DNA of 52,810 nt from Firmicutes bacterium HGW-Firmicutes-4 (GTDB lineage Bacteria; Bacillota; Clostridia; Eubacteriales; Eubacteriaceae): assembly GCA_002841405.1 (NCBI GenBank), contig PGZR01000009.1, forward strand, positions 1 through 52,810. The letters are read 5' to 3'. Made by a program: the position numbers and the translations under genes. Positions 1 to 52,810 of this stretch are shown here, piece after piece. The stretch's first letter is position 1. Each line of letters begins with the position of its first letter. Below the pieces are notes generated by a model, which was not told the DNA's origin, searched no databases, and saw only the letters and a list, made by a program, of their open reading frames with translations.

Positions 1-336
1 ATCCACCTGGGGATATTTGCTGACAATCTGATTGACAATTTCCGGCTGCTGCATCATACAGCCGCAGACGGCCAGAATTAAATCGGGATTGGTTTTCTTG
101 ACCGTTTTATAGGCGCCGATATTGCCAAAGACTCGTTCATCGGCGTTTTCCCGAACCGAGCAGGTGTTAAGAATGACAAGCCCGGCTTTATTGACGTCCA
201 TGTCTTCGACATAGCCCAGGGCTTTTAACATCCCGGATATTTTTTCCGAGTCGTTTTCGTTCATCTGACATCCGAATGTTTTTATAAGAAAGCTTTTGAT
301 AAGCTTGGGTTTGCGGCTGTTTGTTTTTTTACTCAT
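1..336 (-). CDS. miaB: tRNA-2-methylthio-N6-dimethylallyladenosine synthase MiaB, N-terminal part
   Basis: The first 112 residues are present and the gene runs off the left edge. MiaB adds the methylthio group to i6A37 of tRNAs using two 4Fe-4S clusters. The three cysteines that hold the auxiliary cluster of the MTTase domain are visible: C23 in KTFGCQMN, C59 in LNTCSVREN and C93 in AVCGCM. The radical SAM and TRAM domains lie outside the window. An AGGAG sits about 13 bases before the ATG. The gene is chromosomal housekeeping, so it marks host DNA on this side. Confidence 0.93.
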   Translation of the reverse strand, partial: MSKKTNSRKPKLIKSFLIKTFGCQMNENDSEKISGMLKALGYVEDMDVNKAGLVILNTCSVRENADERVFGNIGAYKTVKKTNPDLILAVCGCMMQQPEIVNQIVSKYPQVD

Positions 337-796
337 ATCTATTTAAATTTCTCCTAATTAGCTGTTTTAAAATTTCACTCTACTATTATATACTAAATAA
401 ATCAAATGTGAATGTTAATATTGAAACGTGTGTTAAGAATTAAGGTTCGGGATCTCCCCGGCCTTTTTCTTTTCACAAAAATAGGGCCATATCATTAATA
501 CGGCCCCGCAAAACGGAAAGCAAATTGCAGTATGCTATTGTTTTTCAATGGCCAACCTGATTTATGCATGAACCAGCGGCCCGGTTGGAACGATTAATTG
601 AATTATATCATAAAACCATAGAACGGTCTATGAAAATGGCTTGATATCTCGTTTTAACAGGTAATAAGTGACCTGTGAAGTCTAAAGCCGCTTAAAACGG
701 AAATATGGACGATTTATCGAAAACAAGTGGTTATGCGACGTCTTTTCGTCAGAAAAAGGCTTATAATTATTTCTATGGCTTATTTTTGATGCAAAA
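337..796. other. Intergenic stretch without a gene, two short perfect inverted repeats
   Basis: No convincing coding sequence was found in this 460-base gap between miaB and the ChW protein. Two perfect inverted repeats are visible: CATAGA-ACGG-TCTATG at 617-632 and ACAGGT-N8-ACCTGT at 657-676. Neither is followed by a T-run on either strand, so they are not clear terminators. A GGGCC/GGCCC pair spans 483-507. Confidence 0.5.
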
Positions 797-1810
797 TTAA
801 TTTAATAATGAAATATCTCGTGCATAAGCCCACGGAACAGAATAGCCAGTATCGTAATAGTCCTCGCCCATCGGAACCTCACCTTTCATCATCAGGTTTC
901 TTGTTATCGATCCGTTTTCATATTTTATTTCGTAGACTTGCTGATAACCCATGTGCGCCATTAATAAGATCAATTCTCCGCCTGCGCTATTAGTTTTCCC
1001 CATTAGCGTGGCGTGTCCCCCGTTTGTCGATCCCATATATTTAGCCTGATCATTTTCATAGGTATAGATTTGATATTTGAAATCAGCCTCGCAACTGCCG
1101 GTCTTTACAAATAATTCAGGTATTCCGTTGCTGTCCATATCAAACATGCTGTAGTGGCAAGCATATTGTGAGTAACCGTATTTAATTCCATTCTCTTTAA
1201 ATAGTTGATAAACGACTTGCTTATAAGCTTCTTTGTATTGAGGTACGGTATATTCTTTAAAGGGTACGCCGGAATTCAACGGCGGATCGACACCAGTGGG
1301 AACGACCATTATTTTAATTCCCTCGAGTCTATATCCATATCCAGCTGTTCCAGCGCTTTCCCCATTCTTCGCCCAACCCATCCAGCCGATGTTTTGCGCA
1401 TGGACTTGGTAGAAAACATTAAATTTATCAGCATCCGCACCAGTCAATTTAATCTGGATTGCTTCCAGGCGATACGAAAGGCCCTCGGTCCCACTCATGC
1501 CGTCGTTGGCCTTCCATCCTCTGGATGTATCCGCTTCCCAGCCAATGTTTTGAATGTGGGTTTGGTAGGTAATGCCTAAATCATATCCCTGGGCATCCAG
1601 GTTCACCTTAATACCTTCCAACCGGTAAGATTTTCCCTCTGTACCGCTCATCTTGCCGGTGCCGACGTAATCCTGCCAGCCCTCATTCTGGACATGAGTA
1701 CAATAACTAACAATAGGATCTGCTGCAGCCATTACACTGGACGGGATCATCCCAATGACCAGTAGCAGTGATAATAACAATACCGACAACCTTTGAATAC
1801 TTTTCCTCAC
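797..1810 (-). CDS. Secreted protein with three ChW repeats
   Basis: This 337-residue protein begins with a signal peptide (basic MRKSIQR, hydrophobic stretch to about residue 22, Ala-rich cleavage region near 27-30). Three ChW repeats follow at about 33-71, 79-121 and 132-171. Each has the pattern H-x-Q-N-x-GW ... G-x-x-(A/S)GT-x-G ... RLE(A/G)I. The C-terminal domain (185-337) contains a D-x-D-x-N-G-x-PE motif of the kind seen in small Ca-binding or PepSY-like domains, but I do not recognise the family. The start is a GTG behind GAAGGAGG. ChW repeats are known from clostridial surface proteins and are thought to bind the cell surface. The same repeats occur in the endolysin and in a baseplate protein of the adjacent prophage. 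Confidence 0.8.
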   Translation of the reverse strand: MRKSIQRLSVLLLSLLLVIGMIPSSVMAAADPIVSYCTHVQNEGWQDYVGTGKMSGTEGKSYRLEGIKVNLDAQGYDLGITYQTHIQNIGWEADTSRGWKANDGMSGTEGLSYRLEAIQIKLTGADADKFNVFYQVHAQNIGWMGWAKNGESAGTAGYGYRLEGIKIMVVPTGVDPPLNSGVPFKEYTVPQYKEAYKQVVYQLFKENGIKYGYSQYACHYSMFDMDSNGIPELFVKTGSCEADFKYQIYTYENDQAKYMGSTNGGHATLMGKTNSAGGELILLMAHMGYQQVYEIKYENGSITRNLMMKGEVPMGEDYYDTGYSVPWAYARDISLLN

Positions 1811-1848
1811 AATTTAGTCCTCCTTCTCATTTTATCCTTATGACATCG

Positions 1849-1878
1849 ATTATACGCCAGTTGATGAATAAAATTCAA
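1849..1878 (-). promoter_or_regulatory. Sigma-A type promoter of the ChW protein gene
   Basis: On the minus strand TTGAAT (1878-1873) is followed after 18 bases by TATAAT (1854-1849). The distance to the GTG start at 1810 is about 40 bases. Confidence 0.6.
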
Positions 1879-1898
1879 CAGTAAATATTATTAAAAGA

Positions 1899-1927
1899 TT
1901 GATTATCTCCCTGAAAAGTGCTTTAAT
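1899..1927 (+). promoter_or_regulatory. Possible promoter of the small plus-strand gene
   Basis: TTGATT at 1899-1904 and TTTAAT at 1922-1927 are separated by 17 bases and lie about 50 bases before the start at 1980. Both hexamers are imperfect, so this is tentative. Confidence 0.35.
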
Positions 1928-1979
1928 TACCTCAACAGGGTAGGATGCAGCGTGTTAGAACGATTTGAAGGAGTAAATT

Positions 1980-2138
1980 GTGGAAGAAAATTTATCAAAA
2001 ATAACCGCTATTATTGGATCGATGGAGTTAAGCCCGGATGAGGTTTGTTCAGTTTTGTGGTTATCCGAACAAGAACCTGATCGCGTTGACGATCTGTGCC
2101 GAATCATGAGCTATCTAAAAGATTATCAAGATATCTAA
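1980..2138 (+). CDS. Small hypothetical protein, 52 residues
   Basis: A GTG start lies 6 bases after GAAGGAG, which is a strong ribosome-binding site. The product is acidic and helical (ELSPDEVCSVLWLSEQEPDRVDDL) and ends just before a strong terminator. I do not recognise the family. It is one of the few plus-strand genes on this side. The good RBS and the terminator argue for a real gene. Confidence 0.55.
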   Translation: MEENLSKITAIIGSMELSPDEVCSVLWLSEQEPDRVDDLCRIMSYLKDYQDI

Positions 2139-2146
2139 TATTACTT

Positions 2147-2176
2147 AAAAAGCCCAGGCTAAACACCTGGGCTTTT
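2147..2176. terminator. Bidirectional intrinsic terminator
   Basis: AAAAGCCCAGG at 2147-2157 and CCTGGGCTTTT at 2166-2176 form a perfect hairpin with A/T flanks on both sides. It serves the plus-strand gene ending at 2138 and the minus-strand gene ending at 2159, whose last codons lie inside the stem. Confidence 0.85.
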
Positions 2177-2407
2177 CGCTTCTACAAACCATCGTGGCTG
2201 CTCATAAAACAGCAGCCTTTCTTTCCCACCGATCTTACAAGTATACCTTATCCCAAATCCTCCAACTGTTATCGATGCCGCCGGTCGGGCATCTACAATA
2301 CGGTCTATATCAAAGACCCGGCCGTCGGGCCACTGGATCGATAGCGGGGTTATGCCATCTTCATCAAATTTTGCAACCACTTCGACGAATTTCTTTACTA
2401 ATTTCAT
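2159..2407 (-). CDS. Small conserved protein under SOS-type control
   Basis: This 82-residue protein carries a distinctive text: FDEDGITPLSIQWPDGRVFDI, then GGFGIRYTCKIGGKERLLFYE and a C-terminal RWFVEAK. From memory, short proteins with this pattern are widespread in Firmicutes and are often found beside Y-family DNA polymerase genes; that recollection is unverified. The start follows GAGGTGG. The upstream promoter carries two LexA-type boxes, which supports a DNA-damage role. No catalytic motif is visible. It is probably host or boundary DNA rather than phage body. Confidence 0.7.
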   Translation of the reverse strand: MKLVKKFVEVVAKFDEDGITPLSIQWPDGRVFDIDRIVDARPAASITVGGFGIRYTCKIGGKERLLFYEQPRWFVEAKSPGV

Positions 2408-2422
2408 TTTACCACCTCAAAC

Positions 2423-2466
2423 AGAACATTTGTTTATATAGTACATCCGTTCGCTCTTGAAGTCAA
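2423..2466 (-). promoter_or_regulatory. Promoter with two LexA-type boxes
   Basis: On the minus strand TTGACT (2466-2461) and TACTAT (2443-2438) are separated by 17 bases. Box A, CGAACGGATGTACT (2453-2440), fills the spacer. Box B, AAACAAATGTTCTG (about 2436-2423), overlaps the expected transcript start. Both resemble the Gram-positive LexA consensus CGAACRNRYGTTYG. Box A has the full left half-site and box B a full right half-site (GTTC). Confidence 0.7.
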
Positions 2467-2501
2467 CAAAAAAGAAGATGCTAGATCTTGGCACCTTCTT
2501 T
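2467..2501 (-). terminator. Terminator of the two-TM protein gene
   Basis: Arms at 2491-2501 and 2471-2481 pair over 11 bases with one G-T wobble. On the minus strand the stem is followed by a run of six T. The next gene's -35 box starts directly after it. Confidence 0.75.
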
Positions 2502-2581
2502 CGTAATTTTTATATAAGCAATTGCGAATAAATATATTTGCTAATCTTAACCGTGATTTTTTTCTTGATCATGGTAGTTCA

Positions 2582-3955
2582 CTATTTTTGCACATTATAC
2601 ATTGTTAACGTTTCTAAAATAAATAATTTTACTTCCTCGTATTTCGCTCTATGTTCGTTTCTTAATCGTTTTGCATCATCCCTTGATGCTCGATAATCAT
2701 AAGTAATATTTTTTTTCGCTTCGTCGGAGTGATTTTCAATAAATTTCTTAATTTCATGAAAGTACCAATTAGAAAACTCTTCCAGTTCGTCTTTCTGCCC
2801 TCGATAGATTCTTCTGAAATTATTTATTAAGTCCCTCATTTCATCTGAAGTTTGACCAAGTTCATTTATTATATCTTGCTCTTTGTAATTCAATGTTGTT
2901 GTTTTTTTATCATATTTTTCAAACATTTGTATATCTAAGATATCCATTAATTTTAGGCACGTGTCAATTCCAAGCTTTCGGTATTCAGCATTGATATTAT
3001 CAATTTTATTTCTATCAGCAGATTTTTTTGAAAAATCTATCGTCCATACAACTGCAATAATTGTAGCAACCGCACCCAAAAGAGTGCCATAATATTGAAG
3101 TAAATCGGCGGCATCCCACAATGTTAAATAGCTCACACGATAAATGCTAGGCTTGTATAATTCATTTATTATTATCGGGCCAATTAATCCAAATAACATA
3201 CCTAAGAAAATTCCAATATATAACTTATTTTTTGAAGTTGCCCCTTTCTCTTTTTTCAATTTAGCGCCCCCATATTTTTTTTGATGCGGTTCTTCCTGGG
3301 CTTTAAGACCTGATTTCTTCTCACTGATTTCATTCTTTTCTTTTATTTTATTACGTCTGATTTCTCCTGGGTTTCTTAAATGTTTCGAAATTTTTGATAT
3401 ATCTTCGATTTGTATTGTTACTATCCCCTTGTTCTTTGTTTCAATAAGTTCCTCAATTTCATATGATTTCATTTTTAATAAATTTCGCAATTTATAAACT
3501 GCAAGATTTTCAACTACGCGCCTGTACTTTGCTGAGTCATCTTCTTTTTTTGTGTATTCAATCTCACTAAGTTGTTTATTTAAGTTATTATATTTATTAA
3601 TGTCTTCAAACTTAGTAAGTATATAATTGTGAGTATCAAAACTTATTTCTTTTCTATGAGCGAATATTAACTTGTCAGAATTATATTGAATGGATTCAAA
3701 CCCTGAAATAAAAGCATACTTAATAAGTATTTTAATTTCCTTAATATCCTTCCCTTTGAATTTTTTGCACAGCACTGACGGTCTCATGTGTACTTTACCA
3801 GTCCATCTATTTACTTCTAAATAATCATTTAATTTTATGAGAATTATTTCAGTAAAAAATATTTTACTGAAATACCCTAAAATTAGATTTAAAGAATGCT
3901 TTGTTAATATTCTAATTTTCAGCCAACTATTATTCTTCTTCTCTTCATCTTCCAC
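2582..3955 (-). CDS. AT-rich cargo gene: two-TM coiled-coil protein of unknown function
   Basis: The 457-residue product has a charged N-terminal half, a Lys/Glu-rich linker at about 195-243, two predicted membrane helices (about 244-265 and 286-306), and a charged C-terminal cytosolic domain of roughly 150 residues. The start is a GTG after GGAGGAG. Codon and base use are clearly more AT-rich than the phage structural genes, which suggests separate acquisition. It has its own terminator and lies between the endolysin and the flank. That is the classic place for lysogenic-conversion or exclusion genes. I recognise no domain; a membrane exclusion or abortive-infection role is only inference from position. 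Confidence 0.75.
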   Translation of the reverse strand: MEDEEKKNNSWLKIRILTKHSLNLILGYFSKIFFTEIILIKLNDYLEVNRWTGKVHMRPSVLCKKFKGKDIKEIKILIKYAFISGFESIQYNSDKLIFAHRKEISFDTHNYILTKFEDINKYNNLNKQLSEIEYTKKEDDSAKYRRVVENLAVYKLRNLLKMKSYEIEELIETKNKGIVTIQIEDISKISKHLRNPGEIRRNKIKEKNEISEKKSGLKAQEEPHQKKYGGAKLKKEKGATSKNKLYIGIFLGMLFGLIGPIIINELYKPSIYRVSYLTLWDAADLLQYYGTLLGAVATIIAVVWTIDFSKKSADRNKIDNINAEYRKLGIDTCLKLMDILDIQMFEKYDKKTTTLNYKEQDIINELGQTSDEMRDLINNFRRIYRGQKDELEEFSNWYFHEIKKFIENHSDEAKKNITYDYRASRDDAKRLRNEHRAKYEEVKLFILETLTMYNVQK

Positions 3956-4051
3956 AATAGCTCCTCCATCATTTTAATATGTGTTTCTTTTAAATATGAT
4001 TATTTCACTTAATATGAAATATTTTACACAATTATATCATAGTCAAAAAAA

Positions 4052-4083
4052 TAAAAAAAGGCCATCTCAATTAAGAGATAGCC
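4052..4083 (-). terminator. Terminator at the end of the late operon
   Basis: Minus-strand hairpin GGCTATCTC-TTAATT-GAGATGGCC (one G-T pair) is followed by TTTTTTTAT. It lies 7 bases beyond the endolysin stop codon and closes the lysis cassette. Confidence 0.85.
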
Positions 4084-4089
4084 GCAAAC

Positions 4090-5733
4090 CTACATAAAAT
4101 AATACCCTTCCTGGTTATAAACCCCTCGAAGGGACGTGTTTAATTCGATATGCATAAACCCACTGTCTGGGTAAACCCGTACCGGTACGCCAAACTCATT
4201 CCACATAATCCATGCAGCATCAACGATATTCATACCGACCACATGCATATCCACAGCATCGCCATCCAAATGGGTGGAGTTCCAAACGCCGCCAACCGCT
4301 TTGTTATCGGACGGACACCGGGCCCCACACGTAATTGCAACCGGCAAATCGACTCTTTCCCTGAAAGCGTTGAGAATTGGGTAAAATCTCGGGTTTAGGT
4401 TCGCTTCTTTGCCGTACTGGGTAACTGGGAACCCATCGCACGGATCTGCAATAGAATAGCCGTTATGCCCCGGGAATCCGCAATCGTCCATAAATTCTTC
4501 CTTGACAAAGTGCTTGCCAAAAATTGAATCCGGATCCGGTTCCGGTGTAACGGGCAGTTCTTCGACGGTTTTCATCAGTTCGAACTTCTTAAACGACTCA
4601 ATCCCATCCAGCCCCAGGTCAACACCTTTAGGCACGATCAGAACGGCCAGCGCTTCCAGTCTCAGGCAAGCCCCTTCGGTCCCGGACAACTCCCCGTCTT
4701 TGGCCCAGTCCATGGTACCGACATTCTGGGAGTGGCTTCGGAACTCGACAGAATAATCAGGCGCATCGGCCCCGGTTAATTGAATCTGGATTCCCTCGAT
4801 CCGTTTACCTGGTGTTCCCGCTTCTGCTCCATCTGCGACAAAACCAGTCCATCCTGCATCTTGGATATGGACATTATAGTGAATATGGATATCCCGCCCA
4901 TCTACATTAGTTAGTCTTATCCGAACTAATTCTAACTGCTTAGAAAATCCGATGGAGCCAGAAAGAAAACCATTTCTGGAAGTTGGCGTCCATCCATACC
5001 CCGGGATATAGACCTCGTATTCCACGCCGATATCCAAGGCAGTTGCTGAATTATCGGGCGGGTGGATGATATCGAATGCCGTTTCTGTTGCCAGGCACAC
5101 CTCGTGCTGCTGCGTCTCCCAGTACGGTATATACAATTCATTGATGTCGACCGCATGGCTGATCCCATCAATGATGCCGCTGTCTGATTTTTGCCACATA
5201 CCGAATAGCTCGGGGTTTGACAAATCGATTGACGAACCATAATATTGGGCAACCCACAAGGGATCATCGGCGTAATTATGATAGCTGATGTAGTTCTTGA
5301 AATAGTCGTTATTCGCATAGACCCCGCCACGCCAACCACTGGCCTTGAGCGTCGCCTTGAAGATATCAATGATCTGATTGGCATTCGCCGCAAGCCACGG
5401 ATCGCCCTCGATATCGACGTAAGCCGGCATGTCAAATTCTTTTCCGGCGATCAGCGAAACGAAATAGTTTGCTTCTTCCTGGATTCCTTCGATTGTATTG
5501 GCGCCGACGCAATAGTAAGGTCCTTTGTGAATGCCTACTCTGGTGCATTCTGAATAATTCCTTTCAAATGTGGAGTCCGGCGACGGGCGACCTTTTTCGA
5601 ACTGGCCAGCTCGCATCAAGACAGCCTCAACCTTCTTTCCCTCGAACGTGGTGTTTTTTAACACACCCCAGTCAATCGCAGGGGTCGACGGATTCGGCCC
5701 CTGAAAGTAACTGATGTCAATCGCGAGATACAT
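4090..5733 (-). CDS. Bifunctional endolysin: GH25 muramidase, ChW repeats, M15 peptidase
   Basis: The 547-residue enzyme degrades peptidoglycan at lysis. Residues 1-205 are a glycoside hydrolase family 25 domain, with D6 in the AIDIS start motif and the acidic pair D107/E109 in YVDIEGD. Residues about 235-375 hold three ChW repeats that probably bind the wall. Residues about 445-547 form an M15 D,D/L,D-peptidase domain with zinc ligands H488 and D495 (HLDGDAVD) and H528 (FMHIEL). No signal peptide is present, which fits export by the adjacent holins. The double enzymatic make-up with a central ChW binding block is unusual. Confidence 0.93.
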   Translation of the reverse strand: MYLAIDISYFQGPNPSTPAIDWGVLKNTTFEGKKVEAVLMRAGQFEKGRPSPDSTFERNYSECTRVGIHKGPYYCVGANTIEGIQEEANYFVSLIAGKEFDMPAYVDIEGDPWLAANANQIIDIFKATLKASGWRGGVYANNDYFKNYISYHNYADDPLWVAQYYGSSIDLSNPELFGMWQKSDSGIIDGISHAVDINELYIPYWETQQHEVCLATETAFDIIHPPDNSATALDIGVEYEVYIPGYGWTPTSRNGFLSGSIGFSKQLELVRIRLTNVDGRDIHIHYNVHIQDAGWTGFVADGAEAGTPGKRIEGIQIQLTGADAPDYSVEFRSHSQNVGTMDWAKDGELSGTEGACLRLEALAVLIVPKGVDLGLDGIESFKKFELMKTVEELPVTPEPDPDSIFGKHFVKEEFMDDCGFPGHNGYSIADPCDGFPVTQYGKEANLNPRFYPILNAFRERVDLPVAITCGARCPSDNKAVGGVWNSTHLDGDAVDMHVVGMNIVDAAWIMWNEFGVPVRVYPDSGFMHIELNTSLRGVYNQEGYYFM

Positions 5734-5735
5734 GG

Positions 5736-6107
5736 TTATTTACCGTCCGCTGGGTAAGTGGGGTTCGACCATTCTTCTTTGACTGCCTGTGCTTTTAAAT
5801 CCTTAATAAATTGTTCAACTTGCTGTTTCGATACGGTTCCCATTTTCATTAAATCTAATATATGTTGTGCGGTGACAGCCTCCGGGGTAACGTTCCAGTT
5901 TTTCCATTTATTGTAAAATGGAACGATGATCACCAGTGCCCCCGATATGGCGATATACAGGAAATCTTCGGACACTGAGATCGGATTGATCCCGAATATG
6001 GTTAAGGCTCCGTTGACCACGACAAGAGCCAAAACGATCAGCTGAACCCATTCCTCGACTGACATACAACCTAAACCATCTATAAAACTGATTATTTTTT
6101 GTTTCAT
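5736..6107 (-). CDS. Phage holin, SPP1/PF04688-like
   Basis: The 123-residue protein has two hydrophobic helices (about 20-42 and 48-66) and the family text GINPISVSEDFLY...WKNW. It overlaps the upstream gene by 4 bases and lies 2 bases before the endolysin. Holins make membrane lesions that release the lysin. The C-terminal tail is charged and cytosolic. Confidence 0.85.
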   Translation of the reverse strand: MKQKIISFIDGLGCMSVEEWVQLIVLALVVVNGALTIFGINPISVSEDFLYIAISGALVIIVPFYNKWKNWNVTPEAVTAQHILDLMKMGTVSKQQVEQFIKDLKAQAVKEEWSNPTYPADGK

Positions 6108-6397
6108 CTTATTTCTCCTTCTAATCCATCAATGCGCTTATGCGCTTGTTTTGCCGATTCTTCTACACCACAAACCCGCTCAAGCAAATCAGTATGTTTG
6201 TCGGCTTGCTTTTCTAATTTTTTATCAATCCCGTCAACGCTTGATTTTATATAACCCATATCTGACGTGATTGTCGCAATGCTGGCACCCTCAGCCTTGT
6301 CATCTTTGGTCTTATTCCTGCCGAATACTAACCACGCGAGCACAAAACCACCAACCGTACAGACTAGGCTTGTCACAACTGTAATGTCTACATTCAT
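6104..6397 (-). CDS. XhlA-like holin-associated protein
   Basis: The 97-residue protein has one N-terminal membrane helix (about 6-25) followed by a long heptad-rich coiled coil containing GYIKSSVDGIDKKLEKQ and HTDLLERV. This layout matches XhlA/haemolysin-type accessory holins, although in XhlA the helix is C-terminal, so the family match is tentative. Its start overlaps an unusual RNA switch described separately. Confidence 0.7.
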   Translation of the reverse strand: MNVDITVVTSLVCTVGGFVLAWLVFGRNKTKDDKAEGASIATITSDMGYIKSSVDGIDKKLEKQADKHTDLLERVCGVEESAKQAHKRIDGLEGEIR

Positions 6398-6440
6398 AAA
6401 CCGTCCCCTTTCAAATAAATAGGGACGGTTTCCCGCCCCT
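6398..6440 (-). promoter_or_regulatory. Two mutually exclusive hairpins over the holin ribosome-binding site
   Basis: On the mRNA the sequence AAACCGTCCC (6431-6422) pairs perfectly with GGGACGGTTT (6407-6398). The second arm carries the GGGG Shine-Dalgarno and ends at the ATG (6397). Alternatively CCGTCCCT (6428-6421) pairs with the upstream AGGGGCGG (6440-6433) across a GAAA tetraloop, which would leave the ribosome-binding site free. The two structures share the same bases and cannot coexist. Confidence 0.7.
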
Positions 6441-6458
6441 GAGCAATAAAAAAACAGC

Positions 6459-6611
6459 CTAAGCTGCTGCGTTCAACAATGCTACCAATTCATTGTACTG
6501 ATCCTGGTTGATCCGGTTATTAAGCAAGAAAACATCAAGCTTAATCATCATTTCTTCTTTGGTTCCATAGTTGCCATTTGTGATCACTTTTTTACAATAT
6601 GTATAAGTCAT
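6459..6611 (-). CDS. XkdX-like small tail-end protein
   Basis: The product is 50 residues (starting MTYTYCKKVITNG). It has the layout of the XkdX family found between tail-fibre and lysis genes of PBSX-like phages: a short N-terminal segment, K-KVITNG-YG, then an amphipathic helix with INQDQYNEL. The function of XkdX is unknown. The start follows GGAGGTG. It ends in TAG within a small CAGC-TTAG-GCTG hairpin followed by seven T. Confidence 0.75.
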   Translation of the reverse strand: MTYTYCKKVITNGNYGTKEEMMIKLDVFLLNNRINQDQYNELVALLNAAA

Positions 6612-6627
6612 TTTTCACACCTCCTTT

Positions 6628-6954
6628 CTATAATCCTAATTCAATATTGGATAATCTGAAATCCAGATCTACCATGTATTCGGCCGTTTGATTTTCCAGC
6701 AGATCGATCTTTTCAGCTTGAATCTGCTCCGGAGTTTTTGGGATATCTGCATATTCAAACCAGAAACCCTGTTCCGGGGTGTAGAACATCACCGATGACT
6801 TGCCCTCTATTTGCTTCGGTTCGGGTATATCCTCGACTAGAAAACCGATTTGCAATAATTCTTCTTCTGTTTTGCTTAAACCGAATTCTTTATCAAACGG
6901 CTTGTAGTGGCAGTATTTAATTTCATTATCGCTGCTAGTTTGCACAAAAATCAT
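6628..6954 (-). CDS. Tail-fibre-associated phage protein
   Basis: The protein has 108 residues: a compact N-terminal domain, a proline-rich middle, and a C-terminal helix (TPEQIQAEKIDLLENQTAEYMVDLDFRLSNIE). That C-terminal pattern is common in small proteins encoded after tail fibres in Firmicutes phages. The position between the fibre gene and the XkdX-like gene supports a tail-tip or assembly role. Confidence 0.6.
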   Translation of the reverse strand: MIFVQTSSDNEIKYCHYKPFDKEFGLSKTEEELLQIGFLVEDIPEPKQIEGKSSVMFYTPEQGFWFEYADIPKTPEQIQAEKIDLLENQTAEYMVDLDFRLSNIELGL

Positions 6955-6974
6955 TGTATTTCTCCTTCAATTAA

Positions 6975-8093
6975 TTAAAAATCTGATAAAAACGCCCCCG
7001 GCCTCCCCGGTGTTATTGATATTTTTGGCATCCCGTTAGTGTTGAAAACCAAGTACCACAGCCTTGTTCTTGTTGCGAAATCAATGCAAACAACCCCTCC
7101 GCCACCACCGCCGGCTGAGTCATAATATATGTATACATTTCCCAACAGTTGGCACATATCACTATAGGTTGATGCGCCAGCAAAACCAGAGACCGTATGA
7201 GTTCCAAATGCACTAAAAGACGCCTCGTTTGTATCAGAGAAATTAACCGTTTTTTGATAAGAACCGGTTAAATACACATACTTAGAATCGTGAGAGATTA
7301 TGTTGGCATATGTGGTCGGCAAAGAGTATGTCTGGACAATAGCTCCTGTCAAAATGTCTACAATAATAAATTTATATAGGCCGCTTGAATCAATGTAAAC
7401 AAAATAGACTCGTCCGTTTAGATAATTTACGAATCTTCCCATAGCACTTGTATTATTTGTTATGTTTTTAGTCCACACCACCGTCAGATTTTCTGTAAGT
7501 TTAAGGTATTTTTTGTATTCGGAATTACCACTTCTTCCACAAATTATATAAAAATTACCACTTTCATCACAGTCTATCGACATCGGTGCAGATCCAACCT
7601 CGTACCGGTTTATATAAGAACTAAGGGTATAATCAAATGTGTCAACGTATTTTACCGAGGCGGTATACCAAATTACAGCCACAGTTCCATTTTTTGTAAT
7701 GCACATATCTGTATGAGGGGCACTTGCTACGAGCGTTTTTTGTGATACAAGAGCTAAGTCAGGTGTATAATGTTGAATTATTCTTGCCGTCCCATTACTT
7801 ACTAACATAAAAACGTGGCCATCTTTATCAACTTCCATCAAATCGGCGTAACCCGAAAAGTTCACACTGCCAAGAACATTGTGATTTAAGTCACGTTTGT
7901 ACAAAGTCCCCGTTGACAACGTTGAATCGTAATTTGTTGTATACATTGTGTTGTATTGTATACATTCTTTCCAGGTTGAAGCAATATTTAACGATGGCTT
8001 AACTTTCTGCTTCCACACACCGCCTACTTTTTCCCAAACGTTTTTAACCTTTTTCCATGTTCCGCTCACTTTAATCCATGTCGCTTTTGCCAT
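6975..8093 (-). CDS. Probable receptor-binding tail protein with propeller-like repeats
   Basis: The 372-residue protein starts with a Trp-rich linker (ATWIKVSGTWKKVKNVWEKV) of a kind seen at the start of phage adhesins. After it come repeated beta-rich blocks with the pattern D-x-x-G-x-(V/F)-(F/I)-(M/I) (VDKDGHVFML, ITKNGTVAVI, CDESGNFYII, NGRVYFVY, SKYVYLTG), suggesting a beta propeller. The last gene of the tail module is usually the host-range determinant, so I infer a receptor-binding role. Confidence 0.6.
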   Translation of the reverse strand: MAKATWIKVSGTWKKVKNVWEKVGGVWKQKVKPSLNIASTWKECIQYNTMYTTNYDSTLSTGTLYKRDLNHNVLGSVNFSGYADLMEVDKDGHVFMLVSNGTARIIQHYTPDLALVSQKTLVASAPHTDMCITKNGTVAVIWYTASVKYVDTFDYTLSSYINRYEVGSAPMSIDCDESGNFYIICGRSGNSEYKKYLKLTENLTVVWTKNITNNTSAMGRFVNYLNGRVYFVYIDSSGLYKFIIVDILTGAIVQTYSLPTTYANIISHDSKYVYLTGSYQKTVNFSDTNEASFSAFGTHTVSGFAGASTYSDMCQLLGNVYIYYDSAGGGGGGVVCIDFATRTRLWYLVFNTNGMPKISITPGRPGAFLSDF

Positions 8094-8101
8094 ATCAGTA
8101 C

Positions 8102-8458
8102 CTACTCATACTGAAAATAAACATCGCCGTCTGCTCCACCAGTCGGGGCGGCGGTACCGGACGTTATTTTTACGTGGATGTTTGCGGTATTTACATGCGT
8201 CTGTATGGGTGTTAACGCACCTTGCGTTGCGACACTAACAGGCTTATTTGCGTCGCTGGTGTTATCGCAATTGCCCAGCCCGACCTGTGTTTTTGTGACG
8301 GCGTGTGGGTTGGCGGTGTTGGCGGAGTGGTCTTCGGCCGAAGCCTCCAACGCATTGTGTTCTTCGATTAATTCGTTTCCGATAACAATTATTTTGCCGT
8401 TTATAACATCATCTATTACATCATCTGTTGTTTCAAATTCTATAAATCGATTCTCCAT
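8102..8458 (-). CDS. Tail fibre / collar-type protein
   Basis: The 118-residue protein contains the widespread phage tail-fibre repeat NPHAVTKTQVGLGNCDNTSDANKPVS, with a second short copy (ANIHVKITSGTAAPTGGADGDVYFQYE) at the end. The N-terminal region probably attaches it to the baseplate. It is short for a full fibre. Confidence 0.75.
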   Translation of the reverse strand: MENRFIEFETTDDVIDDVINGKIIVIGNELIEEHNALEASAEDHSANTANPHAVTKTQVGLGNCDNTSDANKPVSVATQGALTPIQTHVNTANIHVKITSGTAAPTGGADGDVYFQYE

Positions 8459-8471
8459 GGGTTACCCCCTT

Positions 8472-9452
8472 TCAAAATTGTTGTTTCCATGTTACTTCTA
8501 TTCGGGTATCGCTTGTTTTTGGGCTTGGTGTGGTATACATCAGGGCAATTAGAACATTGTCTGCATCGTAAAGACCATAAGCGGAAATTGTCTCTCCATT
8601 TCCCTCTGGTTGCTCTAATATTCCAAATGTTTGAGCAACGGTCCCAGACTTTGAAAATGCTTCGACGCTTTTTCTTACCACTTCCCCGGGAATTGACGTC
8701 AATGCAATATCAACCGCCTTTGGATCTCCGGTCACAGAATTATGGCCACCGGTACCAAATCCAATTTGCGTAATGGTTGGGAAAGTTCCAAGGCTTGTTA
8801 TTTTAGCGGCACCAACCATTGTTATCGTCCCGGTCAAAATCGTGATCGGTTCGCACCAATGCACCGCGACGCCGCCTGCCTTGATAAAGCTCATCATTTT
8901 CTTTGTCTCATTCATGGCATCGAGAATCTTTTGCTCGGCATCAGAATAGATAAACTTATAACCGCCGTCAAATTTCCTTGATCCATCAAACTTTAAACGT
9001 CCATCAAAGAATATTCGGTCATCAATCAAGCCTTTATACTGATCCCTAACATCCTGAAAGAAATTAATATACCGAACCTCGACCGCGGCCGGTTCGTTCC
9101 CGTAGGTTGGGTTATCCCACGCCTCGCGGACGGTCAGGAAGTTATCGCCTAACAGCACCGATAAAACATCGTTAAGTGTTTCAATCTGGCCCCCGGATAG
9201 GTTCGCTCGAATTTTTACTTTCAGATACAACCGATAGGTCACATCATCCATGGACCCACGCTCTTGGAGCACATTCTTGCCAATGTTATCCAAGGTTACG
9301 CCGGTCGCATTGTCTATTTTCCGATATAGTTCTATAGTCTCAAGGGCCTTTTTCAGCTCATCAATTTCCATATCAATGATTGATAAGAGCTTCCCCATAT
9401 TTGATGTGGGATCACGCTTGTAATTACTTGTCAGCCTTTTTGCTAGTTTCAT
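8472..9452 (-). CDS. Tail protein next to gpJ (YmfQ/DUF2612 type)
   Basis: The 326-residue protein begins with a helical block (residues 1-100: DMEIDELKKALETIELYRKIDNATGVTLDNIGKNVLQERG), typical of the protein encoded directly after baseplate J in PBSX- and Mu-like tails. A beta-rich C-terminal half follows. It overlaps the J-like gene by 4 bases. The role is probably baseplate wedge or fibre attachment. Confidence 0.7.
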   Translation of the reverse strand: MKLAKRLTSNYKRDPTSNMGKLLSIIDMEIDELKKALETIELYRKIDNATGVTLDNIGKNVLQERGSMDDVTYRLYLKVKIRANLSGGQIETLNDVLSVLLGDNFLTVREAWDNPTYGNEPAAVEVRYINFFQDVRDQYKGLIDDRIFFDGRLKFDGSRKFDGGYKFIYSDAEQKILDAMNETKKMMSFIKAGGVAVHWCEPITILTGTITMVGAAKITSLGTFPTITQIGFGTGGHNSVTGDPKAVDIALTSIPGEVVRKSVEAFSKSGTVAQTFGILEQPEGNGETISAYGLYDADNVLIALMYTTPSPKTSDTRIEVTWKQQF

Positions 9453-10627
9453 GCGATCACCACTTTGGCATAATCCGTTATGGCCACTGAGTAGGTTCCA
9501 ATATTTATATTTGCTTCAGCAAAGGTCGTATTATCGGTCGACAACGTCACGACAACATCAGTAACCCCGCTGACTTTGTGGCATAGGCCAATAATCTTGG
9601 TAAAGATCACATCTTTCTCAAGCCCCAACCCCGGATAAATAGCGCCATCCGCATCAGCGCCGCCGATATAGCTGACAATCGCTGTTTGAATGACCGTATC
9701 GCCATCGATTGGGTAAATGCTGGTATCTTTGGTTAAAGTAACGTGCACATAAACAGGTACCTCGGTTGCCCGGGTGAACCCGACCTGGTGGACTTCGCCC
9801 TTGCTATCCGTTACCGGAATAACCGTTGTTCCGAATGCTTGGATGCCACCAGACTTCGTTTCCAGTATCGTTTTCGCAATCTCCGCATCAGCACCACCAT
9901 AAACAAAGCAACTTACGCATTTTGGTGGGATGCCGTCAACCGTGGCAACTGTTTCATTTTCTGTTACATCTGCATCGATCACGCCATTCAGATTGATTAA
10001 CGCTGCCTGGATACTTGGCGGTGTCGAACTGCCGCCCATGGCGATGGATTTATCATATCGGGTTCTAAAGGCCGTTGGTGTCTCCACCGCACTGCCACCG
10101 TATGTGTCCAGGGCATTAGTAACCGACGTAACCCCAGCCATTGAATTAACAATCGTGGTTATGGTACCAGCCGCCACATTTCCAGAAACGCCGACATCAA
10201 TCGCCTGGATATTCACATCAATTACGCCAGTACCGCCTATCGTCGCCTGCTGCAGTGTCCAGAACTGAACATTGTTACAGGCAATAACAAAGCTGGCCGG
10301 TATTAGCGTCCCCGGGGCACCGGTAAATGTTACGATCCCTTTCGCATATCCGGCCGCTTTTCGTGAAATGCTGATATACTGGCCGACATTGTCCAGCTGA
10401 TAACCCTCCGCGGTGTCTTTGTAGGCTGAATAATAGACGTTTTCTGCTTCCTGCCACGTTATCCCTAATTCAAAGGAAATAATCATTAGAATCATGCCAA
10501 GCGGGCTATTGACGTTCACATTAACATCGCTTCCAAAAACACCCTTGGCGTTTGATTGCAGCGACTCCAATATATCGATCTGTCGTTTTCGCTTAAATCC
10601 TTTTTCGGTTAATCCGAAATCACTCAC
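9449..10627 (-). CDS. Baseplate J-like protein (XkdT)
   Basis: The 392-residue protein has the typical gpJ text: an N-terminal helix with NSPLGMILMIISFELGITWQEAENVYYSAYKDTAEGYQLDN, GAPGTLIPASFVIAC in the middle, and ETPTAFRTRYDKSIAMGGSSTPPSIQAAL. It builds the baseplate wedge of contractile tails. It overlaps both neighbours by 4 bases, which indicates tight translational coupling. Confidence 0.9.
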   Translation of the reverse strand: MSDFGLTEKGFKRKRQIDILESLQSNAKGVFGSDVNVNVNSPLGMILMIISFELGITWQEAENVYYSAYKDTAEGYQLDNVGQYISISRKAAGYAKGIVTFTGAPGTLIPASFVIACNNVQFWTLQQATIGGTGVIDVNIQAIDVGVSGNVAAGTITTIVNSMAGVTSVTNALDTYGGSAVETPTAFRTRYDKSIAMGGSSTPPSIQAALINLNGVIDADVTENETVATVDGIPPKCVSCFVYGGADAEIAKTILETKSGGIQAFGTTVIPVTDSKGEVHQVGFTRATEVPVYVHVTLTKDTSIYPIDGDTVIQTAIVSYIGGADADGAIYPGLGLEKDVIFTKIIGLCHKVSGVTDVVVTLSTDNTTFAEANINIGTYSVAITDYAKVVIA

Positions 10628-10977
10628 AATATCACCTCGCTTTCCAGCGTTTCTCCGGTTGTTTTAATAATCTTTGAACTAATCGCAATCTTCCGGTCGC
10701 TGCGATCTTTGCTAATTTTCAAATCTGTAATCCGTTTGAACCGGGCATCGTAGGTGACGGCATCGACCATGGCCAGCAGGATCATATCATTTCTGGGGTT
10801 CTTGACCTTCAGCACGTCATATTCAAAGCCGAAATCAGGGGCCATAAAGAACTCGCCTTTATTGGTCGAAAACGTTCGCTCAAGAGCCTGCACTTCTTCG
10901 CCAGGGCCTTCGACCATTTCCAATACGCCCTGGTTATTAAACACCAGATCATCGTCAACGATTTTTAATGTTTTCAC
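10624..10977 (-). CDS. gp25-like baseplate protein (XkdS/DUF2634)
   Basis: The 117 residues match the gp25/XkdS group: DDDLVFNNQGVLEMVEGPGEEVQALERTFSTNKGEFFMAPDFGFEY, then the helix MILLAMVDAVTYDARF. gp25-type proteins link the J-like wedge to the sheath. Four-base overlaps on both sides place it firmly in the baseplate operon. Confidence 0.85.
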   Translation of the reverse strand: MKTLKIVDDDLVFNNQGVLEMVEGPGEEVQALERTFSTNKGEFFMAPDFGFEYDVLKVKNPRNDMILLAMVDAVTYDARFKRITDLKISKDRSDRKIAISSKIIKTTGETLESEVIL

Positions 10978-11285
10978 GAATCAACCACCCCCAAAATAAT
11001 GGCATCTGACAGGTTATCCTTGCCAAATGCCACCAAAACCGTATTGCCTACCTGTAAAGGTATTTCTATTTCGACAACAGCTCCAGCCGAGTTTAAACCC
11101 CACTCTTTCAGCTTTTTGACGCTGCCAATCTCCGGGTATTCTACCGCGCCGGTAACGTAATTTTTTACCGGTATTGGCCTAACAGATAAAGGAGAAAGGT
11201 TTGTAACCGTGCATTGCATCGTCGTGTTTAATTCGGCCAACCGGTCTTTAATGATTCTTTTTATTAATATATCGAGTTCGTACAT
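10974..11285 (-). CDS. XkdR-like baseplate protein (DUF2577)
   Basis: The 103 residues show an N-terminal helix (LDILIKRIIKDRLAELNTTM), an OB-like beta section with SPLSVRPIPVKNY, and a closing GNTVLVAFGKDNLSDAIILG, as in the DUF2577/XkdR family. The position between hub and gp25 fits. Confidence 0.8.
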   Translation of the reverse strand: MYELDILIKRIIKDRLAELNTTMQCTVTNLSPLSVRPIPVKNYVTGAVEYPEIGSVKKLKEWGLNSAGAVVEIEIPLQVGNTVLVAFGKDNLSDAIILGVVDS

Positions 11286-11295
11286 GGTGTTTCTC

Positions 11296-12936
11296 CTAAT
11301 CTAAAATATCGTCATAGGCTGACGTTTGGCAGTGAACAAACCCGCTCGAATAGTAGCGAATCGTGCCAAGTCCAACGTTTTGAGCTGCATTATAAAGATA
11401 ATCAACCCCAGCGCCCGGGATGTATCCGTCGCAGGCTCTGCCGTAAAGATGTTCTGAGTTCGGAACGCCGTCATCAATGTTATTCTGATGCTCGCACCGG
11501 GCGGCGGATGTAATCACAAACTCCTGACCAGTGTTCTCACACACTTGATTAAGTTTGTCCTTCAGCTCCTGCACGCAATCTAGACCACAGCCACAGGCGC
11601 ACTTAAATGCACCTTCTGAAAAATGATTGGTTCCAGAATAATTCGAACTACCGGATGCATTACCGCCATCCCACGCATATACAGCCAAGGCATACTCAAT
11701 CCGAGCGCCCATTGCATCGCCACCAGAACGCTCAAACGCTTGTTCAAACAGCCTTGCTGCTTGTTCCGGATCTGTCAGGCTTTTGAATGCGTCCAAACTC
11801 GGCAAATCTGTATAAATCGGAAAGCAATCAGATTCAGCGCCAGTTGTCACTTCAATGTAAAAATAATCAAGCTGCAGTTGCATGTCATTCGCGGCGCAAT
11901 TATTAGCGGTCGCGTAAGCTTCTAGCCCCTCGCGCCGACCACCAAGCCATTGCAACAAACCATAAGCACCAGACGAGCTGTTTTCAGCGTTGGGATCATA
12001 CCCAGATTCCAGCTCCATATTCCCCATAACGCCGGCCGTCGCAGCCTTGGAAAATCCTTTATTAATCAAGAATGTCCAAATGCGGCCTTTGGGTGTGTTT
12101 TCTCCGGCTCCGGCCACCGCTTTGACCGGCGGCACATATCGAGAAACCTCATCCGTCGGGTAGCAATTAACCACCGTCGAGAAATTGCCGCTGTGGGTCC
12201 CGTTCTCAACCCGGAATAAGCCAGACAGATACCGGCTTTCTAGCCGGAACACAGAGCCAACCGTCAGCATTGGGTTAAGAAGGGATGTTACTCTATAGCC
12301 CGTGGCCCCGTTCGAATCTGTATAGGCTTCCGGACTTCCGATTAATCCGGTACTGGCATTTAATAAAATCCCGGTATCAATTTCATAGACTGAATCGACA
12401 ATATAGATAATATTGCATCGTACAAACATGAATGAATTTGTTTCGGCCACAAGCTGTTTGAGCGCCGAATCAATAGTTCCGCTGATCACCTTACCATCGG
12501 TATAGGTGATATCGCTGGTTAATTTGACCGTCCCAACTTCAAGCCCGACCTTGCTAAGTAAATCTTTGGCAATATAACTGGCCTGTGTCCCGGGCGCGTA
12601 AGAAAGTGACACGATCTGTGTCAAAATCACGCTGATATCCGGCGTTACCATAAGCTTAAGGGCCCGGTCGACTTTATCGCTCGATGTTTCAATGTCCGAA
12701 ATCTTCCCCGATAATACGTTTCCCAAATTACCGTTATATCCGGCGTTTAATATCAACGTTTGACCATCTCTAATATTGCGAATGGTTTCCGGGGTAAGAT
12801 TGTAAATCGTGACGTCATTTACCGGCTGCTCATCGTCTTTATTAAATGCGATATTGAAATCAGTTTCCAGATCCGGCATTATGACGCCATTTATAATTAA
12901 CTGCTTTTGTCGCTTGAATAAATTACTCACTGGCAC
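11296..12936 (-). CDS. Tail hub protein with lysozyme and M15 peptidase domains (XkdQ-like)
   Basis: Residues 1-270 form the XkdQ/gp27-like hub (SNLFKRQKQLIINGVIMP start, PDISVILTQIVSLSYAPGTQASYIAKDLL). Residues about 283-420 match the phage tail lysozyme domain (GRIWTFLINKGFSKAATAGVMGNMELESGYDP), with E308 or E310 a likely catalytic acid. Residues about 444-546 are an M15 peptidase with H496 and D503 (HLYGRACD) and H535 (FVHC). The protein probably opens the cell wall during DNA injection. The stop codon is TAG. The domain layout mirrors the endolysin: one glycosidase plus one M15 peptidase. Confidence 0.9.
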   Translation of the reverse strand: MPVSNLFKRQKQLIINGVIMPDLETDFNIAFNKDDEQPVNDVTIYNLTPETIRNIRDGQTLILNAGYNGNLGNVLSGKISDIETSSDKVDRALKLMVTPDISVILTQIVSLSYAPGTQASYIAKDLLSKVGLEVGTVKLTSDITYTDGKVISGTIDSALKQLVAETNSFMFVRCNIIYIVDSVYEIDTGILLNASTGLIGSPEAYTDSNGATGYRVTSLLNPMLTVGSVFRLESRYLSGLFRVENGTHSGNFSTVVNCYPTDEVSRYVPPVKAVAGAGENTPKGRIWTFLINKGFSKAATAGVMGNMELESGYDPNAENSSSGAYGLLQWLGGRREGLEAYATANNCAANDMQLQLDYFYIEVTTGAESDCFPIYTDLPSLDAFKSLTDPEQAARLFEQAFERSGGDAMGARIEYALAVYAWDGGNASGSSNYSGTNHFSEGAFKCACGCGLDCVQELKDKLNQVCENTGQEFVITSAARCEHQNNIDDGVPNSEHLYGRACDGYIPGAGVDYLYNAAQNVGLGTIRYYSSGFVHCQTSAYDDILD

Positions 12937-13234
12937 TACCCACGTATAGGAATACCGTCACATTTAAGTTATCCCAGGTAATCCGATCAGCTTGACCGGT
13001 TGGGTCCATCGGCGTGACGCTTGGGAAATTTAGATAGCCATGGCCACTTAGAATCGGTTTGTTGAGAACCAGCTTTTCTCCGGTTGTCAATACTTCGCCT
13101 GTGCTGTCAGTGACTGCCACGGTGAAGAAATCCTTGACCGCGTTGTAATGAATCTCTAAATTAAAAGTGGTCTTATTCAGGCGGATATCGAACTTATACG
13201 GGATCATCGTCTTATCAATGCTGATATAGTTCAT
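12923..13234 (-). CDS. Baseplate plug-type protein
   Basis: The 103 residues form a compact beta-rich protein (DKTMIPYKFDIRLNKTTFNLEIHYN...LTTGEKLVLNKPIL...RITWDNLNVTVFLYV). This pattern is typical of the phage baseplate plug family encoded before the hub. It overlaps both neighbours. Confidence 0.75.
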   Translation of the reverse strand: MNYISIDKTMIPYKFDIRLNKTTFNLEIHYNAVKDFFTVAVTDSTGEVLTTGEKLVLNKPILSGHGYLNFPSVTPMDPTGQADRITWDNLNVTVFLYVGSASE

Positions 13235-14085
13235 TCTCGAAGTACCGCCTGCAATCCACCGTTTTTCAGGTTATTCATTTGCGTCGATACAAATGCTTCA
13301 TCGATTACCGTCACCACTCCGGTTGCAATACCGACTTCCTTTAGTGCCAACGTAAAAGCAGCGCCCCCTTTAAGGGAAACGCTGCGATCGGTTGTAAATG
13401 AAGAAATCAACATATTTTGAGCTGTATCGACGCCAACATACCGGAGCAAAGCAATGTCTTTGACATAGCCCCGGATTATTTCAATTTTTTCCTGGGCATC
13501 ATCACCTACGATAATGCCGCTAACATTCATGGTCGTTGGGTTGTTCTGGGCGTGGTCACTGATGGTTCCGCCCTCAATGGGCTTGTCGGTAATTTCATTA
13601 CTCACGGTGGCGCTTTCGCCGGTGGTTGAGGTAAATATCACATCACCCAGCTTACACTTTAGACTATCCTCATACCATTTTTTAAACGCCTCATTGCTCG
13701 CAGCGTCGACGATCTGAATCTCGACTGCTTCCATGCGGAGCGATTGCCCAACCGATCCAACAATGGCACCATCTATTGCCCAATCCGTCCAGCCGACGTT
13801 TTCCACATGAACCCGGTACCAGACATGCATTTCAGTATCGTCCAGAAGCTCAATTTTGAAGGCCTCCATTCGGAGACCCTGTCCTTCGGTTCCGGCGACT
13901 TCTCCCCGGCTCACCCAGTCCTGCCAGCCCACGTTCTGGACGTGAGCTTTATACCGCAACCGGTAATCGGAGTTGATAATCAAAGCTTCTAGCCTCAAAC
14001 CAAGGCCAGTGGTACCGATTGTCTCGCCATCACTTTTAAACTCAGTCCATCCAACGTTTTGCACATGGGCTTTTCCTTCTATCAT
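13231..14085 (-). CDS. ChW-repeat baseplate protein
   Basis: The 284-residue protein starts with three ChW repeats (about 1-42, 43-87 and 88-132), each with AHVQNVGW or VHVENVGW and (L/F)RMEA or LRLEA. The C-terminal part (about 135-284) resembles phage baseplate/Dit-like proteins encoded after the tape measure: VSNEITDKPIEGGTISDH, NPTTMNVSGIIVG and SLKGGAAFTLALKEV. There is no signal peptide, so the repeats must act on the virion. I infer that they help the tail tip bind the host envelope, since ChW repeats also occur in the endolysin and in the nearby secreted protein. Confidence 0.8.
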   Translation of the reverse strand: MIEGKAHVQNVGWTEFKSDGETIGTTGLGLRLEALIINSDYRLRYKAHVQNVGWQDWVSRGEVAGTEGQGLRMEAFKIELLDDTEMHVWYRVHVENVGWTDWAIDGAIVGSVGQSLRMEAVEIQIVDAASNEAFKKWYEDSLKCKLGDVIFTSTTGESATVSNEITDKPIEGGTISDHAQNNPTTMNVSGIIVGDDAQEKIEIIRGYVKDIALLRYVGVDTAQNMLISSFTTDRSVSLKGGAAFTLALKEVGIATGVVTVIDEAFVSTQMNNLKNGGLQAVLRE

Positions 14086-14094
14086 ACTGCCCTC

Positions 14095-16377
14095 CTATGC
14101 CGTTACTGGCGGATTTCTCAAGTTTAACTTTTTGAGATATCGTTCCATTTTTGCTTCCCACGCATCCGCCGCCGAGTCGACAATTTCATTAACATCTGCA
14201 CCATTGCCGACACTTATGTGAATTTCTGTTTTGAAGGTGATCGGGGCGCTGCTGCCAGAACCTGAACGGACAGACATTTTTGTTCCTGATTTTGCGGAAA
14301 CTGGGTTATCGGATTCACCGATTCCTGCACCCCCGCCGCTTATTCCGATGCTCATATCTGTGCTTAATCCGGAAAGTGCGTTATTAACCAAGTAAGCGTT
14401 GCTTGTAATTCCTCCCGCTAATCCGCGCATCATATCAGGCATCCATTCCTCGTAGTAATGTAGCGGACCCTCATCAGGTCTTGAGAAGTGTAAAAATGCC
14501 GTGATTTTATCGGCGACCGCTTGAACCGCGCTGCCAACAGAATCTGTGGCACCCATGATCCCATCAACTAGCCCCTGAACCATGTCAGAACCCCATTCGA
14601 GGAACTGCCCGGGCAATCCAGCTACGTAAGACACAGCCCCTTCGAAAGCACCATTGATAGACCCGGATACTCCACTAAATGATTCGCCAATTCCGGCTGA
14701 TATGCCCGAGAAAAACCCCACTGCGCCATTCCATGTATTTGTAACGCCATCATATGCGCCAGTAAATATAATCCCAATGGAATTTCCCGCAGACGAAATC
14801 CCTGCTTGGATATTCGTTCCAACTTGACCGAAAAACGTTCCGACACTACTCCATGCGCTTTTAGCATTTTCTGCCCCAATAAAAAAAGCCGTCAAATTCT
14901 CAACGACCCCTACAATTGATGATCCAACACCTTTTACGCTATCAGCAACGCCTCCCCAATTACCAGTGCCCAAGGACGTCCAGAAGTTGGCAATATTTTG
15001 AACCCATGATGCCACACTTAGAACAACCCCAGCACCAGCACTCTCGACTTGAATCCAAAGATTCAGGAGGTTGCCGGCCCATTCGCCCAGTTGCCCAGGA
15101 TTGAATTCTTCGTTATTTCTGTTTACGGTATTAAAGAATAAGTCCCAAGATGTTTTCAATGAGGCAAAACTTGCTTGAATGTTCGGTGTATTTTCTTCGA
15201 CTTTTTTCTTTATTCCATCATAAGCCGCATTAAATCCATCGCAGGCGGTTCGAAATCCATCCCCAACCATATAAATAATTGAATCCAATCCGCTCAGCGC
15301 TGCGGGATCTCCGATGCCCTGGAATCCATCAGTCAAAAACGTTACCTTTTCTCCGGCGGTTTTCAGTCCATCAGTCAAATTCTTCATAACACCAACGGCC
15401 ATGCCAAGGGCTGGTTTCCCGATAACGCCAAGGAAATCTGACCAAGCTTGCTTGACGTTCCCGACTTGGTTTTCCCAACCGTCAGCTTCTCTTGCGGCCT
15501 GACCAGTCGCTCCGGCTAACTTTTGCATATTTTGAGCATATTCCAGACGTGTCGCCTGTTTCGTCGCTTCATCCAACTCAGACCACGCGCCAGTTGAACT
15601 GACAAGACCTTTCTGGATCGCATATTGAGCCATTTGAGTGTCATTTGCAAAAAGCCCGATAGACTCGCCGCCTTCATAATTCCCCTTAATAAAGCTCGCT
15701 AAGGCGCTATTTGCATCTGCATAAGATTTATCATAAAATGCCGCTGCATCTGCGCTGGCTGTTACCGCTTCGGTTGCTTTTGCCATGGATGATTCAGTAT
15801 CAAAGCCTAAGCCTTTAAACATCGACGTCATCTGAGCCATGGATGGTTTTAATCTGTTTGGTACCATTCCAAATTGACCCGACATACTATCGACCGCTTT
15901 TTGGGCCGCTGGCTCTAAATCGCCAAATGTTTGAGTGAACTGTGAGGAAATAGCTTTAGCTGAACCAGCCGATTCCAATGCAGCCGCCCCAAATTCGATT
16001 ATTTTATCTATTGCAAACGTCGCTACTATCGCCGCCCCGGCAGCTTTAGCTTTACCAATCAGTGAGTCAAAACTGACGCCGTTGATATCGTTTATTGATT
16101 TTTTCGCCTTCGCTGACCCGGAGCTGCTTGTCCGGTCAATCTCTGACCACGCCTTTTTCATCGCGTCTGATTGGTCCATGCCAGCCTTGCGATAAGCGGC
16201 TGCTAAACTCGCGGCTTGTGATCTTTGACTTTTGGCGCTGTTGTCTGCCGCTGATTCCATTTCTTTATAAGACGATGCTACATTGGCTTTCATTTTGTCG
16301 GCTGCGTTGTCCATGGCTTTTATGCCAGACGTATCACTTTTAAATCCGATACTAAACGCCATATTCCGTAAATCCAT
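14095..16377 (-). CDS. Tail tape measure protein
   Basis: The 760-residue protein has an N-terminal coiled coil (IKAMDNAADKMKANVASSYKEMESAAD), Ala/Gly/Ser-rich helices, hydrophobic stretches around 115-135 and 450-480, and the recurring Trp-containing text of small-phage tape measures (WNGAVGFFSGISAGIGESFSG). Tape measures set tail length and are ejected at infection. It lies directly after the tail chaperone pair, as expected. Confidence 0.9.
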   Translation of the reverse strand: MDLRNMAFSIGFKSDTSGIKAMDNAADKMKANVASSYKEMESAADNSAKSQRSQAASLAAAYRKAGMDQSDAMKKAWSEIDRTSSSGSAKAKKSINDINGVSFDSLIGKAKAAGAAIVATFAIDKIIEFGAAALESAGSAKAISSQFTQTFGDLEPAAQKAVDSMSGQFGMVPNRLKPSMAQMTSMFKGLGFDTESSMAKATEAVTASADAAAFYDKSYADANSALASFIKGNYEGGESIGLFANDTQMAQYAIQKGLVSSTGAWSELDEATKQATRLEYAQNMQKLAGATGQAAREADGWENQVGNVKQAWSDFLGVIGKPALGMAVGVMKNLTDGLKTAGEKVTFLTDGFQGIGDPAALSGLDSIIYMVGDGFRTACDGFNAAYDGIKKKVEENTPNIQASFASLKTSWDLFFNTVNRNNEEFNPGQLGEWAGNLLNLWIQVESAGAGVVLSVASWVQNIANFWTSLGTGNWGGVADSVKGVGSSIVGVVENLTAFFIGAENAKSAWSSVGTFFGQVGTNIQAGISSAGNSIGIIFTGAYDGVTNTWNGAVGFFSGISAGIGESFSGVSGSINGAFEGAVSYVAGLPGQFLEWGSDMVQGLVDGIMGATDSVGSAVQAVADKITAFLHFSRPDEGPLHYYEEWMPDMMRGLAGGITSNAYLVNNALSGLSTDMSIGISGGGAGIGESDNPVSAKSGTKMSVRSGSGSSAPITFKTEIHISVGNGADVNEIVDSAADAWEAKMERYLKKLNLRNPPVTA

Positions 16378-16410
16378 CTATTTAACCTCCTTTCCGCCAT
16401 GGTGGCACAT

Positions 16411-16588
16411 TTAATCAGCACCACCATTTTTGCTTTCTTCCAGAAGTTGCTGATAGTAATCCAAGGCTGCATTCGCTTCCAAGAGATCTTCAGCATCCAT
16501 GCTCGAAACATCTCCATAAGACATGCCGCCCTCAAAGATAAGGCGCCAGATAAACCATCCTTCTTTAGCTAAATCCTCATAGTATTGA
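16411..16588 (-). CDS. Frameshift extension of the tail assembly chaperone (GT part)
   Basis: In the +1 frame relative to the chaperone gene an open frame begins near the slip site and encodes about 58 residues (QYYEDLAKEGWFIWRLIFEGG ... LDYYQQLLEESKNGGAD, stop TAA at 16413-16411). No ribosome-binding site or start codon precedes it. A +1 shift on CCC-T (CCC at 16591-16589) would give a product of about 144 residues, the usual size of XkdN-like chaperones. Whether the shift is programmed is inference. Confidence 0.7.
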
Positions 16589-16849
16589 GGGCGATTTTCC
16601 GTTTGCGTACTGTTGAAAGTTGATGGCGAAATCCATCACCGCTTCTACCTCTTCATACTCGTCAAAATCATCCATGCTCACTTGCGGGTTTACAATGATA
16701 TGTTTAAAGATCTCATCATAGAAAGCGTGCGGGATTCTCATGCCGTTTTTATCGGTAGTTCGGTACTGAATTTTAAGCCACTCCCGAGGCGGGACCTTCT
16801 GAAATGTGTACTCCTGACCATTTATCGTTTCTTTTTCTGTTAATGCCAT
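16577..16849 (-). CDS. Tail assembly chaperone, short form (XkdN/gpG-like)
   Basis: The 90-residue protein (MALTEKETINGQEYTFQKVPPREWLKIQYRT...) lies between the tail tube and the tape measure. This is where caudoviruses encode gpG/gpGT-type chaperones that coat the tape measure before tube polymerisation. The zero frame ends in TGA at 16579-16577, shortly after a CCC codon. The downstream reading frame in +1 continues with a matching domain. Confidence 0.75.
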   Translation of the reverse strand: MALTEKETINGQEYTFQKVPPREWLKIQYRTTDKNGMRIPHAFYDEIFKHIIVNPQVSMDDFDEYEEVEAVMDFAINFQQYANGKSPSIL

Positions 16850-16870
16850 CTTTATTTCTCCTTATTTGTA

Positions 16871-17272
16871 TTATTGAGTTGTGTAGTCTGCTGCTGCGAA
16901 TTCATATTCACGTTCCGTTGACTTGGGACCGTATTTTTTAACCGCCGTCTTCTTGACTCTTGCCTGGGTGCAACTTGCATTAATACCGCCCGTGTTTAAA
17001 TCAACAAGCTGAACCGGGACGATCGTCCCCTCTCTGGCCCATTTTTCATAAACAGCACACGTCGGCGATGTCTGCTGCAGTTTGATCTTAAAATAACCAG
17101 TGCTGTTATTTGTGTCCGACCACTCAACGTCGCCTTTCATCCCAACCGATTCGGTAAATGCATCTACATTAGGTCCGCACTCCATGGCATCACCTTCTGC
17201 TAGACCCGTTGCAATCCGGCCGTCGGCAACAAAATTAGTATTTTTCCCGTTGTAAGTTTTTGCTTCCGCCAT
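16871..17272 (-). CDS. Tail tube protein (XkdM-like)
   Basis: The 133-residue beta-rich protein follows the sheath gene, as tube genes do in contractile tails. Recognisable parts are TYNGKNTNFVADGRIATGLAEGD at the start and VEWSDTNNSTGYFKIKLQQTSPTCAVYEKW in the middle, similar in layout to DUF3277/XkdM tube proteins. It forms the inner tube. Confidence 0.75.
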   Translation of the reverse strand: MAEAKTYNGKNTNFVADGRIATGLAEGDAMECGPNVDAFTESVGMKGDVEWSDTNNSTGYFKIKLQQTSPTCAVYEKWAREGTIVPVQLVDLNTGGINASCTQARVKKTAVKKYGPKSTEREYEFAAADYTTQ

Positions 17273-17288
17273 TTCTCATCATCCTTTC

Positions 17289-18281
17289 TTAAGCCGCTAA
17301 CTCGCCGCTAATAGGGTCAGCACCCTCAATTGCGCCAGCCAGGTAAGCGAACCATTTGATTCCGTTGTATTTCCGCGCCGCTCGATCAACCTGTGAAACA
17401 TCAGACCGGCTTATGGATGTAATGCTAAACTGAGGGACGTTATTTTCGATTAGAATGATCCCTTGCAAAGCGGCTTTGCTGAGTACGTTCGTTGCAACAC
17501 CTACAAGCGAAGCAATCCCATCTTCTGAATAACCGATTTTCGAAACCTTAACGGCCAAATCGTGCATCTCTTTTTCCATGTTGTAATTGATCCAGTCCTC
17601 GCCTAAAACAACGTCAAAATACTCACCTGACGCCGTTTGTGACCCGGTTGTTTCCAGATTTCCCATTTCTTCAATATAGGTTACGCCGTGTGCGGCTCTC
17701 AATGTTGCCAGCTCCGGATCAGTAAGAACCGCCTCGGTAACGCCCAGGACCTTTTTAAACTTAGCTGTTGCGCTGCCAATCGGGTTGGTTAACATAATTG
17801 ATAATAGACCCTCCATTACATAGGCGTCAGCCGCATGGTGGAATCCTCTGAAGGTTCTTTTTGAAGTGGGTACTGATATGTCTGCCAATGTCTGAGTCGT
17901 GACCACATAAACCTTCTCCTGATCGTCAACCCAAGCATCCAAAGCCGTGATTGTCGCCGTTGTGTTGTCAGTACAGACTAAGCCATACCAGTTTTTATTG
18001 ATCAGCGTATCCAGTTTTGCAGTAATCTCGGCCGGTGTCGCCGAAGCATCGCCAACAATCGAAATCCCTGACGGGCTTAATTCCTGGTTAAAGATCCGGG
18101 CAGCCATTTTATAGGTATCCGTTGTATTTGCGAAATCTTCCAATACATCTGTCAACTCCGCGTATGTGGTGTACGGGTGGTCCGTATCCGTTTCAAACAA
18201 TAAAATACCACCAAACTCTTTTCGCACTTCAACCGCAGTGCTGAGTTTGATGATCGATTTAAAGTCGTTTAATCTACTCAT
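17289..18281 (-). CDS. Contractile tail sheath protein (DUF3383-like)
   Basis: The 330-residue protein matches the short Mu/DUF3383-type sheath group: MSRLNDFKSIIKLSTAVEVRKEFGGILLFETD, NKNWYGLVCTD, and a C-terminal EGIASLVGVATNVLSKAALQGII. A sheath gene before a tube gene defines this phage as a myovirus. The C-terminal ...PISGELAA is poor in charged residues. Confidence 0.85.
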   Translation of the reverse strand: MSRLNDFKSIIKLSTAVEVRKEFGGILLFETDTDHPYTTYAELTDVLEDFANTTDTYKMAARIFNQELSPSGISIVGDASATPAEITAKLDTLINKNWYGLVCTDNTTATITALDAWVDDQEKVYVVTTQTLADISVPTSKRTFRGFHHAADAYVMEGLLSIMLTNPIGSATAKFKKVLGVTEAVLTDPELATLRAAHGVTYIEEMGNLETTGSQTASGEYFDVVLGEDWINYNMEKEMHDLAVKVSKIGYSEDGIASLVGVATNVLSKAALQGIILIENNVPQFSITSISRSDVSQVDRAARKYNGIKWFAYLAGAIEGADPISGELAA

Positions 18282-18789
18282 TTGTTCCTCCTGTTATATT
18301 TATTTCTTCCATTGTCTCAACAATTCGTGAGGCCTCCGTCGTGATCCGGATGATCGCATCGAATCCATATCGATGCTCATAATGGTCAACGATCTGAATG
18401 GTACGATCTCCAACCGCTTCCACGTCAGCGACCACCGCGTTGATATCTTGAAGCTCATAATAAAGACTATGATTGACCGTATCCAGGGTAAGTTGGGCCA
18501 GTCCGTTGGCATCAAAAGCCGCCGCAGCGTAAGCCATAAAACTGATTGTGAAAGTGGGTTGTTCTATCGCCGTTTCTTTGATATCAAACTCAAATAACGG
18601 GTTTGTGCTGGTTACCAGTTCACTCTCAATGATCGGCTGGCCTTCCGTTTTTCCCCGGGCGGTGGTGATCTTGTAGCTGACATAGGGGTAATCCGGTTTT
18701 TTGCCGACATTGTCGGTCGGGACCACTGGCAAATTCAGGATCTCATGGAGCCGCTTGACGATTAGTTTGGTTACTGTTACCGCACTCAT
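18274..18789 (-). CDS. Neck / tail-completion protein (LIC12616-like)
   Basis: The 171 residues begin VTKLIVKRLHEILNLPVVPTDNVGKKPDYPYVSYKITT and contain SFMAYAAAAFDANGLAQLTLD. The text is typical of the neck protein encoded upstream of the sheath. It overlaps the sheath gene by 8 bases and the gene before by 4. Confidence 0.7.
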   Translation of the reverse strand: MSAVTVTKLIVKRLHEILNLPVVPTDNVGKKPDYPYVSYKITTARGKTEGQPIIESELVTSTNPLFEFDIKETAIEQPTFTISFMAYAAAAFDANGLAQLTLDTVNHSLYYELQDINAVVADVEAVGDRTIQIVDHYEHRYGFDAIIRITTEASRIVETMEEINITGGTNE

Positions 18790-19133
18790 TGGTTGTCGCC
18801 CCGTTTCAGGATGTAAATGTGAAGGCCACCACCATATCTGCTATGGTTTTTGTCCTGCGCCACAGCATACTCGATCCCGTTATCCTCAATCTTTTCGCCC
18901 TTTTTAAATCTCGAATAGGTGTAAAGCTTCTGATCCTCGGATGTGTACGTCCCACCTTTGTCATACTTCAAATCCTCATATGACAGCGGCAGCAACGCAC
19001 CCTGAAACGGAGTCGTTACCATCGTCCCATCAACCCAGACGCCGCCATTGTCGTAGTCATAATGGCCATCGACGTAGCTGATATGATTCAAGGTTGTCAT
19101 TACCAGTGCCAGTATTTTGGGTGTAGGTATCAT
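18786..19133 (-). CDS. Small head-tail connection protein
   Basis: The 115-residue protein (TPKILALVMTTLNHISYVDGHYDYDNGGVWVDGT...) resembles short stopper-type proteins with a beta-rich core (LYTYSRFKKGEKI, GLHIYILKRGD). Position between connector genes supports a head-completion role; the family is not certain. Confidence 0.6.
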   Translation of the reverse strand: MIPTPKILALVMTTLNHISYVDGHYDYDNGGVWVDGTMVTTPFQGALLPLSYEDLKYDKGGTYTSEDQKLYTYSRFKKGEKIEDNGIEYAVAQDKNHSRYGGGLHIYILKRGDNQ

Positions 19134-19645
19134 TTTTTCACCACCTTGTAAGTGATCTTTTCTCTGAGTTCGCCAGTATCAATCAAAGGATTGGTTTTAC
19201 CGCCGTTCTTATCAACCGTATACGGGTGTTTCTCAGGGCTACTAAGGTCCGTCATAAATTCCTGGATAAACCTTACGCACTCGATTCCGATCCGATTTTG
19301 AAATTGCGAAACGCTGATTTTCATCAAGACAACCTGTTCCAGCAATTCCTCAATAATCCGCTCCATTTTGGCCTTATTCGCATCATATCCGCCACGGATA
19401 TAGCTTCTTTCTGGAATATTGATGTGAGTTGTTTCAGGTTTTAAATGAAGCCCCGTCGCCCCAAGATAGCCCCGCATTTTGTCGGTAACTTTAATTTGGA
19501 ACCCAAACTCATTTACGTGTGCGATCATCAGGATCTTAGAATCTTCATCCGCCTGAATTCCGACATGTATCTCAAAGCTGGTAATCTCCTTCATCACATC
19601 CAGTAACAGGCCGACATTGCTCACATCTTTTACATAATCAGCCAT
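19130..19645 (-). CDS. HK97-gp10-like head-tail joining protein
   Basis: The reading frame is open further upstream, but the start MADYVKDVSNVGLL at 19645 fits the end of the upstream gene at 19647 and has GAGG before it. The protein has 171 residues: ITSFEIHVGIQADEDSKILMIAHVNEFG, then RSYIRGGYDANKAKMERIIEELLEQV and a C-terminal TDLSSPEKHPYTVDKNGGKTNPLIDTGELREKITYKV. NPLIDTGELR is the hallmark of this tail-completion family. Confidence 0.8.
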   Translation of the reverse strand: MADYVKDVSNVGLLLDVMKEITSFEIHVGIQADEDSKILMIAHVNEFGFQIKVTDKMRGYLGATGLHLKPETTHINIPERSYIRGGYDANKAKMERIIEELLEQVVLMKISVSQFQNRIGIECVRFIQEFMTDLSSPEKHPYTVDKNGGKTNPLIDTGELREKITYKVVKK

Positions 19646-19646
19646 G

Positions 19647-20264
19647 TCAGAACCTCGGCGCCCGATGCTGCATAAGTGATGGCAATATGGACCGCATATA
19701 ATCCTTGTCCCATTCCCAGCGCACATCGGATATCGAAAATGATTTAAGCCCGGCAGCACCATCAGTTAAGGCCATGGCTCCGTTGATCATGGAGAACAGC
19801 GCCGCTTCAATGTCGTAAGGAAGCGTCCGTGGTTCTTCCTCGGTTTCGTCCTTTGGTAGCACATAGCCAGCTGTATAGGCAATCTCAATGTTCTTGGACT
19901 GCTGAACCATGAAATTTGAGATTCCATAATGTAATCCCGATGCGCCCCATGGCCGGGTTCCCTCAATGATGCCAGATTCATCAAACGAATAATCTGATTC
20001 ATTAACCGTTGATCCATTGATCTTTATTGAATCGATACCAAGAACTGGGTAACTCTTCACCTGAATAGTCAAGCGATTGTTCCCCTTGACCTTCTCGGTG
20101 TATTGTGCTTTTTTTAGCTTTCGACCCAGAATGTTTTCAATTTCCTGACTGGCGCTGTTAATCAAGAATTCCAGCTTGAAATCTTGGCTGGTATCCGCTT
20201 CAGCAATGCCATTGAACTGCTTCAGTCGTTCAACTGTGGTTAAAGCATTAGACGCAAGCGCCAT
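19647..20264 (-). CDS. Head-tail connector protein (gp6-like)
   Basis: The 205-residue protein begins with helices (TTVERLKQFNGI, KLEFLINSASQEIENILGRKLKKAQYTEKVKGNN) and continues with beta strands (TIQVKSYPVLGIDSIKINGSTV, IEIAYTAGYVLP), the layout of gp6/gp15 adaptor proteins. These form a ring under the portal. Confidence 0.8.
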   Translation of the reverse strand: MALASNALTTVERLKQFNGIAEADTSQDFKLEFLINSASQEIENILGRKLKKAQYTEKVKGNNRLTIQVKSYPVLGIDSIKINGSTVNESDYSFDESGIIEGTRPWGASGLHYGISNFMVQQSKNIEIAYTAGYVLPKDETEEEPRTLPYDIEAALFSMINGAMALTDGAAGLKSFSISDVRWEWDKDYMRSILPSLMQHRAPRF

Positions 20265-20418
20265 GGCTTATCACCTCTTTCGCCTGATTAATAATCAAAG
20301 AGATGTCGCCGATTTTCATAAATGTTCCTTCGAATTTTTCCATTTGCTCATTCAATTCTTTTACTAACGCCAATGCTTTTTCAAGTTCAGATGTATCAAC
20401 TTTTATTTTTAATTCCAT
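20248..20418 (-). CDS. Small coiled-coil phage protein, 56 residues
   Basis: The start follows AGAGGTGG and the gene overlaps the connector gene by 17 bases. The product (MELKIKVDTSELEKALALVKELNEQMEKFEGTFMK...) has an N-terminal beta strand and a heptad-rich helix. Small genes of this look are common between capsid and connector genes. Function unknown. Confidence 0.65.
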   Translation of the reverse strand: MELKIKVDTSELEKALALVKELNEQMEKFEGTFMKIGDISLIINQAKEVISHGACV

Positions 20419-20427
20419 GGTCCACCT

Positions 20428-20739
20428 CTAATTCGCAGCGTCATGGATCGCTTGTACCAAATCATCTTTATTCAATTTTGAATAACCAGCGACCCCCATC
20501 GTTTTTGCGATCTCTTTTAATTCCTCAACAGTTCGGTCGGATAGTTCATCGTGCTTGGTTTCTTCCGGCTCCATCACCTTTTGTTCCATTGGTCCAGCTT
20601 CCAGATTATCGGCATAGCCTTTTAGGATAAAGGCATCGGCCAGCTCCTTGGGGAGATCGTACTCAACGCCCTCTTCAAAGGTCTGAATAGTGATCCCGTT
20701 CAAACTCCCAGGAACCGTTTTTAACATCTTTATTTTCAT
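20428..20739 (-). CDS. Head protein with SAP/Rho-N-like C-terminal domain
   Basis: The start MKIKMLKTVPGS at 20739 follows AAGGGTGG; an upstream in-frame ATG at 20853 has no good site. The 103-residue protein has a small beta domain (PGSLNGITIQTFEEGVEYDLPKELADAFI) and ends with LSDRTVEELKEIAKTMGVAGYSKLNKDDLVQAI, a Rho-N/SAP-like helix-extended-helix fold. Such proteins follow capsid genes in many phages. The role is unknown. Confidence 0.7.
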   Translation of the reverse strand: MKIKMLKTVPGSLNGITIQTFEEGVEYDLPKELADAFILKGYADNLEAGPMEQKVMEPEETKHDELSDRTVEELKEIAKTMGVAGYSKLNKDDLVQAIHDAAN

Positions 20740-20857
20740 GGTGTTAACCACCCTTTCTTTTCTCTCAATAGGGGTTATCGCCCCCGTTTGAATATCAACT
20801 TTGCTATGCTCGGTTAACTTATCAAACAGAGACGGCCCACTTTGAAATAGCATTTCC

Positions 20858-21265
20858 CTACGCTACAGGAGCGAATTGTGGATGCCCTTGAACAGCAGTA
20901 GCCCCAACAGTTCCCCCGGTGGTCACATTGGTAGAAACAACCGATAACCGCACGTAACGCTTATTGCCCCGGTACCCGATTTTACTGACCTTGTTATCAT
21001 CCGTGTCGGCTGCAAAAGAAGCGGCTGCTTCGGTACCCAGCAGATCAGCATCGGCCACAGCTGCAGCATCAGACAAGGCGCTGTTATCGCCTTCGTGGAT
21101 CAGCAGGGTATAATCACCATCAGTAATGGTCCCGGTCTGGAAAACAAAGGTAAGGTCGCCAAAACCCTTTGTGTCGATAATTGCCCCGGCAGTTGTGGTA
21201 TTCGTTGAGATCGCCTGAATGTTCAGGGCGTTTGATACTTTGATGTTATTTTTCATATCTTTCAT
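20858..21265 (-). CDS. Capsid decoration-type protein
   Basis: The 135-residue protein is beta-rich, Ala/Thr-rich and Cys-free, and directly follows the major capsid gene. Recognisable text includes IDTKGFGDLTFVFQTGTITDGDYTLLIHEGDNSAL and GYRGNKRYVRLSVVS. From position and composition it is probably a head decoration or stabilising protein. Confidence 0.6.
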   Translation of the reverse strand: MKDMKNNIKVSNALNIQAISTNTTTAGAIIDTKGFGDLTFVFQTGTITDGDYTLLIHEGDNSALSDAAAVADADLLGTEAAASFAADTDDNKVSKIGYRGNKRYVRLSVVSTNVTTGGTVGATAVQGHPQFAPVA

Positions 21266-21278
21266 TATTCATTCCTCC

Positions 21279-22418
21279 TTATGACAATTTCAGTTTCTTA
21301 ATTGCTTGATCGTTGATGACCATGCCGCCGACCTGTTTGGTTGTGTAGAACAACACATGAGGCTTTTTGGTATATGGATCTCTCAGGGTGCTGATCCCTT
21401 TTTTATCCACGATTCGATAAGCAGAAAAATCACCGTACAGAATTGGAGTTGCCCCAGTCACCAGTGTCCCGGATGACGTTGCATTCGGCATGTCATCAGC
21501 AACAATATAAGTGTCACCAAGGATCGTGTTCGGCTTGTCTACTTGAGTAGATGGTTGCCATACATACTGGCCATTCTCATCTTTCAGCGTCCGGATGTAA
21601 GCCAAAGTGAACCGGTTGAACATGAAGTTTGCATTGATCGCAAACTCTTGTCTAAGTTCGGCTTGCATCTGGATTAGAGCATCAAAATCCAATGTGTCGG
21701 TAATAATGCCGACCTGATCGCTAACCAGTAATCCCTCTGGCATATTGATGCCATTCCCGTTAATAAAGGCATAGCCTTCACGTCGGCCAAATCTGTTCGC
21801 AATTCTTTGGTTGATATAGCTTTCGAAATTAAAAGCCGGATCGTCAATCAATTGCTGGGTTGCTGATGGTTGAGCATACATTTCGTGCAAAGTGATCCGC
21901 ACCATTTCTAAATCGCCGGTAGTGGTTTCTGGGCGGTCTTCTCTTTCCCCGACCCAGCCAGATTCAAAGTCGTCTTCGCCCTCTCTTGGGATTTTCAGAG
22001 AATTACCGGTTGAAATGGTCGACTTGCTGGCCACCTGACGGACTGGAGAAAAGTCTCGAATTCTTTCAATGATAGTTGTTTCCATCTGTTCCGGGATCAT
22101 GTACCCGCCTTCTGGGTCGCTGTCCATTGACAATCCCTTTGTCTCGGGGATAATCCCTTTTCGCATGTATTCCATCATCGCTTTTACTTCGGCGGTTTGT
22201 GGAACGTCGCCACCTTCACCTGGGGCGGTGTTCACTCGCTGGGCCTTCAGTTCGATTTTGTCAAGCTGTGCCTGAAGCTTTTCCATCTTTTCTTTTAAAT
22301 AACCAGCGGCCGCACCATACTGCTTGACCTCTGCCTGCACCTGGTCGTTTGTTTCTTTGAACACGGCAAACGCTCTGTTCATTTCTTCAATCATCTGTTT
22401 TTGTTCTGCTACACTCAT
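21279..22418 (-). CDS. Major capsid protein, HK97 fold
   Basis: The 379-residue protein starts with a coiled-coil scaffold (delta) domain to about residue 70. The HK97-type body follows: YMIPEQMETTIIERIRDFSPVRQVAS, FESYINQRIANRFGRREGYAFINGNG and NANFMFNRFTLAYIRTLKDENGQYVW. The delta domain is normally removed by the protease encoded upstream. Confidence 0.95.
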   Translation of the reverse strand: MSVAEQKQMIEEMNRAFAVFKETNDQVQAEVKQYGAAAGYLKEKMEKLQAQLDKIELKAQRVNTAPGEGGDVPQTAEVKAMMEYMRKGIIPETKGLSMDSDPEGGYMIPEQMETTIIERIRDFSPVRQVASKSTISTGNSLKIPREGEDDFESGWVGEREDRPETTTGDLEMVRITLHEMYAQPSATQQLIDDPAFNFESYINQRIANRFGRREGYAFINGNGINMPEGLLVSDQVGIITDTLDFDALIQMQAELRQEFAINANFMFNRFTLAYIRTLKDENGQYVWQPSTQVDKPNTILGDTYIVADDMPNATSSGTLVTGATPILYGDFSAYRIVDKKGISTLRDPYTKKPHVLFYTTKQVGGMVINDQAIKKLKLS

Positions 22419-22420
22419 AC

Positions 22421-23485
22421 TTACACCTCATCCTTTTTCATATTTTTTGCGTAATCTAAAAAGCCCTCACATAGAGCCTTGAATTCTAAATCTTCGCCGG
22501 CAGCCTTTTCTTCATCATCAGGTGGCGGGTCTTCCTCATCGTCCGTCTCATCGCCAAACATGGCCTTTTGGATCTTGTCCCAGTTGCATCCCATTACTTC
22601 CGACACGGCCTTCATAATGCCCTGCAATCGCTCGGCGTTCGGCTTTGATATCGCCGCCCCGGCTTTAATTTCGTGCATAAAAATACTCGATGCTTTTTCG
22701 ACCAATTCGGTCGCATCGAGTTGCTTTTGTGATTCATCTTCAGCTTCAATAAGCAGTTTATACATTTCAATACAGGTATCATGGTATTCCTGTAAACTTG
22801 CATCGATTAGTGCCACTTTCTGGATGGTATTAATTGATACGTCATTCATGATTCCCCTTATAGCATCATTAAGGGCATCATTTACTCTGTACCGCATTCG
22901 CCTCAGCTCTTCAAGCTGTAATACCTGGTTAAAACTGAACGCCTTTGTTCCAATCATAAATTCCAATTCTTTCCCTCCTTCTACAGATTTGACGCTCCCC
23001 TGCACATTCTGTGCCATCGGGTTCATGGGGAACGTCACCCGTGAACCTTCCATAATGTCGATATCCAGTAGGTCCCGAATGGTTGTCTTCCCTTCGATCA
23101 CATATTTATAGGCCAAAGTGTTGTATCCTATCGAATATTTCACCGCCACGCCGTCTGTTTCGGCTCTTTTTAACAGAGCGTAGTGTTTATGTGCCTCGGG
23201 GAAAATAATCGCCCCTTCGTCCTTTTCGAGATAAAGCGTAATATTGGCTTTAATCCCTTCCGGTGTCGAAAACAAATCCATGTGGCCATGCTCGGTGCCA
23301 ACCTGATGCTGGCTTAACAGTGGCAACTTCTTGCCCTCATTCCTGGCCGCAATGCTCGGCTTTACCCGGTCATTCCCCAGGTCGACATTATCGTAGGGCG
23401 ATAATAAAATGACCGCTTTCCCCTTGTCCCCATCGGTATGGACATCGGAAACGGTCACCGCAAATTCTTTATATTCCAGACTCAA
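22421..23485 (-). CDS. HK97-type prohead protease with long C-terminal extension
   Basis: Residues 1-185 match the U35 prohead protease. H60 (LPLLSQH) and S118 (VKYSIGY) are the likely catalytic pair. The extra ~170 residues hold helices (LQLEELRRMRYRVNDALNDAI) and an acidic tail (DETDDEEDPPPDDEEKAAGEDLE). The extension probably contributes to scaffold or capsid binding. The protein matures the head by cleaving the capsid delta domain. Confidence 0.88.
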   Translation of the reverse strand: MSLEYKEFAVTVSDVHTDGDKGKAVILLSPYDNVDLGNDRVKPSIAARNEGKKLPLLSQHQVGTEHGHMDLFSTPEGIKANITLYLEKDEGAIIFPEAHKHYALLKRAETDGVAVKYSIGYNTLAYKYVIEGKTTIRDLLDIDIMEGSRVTFPMNPMAQNVQGSVKSVEGGKELEFMIGTKAFSFNQVLQLEELRRMRYRVNDALNDAIRGIMNDVSINTIQKVALIDASLQEYHDTCIEMYKLLIEAEDESQKQLDATELVEKASSIFMHEIKAGAAISKPNAERLQGIMKAVSEVMGCNWDKIQKAMFGDETDDEEDPPPDDEEKAAGEDLEFKALCEGFLDYAKNMKKDEV

Positions 23486-23533
23486 TTCACCACCACCTTT
23501 CGTATTGGATTAGACATTTGATCACTCCTTCCA

Positions 23534-25624
23534 TTATTCAAAATCAGCTGGAACTTCTATGCATCGGCATTCCGTAATTTCTTTTGCCGGTCCATCAGGG
23601 TCCCCGGGGTGCATTAAACCATTGCTGAACGGCTTATTTATATCTCTAATTTGACCGTTTAGAACAACATGATTTGCCTTATCTTTGGGGTCATTCCCCC
23701 TTACTGCCTTATCCTTGGCCGTTACCCACTTCTTTTTCTTAACACCGGAATCAACCATCGCTTGGTGATTACCTTTGATAATTGAGTTGTGGACCTCGGT
23801 ACTTGCGATCCGCTTCGCTCTGCCAATTGAGTTTATCTCCGACTGGTCAAAGATGTTCTGGGCGATTTCGGCATTGCTTAAGCCCTTTTCCATGCCGTCG
23901 GAAATGATCCGTTTTATCTGGTCCTTGGTGGTCTGATTAACATAGGTCACCTGCTGTGCCGCAGATTCTCTAGCCCACTTAAGCAGATCCTCGTTCATAA
24001 TGGCTTCAATCCCGGTTTCTTCCAGATTCAGGGCAAATATTTCATCGGCGATGCTGTAACCAACACCCATGCTTTCAAGGTAAAGCTGCACAATGGTACT
24101 GGCAAACAGTTCATTTTCAGCATCCCAATCAAGCAAGCTATCGAGTAATGTCTTCAACTGGTCCTCAGTTAATTCTTGCTGATCATCAGCCTTAATCTCA
24201 ATCGGGTCAGCGCTCTTAAACCCCTTCTTGATCCGTTTTGCCTGGTCAATGAAGTATTTGCCAATGATCGGCTGCTGCTTCTTAATCCCGGCTTCAATTG
24301 CCGCATTGAAGATTTGCAAGGCTTTTGTCTGCTTAACGCTTTTGTGTTCACCTCCCCCCGACATCGCCTTAAAATTTACATCATCGTTTCCTTCATCGCC
24401 GGTCGGCTGCGGTGGCTGGATCGGCTTGCCCTCTGGGATATCAATGTATGACATCGGGATCCGGTAGACATCCAACCCGTTTTTGGTATCTAGTCCCACA
24501 TATTCCCGCTTATCATTTTCAGTCATGAAGGTTACGCCGCTCACCATGTCAAACTTCTCTTTGATATTCTCCTGCATCTCAGCAATATCACTCAGGTCAA
24601 AATAAAAGAACTCACTGTCAGCGAGTCCCAAGAATTGTCCGAGTTCGTCCGCCAGCTCCCGTAAGAGCGGGATAACGGTTTCGGTATACAGCGACTTTTT
24701 AGCCTCTGATTTGTTGTTGTACGAGCTAAATTCATTGAACCCGATTAAGATGGGGTCAACGCCCAAGGAAGCGCATATCTCGACGATGGTTTGTTTGGAA
24801 CCTTCCAGCCAGTCGGTGTCTTTCGGGTTGTTGCCGAAATCCACGAACGTTGCCCCGCCTTCAAGCAACATGTATCCGCCTGGGTTGTCGCCGTTATACT
24901 CAGATCTTATTTCGTCTTTTGTTCTTTGCCTAGCAATTTCCCCTAATGTCTCTGCAATAACAAAAGCACCATCTTTCTTTGCCCCATTCTTCATGAGGCT
25001 GTAGTTCCATTGCTTGATGGCATTGTTCTGGTCAATCACTCGTGCCGCTGGCCCTAAAATGCTCATGCCTCGACCAAGGCCGTCGTATTCGTCCATGGGA
25101 TTAAATGATTTCCAGTGGAGTATATTTTCTGGCTCGATCGATTTAATGCTGCCGGCATGATATTGAAACGATGCGATTGGTCGATCTGCATCCCTTCCAA
25201 ACTCAATAACACATCGGTCAGGTCGGTAACAATATAGTTCTTTCGCTTCCCCGCTAGCGATTGTTTTATGAATGAAGGTTTCCCCGCCCAGATAAAAGAA
25301 CTTAATCGCCCTTTCCAAAAACTTTGATTGCCCCTGCATGGGGTTTGGGTTCTCGATTAACAACTTCATTGGGTGATTCGGGATCTTTTCAAGTGAGCTA
25401 TCCTCGCTGTAGGTAGCCACTTCCCAGTTTATCGCCGTTGCAGCCTTGACTATCTTATCAAGACACGCATAAACGACAAAGTTCTGGTACCCCTCTTTGC
25501 ACATGTTGGGGTAATTGACTTCCGTGTGCTTTTGGATTCCTCCGTTCACCCGCAAGATCTTCGTAAATACAGAGTCTTCGCTTAATGAAAATGCTTTTAC
25601 TGCCCATTTTTGGAATTTATTCAA
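23534..25624 (-). CDS. Portal protein fused to a MuF-type minor head protein
   Basis: Residues 1 to about 410 are an HK97-type portal (YQNFVVYACLDKIVKAATAINWEV, FYLGGETFIHK, SFNPMDEYDGLGRGMS). The C-terminal part (about 560-696) is a MuF/head morphogenesis domain: RAKRIASTEVHNSIIKGNHQAMVDSG and ending MHPGDPDGPAKEITECRCIEVP. The start is a TTG behind AGGGAGGTGAG. The two functions are usually separate genes. Residues 410-560 link them with helices and a Gly-rich stretch. Confidence 0.9.
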   Translation of the reverse strand: MNKFQKWAVKAFSLSEDSVFTKILRVNGGIQKHTEVNYPNMCKEGYQNFVVYACLDKIVKAATAINWEVATYSEDSSLEKIPNHPMKLLIENPNPMQGQSKFLERAIKFFYLGGETFIHKTIASGEAKELYCYRPDRCVIEFGRDADRPIASFQYHAGSIKSIEPENILHWKSFNPMDEYDGLGRGMSILGPAARVIDQNNAIKQWNYSLMKNGAKKDGAFVIAETLGEIARQRTKDEIRSEYNGDNPGGYMLLEGGATFVDFGNNPKDTDWLEGSKQTIVEICASLGVDPILIGFNEFSSYNNKSEAKKSLYTETVIPLLRELADELGQFLGLADSEFFYFDLSDIAEMQENIKEKFDMVSGVTFMTENDKREYVGLDTKNGLDVYRIPMSYIDIPEGKPIQPPQPTGDEGNDDVNFKAMSGGGEHKSVKQTKALQIFNAAIEAGIKKQQPIIGKYFIDQAKRIKKGFKSADPIEIKADDQQELTEDQLKTLLDSLLDWDAENELFASTIVQLYLESMGVGYSIADEIFALNLEETGIEAIMNEDLLKWARESAAQQVTYVNQTTKDQIKRIISDGMEKGLSNAEIAQNIFDQSEINSIGRAKRIASTEVHNSIIKGNHQAMVDSGVKKKKWVTAKDKAVRGNDPKDKANHVVLNGQIRDINKPFSNGLMHPGDPDGPAKEITECRCIEVPADFE

Positions 25625-25631
25625 TACTTTC

Positions 25632-26918
25632 TCACCTCCCTATGCGTGTGATTCTGAATGCTGACTCGTTGTTTAAGATCGTAAAACAGAAATACCTTAA
25701 CGCATCCATCGCATGATCATGATCCTTGATCGGCTTATCCTCGCCTCGATCAGCTGCCTTTTTATCCCAGATGTAATTACTAAATTCTTTGATTGTGTTG
25801 ATGCAATTATCCAATATTTTTATTCTCCCTAGATCAAGAACAACGCCAGTGACGCGAATGCCATCAATAACCTCGTTTTTTGCTTTTCTTATTGAAAGGC
25901 CGCGTGTTTTTAATTCGGCGATAAAGGAAGCTGCCGACGGGTCAATAATGATTTGCTCAATCTGCCTGCCATTGATAAACTCAATCAAATCATCAGCAAA
26001 CTTACTATCCGTCTTTTGCTTTGCCGCTTCTCTGCCTGAGTAGTAATATTCCTCAGTGCAGTACCACGTCCCTGATATGCCACGTTCCCACAATAAAAAA
26101 ACGGTCGCGTTTTGCGTACCGTAATCAATCGAAATATAGCGTTCTTTTGTTAATTCCTCTGGCACCTCATGGATCACATGCTTTTCAGCATCAAACATGT
26201 CATAAATAATCCCCTGGGCAATGGTCCATAACCCCAGAATGTACCGCTTGTAAAACACGCCGGTATACATGGACCGATAACGCGCTTTGATCTTTTCAGA
26301 TAAGGACAAATTGTCATCCATGGTGAAGTGCAGGTACAAGATATTCTTTTTGTCAATCTCATTAATCCAGTTGACTTTAAACCAGTGATAAGGGCCGTCC
26401 GGGTTACAATTGAACCAGAACTTTGATCCATCAACCGAACAACGCCCGGTGGCTTGATTAACAAAAGATTCCGGCATCAGTGCCACTTCATCAAAGAAGA
26501 CACCGGCCAGCGTGATCCCTTGGATAAGATCCTGCGACCGTTCATCCTTGCCACCAAAAACATAAAAGTAATTAGTGACGCCTTTTCTAGTGACTGTTAC
26601 CAAGTTGTCCGCCCGGTTGTCGTGGACTTTATAACCCCGGGACTTGAGCATTAGTTTCAACCAGAATAAAACATTACGCCGGAATGAACCAATGGTCTTT
26701 CCGCACATCCCAAAGTTTTGGCCGTTGAATGTCTCCATGGCCCATATCACAAAGGATAATGACATGGATAAGGTTTTGCCTGACCGGATCGCTCCATCGG
26801 CTATTATCCCGTCCTTGTCATACATAGGGCTTTCTGGCATCCACCAGGTTAAAACTTTCTTCTGCTTATTTGAGAATGGTTTGAACTTAAAAACCGCTTT
26901 TCTAATCGTCGGACTCAT
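25632..26918 (-). CDS. terL: Terminase large subunit
   Basis: The 428-residue packaging motor has Walker A (GAIRSGKT, 42-49) and Walker B (FFDE, 141-144). The nuclease domain has acidic residues in ISIDYGTQNAT, IIIDPSAASF and DHAMDALRYF. It overlaps the small subunit by 17 bases. Domain order and length are normal for PBSX/SPP1-type terminases. Confidence 0.95.
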   Translation of the reverse strand: MSPTIRKAVFKFKPFSNKQKKVLTWWMPESPMYDKDGIIADGAIRSGKTLSMSLSFVIWAMETFNGQNFGMCGKTIGSFRRNVLFWLKLMLKSRGYKVHDNRADNLVTVTRKGVTNYFYVFGGKDERSQDLIQGITLAGVFFDEVALMPESFVNQATGRCSVDGSKFWFNCNPDGPYHWFKVNWINEIDKKNILYLHFTMDDNLSLSEKIKARYRSMYTGVFYKRYILGLWTIAQGIIYDMFDAEKHVIHEVPEELTKERYISIDYGTQNATVFLLWERGISGTWYCTEEYYYSGREAAKQKTDSKFADDLIEFINGRQIEQIIIDPSAASFIAELKTRGLSIRKAKNEVIDGIRVTGVVLDLGRIKILDNCINTIKEFSNYIWDKKAADRGEDKPIKDHDHAMDALRYFCFTILNNESAFRITRIGR

Positions 26919-27801
26919 CCCACACCTCCGAAGCGTCGCCCTTTAGAGCTTCGATGAATCCGTCGTCTTCGTAGGTTTCCGGGTCGTTGTTTAGTTTGGT
27001 CATTTCGAGTTTCATTTTGTCAATACGGGTTTGCTGCTCGTTTGTCGCTAAATCCATATGGTCCGATAACCATTGAAGGGCTTTCATGCGATCCGCCAGT
27101 TTGATACTGGCACCGTCTTTGCCCTGCTTAACTTCGGCGAGGATTGATCCGTCCACTTCGGACGACTCCCGAAACTCAACGACGTTAATTTCTTTCATGA
27201 GCGGGACTTCTTTTCCTGCTTCATTTTTAACTTTTACAGGGCCAAAGGCTCCCATGACTTGAACTTCACGGCGGCCGAATGATAAGAAGTCAGTGATATC
27301 AGCAAAGGCGATGTCCCAATACTTCTGGAAGACGTCTTCCTCGCTTATGAAGGACCGCACATAACGCTCTTGTTTAAGCTTCATTACCTCATCTTTGACC
27401 TTATCAATTCTTAACATTCTACTACCATTTGCCATAGCTGATTCATAGTCGCATCCATATGCTTTCTGGTAGCTCCGCGTCGCATTAAAGGACTTGCTGT
27501 AATACAGGCAGAAAAGCCGTTGCTCATCCGTTAGGTCAGGATTGTTAATAACTGATTCAACCTCCGGTATAACAGTCTTGTTCTTCTTGCTTTTGGTTGT
27601 TTTTTTATTAGTAACGTTACTAATCGTGTTTGGTAACGTTACTTTTCCCCAATGATCTTGATTTTTCCACTTTCTGATCTGTGATTCAGACACGCCGAGC
27701 TCTTTGGCAATATCTTTAAGCGGCTTCTTCTGACCGCTGTTGCTCCATAATTCGTACGCCTTATCCCGGTTAGGACTTCTCGCTCTCGGCAATCTCACCA
27801 C
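26902..27801 (-). CDS. terS: Terminase small subunit
   Basis: The 299-residue protein has an N-terminal helix-turn-helix (KPLKDIAKELGVSESQIRKWKNQDHW) and a terminase-2 domain (LTDEQRLFCLYYSKSFNATRSYQKAYGCDYESAMANGSRMLR). It recognises the packaging site and loads the large subunit. The C-terminus contains a helical oligomerisation region and the large-subunit overlap. Confidence 0.92.
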   Translation of the reverse strand: MVRLPRARSPNRDKAYELWSNSGQKKPLKDIAKELGVSESQIRKWKNQDHWGKVTLPNTISNVTNKKTTKSKKNKTVIPEVESVINNPDLTDEQRLFCLYYSKSFNATRSYQKAYGCDYESAMANGSRMLRIDKVKDEVMKLKQERYVRSFISEEDVFQKYWDIAFADITDFLSFGRREVQVMGAFGPVKVKNEAGKEVPLMKEINVVEFRESSEVDGSILAEVKQGKDGASIKLADRMKALQWLSDHMDLATNEQQTRIDKMKLEMTKLNNDPETYEDDGFIEALKGDASEVWDESDD

Positions 27802-27827
27802 CTCTCATTCATTTCGTTTCGGAATTC

Positions 27828-28097
27828 CTACTTCAGCAAATACCACTCACTCTCAAAAACCCAACGGTTCCTTGTAGAAATATCGCCGTCACCCTCTTTG
27901 ATGATATAAGTACCGTCATCAATAAATACATCGCCCTCAGCTTCTTCCCCGGTTCTCATGAAAAGCCCTCGCCCTTTCATGACAAACCGCTCGCCCGTCA
28001 TGATCGCATCATATAACCATGCCGGCATTTTCTCAGTTATATCACTATTCCATTGATGAGCTTCAACCGTTTGTGGTTTTCTCGCATAACTGGCCAT
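27828..28097 (-). CDS. Small phage protein, 89 residues
   Basis: MASYARKPQTVEAHQWNSD at the start and RNRWVFESEWYLLK at the end match short hypothetical proteins often found before terminase genes in Clostridia phages (PVTVEA-QW-pattern). Beta-rich, no catalytic motif visible. Function unknown. Confidence 0.7.
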   Translation of the reverse strand: MASYARKPQTVEAHQWNSDITEKMPAWLYDAIMTGERFVMKGRGLFMRTGEEAEGDVFIDDGTYIIKEGDGDISTRNRWVFESEWYLLK

Positions 28098-28100
28098 GGT

Positions 28101-28286
28101 TTACCCCTTTCCCAGAACATATTCTTCGTCAATCTGTTCTCTCGGATGTCTGAATGGCATTTCGTAGTATCTAAGAGACGGTATTGCCAACATTTTTATT
28201 GCTTTATCTATGTCTAGTGGTTCGGATGGCACATCTAGTCCATGCATTCCACAAAGCACCTGGTTAGCACATTTTATCTTTTCCAT
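28101..28286 (-). CDS. Small hypothetical protein, 61 residues
   Basis: Start ATG just after the previous stop, with a weak site (GGTAAACC). The product contains VLCGMHGLDVPSEPLDIDKAI and a proline-rich end. No family recognised; it fits the tight gene packing. Confidence 0.55.
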   Translation of the reverse strand: MEKIKCANQVLCGMHGLDVPSEPLDIDKAIKMLAIPSLRYYEMPFRHPREQIDEEYVLGKG

Positions 28287-28294
28287 GGTTTACC

Positions 28295-28606
28295 TCATGC
28301 CATTCCGCTATGGTTCTTCTTAATCTGTTCAGCTAGTCTTTTGCAAACATCGTCGATTTCAATTGCGCCACCAATATCAACCGGGCCAATATTAATGCAA
28401 ACACCTTTCTTAGTTGGCTGAGGCGGTGGATCTTTGGGTTTTGTATGTCTGGGGGTTTCCGCAACCCTGTGACTATAATCAACGCTCAAAAGTCTTATTC
28501 GCTCTTGGGTGATTTCAATACCCTGCCCCGGATTACCATGTTTTCTTAAAAATTCTACCAGTGGTAAAGCCAGTCGATCCATTTCCTCAAATTGTTCTTT
28601 GTTCAT
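28295..28606 (-). CDS. Hypothetical phage protein, 103 residues
   Basis: MNKEQFEEMDRLALPLVEFLRKHGNPGQGIEITQERIRLLSV is typical of small phage proteins with an amphipathic N-terminal helix. The start at 28606 has AAGGAG at the right distance; the longer open frame lacks one. The C-terminal part (CINIGPVDIGGAIEIDDVCKRLAEQI) is a second small fold. Function unknown. Confidence 0.65.
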   Translation of the reverse strand: MNKEQFEEMDRLALPLVEFLRKHGNPGQGIEITQERIRLLSVDYSHRVAETPRHTKPKDPPPQPTKKGVCINIGPVDIGGAIEIDDVCKRLAEQIKKNHSGMA

Positions 28607-28781
28607 GGACTTTCTCCTTATTCTTAACTTCATAATCAAATCCCCTGAAACCGCAAATAAAACATGCTTCCTGAATCCTTTGCTTTGGATCAACCCGCCT
28701 GATCGTCTGTCCCTCATCCTCCTGGATCACATCAGCGCACCGGTTACAAAGCGTCATAACCTCAACTTTATGGATCGTCAT
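28587..28781 (-). CDS. Small zinc-ribbon protein, 64 residues
   Basis: Two Cys pairs (CNRCADVIQ and CFICG) form a rubredoxin-like zinc knuckle. The gene overlaps the next by 20 bases and the previous by 14. Probably a DNA- or protein-binding accessory. Confidence 0.65.
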   Translation of the reverse strand: MTIHKVEVMTLCNRCADVIQEDEGQTIRRVDPKQRIQEACFICGFRGFDYEVKNKEKVHEQRTI

Positions 28782-28905
28782 GTGTGCACCCTTTGCAGAT
28801 CAGGCACCCGGTCTGTTTCCCGGGATCTTTTAAAGTCTGCTTGTCCAAACACTCACCGTCCCGGCAATATTGACATTCTTTTTTATCACATTTATTATCT
28901 GGCAC
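28768..28905 (-). CDS. Tiny Cys-rich protein, 45 residues
   Basis: GTG start 5 bases after GGGGGATGAT. Seven cysteines in two clusters (CDKKECQYCRDGEC and CLICKGC) suggest a zinc-binding mini-protein. It overlaps the next gene by 14 bases, which supports it. Confidence 0.6.
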   Translation of the reverse strand: MPDNKCDKKECQYCRDGECLDKQTLKDPGKQTGCLICKGCTHDDP

Positions 28906-28917
28906 AGCATCATCCCC

Positions 28918-29316
28918 CTATATTTGTTTTAAAATCGCTTTTGATCCATAAAGCATTCCATATTTGTATCCGTATTTGCTCAACCCATAAAAATATGCAT
29001 CTCTTCTTCGGCTGTCATCCCATCGGCATATCATTATTATTTTTGACTTATTATATCTGGCATCTTCTCTGATAAATTTTTCAAACTCCAACACTTTATT
29101 TCTCGCCCATAACAACCCTTTCAATCCATCTTTCCCGGTTTGTTCGAGTGCTGGATAAGGGTCTTTATTCTTATTCTTAATCACTAAGGAAATATTGAAA
29201 TAGACTGTCGTTTTCGTCCATTCCTCTTGAAATTCAATTCTTATTGCTTGCCCGCTGTCCATTATTTTTTTATCAAAGTAATATGGGTGTTGATCGTCAG
29301 TTGTATATTTAAACAA
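28918..29316 (-). CDS. Hypothetical protein, first gene after the late promoter
   Basis: The 132-residue protein begins MFKYTTDDQHPYYFDKKIMDS and ends with KYGMLYGSKAILKQI. It is mixed alpha/beta and basic. The ATG follows GGGGCGGTG. It comes directly after the terminator and promoter region at 29.35-29.43 kb, so it would be the first product of the late operon. No family recognised. Confidence 0.65.
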   Translation of the reverse strand: MFKYTTDDQHPYYFDKKIMDSGQAIRIEFQEEWTKTTVYFNISLVIKNKNKDPYPALEQTGKDGLKGLLWARNKVLEFEKFIREDARYNKSKIIMICRWDDSRRRDAYFYGLSKYGYKYGMLYGSKAILKQI

Positions 29317-29346
29317 TCCATCACCGCCCCTTTAATTTTTTTACAT

Positions 29347-29371
29347 AAAAAAGACGCCCTTTCGGACGCCT
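29347..29371 (-). terminator. Imperfect terminator in the late leader
   Basis: The minus-strand hairpin CGTCC-GAAA-GGGCG has one mismatch and is followed by TCTTTTTTATG. It lies between the late promoter candidate and the first late gene, so transcripts must pass it to reach the terminase genes. Confidence 0.6.
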
Positions 29372-29384
29372 ATATATTTTCTTC

Positions 29385-29426
29385 AAAATGTGGCTCAATT
29401 AGGAACCTTCCACATTTTACATTATA
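29385..29426 (-). promoter_or_regulatory. Late promoter candidate with an inverted repeat at the start site
   Basis: On the minus strand TATAAT (29426-29421) is preceded by no good -35 box. It is followed within a few bases by the perfect 9-bp inverted repeat CCACATTTT/AAAATGTGG (arms 29410-29418 and 29385-29393, 16-base loop). The lack of a -35 and the ArpU-like gene just upstream suggest an activator-dependent late promoter; the repeat could be its binding site. Confidence 0.5.
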
Positions 29427-29463
29427 AACTTTCTTGTTTTGAAATTGTCGGCAATGTTGTTGT

Positions 29464-29895
29464 TTACACCAACTTTATCTGTTCCAGCGCTTTATTGGTC
29501 AGGTTGTACACCTGTTTAATACTATAGTTCATTCTCTCCGCAATCTCTCCCTGGCTCAAGCATTCAACATAGGTTAGCTGCAACACCGTCCGCAATTTCG
29601 GTGTTTTCACTTGGTCCAAATGTTTCATTATCTCGACCCGAACCTTGACAGATTCTTCGATTTCCGCTTTAATTTGCAATTGTAGGGGTTCCCATTTTGC
29701 TATCCAGTCTCCAGAATCCAGACCGTCGCCTCCCCGTGGCATGTCTGTGATGACGCTGGTCACTTTGGTGGCCCCTGCAATCAATGTTTCCAGCTCGTTT
29801 TCCAAGCTGTGGGTCAACTCCATCTGATACTCATATCCCCTGAGTATTTCATCTTTCCGCTTATCTTTCGGCCGACAAACCGCTTTATTTGACAT
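29464..29895 (-). CDS. ArpU/RinA-like late transcription regulator
   Basis: The 143-residue protein has a long helical N-terminal part (YEYQMELTHSLENELETLIAGATKVTSVITDMPRGG) and a sigma-70 region-4-like HTH at the end (VLQLTYVECLSQGEIAERMNYSIKQVYNLTNKALEQI). This matches the ArpU/DUF1492 group that turns on packaging and structural genes in Gram-positive phages. Its position directly before the terminase region is diagnostic. Confidence 0.85.
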   Translation of the reverse strand: MSNKAVCRPKDKRKDEILRGYEYQMELTHSLENELETLIAGATKVTSVITDMPRGGDGLDSGDWIAKWEPLQLQIKAEIEESVKVRVEIMKHLDQVKTPKLRTVLQLTYVECLSQGEIAERMNYSIKQVYNLTNKALEQIKLV

Positions 29896-29937
29896 CCGCT
29901 TCCCCCTCTGATAAAATAATTTTGTGAGTTATCTACC

Positions 29938-29959
29938 AGGGGCGAAAGCCCTTTTTTTA
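29938..29959 (+). terminator. Intrinsic terminator facing the other way
   Basis: Plus-strand GGGC-GAAA-GCCC followed by seven T. No plus-strand gene exists nearby. It could end antisense transcription coming from the left. Confidence 0.65.
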
Positions 29960-29969
29960 TGTCAACTAA

Positions 29970-30203
29970 TCAGCCAATAAACTCTGAAGCATGCAAGACA
30001 CTATGCCCAATCGGAATCCACATAATTTGCTTTACAACTTTTTCATCTTTCCAAGTGTATAAGTAACTCTGGCAGCTTCCTGGATTTTTTAAATCGATCT
30101 CAAGCCCCGCATCTTTACACATGTCCAAGAACTTATCTTTTTCAAAATTGTTTTGAACTCGTACTACAACTTTATATTTGACAAAATCATCTATCGTTTT
30201 CAC
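29970..30203 (-). CDS. Small hypothetical protein, 77 residues
   Basis: MKTIDDFVKYKVVVRVQNNFEKDKFLDMCKDAGLEID is an alpha/beta start similar to short phage proteins with an ACT-like look. It overlaps the next gene by 4 bases. Function unknown. Confidence 0.65.
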   Translation of the reverse strand: MKTIDDFVKYKVVVRVQNNFEKDKFLDMCKDAGLEIDLKNPGSCQSYLYTWKDEKVVKQIMWIPIGHSVLHASEFIG

Positions 30204-30460
30204 TTTTTAAAACCTCCTAATTTCTTACTCAACCACTCAAGCAATTCATATAACCGAAGCTCTTTCGCCACTGCGTCTATGAGTTCGTTCCATGCTTCGC
30301 GAAGCCTGTCCGTGTCAAGGCCAATATATACTCCTCCTTCTTCACCCTGATCGTATCTATTTACTTTTTCATAGTTACCATAGCCTTTGCACGCATCACA
30401 AGGATCTGTATTTTCGGCTTCATCGCTTTTGCATCCTAAACAACTCGGTTCAATAGTCAT
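30200..30460 (-). CDS. Cys-rich small protein, 86 residues
   Basis: The N-terminus carries CLGCKSDEAENTDPCDACKGYGNY, a four-Cys zinc or DnaJ-like knuckle. The rest is a helical C-terminal region (LREAWNELIDAVAKELRLYELLEWLSKKLGGF). Good RBS (GGAGG). Function unknown. Confidence 0.65.
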   Translation of the reverse strand: MTIEPSCLGCKSDEAENTDPCDACKGYGNYEKVNRYDQGEEGGVYIGLDTDRLREAWNELIDAVAKELRLYELLEWLSKKLGGFKK

Positions 30461-30471
30461 CTAAAACCTCC

Positions 30472-30795
30472 TCAATATTCAGTTGACGCGATAATTTCAG
30501 GTTCATCGATATCCCCAAGTTGTTTTATTTCATCATCAAATGAAGTGTAAACACAAAGCGTTCCTGCAAAATATCCCAAATTACCAAATATTTTATCGCC
30601 AGTTACAACTTTTCCTTTTTCCAATTCCCCAGATGTTTCTTTCCACATTCCACATGTTTTTATATTTACCACCTCGGGATCGCATTCGTAACCAGCCCCC
30701 GTTAGTTTGTTGTGCCACTCTTGCGTTTCTTTTAAAGCCCATGGGCTTGCTACATAATCGCACTCATCAAATAAATAAACGTTTATTTCTGCCAT
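30472..30795 (-). CDS. Hypothetical phage protein, 107 residues
   Basis: The start MAEINVYLFDECDYVASPWALKETQEWHNKLTG at 30795 follows AGGAGG. The text continues ...GYECDPEVVNIKTCGMWKE and GYFAGTLCVYTSFDDEI. This resembles small phage proteins of about 100 residues with a conserved ...AP-L-E--EWYN---- pattern. No function known. Confidence 0.65.
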   Translation of the reverse strand: MAEINVYLFDECDYVASPWALKETQEWHNKLTGAGYECDPEVVNIKTCGMWKETSGELEKGKVVTGDKIFGNLGYFAGTLCVYTSFDDEIKQLGDIDEPEIIASTEY

Positions 30796-30796
30796 C

Positions 30797-31216
30797 TCAA
30801 AACCTCCTATAATTCCCTCTATCCCCAACACAAAACATTCGGCCTCTGTAATTTGGTATGTAGCCGTATTTTTTCGCATTGCTTTTCATCCGGTAATCAG
30901 CCTGGTAGATTTTCTTTTTCTTGGTTGATGAATAAAAATCAAAGCTTTCAAAGTATACGTCTTCCATGAATTCAATCACCGGGCGTATTGCCTTGGCAAT
31001 GGCATTAGCTATTTCTTTAAGGGCGCACCCTAGCCTTTCAATAGTTTTATAAATTTCAATTACTTGTTCATCGGTAAAGCCATGTCCCCTCCCGACTATT
31101 AATATTTGTTCATTTTTGCACTTCTCTTTTTCTATAAACTCATCCTTGATATTTGACGGAACAAACCACCCAATATCTTCAGCGCGTGCTTCGTATAATC
31201 TTCGTATCTCAATCAT
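30797..31216 (-). CDS. Hypothetical phage protein, 139 residues
   Basis: The protein has an N-terminal helix (MIEIRRLYEARAEDIG), a helical middle (DEQVIEIYKTIERLGCALKEIANAIAKAI) and a basic C-terminus (STKKKKIYQADYRMKSNAKKYGY). Its ATG overlaps the stop of the upstream TM gene (ATGA). No family recognised. Confidence 0.6.
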   Translation of the reverse strand: MIEIRRLYEARAEDIGWFVPSNIKDEFIEKEKCKNEQILIVGRGHGFTDEQVIEIYKTIERLGCALKEIANAIAKAIRPVIEFMEDVYFESFDFYSSTKKKKIYQADYRMKSNAKKYGYIPNYRGRMFCVGDRGNYRRF

Positions 31217-31347
31217 CCCTTCCTCCCGTACTTAACCCACTCAACCAAGCCAATTCCAGCTAATGCGACACCAGCAACCACGGCCGTGACGACTGACCCC
31301 ATGGCGATGATTGTAAATGCGCCTAATGCGAAATCAGTCATTCTCAT
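31213..31347 (-). CDS. Single-TM small protein, 44 residues
   Basis: MRMTDFALGAFTIIAMGSVV continues into a hydrophobic helix of about 25 residues and a short basic tail (VKYGRKG). It overlaps the genes on both sides. Small membrane proteins like this occur in the accessory regions of many phages; role unknown. Confidence 0.6.
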   Translation of the reverse strand: MRMTDFALGAFTIIAMGSVVTAVVAGVALAGIGLVEWVKYGRKG

Positions 31348-31720
31348 ACTTACCTTTCATTTCATTCAAAATCCGTTGTTTGATTTCCGGTGTTATTTCT
31401 TCGGTGGTGCGGAAACAGTTCCCGGCGTTGTAACGGTAATAATCATCACTATATCCCCACCAAACGGTATGGATTACACCGTCATCACTTGTCACAATGC
31501 AATACGCTTCCCCATCCTTCGGTTTCCATGGTAGTTTTTCAATTTCGATTGTGCCCCTTAATATACAGGAAACATTGAATAAGCTGGCATAGTTACCCTC
31601 ATCGTCATACAAATCATAATCTTTGTTAAAATGAAAAGGATTAGATGAAGAACCGACCAAGTTAAACTTCTCTCCAACTTCAACGCCCAACAACTTCAAA
31701 ACTTCCGGCATATAATTCAC
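31334..31720 (-). CDS. Hypothetical phage protein, 128 residues
   Basis: MNYMPEVLKLLGVEVGEKFNL and LPWKPKDGEAYCIVTSDDGVIHTVWWG...YRYNAGNCFRTTEEI are features of a phage family common in Clostridia, in which W-P--GE-YW is followed by a GN-F-T-EEA motif near the C-terminus. Its biochemical role is unknown. Confidence 0.75.
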   Translation of the reverse strand: MNYMPEVLKLLGVEVGEKFNLVGSSSNPFHFNKDYDLYDDEGNYASLFNVSCILRGTIEIEKLPWKPKDGEAYCIVTSDDGVIHTVWWGYSDDYYRYNAGNCFRTTEEITPEIKQRILNEMKGKYEND

Positions 31721-31872
31721 CGTTTCACCTCCACAGACTTTCGTTTCCCCTTTTTACCATAACTGATCTTTGCTTTCGGCTTGTCTTTTTCGGCCCAATT
31801 GATAAAATTTGATTTTATTTCCAGTCGTTCGGCTTCTGTCATAACTGGTTCTTCACCAGGCTTATAATTCAT
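31717..31872 (-). CDS. Small charged protein, 51 residues
   Basis: The start MNYKPGEEPVMTEAERLEIK at 31872 follows GGGAGGG and overlaps the previous stop (ATGA). The C-terminus is strongly basic (KAKISYGKKGKRKSVEVKR). Function unknown. Confidence 0.6.
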   Translation of the reverse strand: MNYKPGEEPVMTEAERLEIKSNFINWAEKDKPKAKISYGKKGKRKSVEVKR

Positions 31873-31961
31873 CTCTTTCCCTCCCGATACTTCCGCCCAT
31901 ACCATCCCCAAGCCGAACCAGTGGCAAATGCCAGGACCAGGGCCATTACTTCAAATGGCAT
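31869..31961 (-). CDS. Tiny membrane protein, 30 residues
   Basis: MPFEVMALVLAFATGSAWGW is a hydrophobic helix followed by YGRKYREGKR. It has AGAGGTG before the start and ATGA overlap with the next gene. A near-twin in layout (hydrophobic helix then basic tail) is the 44-residue gene at 31213. Confidence 0.5.
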   Translation of the reverse strand: MPFEVMALVLAFATGSAWGWYGRKYREGKR

Positions 31962-32513
31962 TTTCGCACCTCTCTTTTTTTGCATCAATTTTCCGATGTT
32001 CTTTCCCGTGGCACCCATAACACAACCACTAAACATCTAGCGGTTTCGCATAATCAGTGTGATGACCAGACAACTTTCCTTCATCACCGCACCTCTGGCA
32101 ATTAATAGGTTTGATAACATCACCTCTTTTCACCGCATTATTGAGCTCCCTTCTGGCGAAATATTTCTCATCTTTTTCTCTGATTCTGTTATTTTCTCTT
32201 TCCCGATATTTTTCAGGATTCCTCATTCTGTCCATTTTTTCAAATTCTCTATTTTTATCTCGTTTATTTTCTGGATCTCTGCTTTTTATAGCAGCTTTGC
32301 AATGACATTTTTTACAATCAAATGTTATTCCAAGTGTTGTCCTTTTATTTTTATAAAAATCTTCGTACTGCTTAAATTCTTTGCATGTCCCGCATCGATA
32401 TAATGTAACTCCATCTTTGATAATTGTTTTTCTTCTTCTACCAATGTTTTCGATTCCCGTGTGGCTAATCGACATTTTTTCTTTGATTCTTCACTGTGCG
32501 GAATGTTATGCAT
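31951..32513 (-). pseudogene. NUMOD3/HNH-type endonuclease broken by an A-run frameshift and an in-frame TAG
   Basis: The gene starts at ATG 32513, overlapping the stop of the ASCH gene. Its first residues MHNIPHSEESKKK resemble a NUMOD3 DNA-binding motif. After the A6 run near 32476-32481 the sensible text continues in the -1 frame (MSISHTGIENIGRRRK). That frame holds zinc Cys pairs (CGTCKEF and CKKC) and the HNH core NCQRCGDEGKLSGHHTDYAKPLDV. A TAG at 32031-32029 then interrupts WLCYGCHGKEHRK, which carries the second CxxC needed for the fold. The frame ends in TGA at 31951. The longest intact piece is 32475-32029. It is either decayed or recoded. Confidence 0.75.
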
Positions 32514-33243
32514 TTTTAACAACCTCGTTAATTGGCAATCTTTCAAATTCCACAGCCCAGACGAATGGGTTAGCATCCCACCCAAACTGATCAAGGTCTT
32601 TTTTCTTGATGGTGGAGTCCCATAATTTTTCCATTGCTTTCTTGTATTCTCTTGGACAATCTGCCCATTTACAATTCGGGCCATCACCTTCGCTGTCAGC
32701 TGGTGCATATTTTTTCCGCCAGCCATCTTTTGTCCATGCTACTATGCCTTCTTTAAGAGCCTGTTCTTCTGTTATGTCCCGCAACCGCTCCACCCGAACA
32801 TCAGAGACTTTCAGGAAGATTCTGGCCGCTTCTCGGGGCATGTGAATTGATGGTCGCCATCTTCCTTCTGTTGTTGGTAAAGCAATTATTTCTTCAATTA
32901 ATTTAGTTTCACCGCCAGCTTTGTATTCGATAATACATATTCTCGCAATTTGTCGTGCTTCTTCAACTCTCCACGTCTCCCGCACCCAAAGGACATCGCC
33001 AACTTGATATGGTGCTTTCATTTTACTTTTCCCTGTAAAAGGCGCAATTTCACCACCGCATTGCTTACATGCCCATTCATTTCCACCGCTATTAAAGTAG
33101 CCCGGCTTAGTGCAATCATCGTCATAGTGATGATTAGGCTGCGGCTTTACCACCCGCCTTGTCATAGTCTTTCGCCCATCCAGTATCGCCTGTACCATCG
33201 CTGTATTAAACAAAATCGGCTTACTCTTTACATCCCCTTGCAT
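32506..33243 (-). CDS. ASCH-domain phage protein
   Basis: The start MQGDVKSKPILFNTAMVQAILDGRKTMTRRVVKPQP follows GGAGGGGG and lies within the end of thyX. The ILDGRKT-TRR motif, YQVGDVLWVRETW and the C-terminal PFVWAVEFER are the signature of the ASCH/morphogenesis-type phage family, with a four-Cys insertion (CKQC). ASCH domains bind RNA or modified nucleosides; the phage role is unknown. Confidence 0.85.
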   Translation of the reverse strand: MQGDVKSKPILFNTAMVQAILDGRKTMTRRVVKPQPNHHYDDDCTKPGYFNSGGNEWACKQCGGEIAPFTGKSKMKAPYQVGDVLWVRETWRVEEARQIARICIIEYKAGGETKLIEEIIALPTTEGRWRPSIHMPREAARIFLKVSDVRVERLRDITEEQALKEGIVAWTKDGWRKKYAPADSEGDGPNCKWADCPREYKKAMEKLWDSTIKKKDLDQFGWDANPFVWAVEFERLPINEVVKNA

Positions 33244-33929
33244 GATTCCCCCTCCTGGCAACTCATCGACCCCTCTGGGCATTCCCCGCTCACACACGGT
33301 GCACCCGCATTTTTAAACAGAATCGGCGCAACTTGACGGCATTGTGACAGCATTTCATTGGCCATTTCTCTGATTTCCCATTGCGCCCTGTTGCAACATC
33401 TTTTACTGAAAAAATGTAGCAGTATGCGAATGTTCATTGTTACAACGATTGAGGTGGTGCAGGCATTCGGTAATACATAACGTGCATTTTCATAAGCTTC
33501 TTTTTCGCTCAACCCATCAAATATTAATGACTCTACTAAAACGTCATAAGCTTCTTGCGATTCTTGCATTGCTGATTTAAATAATTCCAACGATATTGAT
33601 TTGCTATTTTTTATTACTTCCGGAACAACATAATCAAAATTACCTTCACTCACATATCTCTGGCTTTTCTGGCTATACGACGCTATCCGGTGTCTGACCA
33701 ACTGGTGAGACAACGCTCTACTCACACCATCAATCCCGAATGTAAATGAAGCGTGTTCAAGTGGGCTTTCGTGCCCCATGTTCACTAATTTAGTTAATAG
33801 TTTCTTGATCTGTTCGTCCGTTAAGTTATCCATAATCTCATACGTTGGCACATCGCTATAACATCGTTTCGCAGCAGCAGCCACTAATTTTTCTGGGTTT
33901 GGTGTATGTTCTAATATTTTTACTTGCAT
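33228..33929 (-). CDS. thyX: FAD-dependent thymidylate synthase ThyX
   Basis: The 233-residue enzyme makes dTMP from dUMP with FAD, NADPH and methylene-THF. The ThyX motif RHRIASYSQKSQRY lies at 79-92. H53 and E54 of MGHESPLEHASFTF belong to the substrate site. Phages carry it to raise the dTMP supply. It overlaps the ASCH gene by 16 bases. Confidence 0.95.
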   Translation of the reverse strand: MQVKILEHTPNPEKLVAAAAKRCYSDVPTYEIMDNLTDEQIKKLLTKLVNMGHESPLEHASFTFGIDGVSRALSHQLVRHRIASYSQKSQRYVSEGNFDYVVPEVIKNSKSISLELFKSAMQESQEAYDVLVESLIFDGLSEKEAYENARYVLPNACTTSIVVTMNIRILLHFFSKRCCNRAQWEIREMANEMLSQCRQVAPILFKNAGAPCVSGECPEGSMSCQEGESCKGM

Positions 33930-33938
33930 TGTTTCTCC

Positions 33939-34664
33939 TTATTTCTGTGAATCCTGGTAATTAATTTCACACATAATTCCGCAATCGCCCATGATCTCAT
34001 CTTCCAACCGGCCCCGGTTCGGGTCTAACTCATCCAACCACACCGGCCCATTCTGATCTTTCAGGATTGCAAATCCTATTTCTCTTTCCCGGATCGCTCT
34101 TTCTTTGAAAATCTCCGGGAAATCTCGCCTGATCGAATTCCAATAACCCATGCCACCTTTGACGCATCCAATGCAGTTATTGTTGCGATATCCCAAATCG
34201 TACATTTTAGGCCGCTTAATTCCCAACCGTCCACACATACCGTGAGCATCTTCTTTAGTCACCATTTTGGCAATCAGCGGGAATTCGTGGTCATATTCCG
34301 GCATATTCTCAGCCAGTCGTTCGGCTCGGTCGCGTTCGGTTAGGTCCAACCCCCAAACATAGGTGTGTCGTCCAGGGTTTTGCTGTTCCCATTCTTTCCG
34401 GACCCGCCTTTTTAATAAATTCGTGCAGGGCGCACCATACGGGGCTTTTATATATCCACTGGCTCTTATCACTTCATCCACAGACTTATATTTACTTTGT
34501 GTAATTTCTATTTCCCTATTTAAAAACTTTTCGCATTCTTTAACGAATCGCATTGAATCGTCGTGTTGATCGTCGATATGTGTATAAATAATCTTGTCTA
34601 CATCTTTGCTCAGGTAAGCGGCTATAAAACTGCTTACCCCTGCTGAAAACCATACTACTTTCAA
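33939..34664 (-). CDS. PP-loop phosphoadenosine phosphosulfate reductase-like protein
   Basis: The protein starts with the ATP pyrophosphatase loop FSAGVSSFIAAYL. It continues IIYTHIDDQHDDSMRFVKECEKFLNREI and has cysteines in APCTNLLKRRV, CIGC and DCGIMC. This is the phage CysH-like/alpha-hydrolase group. I prefer the TTG at 34664, which puts the loop at the N-terminus as in relatives; the GTG at 34685 is the alternative, and neither has a strong RBS. Substrate unknown; it is not a sulfate assimilation gene by context. Confidence 0.8.
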   Translation of the reverse strand: MKVVWFSAGVSSFIAAYLSKDVDKIIYTHIDDQHDDSMRFVKECEKFLNREIEITQSKYKSVDEVIRASGYIKAPYGAPCTNLLKRRVRKEWEQQNPGRHTYVWGLDLTERDRAERLAENMPEYDHEFPLIAKMVTKEDAHGMCGRLGIKRPKMYDLGYRNNNCIGCVKGGMGYWNSIRRDFPEIFKERAIREREIGFAILKDQNGPVWLDELDPNRGRLEDEIMGDCGIMCEINYQDSQK

Positions 34665-34911
34665 AAACCGCACCCACTTTTTCACTGATTTACAGTTACT
34701 AAAGTAGGTAATGGTGTAGGCTTTCCACGCTTCCAGTTGCCAAACAGGTTGCGATACTAGGACACCATTTTATTCTGTTTTTCGATACCTAAATGGGCGC
34801 ACGTTGCGGACCGGCTGTCTATTCCGGGTCTGCATGCACCCGGTCACCCTCGAAACCTGAATTAACAGGACGGTTTTGTTTTTGATTTATTTCTAATTTT
34901 CATATTTCCTC
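34665..34911 (-). other. Gene-free leader with competing hairpins
   Basis: No convincing gene is present in about 230 bases between the C5 methyltransferase and the PP-loop gene. A 13-codon frame (MKIRNKSKTKPSC) follows a perfect AGGAGGAAAT. Further on, CCGGGT/ACCCGG (34824-34829 with 34838-34843) and GACCGG/CCGGTC (34809-34814 with 34840-34845) compete for the same bases. Confidence 0.45.
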
Positions 34912-36372
34912 CTATGAAGCCATAGTTCTTTCGACTTCCACAACATTAGCCAACACCAATTCCCTAGCGAATACCGGTGGTACTGCATTCCCGCACCGCT
35001 TTACCTGTTCCGTTTTCGTGATCTTTTTCCCGTCCGAATCATAGTCGATTATGTAATCCGGTGGAAACCCATTTGCAGTGAATAACTCCCGGGGATCCAG
35101 CATCCTCATTCCAATATCAATAATTTGATAATCAGTGCCGCAAACCGTCACCAGTCCAAATCGATCATGACTTACGACGGTTCCGCACGGTTCTTTTAGA
35201 TCCTGACCAATCCCCTGCCCATAGTATTTAATCAAAAACGCTCTAACTTCTCCCAGATGCCCGGGACCGGCGACTATTGTATTCACTGGATCTCTTGAAT
35301 CCGTCCCGATCATATGGTTATTCATTTGGATGATGTGCGAAGTAATCAAAGCATTGTGATCAATTGCAGTAACAGTAGAAAGTGGATCGTCCAAATCTGA
35401 ACCGGCACCATTATAAGTTCCGCCGTAATGTTTGCATACAAAAGCTTGTATCAATCCATACCTCGGACTTCCATCAATCGTCATGATTGGCTCATTTATC
35501 TTTTGTCCTCTGACTTCATGGCTCAATGTTTCTGAATGGTATTGGATGAGCATTGAAGTTTGATCTTCGATAAAAAACGGATCAGGATTTTCCATGATAA
35601 ATTTCTTTATTCCCCTTGCAATCCGCTCCATGGTCTTATCTGCTAACGGCCTGACTGTGTGCAATCCATGTTTTTCTTTTATTTGTTGCTTTGTATCAAA
35701 TATCGAAGGGCAAGGTTTTGAAAAATCCAGCACATCCGATACCGGGGTATATGGTTTTAGAATCCCCATTGCCACTTCTTTGCTATTCCGGGGGCCGTGG
35801 CTTTTAGTTGGCCACGATATCGGAAGTCCATCACACCGGGAAACCATGAAGAACCGTTTCCGCTTGGTGGGTGCGCCGTAATCAGCCGATATTAATTCTC
35901 TGAATTCTACCTGGTACCCTATTATTTTCAGCTGCTCCACGAAACTATTAAAAGTTTCACCAGTCTTATTTTTATCCGGCTGGTTGTCGTCGCCCAGCGG
36001 CCCCCAGGTTTTAAATTCCTCAACATTTTCCAAGATAATGACTGTTGGCCGTACTTGCATGGCCCATTTAACCGCTACCCATGCAAGGCCCCGGATGTTT
36101 TTATCTTTTGGTTTCCCACCCTTGGCTTTTGAAAAATGAGTACAATCGGGGCTAAACCACGCTAGATCAACCGGACGGCCTTCGCAGGCTTTAATCGGGT
36201 CAACATCCCACACACTTTCGCAATAATGCTTTGTATGCGGATGATTTACTTTGTGCATTGCAATTGCCCCGGGATCGTGATTGATCGCAATATCAACCGG
36301 TCTGCCCATGGCTTGCTCAATTCCCTCGGAGGCTCCGCCGCCTCCTGCAAAGTTGTCAATAATCAATCCCAT
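34912..36372 (-). CDS. DNA cytosine-5 methyltransferase
   Basis: Start MGLIIDNFAGGGGASEG at 36372 follows AAGGAGTGG. Motif I is DNFAGGGGAS. Motif IV has SPDC (C77 catalytic) where most enzymes have PPC. Motif VI is LENVEEF (E115). Motif VIII is KRKRFFMVSR, and the C-terminus has motif X (CGNAVPPVFAREL). A target-recognition stretch with duplicated sections (MTIDGSPRYGLIQAF, VNTIVAGPGHLGEVRAF, CGTVVSHDRFGLV) lies at about 280-440. No restriction partner is adjacent, so it probably protects phage DNA. Confidence 0.93.
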   Translation of the reverse strand: MGLIIDNFAGGGGASEGIEQAMGRPVDIAINHDPGAIAMHKVNHPHTKHYCESVWDVDPIKACEGRPVDLAWFSPDCTHFSKAKGGKPKDKNIRGLAWVAVKWAMQVRPTVIILENVEEFKTWGPLGDDNQPDKNKTGETFNSFVEQLKIIGYQVEFRELISADYGAPTKRKRFFMVSRCDGLPISWPTKSHGPRNSKEVAMGILKPYTPVSDVLDFSKPCPSIFDTKQQIKEKHGLHTVRPLADKTMERIARGIKKFIMENPDPFFIEDQTSMLIQYHSETLSHEVRGQKINEPIMTIDGSPRYGLIQAFVCKHYGGTYNGAGSDLDDPLSTVTAIDHNALITSHIIQMNNHMIGTDSRDPVNTIVAGPGHLGEVRAFLIKYYGQGIGQDLKEPCGTVVSHDRFGLVTVCGTDYQIIDIGMRMLDPRELFTANGFPPDYIIDYDSDGKKITKTEQVKRCGNAVPPVFARELVLANVVEVERTMAS

Positions 36373-36467
36373 ATACCACTCCTTATCGCTTCGCGTTTCA
36401 AGCAACGAAACATACAAATTCTTATATCGCCCGTATAGTTCTGGCATGTCTCGCAAATAATGTTCAT
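36363..36467 (-). CDS. Tiny Cys-rich protein, 34 residues
   Basis: MNIICETCQNYTGDIRICMF contains CETC plus two later Cys, a mini zinc knuckle. Its ATG overlaps the upstream stop (ATGA) and its end overlaps the methyltransferase start. Both overlaps are typical of real phage micro-genes. Confidence 0.5.
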   Translation of the reverse strand: MNIICETCQNYTGDIRICMFRCLKREAIRSGIWD

Positions 36468-36967
36468 ACTAGCCCCATGCTTTCCCGCATCGTACCGCTT
36501 TGGGCTACCCGTTCTGCAGCTCCGCGCTGGCCATAACTTCCATATTCTTCCCTGGCGACACTGTTGTATTCCGGAATACTTACCGCCGGCTTCTTAACTT
36601 TAGGCCCCCACCCAAACCGCTGGGAGTCTGTTAAACCCGATACCGTGCGTGTAGAATGGGACTTGCTCCATCTAACGCTAATTTCCGTCGCATTTTTCTT
36701 CGAGCATTTCTTTGAACATGTCGCCTGATTCCCGCTTGCTGGCAAAAATACTTCTCCGCATTGCTTACACGTGGCGTATTGATAATATTGCTCGAATTCA
36801 TCACCGAACGCCTCAACCAGTCTTTTGATTGTCGGATTGCCGCCCTCGCTTTTTCCGGTTGTGATCATGCTGATCGTCGTTCTTTCGATGCCAGCAATCC
36901 TGCCTAGTTCCGCAAAGGATATGTTCCGCTCCTTCGCAATTCCGATTATTCTCTCCGCTAATGTCAT
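36464..36967 (-). CDS. XRE-type HTH protein with zinc ribbon
   Basis: The 167 residues start with an XRE helix-turn-helix (LAERIIGIAKERNISFAELGRIAGIERTTISMITTGKSEGG). A four-Cys ribbon follows (CKQCGEVFLPASGNQATCSKKC) and then a basic disordered tail. Similar proteins in Clostridia phages sit in the accessory region and probably regulate it. The target is unknown. Confidence 0.75.
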   Translation of the reverse strand: MTLAERIIGIAKERNISFAELGRIAGIERTTISMITTGKSEGGNPTIKRLVEAFGDEFEQYYQYATCKQCGEVFLPASGNQATCSKKCSKKNATEISVRWSKSHSTRTVSGLTDSQRFGWGPKVKKPAVSIPEYNSVAREEYGSYGQRGAAERVAQSGTMRESMGLV

Positions 36968-37200
36968 TTTTCATCCCTCCTATAAATTTCTATGACGTTT
37001 AAAGCCTCTTTAAAGAGTTTTTCCAGCTGATCCATATTCCCGGTCAAAACTCCGTTATTTTTCGTTGTAATGGCTATTGAGTCCTCAAATACGATATATC
37101 TGACATATTTGTCAAACTCCTTTGATTCGACCGGCAGCCCTTCGGCCCGATCATTGTTGTAAAATTTCTTGTTGTGGATCTTTCGTAGGTTCTTTATCAT
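36964..37200 (-). CDS. Hypothetical protein, 78 residues
   Basis: Start MIKNLRKIHNKKFYNNDRAEGL at 37200 has GAGGTGG. Beta strands (DKYVRYIVFEDSIAITTKNNGVLTG) precede a C-terminal helix. It overlaps the previous gene by 50 bases in another frame, a long overlap even for this compact region. Confidence 0.55.
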   Translation of the reverse strand: MIKNLRKIHNKKFYNNDRAEGLPVESKEFDKYVRYIVFEDSIAITTKNNGVLTGNMDQLEKLFKEALNVIEIYRRDEK

Positions 37201-37606
37201 TGTCCACCTCAAACTTCTCGCATCTGCAGTAATGGGTCATTTCGTCGCATGTGTCGCCGCCAGTACATCGGCCATGTTTATTAATATCGCCGCATGTTTT
37301 GGGTTCACCCCAACACTCGTCCGGTTCACAATCTGGATATCTATGTTTGCACACATAACATTTCTCATCCAACCACCACTCCTGAATCCAATCTTCGCAA
37401 TATCCCTCTGATCGTTCATGGTGTTCAGAACTGCAAAACTCATCAATCACTGACTGGCATTTTTCGCATTCTTTCGCGTAAAATATATCTCCAAGTTCGT
37501 TGCCGGCCTTATCGTGGTACTTTTCACCCTTCTGGATGACCGCCCCACATAGTTCACATTTATGCTCTTTTCGGGCAGTTCGCACGGTGTCTCTGTAAAA
37601 ACTCAC
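37151..37606 (-). CDS. Cys-rich protein with several zinc motifs
   Basis: The likely start is the GTG (FYRDTVRTARKEHKCELCGAVIQKGEKY) at 37606 behind GGAGGTG. Cys pairs CELC, CEKC, CYVC, CEPDEC and CRC are spread over 150 residues. The first half resembles the HNH-adjacent CxxCG...GE-Y family found in phages. Function unknown; nucleic-acid binding is likely. Confidence 0.65.
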   Translation of the reverse strand: MSFYRDTVRTARKEHKCELCGAVIQKGEKYHDKAGNELGDIFYAKECEKCQSVIDEFCSSEHHERSEGYCEDWIQEWWLDEKCYVCKHRYPDCEPDECWGEPKTCGDINKHGRCTGGDTCDEMTHYCRCEKFEVDNDKEPTKDPQQEILQQ

Positions 37607-37968
37607 AGTGTCACCTCCAGATAATTCACAATCACATCTTTGGCCATTTCCCAGCCATAACAAACTTCTGCCAGATAACCTTGCTTGGTCACTTCTTCAA
37701 TCCACCACTTTTGGTGATCGGACACTTTCCCTTTTTGGGCCTTCATTTCGATGTATAAACCGTGATATTTTCCGCGGGCAACTGGTAAGAAAATATCACT
37801 TACGCCAGCCAAAACACCTTCTCGTTTAAATCGTGCTGCTTCTATTTCGCTTCGCTTGCCCCCGTTGGGGATGTGGTGCATTAGTTCCAGTTCTGGATAT
37901 TTGCCCCGAGAGTATCCGGCCCAGCGGAACAATTCAATCTGTTCAGCGCTTTCAGATGGTGCTTTCAT
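37603..37968 (-). CDS. VRR-NUC domain nuclease
   Basis: The 121 residues match a stand-alone phage VRR-NUC: LMHHIPNGGKR, then GVLAGVSDIFLPVARGKYHGLYIEMKAQKGKVSDHQKWW. Catalytic residues are D58, E74 and K76. Such enzymes act as structure-specific (Holliday-type) nucleases and occupy the place of RusA in this phage type. It overlaps the next gene by 4 bases. Confidence 0.93.
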   Translation of the reverse strand: MKAPSESAEQIELFRWAGYSRGKYPELELMHHIPNGGKRSEIEAARFKREGVLAGVSDIFLPVARGKYHGLYIEMKAQKGKVSDHQKWWIEEVTKQGYLAEVCYGWEMAKDVIVNYLEVTL

Positions 37969-38098
37969 CCCGCAAAACCTCCTTCAAATAAAAATCTGTA
38001 CACATCAGCACCTCTACATTGGCATAGGCCCCGCTACATCGTCCGCCGTTTTCGGTGTGGTTTTCGGTGTGGTTTTCGCAGTTATGGCAGTTAATCAT
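37952..38098 (-). CDS. Small Cys-rich protein with a short repeat, 48 residues
   Basis: MINCHNCENHTENHTENGGRC contains CHNC and a tandem ENHT repeat that comes from an exact 12-base duplication (near 38050-38075). It overlaps both neighbours. Function unknown. Confidence 0.55.
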   Translation of the reverse strand: MINCHNCENHTENHTENGGRCSGAYANVEVLMCTDFYLKEVLRDESTI

Positions 38099-38412
38099 TG
38101 GATATCCTCTTTTATCCGCTTTTCAACGTCATCAGCAACCAATACCTTGTACATATTCGAAACGGCCGTATCAACGGCGTCTTCATAATCACTTGTACAA
38201 TCAAAATCATCGCGGCTTATCTCAGGCGTATCGATATTTGACGCATCAAGCTCTACGGTACTCGTTTCGGCAAGAATAATATATTTAGACACTTCCACGT
38301 TTTCGAATCGTCCATCTGCGCATAAATAGGGACTTTCATACGGCTCACTGCACCAATCGATTAGATCGCATTCGCCGCAGTGGGAATTCATGTCACTTAT
38401 AAAATTTTTCAT
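38095..38412 (-). CDS. Hypothetical protein with N-terminal zinc motif, 105 residues
   Basis: The start MKNFISDMNSHCGECDLIDWCSE at 38412 follows GAGGTG. Cys residues CGEC, WC and C form a likely zinc site. The rest is acidic (DTPEISRDDFDCTSDYEDAVD). Its ATG overlaps the stop of the previous gene. Confidence 0.6.
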   Translation of the reverse strand: MKNFISDMNSHCGECDLIDWCSEPYESPYLCADGRFENVEVSKYIILAETSTVELDASNIDTPEISRDDFDCTSDYEDAVDTAVSNMYKVLVADDVEKRIKEDIQ

Positions 38413-38576
38413 TCTTTCACCTCGATCAACGGGCACCAATCCGGCTTTTCGTAAATACTTCCAAGCCTTTTTTTATTAACGCCACAAGTAAATTCAAGCT
38501 GGAATGATCCAATCCATGGATTTTTACACGGGCACTTTTCACAACTTACCGGCATTTTTATATCAATCTGTATCAT
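38409..38576 (-). CDS. Small Cys-rich phage protein, 55 residues
   Basis: MIQIDIKMPVSCEKCPC and the ending KPDWCPLIEVKE match a family of micro-proteins frequent in Clostridia phages (K-P-SC--C, ...PDWCPL). Start after GGAGGTG. It is probably a zinc-binding accessory protein. Confidence 0.75.
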   Translation of the reverse strand: MIQIDIKMPVSCEKCPCKNPWIGSFQLEFTCGVNKKRLGSIYEKPDWCPLIEVKE

Positions 38577-38739
38577 TTGGCACCTCCGTTTCAGTTATGG
38601 AATAATCAATATACAGTCCTTGCATAATACCGCCTTTAATCAATAATTCCTTTTCAAACTCACTAAGATTTTCATATGTTTTCGTGTAACTACTTTTTAC
38701 GCCCATCTTACTTGTCATTGTGATTTTATATATTTTCAT
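38563..38739 (-). CDS. Small hypothetical protein, 58 residues
   Basis: The start MKIYKITMTSKMGVKSSYTKTYENLSEFEKELL at 38739 follows GGAGGTG. It looks like a beta hairpin plus helix. Overlaps with both neighbours support it. Function unknown. Confidence 0.6.
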   Translation of the reverse strand: MKIYKITMTSKMGVKSSYTKTYENLSEFEKELLIKGGIMQGLYIDYSITETEVPNDTD

Positions 38740-39287
38740 CCCTGCACCTCCGACAATTCCGGGTTGTCGTTGATTGATCCGGCAATCTCCCTTCGATAAG
38801 CCAGCCAATCTTCACCATAATGGTAACCTTGCGGATTTTCAGCGATACATTCCGGCATAATTCTCCACTGGTCGCGGCAGTATTCTGAATCTGTTAAAAC
38901 TTTGTGCCAATATGGTTTCCAGCTCATTTCGTTTAATTCCTCGATGGTCAAAGGCTCATTTTTCAAGTCATCCAAGGTTATCCCGGCATCCTCATACATC
39001 TTGAGTCGCCCTCTCAGTTCAGCGGCCTGTACCGCTACTGTATATAAAATAGCCAGCTCGCAATCACATTCCATGCAAGCACCTTCCATAAGATCTTCCG
39101 GTTCAACCTTGCACCCTTTTTCTTTTGCGCATTTCGAGATATACTCGCAAAGATCAACGTCTTCTTTCCCGTCTGCATATCGCAAAACCGCTTGATTATC
39201 TTTGCCGTATGAATAATTCAGCATTGTCTCGGTGTTATTTTTGGGTTCGTCCGTTGTTAATCGTGTTATTTCCATTGGATCTTTCAT
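38736..39287 (-). CDS. Phage protein with LRMYED-type motif, 183 residues
   Basis: The text RGRLKMYEDAGITLDDL is a known mark of phage proteins in Clostridia, following an N-terminal Cys region (CEYISKCAKEKGC, CMECDCELAI). The C-terminus (YCRDQWRIMPECIAENPQG) is a separate part. Start behind TTGGAGG. Function unknown. Confidence 0.7.
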   Translation of the reverse strand: MKDPMEITRLTTDEPKNNTETMLNYSYGKDNQAVLRYADGKEDVDLCEYISKCAKEKGCKVEPEDLMEGACMECDCELAILYTVAVQAAELRGRLKMYEDAGITLDDLKNEPLTIEELNEMSWKPYWHKVLTDSEYCRDQWRIMPECIAENPQGYHYGEDWLAYRREIAGSINDNPELSEVQG

Positions 39288-39305
39288 GATTTATCCTCCA
39301 ACTTT

Positions 39306-39563
39306 TCAATCGCAAAAGCTTCTATGGCAGTGCGGGCAACCAGTAACAAGCGTTTTCCCGTCATGGCCGTTTGATATTTTCGGCTCCCAGTGGGTTCCGA
39401 GTAGATAATTCTGATAAATGTCTCTACCGCATCGATAACATTTACCGCTTCTCGGTGCAAAATCCGGGTAGCTCTTTTCTTCCCACAATTTAACCTGATC
39501 ATTTTTGCACTTTTGCAGTTCCTCTGGACTTTTTTTGATTACCTCAATATTCTGTTTTTCCAT
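39306..39563 (-). CDS. Zinc-finger-type small protein, 85 residues
   Basis: Start MEKQNIEVIKKSPEELQKCKN at 39563 follows AAGGAG. CYRCGRDIY and CPHCHRSFCD form one zinc ribbon of the type found in phage regulatory micro-proteins. Role unknown. Confidence 0.7.
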   Translation of the reverse strand: MEKQNIEVIKKSPEELQKCKNDQVKLWEEKSYPDFAPRSGKCYRCGRDIYQNYLLGTHWEPKISNGHDGKTLVTGCPHCHRSFCD

Positions 39564-39702
39564 GTTCTTTCTCCTTTTCCCCATAAACCACAATCTTCGG
39601 GCACAGCGGATTTAAATCGTCCGGGTCCAATTTGCAGTGCAGGCCGTCGCTTTTTATTATTTTTTGATCGCATTTTTCGCATTCGTAGTTGGAATCAGTC
39701 AT
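39544..39702 (-). CDS. Small Cys-containing protein, 52 residues
   Basis: The start MTDSNYECEKCDQKIIKSDGLHC at 39702 lies inside the end of the Dam gene. CEKC, HC and LC suggest a zinc site. It overlaps the next gene by 20 bases. Confidence 0.55.
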   Translation of the reverse strand: MTDSNYECEKCDQKIIKSDGLHCKLDPDDLNPLCPKIVVYGEKEKEHGKTEY

Positions 39703-40516
39703 TATGTACACCCATAAAATGGAAACATATCTGGTCAACTGGTTTATAATTCATCCAGATCACTTCCTGCTTGTTAGATCCTTGGTATTCTGAATAACCT
39801 GGTCTTTTTTCAATTTGCCATCTTTTTAACAAATCGTTGTATAATTCAGAATCATATCCAGATAAAATTATCTTCCCGGGATGATCAATGAGTGCATTGA
39901 GTAATTCAACATGATCTTTATCATCCATCTCGTGTTTATATTGCTTCGCCGTTCGGGTTGACAATAAATATGGCGGATCACAATAAATCAAAACATTCTC
40001 ATATTTGAACCGGTTGATAATTTCCAATGCCGGCCTGTTCTCGATCTGAACTTGTTTAAGTCTGTCTGTAACATCGACGATCCATTGTGGCAGCCGGTAC
40101 CAGTTTTTTACAGCATAAGCAGACTCTCGGCCTTGCACATCGTTTTTCCAGCCGACCTTGTAACCATTTGTCCGGAATCCATGACCTTGCCAACATCGCA
40201 CAAGAAAGATCCTGGCTTTTTCAATTTCATCTGTACAATCATCGCCTTCAAAGGCTTGATCATACTCTTGTCTTGAGTATGGGGTCATGGAAATGCTTCT
40301 GGCCAGACCCTCCGGGTTATCCCGAATGACCTTGAAAAGATTGAAAACATCACCATCTAAATCATTAATTGTCTCAATGTTAGATGGTTCTTTTTTAAAA
40401 AACACTGCTCCGGATCCGAAGAAAGGCTCTACATATGAATGGTGATCCGGAATGTTATCTGTAATCCAATTAGCCAACTTCCACTTACTCCCCGGGTATT
40501 TCAACACTGCTTTCAT
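39695..40516 (-). CDS. dam: Dam-type (D12 class) DNA adenine-N6 methyltransferase
   Basis: The enzyme starts MKAVLKYPGSKWKLANW, the usual K-PGSK start. SAM motif FFGSGAVFF is at 32-40 and the catalytic DPPY at 180-183. A target-recognition part (QGHGFRTNGYKVGWKNDVQGRESA) lies between. It follows GGAGGTG and overlaps the replication gene by 4 bases. It is a solitary methylase, likely for DNA protection or control. The sequence specificity cannot be read here. Confidence 0.93.
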   Translation of the reverse strand: MKAVLKYPGSKWKLANWITDNIPDHHSYVEPFFGSGAVFFKKEPSNIETINDLDGDVFNLFKVIRDNPEGLARSISMTPYSRQEYDQAFEGDDCTDEIEKARIFLVRCWQGHGFRTNGYKVGWKNDVQGRESAYAVKNWYRLPQWIVDVTDRLKQVQIENRPALEIINRFKYENVLIYCDPPYLLSTRTAKQYKHEMDDKDHVELLNALIDHPGKIILSGYDSELYNDLLKRWQIEKRPGYSEYQGSNKQEVIWMNYKPVDQICFHFMGVHND

Positions 40517-41367
40517 TTCACCTCCAATTCCGGCCACAAATCCACAGCATGGTCGACTTCCATTTCCTCATATGCTTTTTGGCGTTCAGGGGATGTTTCT
40601 GGCATATTCGATTTTGCTTTGCCTTGTCCACCATTATTTCGATAACTCCCGCCTTTATCCTGCTCCCGTGCGAGCCAGCTTGTAATAAACCGAAGTATCC
40701 CTGATTTTGTTTTCCGCTTTTTCGGGTTACTATCAAGCCAGCCCCTCATGTTGCGAAGCTGCTGCTCAACGTCCACTGCTGGGTAAAGCTCTTTCCATTC
40801 GTCTACTCTCATTTGCGTTACTGGATATTTCGTCTTATCATTCAAGGTAAGATCAATAATGACAGGGCTCGAATCAGCAGCTTGTCCGGATGCAGATTTA
40901 TCTGCTCCGGGCATAAATAACTCTTTATTATCATTATTTGCATTATTATCATTATTGTTTGTATTTTTCGGTGTCACTTCGGTGTCACTTTGTTGTCTTT
41001 CTGGTGTCATTTCGGTGTCTTTTTCTGTTTTATTGCGATCTTGATAATTGGCATAATTTAGCACCTTTACGACTGTTTTTTTAGTGTCTTTTTTTAGCTC
41101 TATCATTTTGTCGCTCTCCAACATTTTTAAAAAACTATCAACTTTTGTGGTTGACCACCCCCAACGATCAGCCAATTTGCGAATGGAAGTTATTTTTTCG
41201 CCTTTATCGACGTCAATTAATTGCGATCCAAGCAAAACTTTTTTCTTTTCATGATTAACCATTAAAAGAATGTCGATCCATGCCCGTGCTTTGTCGTACG
41301 GCTTTTCTTCCCATATCCAGTTATCTTGTATACTTCGGTGCAAGCTTATCCATCCTTGCTTTGACAA
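40513..41367 (-). CDS. DnaD-like phage replication initiator
   Basis: The 284-residue protein has the N-terminal winged-helix domain of phage replisome organisers (WISLHRSIQDNWIWEEKPYDKARAWIDILLMVNHE, then SIRKLADRWGWSTTKVDSFLKML). An Asn-rich linker (about 125-150) covers the iteron/AT-rich DNA. The C-terminal helical domain (MRVDEWKELYPAVDVEQQLRNMRGWLDSNPKKRKTK) resembles the DnaD/DnaB C-terminal region that binds DNA and loads helicase. No helicase-loader gene is next to it. Confidence 0.85.
   Translation of the reverse strand: MSKQGWISLHRSIQDNWIWEEKPYDKARAWIDILLMVNHEKKKVLLGSQLIDVDKGEKITSIRKLADRWGWSTTKVDSFLKMLESDKMIELKKDTKKTVVKVLNYANYQDRNKTEKDTEMTPERQQSDTEVTPKNTNNNDNNANNDNKELFMPGADKSASGQAADSSPVIIDLTLNDKTKYPVTQMRVDEWKELYPAVDVEQQLRNMRGWLDSNPKKRKTKSGILRFITSWLAREQDKGGSYRNNGGQGKAKSNMPETSPERQKAYEEMEVDHAVDLWPELEVK
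40922..40968. other. AT-rich stretch beside the iterons, candidate unwinding element
   Basis: Nearly all A/T, with repeats of TTATTATC/CATTATTATC. It encodes the Asn-rich linker of the initiator and directly adjoins the iteron block. It would suit strand opening at an origin. Confidence 0.45.
40969..41023. repeat. Five contiguous 11-bp iterons, candidate replication origin
   Basis: Successive units read CGGTGTCACTT, CGGTGTCACTT, TGTTGTCTTTC, TGGTGTCATTT and CGGTGTCTTTT, giving consensus YGGTGTCWYTT. A more distant copy, TAGTGTCTTTT, lies at 41082-41092. The period is not a multiple of three although the block is inside a coding gene, so protein repetition does not explain it. Phage lambda and several Gram-positive phages have iterons inside their initiator genes. 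Confidence 0.7.
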
Positions 41368-41406
41368 TTAATCACCGCCCCTCTGGCTCAAAATAATGAA
41401 CCCTTA

Positions 41407-41424
41407 CGGGGCCGTTAAGCCCCG
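41407..41424 (-). other. GC-rich hairpin between ssb and the initiator gene
   Basis: CGGGGC-loop-GCCCCG, a perfect 6-bp stem with a 6-base loop. It is not followed by a T-run, so it may be an mRNA stability or processing element. The 111-base gap around it holds no gene. Confidence 0.4.
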
Positions 41425-41478
41425 CCCTTCCGCTGGATTATAGAATACTGGTCTTTTATATGTGAAATTTATAAAAGC

Positions 41479-41841
41479 TTAGAAAGGTATATCGTCACCC
41501 AAATCATCCATAAGTTGGAAATCTTCGTCCAGGTCCATTGTCGACATAGGTTCGCTGTTGCTTTGCTGCTGGGTATTGGCGTTATTGCCACCGTCCTTCT
41601 TGCTGCTCAAAAACTGGATCTCATCCGCCACAACCTCGGTCACATACCGGCGCTGGCCGTCCTGGGCATCGTAGCTTCTTACTTGCAATCTCCCGGATAC
41701 GCCGATCTGGCTACCTTTCGATAAATACTGTCCGGCAAATTCTGCCTGCTTTCCCCAGACAACGATTGGGACAAAGTCTGCTTCCTTCTGGCCGTCCTTG
41801 TTCTTGAAGCGACGGTCCACGGCCAATGTGAAGCTGGCCAC
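41479..41841 (-). CDS. ssb: Single-stranded DNA-binding protein, N-terminally truncated
   Basis: The frame begins at a GTG (residues VASFTLAVDRRFKNKDGQKEADF) and continues as a normal SSB OB fold (FVPIVVWGKQAEFAGQYLSKGSQIGVSGRLQVRSYDAQDGQRRYVTEVVADEIQFL), a Gln/Asn linker and the conserved acidic tip DDIPF. The usual first 20-25 residues (the N-x-V-x-L-I-G-R-L-T-x-D-P strand) are absent. A TGA lies in frame 12 bases upstream and no Shine-Dalgarno precedes the GTG. The upstream gene reads straight into ssb in another frame. A deletion fusing the two genes is the simplest explanation. Confidence 0.85.
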   Translation of the reverse strand: MASFTLAVDRRFKNKDGQKEADFVPIVVWGKQAEFAGQYLSKGSQIGVSGRLQVRSYDAQDGQRRYVTEVVADEIQFLSSKKDGGNNANTQQQSNSEPMSTMDLDEDFQLMDDLGDDIPF

Positions 41842-42593
41842 TGATTTAATTCATATGTTGCCTCTGGTTCTTGTTCAGGTCTCACTTCGTCTTCCAGGTA
41901 TTCCGAATCAATTTCTATCTTTGCACCGCTCTGCATAAGTTTCAGCAAATAGATCTTCAAATCATCGAGATATCGCAACGAACTGATTGAGCAGTCAATC
42001 TCTGTCGATAAGGTCCATGGGTAATCCTTAAACTTCGAAATACGAATCTCAAAATTAAGGTTTTCATCTTCATTGCATTCGAAAACAACTTTTGCATACT
42101 GAAAACTTGAACTTGACCAGGAAGGACTTTTGTCGTAGTTTACCGTCATTTCGGTATTGACCCACTGATAGGATGGGCCGTCATCGTATTCAACTTCCAA
42201 TCCGCTTGTGTCAACTTTCTCTGCAACAAACTTCTTGAATTCTTTGAAGATATCAGACAACTTGACGACTTTAGGAAGCTCGTTTTCAGCCATCAGCTCT
42301 TTGAAATTGCCAAGAATCTTTTTATTTTCGAGAGAAGTCTCTTTAAGAATCTCCGTCAATACGCAATCTAACTTAATTAAATATTGCGAAAAGTCATAAC
42401 CTTCCAACTGTTTCACCATAACGTCTTTGATCTTTTTCTCAATGACTTTTGTGATATCGCCGTAACTTCCCAAAAGGTTTTCCAAGGATTTGTTTATGCC
42501 CTTTTCAAGGTTTTCAGCCACCAACCGTTCTATCATTCCTGATTCCAGACTATCATCAATAACATTTTTGATTGCATTTTCAATGTTCATCAT
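41679..42593 (-). CDS. Hypothetical phage protein with a tail read from ssb in the wrong frame
   Basis: The open frame has 304 codons. Residues 1 to about 250 are helical then beta-rich (MNIENAIKNVIDDSLESGMIERLVAENLEKGINKSLENLL ... DLKIYLLKLMQSGAKIEIDSEYLEDEVRPEQEPEATYELN). The family is unknown but the position between recT and ssb is common for accessory recombination genes. Residues 251-304 are ssb DNA in the wrong frame, visible as the low-complexity WPASHWPWTVASRTRTARR. Its natural C-terminus was probably lost. Confidence 0.7.
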   Translation of the reverse strand: MMNIENAIKNVIDDSLESGMIERLVAENLEKGINKSLENLLGSYGDITKVIEKKIKDVMVKQLEGYDFSQYLIKLDCVLTEILKETSLENKKILGNFKELMAENELPKVVKLSDIFKEFKKFVAEKVDTSGLEVEYDDGPSYQWVNTEMTVNYDKSPSWSSSSFQYAKVVFECNEDENLNFEIRISKFKDYPWTLSTEIDCSISSLRYLDDLKIYLLKLMQSGAKIEIDSEYLEDEVRPEQEPEATYELNQWPASHWPWTVASRTRTARRKQTLSQSLSGESRQNLPDSIYRKVARSAYPGDCK

Positions 42594-43544
42594 CTACACC
42601 TCATCATAAAAATCATCATCTTCAGGAGCTGGGAGCGGATCTGGCTCGTCTGTCGCCGGAAGACTTTTGTCAACAACTGGTTCAACATCGGGGGGTTGGT
42701 CATTATCGACGTATTGATATCCTGTTTCCGTAATTACCGCCATATCTCTTTCGTGCGCCGTTTGCATTTCAATTGACATGATTCCCCACTTTGAAATCAA
42801 TTGTCTAAGCATTGTCTTGTATGCCATCCCGTCGAAATCCTTATACCAGAAAGACGAGTAAAGCCATAAATCACTATCTTTCACATTCCCGGCTTCATAG
42901 TCTTCAAAAGATACTTTGTTGTATCTCGGGTCTCTAGCCTTGACCGGGTCCTTGCTAAAAGCTTGGCTATATTTGTCGGCGTGAGCAATCATTTTAGCTT
43001 TACTCCAGTACATTGCTTTTTTAAATCCATTCTCATACTCAAACATAGCGTAATATCCAATTGTCGGGGTGTTTTCTCGGTCTTCTTCGTCTTCTATGAG
43101 TTGGACTTCAATTTCTTCTTCAAGGGGGTTAAAACTAATTAATTCACCCTCTTTGATGGACAATACATTGAGTTTTCGATAATACCCTGATCGGATCGCT
43201 AGCTGGATATAGCCCTTGTAACCCAATAAAAACTGAGCTGTTACACTGGCGACGTTTCCGTTTTTATCTTTCTTTTTAAATGGAACCATGTAATACTGCC
43301 CCAATTGAGGGCTGGGAGATAACTTAAGACTTTCCCCCAGCATCGCAGCCGATAAAATTGATCCTTGGTCACATTCTGCCAATGCCGGATTGGTGCTGAC
43401 CGCCGATATAATTGAGGTAATAAACCGTTGCCCATCCTTGCCGCCGACGACCTCATTTATTTTTCTTTTCACACCATCCCCGGTCATGAAATTTGAAAAT
43501 GTATCACTTGTCGGTTTTTTCTGTAAGCTGTTGTTAACTGCCAT
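42594..43544 (-). CDS. recT: RecT-family single-strand annealing protein
   Basis: The 316-residue protein has the RecT body: KRKINEVVGGKDGQRFITSIISAVSTNPALAECDQGSILSAAMLGESLKLSPSPQLGQYYMVPF and FLLGYKGYIQLAIRSGYYRKLNV. It anneals complementary single strands together with the YqaJ exonuclease. The C-terminus is acidic and proline-rich (DQPPDVEPVVDKSLPATDEPDPLPAPEDDD), likely for binding SSB or exonuclease. Confidence 0.95.
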   Translation of the reverse strand: MAVNNSLQKKPTSDTFSNFMTGDGVKRKINEVVGGKDGQRFITSIISAVSTNPALAECDQGSILSAAMLGESLKLSPSPQLGQYYMVPFKKKDKNGNVASVTAQFLLGYKGYIQLAIRSGYYRKLNVLSIKEGELISFNPLEEEIEVQLIEDEEDRENTPTIGYYAMFEYENGFKKAMYWSKAKMIAHADKYSQAFSKDPVKARDPRYNKVSFEDYEAGNVKDSDLWLYSSFWYKDFDGMAYKTMLRQLISKWGIMSIEMQTAHERDMAVITETGYQYVDNDQPPDVEPVVDKSLPATDEPDPLPAPEDDDFYDEV

Positions 43545-43546
43545 AA

Positions 43547-44470
43547 TTAAACTCTCCCTACTTTTATTTTATTCTCAACAAAGAATGCTTTTAGTGCTTT
43601 TTTCTGTTCTGGCGTGACCGCAACTTTAAAGATCAGAACTTCCAGTTTCTGTTCTGGTTCAGCAATTTGCTGATGAGGATCAGTCGATACCACTGTGGTA
43701 AAATCTTCCTGAGCCATAATTGCTACTTGCCCTGGGATTACTTCCTCTGTTTTTGCGTCGACTGCGCTTACTTTCGCCCTTTCCAGTGCTATAATCTTCG
43801 CTGCTTCTTGCTGCTTTTTCAATTCCTGCTGCTTTTCATATTCCAGCATTTTTTCAACTTGATCTTCCCACCGTTTCTTCTCGGCCATGGCTTCGGCAAT
43901 TGAAAATGATTGAAGGTACTTGTCAAGCATCTGCTGTTCGCATTCCATTTCAAGGTCTTTGATCACTTTAATATCGTTTCTTATTGTTTCGATGATTGCA
44001 TTTATTTCTTTCTTGATTGCAGACAGACGCTCACTCGAATTCAACCACTTCGGAACGTGGATTTTGCCATAAGGAACAAGCGTTTCTAGGTCGCCAATTG
44101 TTTCGTCAAAATACAGTTTGATCTCAGCGGCTTTTTCATCCTTGACTGCCTGCTCATACGCCTTGACCTGTTTGTCGATTGCCTGGATTGGTTCGTCGAT
44201 CATGGCGGTTAGGACTTTTACTTTATCCTCAAATTCGACATACGGTTTATTCCACTCTTTTTTGATCTCTTTTCGCTTTCCATCGATGGTATTTTTCAAA
44301 GCATTTAGTTTTGCCCGATCTTCTTTTGCCTCTTTGGTGGCGTCTTCGGTAATAACCATGTTTTGATACTTAACCAAACTGACTTCCAATTCCTGCTTAA
44401 GTTGATCAAAGTTAAAAACAACCGCCTGAGGGATTATGTCCCCGACTTCTTTCTCCAGTATAAATTCCAT
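43547..44470 (-). CDS. DUF1351 recombination-associated protein
   Basis: The 307-residue coiled-coil protein (NFDQLKQELEVSLVKYQNMVITEDATKEAKEDRAKLNALKNTIDGKRKEIKKEWNKPYVEFEDKVK) matches DUF1351, which lies between recT and the exonuclease in many Gram-positive phages. Its C-terminal VTPEQKKALKAFFVENKIKVG is conserved too. It may aid the exonuclease/annealase pair. Confidence 0.85.
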   Translation of the reverse strand: MEFILEKEVGDIIPQAVVFNFDQLKQELEVSLVKYQNMVITEDATKEAKEDRAKLNALKNTIDGKRKEIKKEWNKPYVEFEDKVKVLTAMIDEPIQAIDKQVKAYEQAVKDEKAAEIKLYFDETIGDLETLVPYGKIHVPKWLNSSERLSAIKKEINAIIETIRNDIKVIKDLEMECEQQMLDKYLQSFSIAEAMAEKKRWEDQVEKMLEYEKQQELKKQQEAAKIIALERAKVSAVDAKTEEVIPGQVAIMAQEDFTTVVSTDPHQQIAEPEQKLEVLIFKVAVTPEQKKALKAFFVENKIKVGRV

Positions 44471-44479
44471 TTATCTCTC

Positions 44480-45106
44480 CTATATCTCCGGCAATATCAA
44501 GGCCGGTTTCACTTTATTCTGTACCTGGTTCCAGAACTTTATTTCTGCCTCCAGAAGGTACTCCATATCCTCTAGAACGTCTTCACGTTCAATAAAATAA
44601 TGTCTTGTAGTTAATTTCACATCTTCAAATCCATGCTTTATTTGGGCCTTTAACACTGCAAAATCATATCCAGTTGCAAGTAGTTGGTGTAGGCATTGAA
44701 TATAATAATTATCCGGGACTCCATCTTTCCATTTCCCCCACTGCATCGGATTCATTATCTGGGTGGTCTTGATTTCCAGCACACCCATTTTTTCGCCATT
44801 TATCCACCCGTCTAGGGTTGCAAATATGAATGGGTGCTTATCGTTGTGAAACATCTTGAATTCGTCGTATTTCACATCATAGTGAGGAAAATCTAGTATG
44901 AAAAGTTCTCTCAGCAATGATTCTGCATCATTCCCATATTTCACGACCGGCTTGTCGGAAATGTCCTCTGGTTCGACTTCGCCGGTCTTCTCTTGCCACA
45001 GTTGAATATTTGTCTTCCATGGGTTCATCCCTAAGATTGCGGCGGCGTCTGATGCTCCAATCCCTGATTTTCGCTCTTCTAGCCATTGCTGGCGCTTTGT
45101 ATTCAT
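44480..45106 (-). CDS. YqaJ/lambda-type exonuclease
   Basis: The 208 residues contain WLEERKSGIGASDAAAILGMNPWKT at the start and the PD-(D/E)XK core with D99, E111 and K113 (LDGWINGEKMGVLEIKTT). It degrades one DNA strand 5'-3' to make substrate for RecT. It lies in the recombination block with RecT and DUF1351. Confidence 0.93.
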   Translation of the reverse strand: MNTKRQQWLEERKSGIGASDAAAILGMNPWKTNIQLWQEKTGEVEPEDISDKPVVKYGNDAESLLRELFILDFPHYDVKYDEFKMFHNDKHPFIFATLDGWINGEKMGVLEIKTTQIMNPMQWGKWKDGVPDNYYIQCLHQLLATGYDFAVLKAQIKHGFEDVKLTTRHYFIEREDVLEDMEYLLEAEIKFWNQVQNKVKPALILPEI

Positions 45107-45107
45107 A

Positions 45108-45950
45108 CTAAAAGATCTTATCGATCAGTTCCGAAACAACCATTGTATTTAATTCAAACCCCGGGTCATCATCCTGTCGTCGTTGAATTGCATTGATGAA
45201 CATGTCGAAATACGAGCTATCAACTCCGGTAAGTTGCTCTTTTAAAACTTCGATGTTTTTCAGATCGAGATCATTTAGCTGCATCGCCATTTTGACATAT
45301 TGCCCGGCATTAATTGACCATCCACGCTTAATGAATTTTCTGGTTCGAATTATAGAGCATAGCGGGTACTTGCTGCCTTGGTATAAAAGTTCCTTTGCTA
45401 ATATAGATTCTAACGCTTCGATATTTAGGTGCAAATCTCTATCAGAACTCAACCAATAATTTGTACAATGCACAAAATCATAATTTTTGTGAATCTCTGA
45501 TGGGTCTCCATAAAAGCGAATAACAAGCTGTATTTTCCCCTTCAAGGTAATTGCGTTAGATGTAAAATATATAGCTTTGTACGAATCTTCTTCATTGCTT
45601 TCATCAGGTGTAGAATTTTTAACATCTTCGTCCTCACCAACTTCGCCAGATGATGAAATGAAGCACGTAATCCTGCCAAACTCGTCATCCTTTACATCAA
45701 CTTGATTTTTCCCTTTGTGCGTACTGTTAAATTGATTTGCATAATAATTCGCAACGGCCAAACAAGTTTCTTTATTGGTAAAATAATAGTCATAGTCATT
45801 AACTTCTTCTCCGGTCAGTAGGCTTGTTATCGCTCCCCCGGTGATTATTGAGTTTTTATTTACTAATTCTTTAACTACATCATCTTTAATGGACTCAACG
45901 AAATTTCTGTGAGTTTTTGCCAAAATTGATTTAATTGCTTTTCTATTCAT
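45108..45950 (-). CDS. Phage nucleotidyltransferase-fold protein
   Basis: The 280-residue protein has the nucleotidyltransferase motif: G38-G39 in ITGGAITSLLTGE, then D52 and D54 in VNDYDYYF. This resembles the head domain of tRNA CCA/poly(A) polymerases. A second strand with charged residues (IQLVIRFYGDPSEIHKNYDFVHC) follows, with an R-rich helical C-terminal part. A phage protein of this kind may modify tRNA, nucleotides or a host target. No toxin-antitoxin partner is obvious. The family is recognised only at fold level. Confidence 0.7.
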   Translation of the reverse strand: MNRKAIKSILAKTHRNFVESIKDDVVKELVNKNSIITGGAITSLLTGEEVNDYDYYFTNKETCLAVANYYANQFNSTHKGKNQVDVKDDEFGRITCFISSSGEVGEDEDVKNSTPDESNEEDSYKAIYFTSNAITLKGKIQLVIRFYGDPSEIHKNYDFVHCTNYWLSSDRDLHLNIEALESILAKELLYQGSKYPLCSIIRTRKFIKRGWSINAGQYVKMAMQLNDLDLKNIEVLKEQLTGVDSSYFDMFINAIQRRQDDDPGFELNTMVVSELIDKIF

Positions 45951-45964
45951 TTACTTACATCCTT

Positions 45965-46198
45965 TCATGCTGATTCTCGTTCTTTATATTCATCATAACG
46001 GCGATCCGGGTCAGGGCCTGCGTTCTTATCTTCCTCAGCCTGCCATTCCCAGGCATCCACCGAACTCACGCAATGTTCGCATCCTAAAATGTCACCATCG
46101 CAAGAATAATAGATGGTTTGGCATTCTACGTCACATAATGGACAAACCGGATAATCGGGCACTGGTGGATCTGGCCCATATAAATTTGCAAAGCTCAT
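45965..46198 (-). CDS. Small zinc-ribbon protein, 77 residues
   Basis: Two Cys pairs (CPLCDVECQTIYY and CEHCVSSVDAWEW) form a zinc ribbon. YGPDPPVPDYPVCPLC is a pattern I recognise from phage micro-proteins in the recombination region. Function unknown. Confidence 0.7.
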   Translation of the reverse strand: MSFANLYGPDPPVPDYPVCPLCDVECQTIYYSCDGDILGCEHCVSSVDAWEWQAEEDKNAGPDPDRRYDEYKERESA

Positions 46199-46212
46199 TT
46201 CATCGTTCCTCC

Positions 46213-46419
46213 TTAAAAAGTTAATGCTTGATTAATGGCAACCTCGGGGTCTTTGTAATCCCACCGGCCAATTCTAAACTTATGGCCATCCGGCGCTTCT
46301 TCAAAAACGATCTTTCTGGCATGTGGTCGTCTACAGATATAAGAATTGTTTTCTTTTTTTATCTCGAATCCCTTATCTTGCATAATCTCTACAACTTTTT
46401 CCGTACTGAATGCAAACAT
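46213..46419 (-). CDS. Small hypothetical protein, 68 residues
   Basis: MFAFSTEKVVEIMQDKGFEIKKENNSYICRR is a helix-plus-beta fold reminiscent of HicA-like dsRNA-binding domains, but the catalytic GH of HicA is absent. Start after GGAGGGTAAC. Function unknown. Confidence 0.55.
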   Translation of the reverse strand: MFAFSTEKVVEIMQDKGFEIKKENNSYICRRPHARKIVFEEAPDGHKFRIGRWDYKDPEVAINQALTF

Positions 46420-46434
46420 GTTACCCTCCTGCTT

Positions 46435-46590
46435 TTAATTATTAAAAGTCAATAAGACCTGCCCTTCGCAGCTATTTTCAATATCAACCTGGTCTACGGG
46501 GAAGGCCTCAAATGTGCAGCTGTCCCAAAGCGTGACGTCCGTTTCCGGGTCACATCGCTTTAGCTCATTGATCAATTCCGATACGTTCAT
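46435..46590 (-). CDS. Small phage protein, 51 residues
   Basis: MNVSELINELKRCDPETDVTLWDSC is the start of a widespread small phage family (TVGELI-ELK--DPD--V). Start behind GGAGG. Its role is unknown. Confidence 0.6.
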   Translation of the reverse strand: MNVSELINELKRCDPETDVTLWDSCTFEAFPVDQVDIENSCEGQVLLTFNN

Positions 46591-46593
46591 TTC

Positions 46594-46770
46594 TTAATCC
46601 TCCACAAATGTTTTTCGTGCCTGCTCCAAGCATCGAATCTCAGACTGGACGCCTTTCAGCCAGCCCTTCCAAAATCCACCAACCACATACCATCGATCTG
46701 TCACTTTCTTAAGCACTGATTCCTGTCCGAGTAGGACGGCTATTCGCAGCTCAACTTCCTTCTGGTCCAT
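46594..46770 (-). CDS. Small hypothetical protein, 58 residues
   Basis: MDQKEVELRIAVLLGQESVLKKVTDRWYVVGGFWKGWLKG ends in a charged helix. It lies in the row of tiny genes between the regulators and the recombination block. Nothing else is recognisable. Confidence 0.55.
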   Translation of the reverse strand: MDQKEVELRIAVLLGQESVLKKVTDRWYVVGGFWKGWLKGVQSEIRCLEQARKTFVED

Positions 46771-46782
46771 GATCTTTTTCCA

Positions 46783-47067
46783 TTAAGCCGCCTCGCTCTG
46801 CAACTCCACCATTACCGCTTCCAAGTATTCGATGCAATCCGTTAACTTCTCAATGTCCGCTGTGTCAGTATGTGTGAAAAAGTTGTAATCCGCTTTCTTG
46901 CTATGATCAAGTCCGTATCGATACACGTTAATGCTCAACCCGCCAACGCTACCCAAAAAGTGGATCATCACACAGGGCTTTCTTCCCATGGCGAATCGAT
47001 CTTCGTCCACTCCATTGATTTCGATGCTTAATCGCATGATCTCTTGTACTGCTTCTAATTTGTCCAT
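46783..47067 (-). CDS. Hypothetical protein, 94 residues
   Basis: MDKLEAVQEIMRLSIEINGVDEDRFAMGRKPCVMIHFLGSVGG is alpha/beta, ending with a helix (LTDCIEYLEAVMVEL). The start follows GGGAG. No family recognised. Confidence 0.6.
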   Translation of the reverse strand: MDKLEAVQEIMRLSIEINGVDEDRFAMGRKPCVMIHFLGSVGGLSINVYRYGLDHSKKADYNFFTHTDTADIEKLTDCIEYLEAVMVELQSEAA

Positions 47068-47177
47068 TGGTTTCTCCCTGTTATTCTTGATTTATGTTGT
47101 TTGCTGTGATAAAATTGATGTATACTATTTGTAATACTTCTTGAAAAACTCCTGCTGTAACGGGTGTTTTTCTTTTT

Positions 47178-47360
47178 TTATGCACTTTTGTCTTCCTTTG
47201 CATTTTTCATTACTTCGTCATACGGGATAACGAATGCGGCGATGTTTAGATCTCTCTCAGCCGCTTCTCTAATCTGCTCTTTGGTAAAAAGCCCAAACCT
47301 TTCGAGCGTCTTTTTTCTGACCTCCACATCAACCCCGAGCGAATAATCTTTCTCCTTCAT
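47178..47360 (-). CDS. Small helical protein, 60 residues
   Basis: MKEKDYSLGVDVEVRKKTLERFGLFTKEQIREAAERDLNIAAFVIP is charged and helical. The start follows GGAGG and overlaps the end of the upstream regulator by 32 bases. Function unknown. Confidence 0.55.
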   Translation of the reverse strand: MKEKDYSLGVDVEVRKKTLERFGLFTKEQIREAAERDLNIAAFVIPYDEVMKNAKEDKSA

Positions 47361-47898
47361 AACTTGATGGCCTCCTTTCGTTCATGATCATTCCGCTTTT
47401 AAAATGTAGTTTTTTTGTTTTGTGTTGTTTCTTCACGGGTGTTTTTTCAAGCGTGGAAAAGACCAGGCTCAAACTCGACATCGCGCTTTCCATCAACTCT
47501 TTTAGAAAAAGCCCGGATACTTCCAGTTCATGATCATCAATCCGATTATCCAAGATCACTTTTCTCATCCTGTTCTCAAGCTCATGAACTTCCTCTGTTT
47601 CTGATTGAAATTTAATGAATGCGGTGGGTAGATCTAGCAGCTCTACATTAGAGAAAATCGATCTGAAAATCAGGTTCGTCTCATTTAAGAACAGAATTTT
47701 CATGTAATCACTCTGATATAGTTCTGCCATTTTTAGTACCGTTTCTTCCGGTGGTAGGTGTTTCCGAACCTCCAGCGAATAAGATTCATAATTTGACAGC
47801 GTATGGACTGACAAACATAACTCACAGGCCGCTTCTTCCTGGGTATATCCTGCACGTTCTCTGAACGTCTTTAACACCCCTTTGCACTTTTCGTTCAT
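47329..47898 (-). CDS. XRE-type regulator with long helical C-terminus
   Basis: The 189 residues start with a helix-turn-helix (VLKTFRERAGYTQEEAACELCLSVHTLSNYE). The C-terminal part is helical (ETEEVHELENRMRKVILDNRIDDHELEVSGLFLKELMESAMSSL). It is the third HTH protein of the early region and probably controls replication genes. Position downstream of Rha agrees with an early regulator. Confidence 0.7.
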   Translation of the reverse strand: MNEKCKGVLKTFRERAGYTQEEAACELCLSVHTLSNYESYSLEVRKHLPPEETVLKMAELYQSDYMKILFLNETNLIFRSIFSNVELLDLPTAFIKFQSETEEVHELENRMRKVILDNRIDDHELEVSGLFLKELMESAMSSLSLVFSTLEKTPVKKQHKTKKLHFKSGMIMNERRPSSYEGERLFARG

Positions 47899-48182
47899 GT
47901 CATTTTTATCTCCTTTCGCTGTATACTTTTAGTAAGGAAAGTTACCGCAAGCTTTCTGCCGCTTACTCCCCGCTTAACTCTTGGCCGATTCCCCGATCGG
48001 CCGACCCCAGCACTTCTTAAAAGATTTTCTCCATTCCTTGGCCGGCTGCCGTTGCAGTAGGCCGGCCTCCCCCAAGCATAACCATGGTCATGGACGTAGG
48101 TATGTGGGCAGCTGAACCGCATCAGCAGCTCTTTGTCCGTGACCGCGGTATGCTCTGTGACGAATTCAATGATGGTTTGCAT
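47895..48182 (-). CDS. Hypothetical protein, 95 residues, second half doubtful
   Basis: The N-terminus (MQTIIEFVTEHTAVTDKELLMRF) looks coding and has AAGGAGTGAC before it. The second half is Arg/Gly/Ser-rich (GSRPRNGENLLRSAGVGRSGNRPRVKR). It overlies a GC-rich stretch with a perfect 7-bp hairpin (47983-48002) and GGCCGGC repeats (48041-48066). This could be a frame change or RNA structure rather than protein. Confidence 0.45.
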   Translation of the reverse strand: MQTIIEFVTEHTAVTDKELLMRFSCPHTYVHDHGYAWGRPAYCNGSRPRNGENLLRSAGVGRSGNRPRVKRGVSGRKLAVTFLTKSIQRKEIKMT

Positions 48183-48192
48183 GGGTCACTCC

Positions 48193-48451
48193 TTATTCAA
48201 ATATTTCCTCAAGGATTGCCGCAATTTCGCATTCAAAAACTTCAAGTTCGTCTTCGTCAAAAGTATCCGCAAGATCAAATTGCCATCTTAAACGACTAGC
48301 TATTCTTGAAGAAATAGCGCCGATGTCATACCCTGCGACATCATAAGTGCGGTCTAGTTTTTGGATACTCCCGTCCGGATATACCGCAAACCCTCTCGCT
48401 GTTACAAGTATTTCTGTGCCGGCCTTATAAACGACCGATTTTAACTTTCAT
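48193..48451 (-). pseudogene. Small gene with an apparent +1 frameshift after seven codons
   Basis: ATG at 48451 follows AAAGGAG and opens MKVKIGRL before a TAA. From about 48430 the +1 frame runs on for some 80 codons (VYKAGTEILVTARGFAVYPDG ... ADTFDEDELEVFECEIAAILEEIFE) without any start codon of its own. Joining the two by one base gives a normal small protein. An indel is the simplest reading. Confidence 0.6.
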
Positions 48452-48800
48452 TTGGTTCTCCTTTTTGTTCTAAAATATTAAATTCACTTCTAATTAACCT
48501 TCCAATGATATTTTCTGGGTCGTCTGCTAATTTTTTGAAGTCAATGTCGTAATGTTTTGCAATATCAATCAAGCGTTTTACAGATTCGATTGCTTCCCAT
48601 AATATTTTTGTTAAATCGCCGCTTTCTGTTTCGTTAAGTTTTTGAATAGTCATATCTGGGAAAATAACTAGATTTCGAACTACCAAGAGCACTTTAGAAT
48701 TTACTATATAAACCTCGTCTAAATTTCCTCTGTAGGCGCTTGCGTAGATTCTTTTTGTTTGTATCAATTCAACGATCCTTTTCTTGCAATCGTCGTTCAT
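48441..48800 (-). CDS. Hypothetical early protein, 119 residues
   Basis: Start MNDDCKKRIVELIQTKRIYASAYRGNLDEVY at 48800 follows AAAGGAGAG. It has a beta centre (VYIVNSKVLLVVRNLVIF) and helical C-terminal half. Its end overlaps the start of the next gene by 11 bases. No family recognised. Confidence 0.6.
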   Translation of the reverse strand: MNDDCKKRIVELIQTKRIYASAYRGNLDEVYIVNSKVLLVVRNLVIFPDMTIQKLNETESGDLTKILWEAIESVKRLIDIAKHYDIDFKKLADDPENIIGRLIRSEFNILEQKGEPNES

Positions 48801-48813
48801 GCGACTCTCCTTT

Positions 48814-49566
48814 CTACTCACTCGCAACCAATGCCAGTGCTGGCTTCAATTTATTGACAAAATAGATCTGCCCTTTGCCTGTAATCTTTGGCGTAATGCT
48901 CAAGCTTACAAATCCGCTGGAATGGGCTACTGCTGTTTCTTTTATTATGAACAATCCCATTTCCATACTCCGCTGAGTTGGCTTATTGTAATCAGTGCCT
49001 TTCCGCTTAATCAGGTATCCGTTTTCTCTCAGCCATGCGTAAAACCGCTTTTCACCAGTATCGACGCCGTTTTGCTTGAGGATCTTGGCCATTTCGCCAA
49101 CTAAGATGGTGCCGGTGCTTGCCGATACCGAATCAGCGAATATTCCTTTTGGGATAAGCTCTTTGATTTGACGATCCTGGTCTTCAATTACTTTATTAGA
49201 TTCCAGAACAGCCAGGGCGAGAAGGTACTTCCCCTCTGGGATCGTCGCAGATTTTATGGATTCTTCCATTTTGTTGAAGGCTTCGATAAATTTTAATTTC
49301 CAGCCCAATGCTTTAGCGCCAGTGAAGCCCATGGCTAGGAGGGAGAATCCGTCTCGAGTTAGGAGGTATTCTGGATAAGATTTACCCGTCCCAGCCTTAT
49401 AGCTGGATTCAATGAAATAGTCGTTGGTCAGGGCGGAATTTTCCGCTGTGATATTTCTGATTGATTCGAGCACGTCCTTATGCTGCTTTTCAAATCTTTC
49501 CGCAACCACCCGGCTGCTGACCATTAGTTTTCCGTTTTTGTTTTCAATGTTGATTAAATCGTTCAT
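48814..49566 (-). CDS. Rha/KilAC-type phage antirepressor
   Basis: The start MNDLINIENKNGKLMVSSRVVAERFEKQHKDVLESI at 49566 follows AAAGGAG. The first 100 residues are a Rha domain (ESSYKAGTGKSYPEYLLTRDGFSLLAMGFTGAKALGWKLKFIEAFNKME). The C-terminal 110 residues are a KilAC/ANT domain (GEMAKILKQNGVDTGEKRFYAWLRENGYLIKR). Such antirepressors tune lysogeny and are expressed early. Confidence 0.9.
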   Translation of the reverse strand: MNDLINIENKNGKLMVSSRVVAERFEKQHKDVLESIRNITAENSALTNDYFIESSYKAGTGKSYPEYLLTRDGFSLLAMGFTGAKALGWKLKFIEAFNKMEESIKSATIPEGKYLLALAVLESNKVIEDQDRQIKELIPKGIFADSVSASTGTILVGEMAKILKQNGVDTGEKRFYAWLRENGYLIKRKGTDYNKPTQRSMEMGLFIIKETAVAHSSGFVSLSITPKITGKGQIYFVNKLKPALALVASE

Positions 49567-49582
49567 GGTTCTCCTTTCTAAG

Positions 49583-49741
49583 TTACTCAACTCTAAACAT
49601 CACTTCATGACCAGTGTTTTCTTTGATAAGTAACTTTTTACATTCATCTACAGTCATGTTGTTGTCCAATGCTGACTGGATCACTTCCACCAGCTTGTTG
49701 CCATCAAGATAAGCCCATATTTTTTTCTGTTTCCGTTTCAT
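49583..49741 (-). CDS. Small early protein, 52 residues
   Basis: MKRKQKKIWAYLDGNKLVEVIQSALDNN follows GGAGGAACC. Basic start, helical middle, beta end (HEVMFRVE). A gene of this kind between Cro and Rha is common in temperate phages. Function unknown. Confidence 0.6.
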   Translation of the reverse strand: MKRKQKKIWAYLDGNKLVEVIQSALDNNMTVDECKKLLIKENTGHEVMFRVE

Positions 49742-49754
49742 CGGTTCCTCCTTT

Positions 49755-49991
49755 CTAGCTTGCTTTTGGTTTTTTAGCTTGATTTTCCGTGGTGGAAAGT
49801 TCGTCGCTAAAAAAAACTAATTCAATCGGTTCTCCGAGTTTATCGGCTATTATTTTAGCTTCATCAATCGTGATTCTAATACTGCCACTTTCCTTTTTAT
49901 AGTAAGCCGCCTCTGTTTTCAAACCCAACGCCGCCGCCATATCCATCGCCGATATTTTTTTGCTCGTTCTAATTTCTCTTAAATTTCTCAC
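49755..49991 (-). CDS. Cro-like XRE regulator
   Basis: The 78 residues form an XRE domain (LREIRTSKKISAMDMAAALGLKTEAAYYKKESGSIRITIDEAKIIADKLG). It is the first gene of the minus-strand early operon, divergent from the repressor. The recognition helix probably binds the four operators between them. Confidence 0.88.
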   Translation of the reverse strand: MRNLREIRTSKKISAMDMAAALGLKTEAAYYKKESGSIRITIDEAKIIADKLGEPIELVFFSDELSTTENQAKKPKAS

Positions 49992-50020
49992 TTAATCACC
50001 TCGTTTCTTATTTTTCGTAT

Positions 50021-50136
50021 TTTCCATCATGGAATATTTATAAACTCATTATACTTTCCACCATGGATAATGTCAACGCTTTTTTTAAAATATTTTTTCC
50101 ACATTGGATACATCCGTTGTTTTTCCATATTGGATA
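50021..50136. repeat. Four operator copies in the immunity switch
   Basis: Copies at 50021-50035 (TTTCCATCATGGAAT), 50055-50069 (TTTCCACCATGGATA), 50096-50110 (TTTCCACATTGGATA) and 50122-50136 (TTTCCATATTGGATA) follow the palindrome TTTCCA-N3-TGGAtA. They are spaced 34, 41 and 26 bases apart. Copy 2 fills the spacer of the early promoter and copy 4 that of the repressor promoter. Confidence 0.85.
50048..50076 (-). promoter_or_regulatory. Early lytic promoter
   Basis: On the minus strand TTGACA (50076-50071), a 17-base spacer and TATAAT (50053-50048) form a consensus sigma-A promoter. Operator copy 2 lies wholly inside the spacer, so bound repressor would shut it off. It drives the Cro-like gene. 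Confidence 0.88.
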
Positions 50137-50145
50137 GAATATAAT
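50117..50145 (+). promoter_or_regulatory. Repressor promoter
   Basis: TTGTTT (50117-50122), 17 bases, TATAAT (50140-50145). Operator copy 4 covers the spacer. The repressor gene begins at 50169 after a CAGGGGG site. Confidence 0.75.
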
Positions 50146-50168
50146 GTACAAATCAGGGGGTTTCGCAC

Positions 50169-50570
50169 ATGAATAGAATAAAAGAACTAAGAATAAAAAA
50201 AGGAATTACACAAGCCGAACTTGCTAAGAAAATCGGTGTACAAGGTGCTGCTATTTCGAAATATGAAAACGAGCAACTTCAAATATCAAACGAGGTTTTG
50301 AAGTCATTGGCTTTAATATTTGAGGTATCCATCGATTATATTCTTTGTCTAACCGACGACCCCATCCCTTCCCGTGACGTCAACCAGGATCTTTACGACG
50401 AACACGATTACGCAAAAGAACTGGAAGCACTGCTGGACGACGAACCGCTTCGAACAGAATTTCAGGATTACGACGAATGGTCCGAAGAAGAAAAAAGAAA
50501 TCTTGATTTTATTGAAAGTCTGACATATGTCAAAAAAATCAAATCTACAGGAGGAAAACATGAGTTTTGA
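50169..50570 (+). CDS. XRE-family phage repressor
   Basis: The N-terminal 65 residues are an XRE HTH (RIKELRIKKGITQAELAKKIGVQGAAISKYENEQLQISNEVLKSLALIFEVS). The acidic C-terminal half (DEHDYAKELEALLDDEPLRTEFQDYDEWSEEEKRNLDFI) lacks the S24/LexA peptidase of lambda-type repressors. It therefore cannot cleave itself, which fits removal by an ImmA-type protease. It overlaps the HsdR-N gene by 11 bases. Confidence 0.9.
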   Translation: MNRIKELRIKKGITQAELAKKIGVQGAAISKYENEQLQISNEVLKSLALIFEVSIDYILCLTDDPIPSRDVNQDLYDEHDYAKELEALLDDEPLRTEFQDYDEWSEEEKRNLDFIESLTYVKKIKSTGGKHEF

Positions 50571-51636
50571 GGAGAAGTTGAGAGAGTTTATTGAGCGAGT
50601 AAAAAAGACAAAGGACAACATTGCAACGGAAGAAGCCACAAAGACTTCTGTAATAATGCCGTTCTTCCAGATCCTTGGTTATGATGTATTCAACCCGACG
50701 GAATTTATACCAGAATACACAGCTGACGTTGGCATTAAAAAAGGCGAAAAAGTGGATTATGCAATCCTTTTAAATGGAGAACTTACCTTACTCATTGAAG
50801 CTAAATCGATCAATGAGCAGTTAGAAAAACATGACTCCCAATTGTTCCGCTACTTTGGGACAACGGCGGCAAAATTTGCAATATTAACGAATGGTCTTAT
50901 TTATCGGTTCTACAGTGACCTGGATGAGCAAAATAAAATGGACAGTTCCCCATTTTTCGAAATTAATTTGCTTGATATCAGCGACAGTGAAATAATTGAA
51001 CTCAAAAAGTTCTGCAAAGAAAACTTTGACCTGAGCATGATCTTAGATACCGCTTCGGAGCTCAAGTACCTCGGTTTAATCAAGAAAGTCTTGAAAGATG
51101 AGTTTTCAAATCCATCCGATGATTTTATCCGTTTTATTTTAACCCAGGGCGTATACGACGGAATGAAGACTCAAAACACTGTCGATAAATACCGGCCCAC
51201 TGTGAAGAAATCAATATCCCAGTATATTAATGAGCTGGTCAATGACAAAATTCAGAACGCATTAAAAAGCGATGAATCGTTTGAACCCAAGGCCATTCAA
51301 CAGTTTGAAGAAGTTGATGAATCCGCTCTAATCGCAAGTGTTTCCAATATCATTACTACGGACGAAGAAATCGAGTGCTTTTTCATTGTAAAGTCGATCC
51401 TGCATAATGCTGTTGATTTAAACCGGATCGGGTACAAGGACACGGCTAGCTACTTCTCGATTATTATTGACGGGAAAGTTACTAAGTGGATTTGTCGCAT
51501 ATTCTTGAAAGAGAATACGAAATATATCATTATTCCGAATGGTGATGCCAATGAAAAGATTGTCTTAGATAAACTAGACGATATATATGCCTATACCGAC
51601 CAGCTAGTCGCGCGCCTAAACAACCTGATCGGTTGA
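50560..51636 (+). CDS. Solitary HsdR-N-type nuclease-fold protein in the lysogeny operon
   Basis: Start MSFEEKLREFIERVKKTKDNIATEEATKTSVIMPFF at 50560 follows AGGAGG. Residues 1-150 match the type I restriction HsdR N-terminal domain, with E24/E25, D66 (KVDYAIL), E80 and K82 (LIEAKS) of the PD-(D/E)XK site all present. The rest (VDKYRPTVKKSISQYINELVNDKIQNAL ... YSIIIDGKVTKWICRIFLKENTKYIIIPNG) resembles a second conserved domain of such stand-alone proteins. No HsdM, HsdS or helicase part is present. Overlap with the repressor shows expression in the lysogen; an exclusion role is inference. Confidence 0.85.
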   Translation: MSFEEKLREFIERVKKTKDNIATEEATKTSVIMPFFQILGYDVFNPTEFIPEYTADVGIKKGEKVDYAILLNGELTLLIEAKSINEQLEKHDSQLFRYFGTTAAKFAILTNGLIYRFYSDLDEQNKMDSSPFFEINLLDISDSEIIELKKFCKENFDLSMILDTASELKYLGLIKKVLKDEFSNPSDDFIRFILTQGVYDGMKTQNTVDKYRPTVKKSISQYINELVNDKIQNALKSDESFEPKAIQQFEEVDESALIASVSNIITTDEEIECFFIVKSILHNAVDLNRIGYKDTASYFSIIIDGKVTKWICRIFLKENTKYIIIPNGDANEKIVLDKLDDIYAYTDQLVARLNNLIG

Positions 51637-51741
51637 TAAATCATCGCGGATTTAATGTATTCGATATTTTACATACGTCAAACTTTCGATGCACTTTAAT
51701 AAATCATGATGATTTCATCTGAATTTTACACGATCTATCGA

Positions 51742-51771
51742 TTTACAGTTCCATGAGAATAGGTATATACT
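51742..51771 (+). promoter_or_regulatory. Promoter of the lipoprotein gene
   Basis: TTTACA (51742-51747), 18 bases and TATACT (51766-51771), about 28 bases before the ATG with AGGAGG between. The rest of the 160-base gap holds two short inverted repeats (TAAATC-GATTTA, AAATCA-TGATTT) and no gene. Confidence 0.55.
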
Positions 51772-51798
51772 TTAAGCAAATACCATTAGGAGGAACAA

Positions 51799-52341
51799 AT
51801 GAAAAGAAATCTATCACTTATTTTAATGTCGGTCTTGGTTGTGGCTCTTATTGCTGGATGCAGCGCCAGTGGTGGCGGGACCACTGCGGCTGAAACAAAA
51901 CCGAAAGTTGATGTAACGAAAATGTCTGCCGAGGAAATTGTTAAGACCTTCCAAGATGCTGGGTTCCCCATTGAGAATGTTCAAGTTTTAACGGCCGAAA
52001 CCGATAAGGGAGAATTGCTGGGCCGCCCCAATCAGTATACAAGCAAGGCGATATTTGAAGATGCTCGGTCTAACAGTCCGGCAGCCGGATCGGCTACAGA
52101 AGGAACGGCTGGCGGATCGATTGAAGTATTCAAAAATTCCGAAGATGCTCAAGCGAGGTATGATTATATCCAACCAATAACTGAAAATGCAATGTTTTCC
52201 CAGTACCTATACTTATATGAGAATGTATTCCTGAGAATCGACGGAGCGCTAACGCCTGATCAAGCCGCTCAATATGAAACGGCATTTAAATCACTGCAAA
52301 ATGGCGATCTTCCAGAACAATTTTCTGAAACTGCAAAGTAA
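51799..52341 (+). CDS. Secreted lipoprotein
   Basis: Signal peptide with lipobox LIAGC (Cys at residue 21), then a Gly/Ser/Thr-rich linker and a soluble domain (MSAEEIVKTFQDAGFPIENVQVLTAETDKGELLGRPNQYTSKAIFED ... YLYENVFLRIDGALTPDQAAQYETAFKSL). Family not recognised. It could be a phage-encoded superinfection-exclusion lipoprotein or a host gene at the boundary. It has its own promoter and terminator. Confidence 0.75.
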   Translation: MKRNLSLILMSVLVVALIAGCSASGGGTTAAETKPKVDVTKMSAEEIVKTFQDAGFPIENVQVLTAETDKGELLGRPNQYTSKAIFEDARSNSPAAGSATEGTAGGSIEVFKNSEDAQARYDYIQPITENAMFSQYLYLYENVFLRIDGALTPDQAAQYETAFKSLQNGDLPEQFSETAK

Positions 52342-52376
52342 TATTTAACATCTGCTAATAATAACCATATTTTACC

Positions 52377-52396
52377 CGGGGAGATCCTTCTCCCCG
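52377..52396 (+). terminator. Hairpin terminator after the lipoprotein gene
   Basis: CGGGGAGA-TCCT-TCTCCCCG is a perfect 8-bp stem. The following T content is loose (CCTTCCCCCTT), so termination may be moderate. Confidence 0.65.
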
Positions 52397-52463
52397 CCTT
52401 CCCCCTTAATCTTCTTCACAATTTTTTACTCTAAATTATTCACTGCTACCTCTGATTTTCTGC

Positions 52464-52486
52464 TACAATAAAAGAACACACGTTCT
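52464..52486 (+). promoter_or_regulatory. Promoter with LexA box before the ImmA gene
   Basis: TACAAT (52464-52469) is followed 4 bases later by AGAACACACGTTCT (52473-52486). This is a perfect dyad matching 12 of 14 positions of the Gram-positive LexA consensus CGAACRNRYGTTYG. It covers the expected start of transcription. Confidence 0.78.
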
Positions 52487-52520
52487 ATTTTTCATTGCAT
52501 TGATAAACGGAGGTTAAACA

Positions 52521-52810
52521 TTGTATAAAATGACACAGAAACATGTAATAAAAACACTAAACAAATATCCTATTTTGACACTGCCGGTCCCAATTCACGC
52601 CATAGAAGAAATCATTACCGATAAAGGTTACTCCCTAATAAATTGCTCGGAGATCAATAGGCCATGCATTTTTAGAAAAGAGCTTATTTTGCCACGTTTT
52701 GAAACAATCTCAGATCAAAGATTTGCCTTGGCGCATGAGCTTGGCCATATTGTTTCCCACGGACGACAAAAGACCGCAATCGATACCCCTGGAAAGCACG
52801 AAGCCTCAGC
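52521..52810 (+). CDS. ImmA/IrrE-family metallopeptidase, N-terminal part
   Basis: The gene is cut by the right edge after 96 codons. The zinc motif HELGHI is preceded by QRFALA, the usual F-x-x-AHELGH context. GGAGG precedes a TTG (52521); an ATG in frame (52530) is the alternative. Proteins of this family cleave XRE repressors in integrative elements (ImmA of ICEBs1) and in radiation-response systems. With the peptidase-less repressor nearby and a LexA box in front, I infer a role in prophage induction. Confidence 0.85.
   Translation, partial: MYKMTQKHVIKTLNKYPILTLPVPIHAIEEIITDKGYSLINCSEINRPCIFRKELILPRFETISDQRFALAHELGHIVSHGRQKTAIDTPGKHEAS

Follow-up and report, generated by a model that had tools for sequence, protein, structure and literature searches.

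The right end of the stretch of DNA analyzed here raises the question of how DNA damage could induce a prophage whose repressor cannot cleave itself. The stretch, called the window, is 52,810 nucleotides long and is an entire contig (C160) of the 3.73-Mb genome of an Acetobacterium-type bacterium. The initial annotation had proposed a circuit in which loss of LexA from a box on the promoter of an ImmA/IrrE protease gene leads to protease synthesis and repressor cleavage. Comparative sequence evidence supports this circuit. The protease gene, immA, and its control region contain these features:

52377-52396, plus strand: G+C-rich 8-bp hairpin between a cargo gene and the immA promoter (-15.5 kcal/mol over 52355-52425)
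52461-52469, plus strand: extended -10 of the immA promoter, TGC + TACAAT (TACAAT = 52464-52469), read from the sequence
52474-52485, no strand: LexA box GAACACACGTTC, an exact GAACN4GTTC, over the expected transcription start
52509-52513, plus strand: ribosome-binding site GGAGG, read from the sequence
52521-52810, plus strand: first 96 codons of an immA-like M78 metalloprotease gene with a TTG start, which continues on contig C189 to position 253

The box, described earlier as near-perfect, is in fact a perfect GAAC-N4-GTTC and is the only exact match in the 52.8-kb window, where 0.5 were expected from 20 Markov-1 versions. The promoter coordinate given earlier, 52464, is also correct, as TACAAT begins there with TGC before it; the same TGCTACAAT lies directly 5′ of the box in six related loci (L034-L039). 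There is no good -35 at this promoter. Since a strict sigma-70 promoter scan of the window missed it (a terminator scan of the window found none), the promoter was read by eye from its -10. As the -10 ends at 52469, transcription is expected to start inside the box, and LexA bound at 52474-52485 would block the start of immA transcription. The hairpin upstream, which has no T-run, is a possible terminator.

Across the host genome, the motif alone is only mildly enriched, since GAACN4GTTC has 27 exact matches compared to 19 for a reversed control pattern. Sixteen of the 27 lie inside ORFs of at least 150 amino acids. Seven of the other 11 are within 60 bp of a start, and these precede recA, uvrB, dinB, a sigma-factor-like gene, the immA of the window, and a second immA on contig C175 (twice). 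The recA, dinB, and sigma-like genes were identified by Pfam, while uvrB is our own reading of a piece that is cut by a contig end and in which Pfam shows the helicase part alone. The genome encodes one LexA (LexA_DNA_bind, 70.4 bits), and in our reading a one-mismatch box precedes its gene. Judged by its match to the recA, uvrB, and dinB operators of the same genome, the box before immA is a host SOS box. LexA of Bacillus subtilis recognizes this motif as well. The exact box before the sigma-factor-like gene (L004, G000 C3:11422-11433) lies 25 bp 5′ of it; the product is a 192-aa sigma-70-type factor, which presumably resembles UviA of Clostridium perfringens and other sigma factors under SOS control.

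Near the other end of the window, two one-mismatch LexA-like boxes surround a TATATA at 2424-2452, upstream of an 82-aa gene (ORF 2159-2407, minus strand). In the same genome, contig C111 carries a host homologue of this gene directly after dinB. The double box is found in 8 of 32 copies of the gene (L202, L203, and L226-L231, the sequence of L226 being that of L202); two of the remaining 24 carry one such box, with one mismatch, and the other 22 carry none. Perhaps this gene is a second SOS gene of the phage.

Relatives of ImmA were found in 18 of 67 genomes of the order. At the level of the class, 12 of 391 genomes matched, and at that of the phylum 9 of 398 (the genome of the window is counted in both of the latter). 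Five viral contigs encode proteins at least 93% identical to that of the window. A tblastn search of a phage collection yielded two matches, both weak and partial, and a search of genome contigs yielded eight loci, six of them in genomes already found and one (L070) a weak match. One contig labelled Ignavibacteriae (L066) encodes the same ImmA as the second immA of the genome of the window, which is likely a binning error.

The box is kept at the immA promoters of relatives whose ImmA identity falls to 29-43%. A family profile gives 20 of 40 distinct proteins scores above 180 bits; the alignment behind this division was made after the boxes were seen and lacks L050 and L053-L056. Exact duplicates were dropped (L034 and L036 among them), and three of the 20 proteins (L035, L037, L038) share 93% identity or more with that of the window. 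Within 100 bp upstream, an exact box precedes 18 of these 20 genes, and in L046 and L049 the box has a single mismatch. When the 100-bp tracts upstream of the relatives were replaced by Markov-1 versions, an exact box arose by chance in 7 of 10,000. Two boxes, exact or with one mismatch, flank the -10 in 9 of the 20; one-mismatch matches over the ribosome-binding site were not counted. The lower-scoring 20 proteins include the truncated window copy, which has the exact box; exact boxes are absent from the remaining 19, three of which have a one-mismatch match (L080, L081, L090).

As controls, we used 90 loci of other clostridial M78 genes, 30 taken automatically and 60 picked by hand among the matches listed, before their sequence was seen. 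The hand-picked 60 were taken mostly in E-value order and are mostly shorter frames; family members were excluded. One locus without an ORF (L192) dropped out. Even in tracts longer than those of the family, an exact box preceded none of the 89 control genes, and a one-mismatch box preceded six. Compared to the family, the difference in exact boxes gives a Fisher P of 1e-18, with relatedness ignored. An HTH gene lay within 120 bp of 58 control genes, was fused to five, and was farther away from five; in 21 none was seen, which makes the neighbor counts a lower bound because the HTH and integrase models were built from loci of this ImmA family. Nine of the 89 have an integrase within 400 bp and none of the nine has an exact box, so integrase adjacency alone does not bring the box. 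Three distant relatives (L086, L087, L089) with a serine recombinase next door also lack it. Together with the nine integrase-adjacent controls, they indicate that the LexA-box wiring is limited to a lineage. The box is absent from L076/L110 too, where repressor and immA stand in the classical order.

Whether an integrase follows the right edge of the window, a question raised by the initial annotation, can be answered: it does. The last 99 bases of the window are exactly the first 99 of contig C189, which carries the rest of immA and then a gene for a large serine integrase (Resolvase, Recombinase, and zinc-ribbon domains; PHROG 95 'integrase'), and IMG/VR contig L034 runs from immA into the integrase without a break. 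Past the integrase, C189 carries genes for cation efflux, NAD(P)H-hydrate dehydratase, and YebC that appear to belong to the host. The assembly break falls inside immA (the overlap is 52712-52810 of the window), and strain variation at the joint may be the reason.

In 20 of 21 loci, the integrase ORF starts 1-69 bases past the point where the immA stop codon begins; the one exception, L111, is cut off by the contig edge. There are nine integrase types among these loci, of which Pfam identifies three as serine and six as tyrosine enzymes, and identity between types is at most about 30%; one tyrosine integrase (L098) is short, at 248 aa. Since nine unlike types follow immA, the part comprising box and immA has been retained through exchanges of the integrase. 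From the spacing, immA and int probably share one transcript with immA first. Thus, the protease gene is separate from the repressor, as first proposed, while the notion of a standalone gene gives way to one that would head an operon with the integrase. LexA control of the integrase is awkward for the establishment of lysogeny, where integrase is also needed and would be scarce because LexA is bound. The enzyme could come from leaky expression, from read-through out of the repressor operon past the hairpin that lacks a T-run, or from SOS triggered by infection.

Joined across the two contigs, immA encodes 147 amino acids, and the gene is unbroken in L034, which encodes the same ImmA. Pfam PF06114 (Peptidase_M78) scores 21.5 bits for the window part, where the cut-off is 22, and 45.6 bits for the C189 part; the second ImmA of the genome scores 54.1 bits. 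The HExxH motif (H72, E73, H76) is invariant, together with E94, in 21 aligned ImmA proteins. The AlphaFold2 model (pLDDT 88.9) is a single domain that lacks a second sensor domain, and the 11 structures that Foldseek ranks highest (TMq 0.64-0.76) are of CapP, IrrE, and PprI (7t5t, 3dti, 8slm, 8sln) and of a mycobacterial regulator. Searching PDB sequences with ImmA returned CapP and MJ1213 and no others, and neither ImmA nor the repressor reached a curated cut-off in NCBIfam. Since domain score, HExxH motif, and the IrrE-like fold of the model all agree, the window protein can be assigned to the ImmA/IrrE (M78) family, and motif and predicted fold point to action by cutting. In six loci (L060, L061, L097, L111, L104, L105), immA is a mosaic in which N-halves track the repressor and C-halves the integrase, as if the gene held a recombination joint.

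To the left of immA lie the immunity region of the phage and two cargo genes:

49755-49991, minus strand: Cro-like HTH gene, the first gene leftward (ORF list, Pfam)
50021-50035, 50055-50069, 50096-50110, and 50122-50136, no strand: four palindromic candidate repressor operators, TTCCANNNTGGAWA, between the divergent repressor and Cro-like genes
50048-50076, minus strand: candidate lytic promoter TTGACA-17-TATAAT, overlapping an operator (promoter scan)
50169-50570, plus strand: phage repressor, with an HTH (about residues 1-62) and a short helical C-terminal domain (Pfam HTH; model of the L034 relative)
50460-50462, plus strand: Phe98 codon of the repressor, the proposed ImmA cleavage region
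50527-51636, plus strand: HSDR_N-type nuclease-like gene (Pfam; PHROG 4225 'endonuclease'), cargo between repressor and immA
51799-52341, plus strand: small lipoprotein-like gene, cargo (weak PHROG 8870 match; lipoprotein is our reading of the signal sequence)

Pfam bears out the earlier statement that the repressor at 50169 has no S24 peptidase, as it finds the HTH only. Neither Pfam nor NCBIfam detects S24 or another self-cleaving domain in this protein, and Pfam detects S24 in none of the 10 related repressors scanned. In the model of the L034 relative, built from an alignment without L100 and L101, the repressor has a helical tail, with a pTM of only 0.51. A Foldseek search with this model placed the ImmR DNA-binding domain (7t8i) at rank 29; since the matches were mostly to the HTH and whole-chain rmsd was high, the search says little about the C-terminal domain. 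In this model, Phe98 comes after helix 81-89 and before helix 106-128; the residue is found in 17 of 19 aligned repressors, with His in L100 and Leu in L101. As ImmR is reported to be cleaved at F95-M96, in a linker between helices (PMC8960796), we propose by analogy that ImmA cuts near Phe98.

The last ~20 residues of the window repressor differ from those of its relatives. Between 46.7 kb and its right edge, the window is identical to L034 apart from two stretches that it lacks, one of 58 bases at about 48433 and one of 88 bases at about 50504, the second of which changes the tail of the repressor gene. These gaps may be real or an assembly effect.

The operator motif, with one mismatch allowed, also occurs at 49784-49798, and at the same stringency none was seen at the immA promoter. 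Control of immA by the repressor was rejected on this sequence test. In the window, 1,953 bp and the two cargo genes separate the repressor from immA. In 17 of 19 relatives, a repressor of the same type precedes immA by 0.9-3.9 kb; the distance is 6.8 kb in L109 and 54 bp in L110. Upstream of immA in L096, L107, and L108, no repressor of the 50169 type was recognized. Further prophage genes, at 33228-33929, 34912-36456, and 42594-43544, encode ThyX, a DNA methyltransferase, and RecT.

Comparison of ImmA and repressor sequences revealed that the N-terminal half of ImmA (ImmA-N) covaries with the C-terminal domain of the repressor. The set comprised 19 loci, with L034 in place of the window because of the altered repressor tail of the latter, and with L065 (which shares a contig with L111), L096, L107, and L108 left out; it was reduced to 17 pairs by removing L035 and L037 and to 15 by also removing L109 and L110. 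Mantel r between ImmA-N and the C-terminal domain was 0.67, 0.65, and 0.64 (19, 17, and 15 pairs). With the C-terminal half of ImmA (ImmA-C) and the HTH held fixed, partial r was 0.59, 0.64, and 0.65, with P at 0.0002, the floor for 5000 permutations that were uncorrected for phylogeny. Correlation of ImmA-N with the HTH was 0.25 (P 0.005, 19 pairs), 0.15, and 0.00, with partial values of 0.09-0.11 (P 0.17-0.19). For ImmA-C and the C-terminal domain, raw values were 0.39, 0.22, and 0.12 and became negative with ImmA-N held fixed. The HTH of the repressor showed no correlation with its own C-terminal domain (0.11, 0.02, -0.09). General relatedness is an unlikely cause of the covariation, because the HTH would then be linked too.

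Pairs of loci illustrate the exchange. Between L034 and L035, ImmA-N is 99%, the other half of ImmA 100%, and the C-terminal domain 100% identical, with the HTH at 41%. Between L099 and L111, ImmA-N (90%) and the C-terminal domain (92%) are kept, with ImmA-C and the HTH both at 47%. L099 and L102 share ImmA-C (89%), with ImmA-N at 31% and the C-terminal domain at 11%. Other pairs fit less well, namely L034 and L094 (ImmA-N 73%, C-terminal domain 50%) and the window-type and C175-type modules of the same genome, in which the C-terminal domain is 58% and ImmA-N only 29% identical. The DNA-binding domain of the repressor is freely swapped and hardly covaries with ImmA-N. Since ImmA-N tracks its C-terminal domain, we take the 50169-type repressor as the target of ImmA; the HTH proteins encoded at 47329-47898 or 49755-49991 are a minor possibility. 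From the sequences compared, we regard the covariation as a new observation.

A tentative extension, to which we give somewhat less than an even chance, is that ImmA-N and the C-terminal domain form interchangeable lock-and-key pairs that phages shuffle apart from HTH and integrase. Damage sensing would then be handed to LexA, so that ImmA itself would not have to be activated, and either protease would co-induce heteroimmune prophages that carry the same key in one cell. By eye, the family contains five groups of lock-and-key types. Of the four modules of this kind in genome G036, two belong to group 3 (L098, L102; ImmA-N 84%, C-terminal domain 61%, HTH 52% identical), and these two prophages of the same key type in one cell would be an example of the proposed joint induction.

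We place the probability at about 0.77 that this locus is a temperate-phage induction switch. In the lysogen, host LexA at 52474-52485 would keep the immA-integrase operon off, while the HTH repressor would shut the leftward lytic promoter through the four operators. DNA damage would produce RecA filaments and LexA self-cleavage, leading to transcription of immA and int. ImmA would then cut the C-terminal domain of the repressor, probably near Phe98, and the repressor would leave the DNA. Lytic genes would open and integrase from the same transcript would excise the prophage. We infer LexA binding, damage induction, cleavage, and excision at this locus from sequence. Weighing against the switch are the two relatives whose boxes have a mismatch, the limitation of the wiring to a lineage, the loci in which a repressor is distant or was not recognized, the incomplete covariation together with the raw ImmA-N/HTH correlation over 19 pairs, the absence of Phe98 in L100 and L101, the altered repressor tail of the window, the mild enrichment of the motif in the genome, and the placing of the integrase under LexA.

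An alternative arrangement is that ImmA is made at a low level and switched on post-translationally, as in ICEBs1, by a RecA-dependent or ssDNA signal, the box only raising the dose. ssDNA has been proposed as an activator of pneumococcal ImmAR and is reported as an activator of PprI (PMC12637031). Against this arrangement, ImmA here has ~147 amino acids and one domain, its model contains no second sensor domain, and LexA is the only candidate we found to hold immA off, since a repressor operator was not seen at its promoter. The ImmA of ICEBs1 is likewise small, so size does not exclude activation. We consider post-translational switching conceivable but unlikely. An improbable variant, although less so than the two readings that follow, is that this particular prophage is degenerate, its altered repressor tail leaving it no longer inducible in this host. 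In its favor, two short stretches of L034 are missing from a window otherwise identical from 46.7 to 52.8 kb, and one of these gaps affects the end of the repressor gene. However, HTH, Phe98 region, operators, immA, and integrase all read through, the gaps are possibly assembly artefacts, and the general claim rests on relatives with intact copies.

The box could instead serve the integrase, giving excision on damage, with ImmA a passenger or acting elsewhere, for example on the Cro-like protein or a host protein. Such a role would fit the integrase that follows immA in every locus where the contig is not cut, and integron integrases are known to be under SOS control (PMC3323433, PMC3375312). 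It does not fit the invariance of HExxH in 21 proteins, or the finding that the C-terminal domain of a repressor encoded kilobases away is followed more closely by ImmA-N than by the HTH of the same repressor, and we consider it quite improbable. A box that matched by chance or bound some other regulator would be consistent with the mild genome-wide excess and with the 16 exact matches inside long ORFs. However, the box, exact or with one mismatch, precedes immA in all 20 relatives, is doubled around the -10 in nearly half of them, and matches the motif before recA, uvrB, and dinB. Conservation and the control M78 genes led us to reject chance, and we give this reading hardly any credence.

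The switch that we favor shares parts with several known systems. ImmA-type proteases with their repressors are described from ICEBs1, Listeria, pneumococcus, and Clostridium clostridioforme (PMC11841131, PMC8960796, PMC6872733, PMC12637031, PMC11318856). As in the ImmR/ImmA system of ICEBs1 of Bacillus subtilis, an HTH repressor with a helical C-terminal domain and no S24 is paired with an ImmA-type protease antirepressor, and int is beside immA. In ICEBs1, int, immA, and immR are reported to be transcribed from PimmR, itself controlled by ImmR, and ImmA to be activated by the damage response or RapI (PMC8960796, PMC11841131). Unlike there, immA-int here has its own LexA-box promoter, 2 kb from the repressor and with no operator-like site, and immA does not immediately follow the repressor in the window as in an ICEBs1-type operon. 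The earlier suggestion of a wiring different from ICEBs1 thus holds for the separate LexA-box promoter and the distance to the repressor, but not for the position of int, which adjoins immA in ICEBs1 too.

MpaR, from the monocin element of Listeria and from A118-type phages, acts on peptidase-free repressors, as proposed for the window ImmA; this ImmA-type metalloprotease is reported to cut CI-like repressors without a peptidase domain, including that of a second prophage (PMC6872733). Unlike immA of the window, mpaR adjoins its repressor and is regulated by it, and we found no LexA box named at mpaR in that paper, the main text of which contains no occurrence of 'sos box' (PMC6872733). Tum of phage 186, AntC of N15, and GfoA/GfhA of Gifsy are reported as antirepressors under direct LexA control; the Gifsy antirepressor genes lie outside the immunity region, and one antirepressor can act on heteroimmune repressors (PMC3121763). 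The present locus resembles them in having a LexA-box gene away from the immunity region (by 2 kb) and a repressor without a self-cleaving domain. GfoA, GftA, and Tum are reported to bind the repressor without cutting (PMC3121763), whereas the product here is a metalloprotease by motif and predicted fold, with an integrase next to it. IrrE/PprI, which acts with DdrO, and CapP share the protease fold of the window ImmA, and IrrE cuts a repressor after damage; their chains are longer (240-291 residues in the PDB), and reported activators are ssDNA for PprI (PMC12637031) and zinc for IrrE/PprI.

In a literature search that reached few subscription papers, we found no paper on a LexA-controlled ImmA gene. 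On the sequence evidence, we rate a LexA-controlled antirepressor made from an ImmA protease as a new combination of two known classes, one that would link the LexA-controlled antirepressors of enteric phages with the ImmA proteases of Gram-positive elements. In ICEBs1-like systems, ImmA is described as being produced along with the repressor and activated as a protein; this phage group appears to switch by transcription instead. The natural domain swaps in the family would provide ready matched and mismatched protease-repressor pairs for the study of recognition and of cross-induction between prophages.
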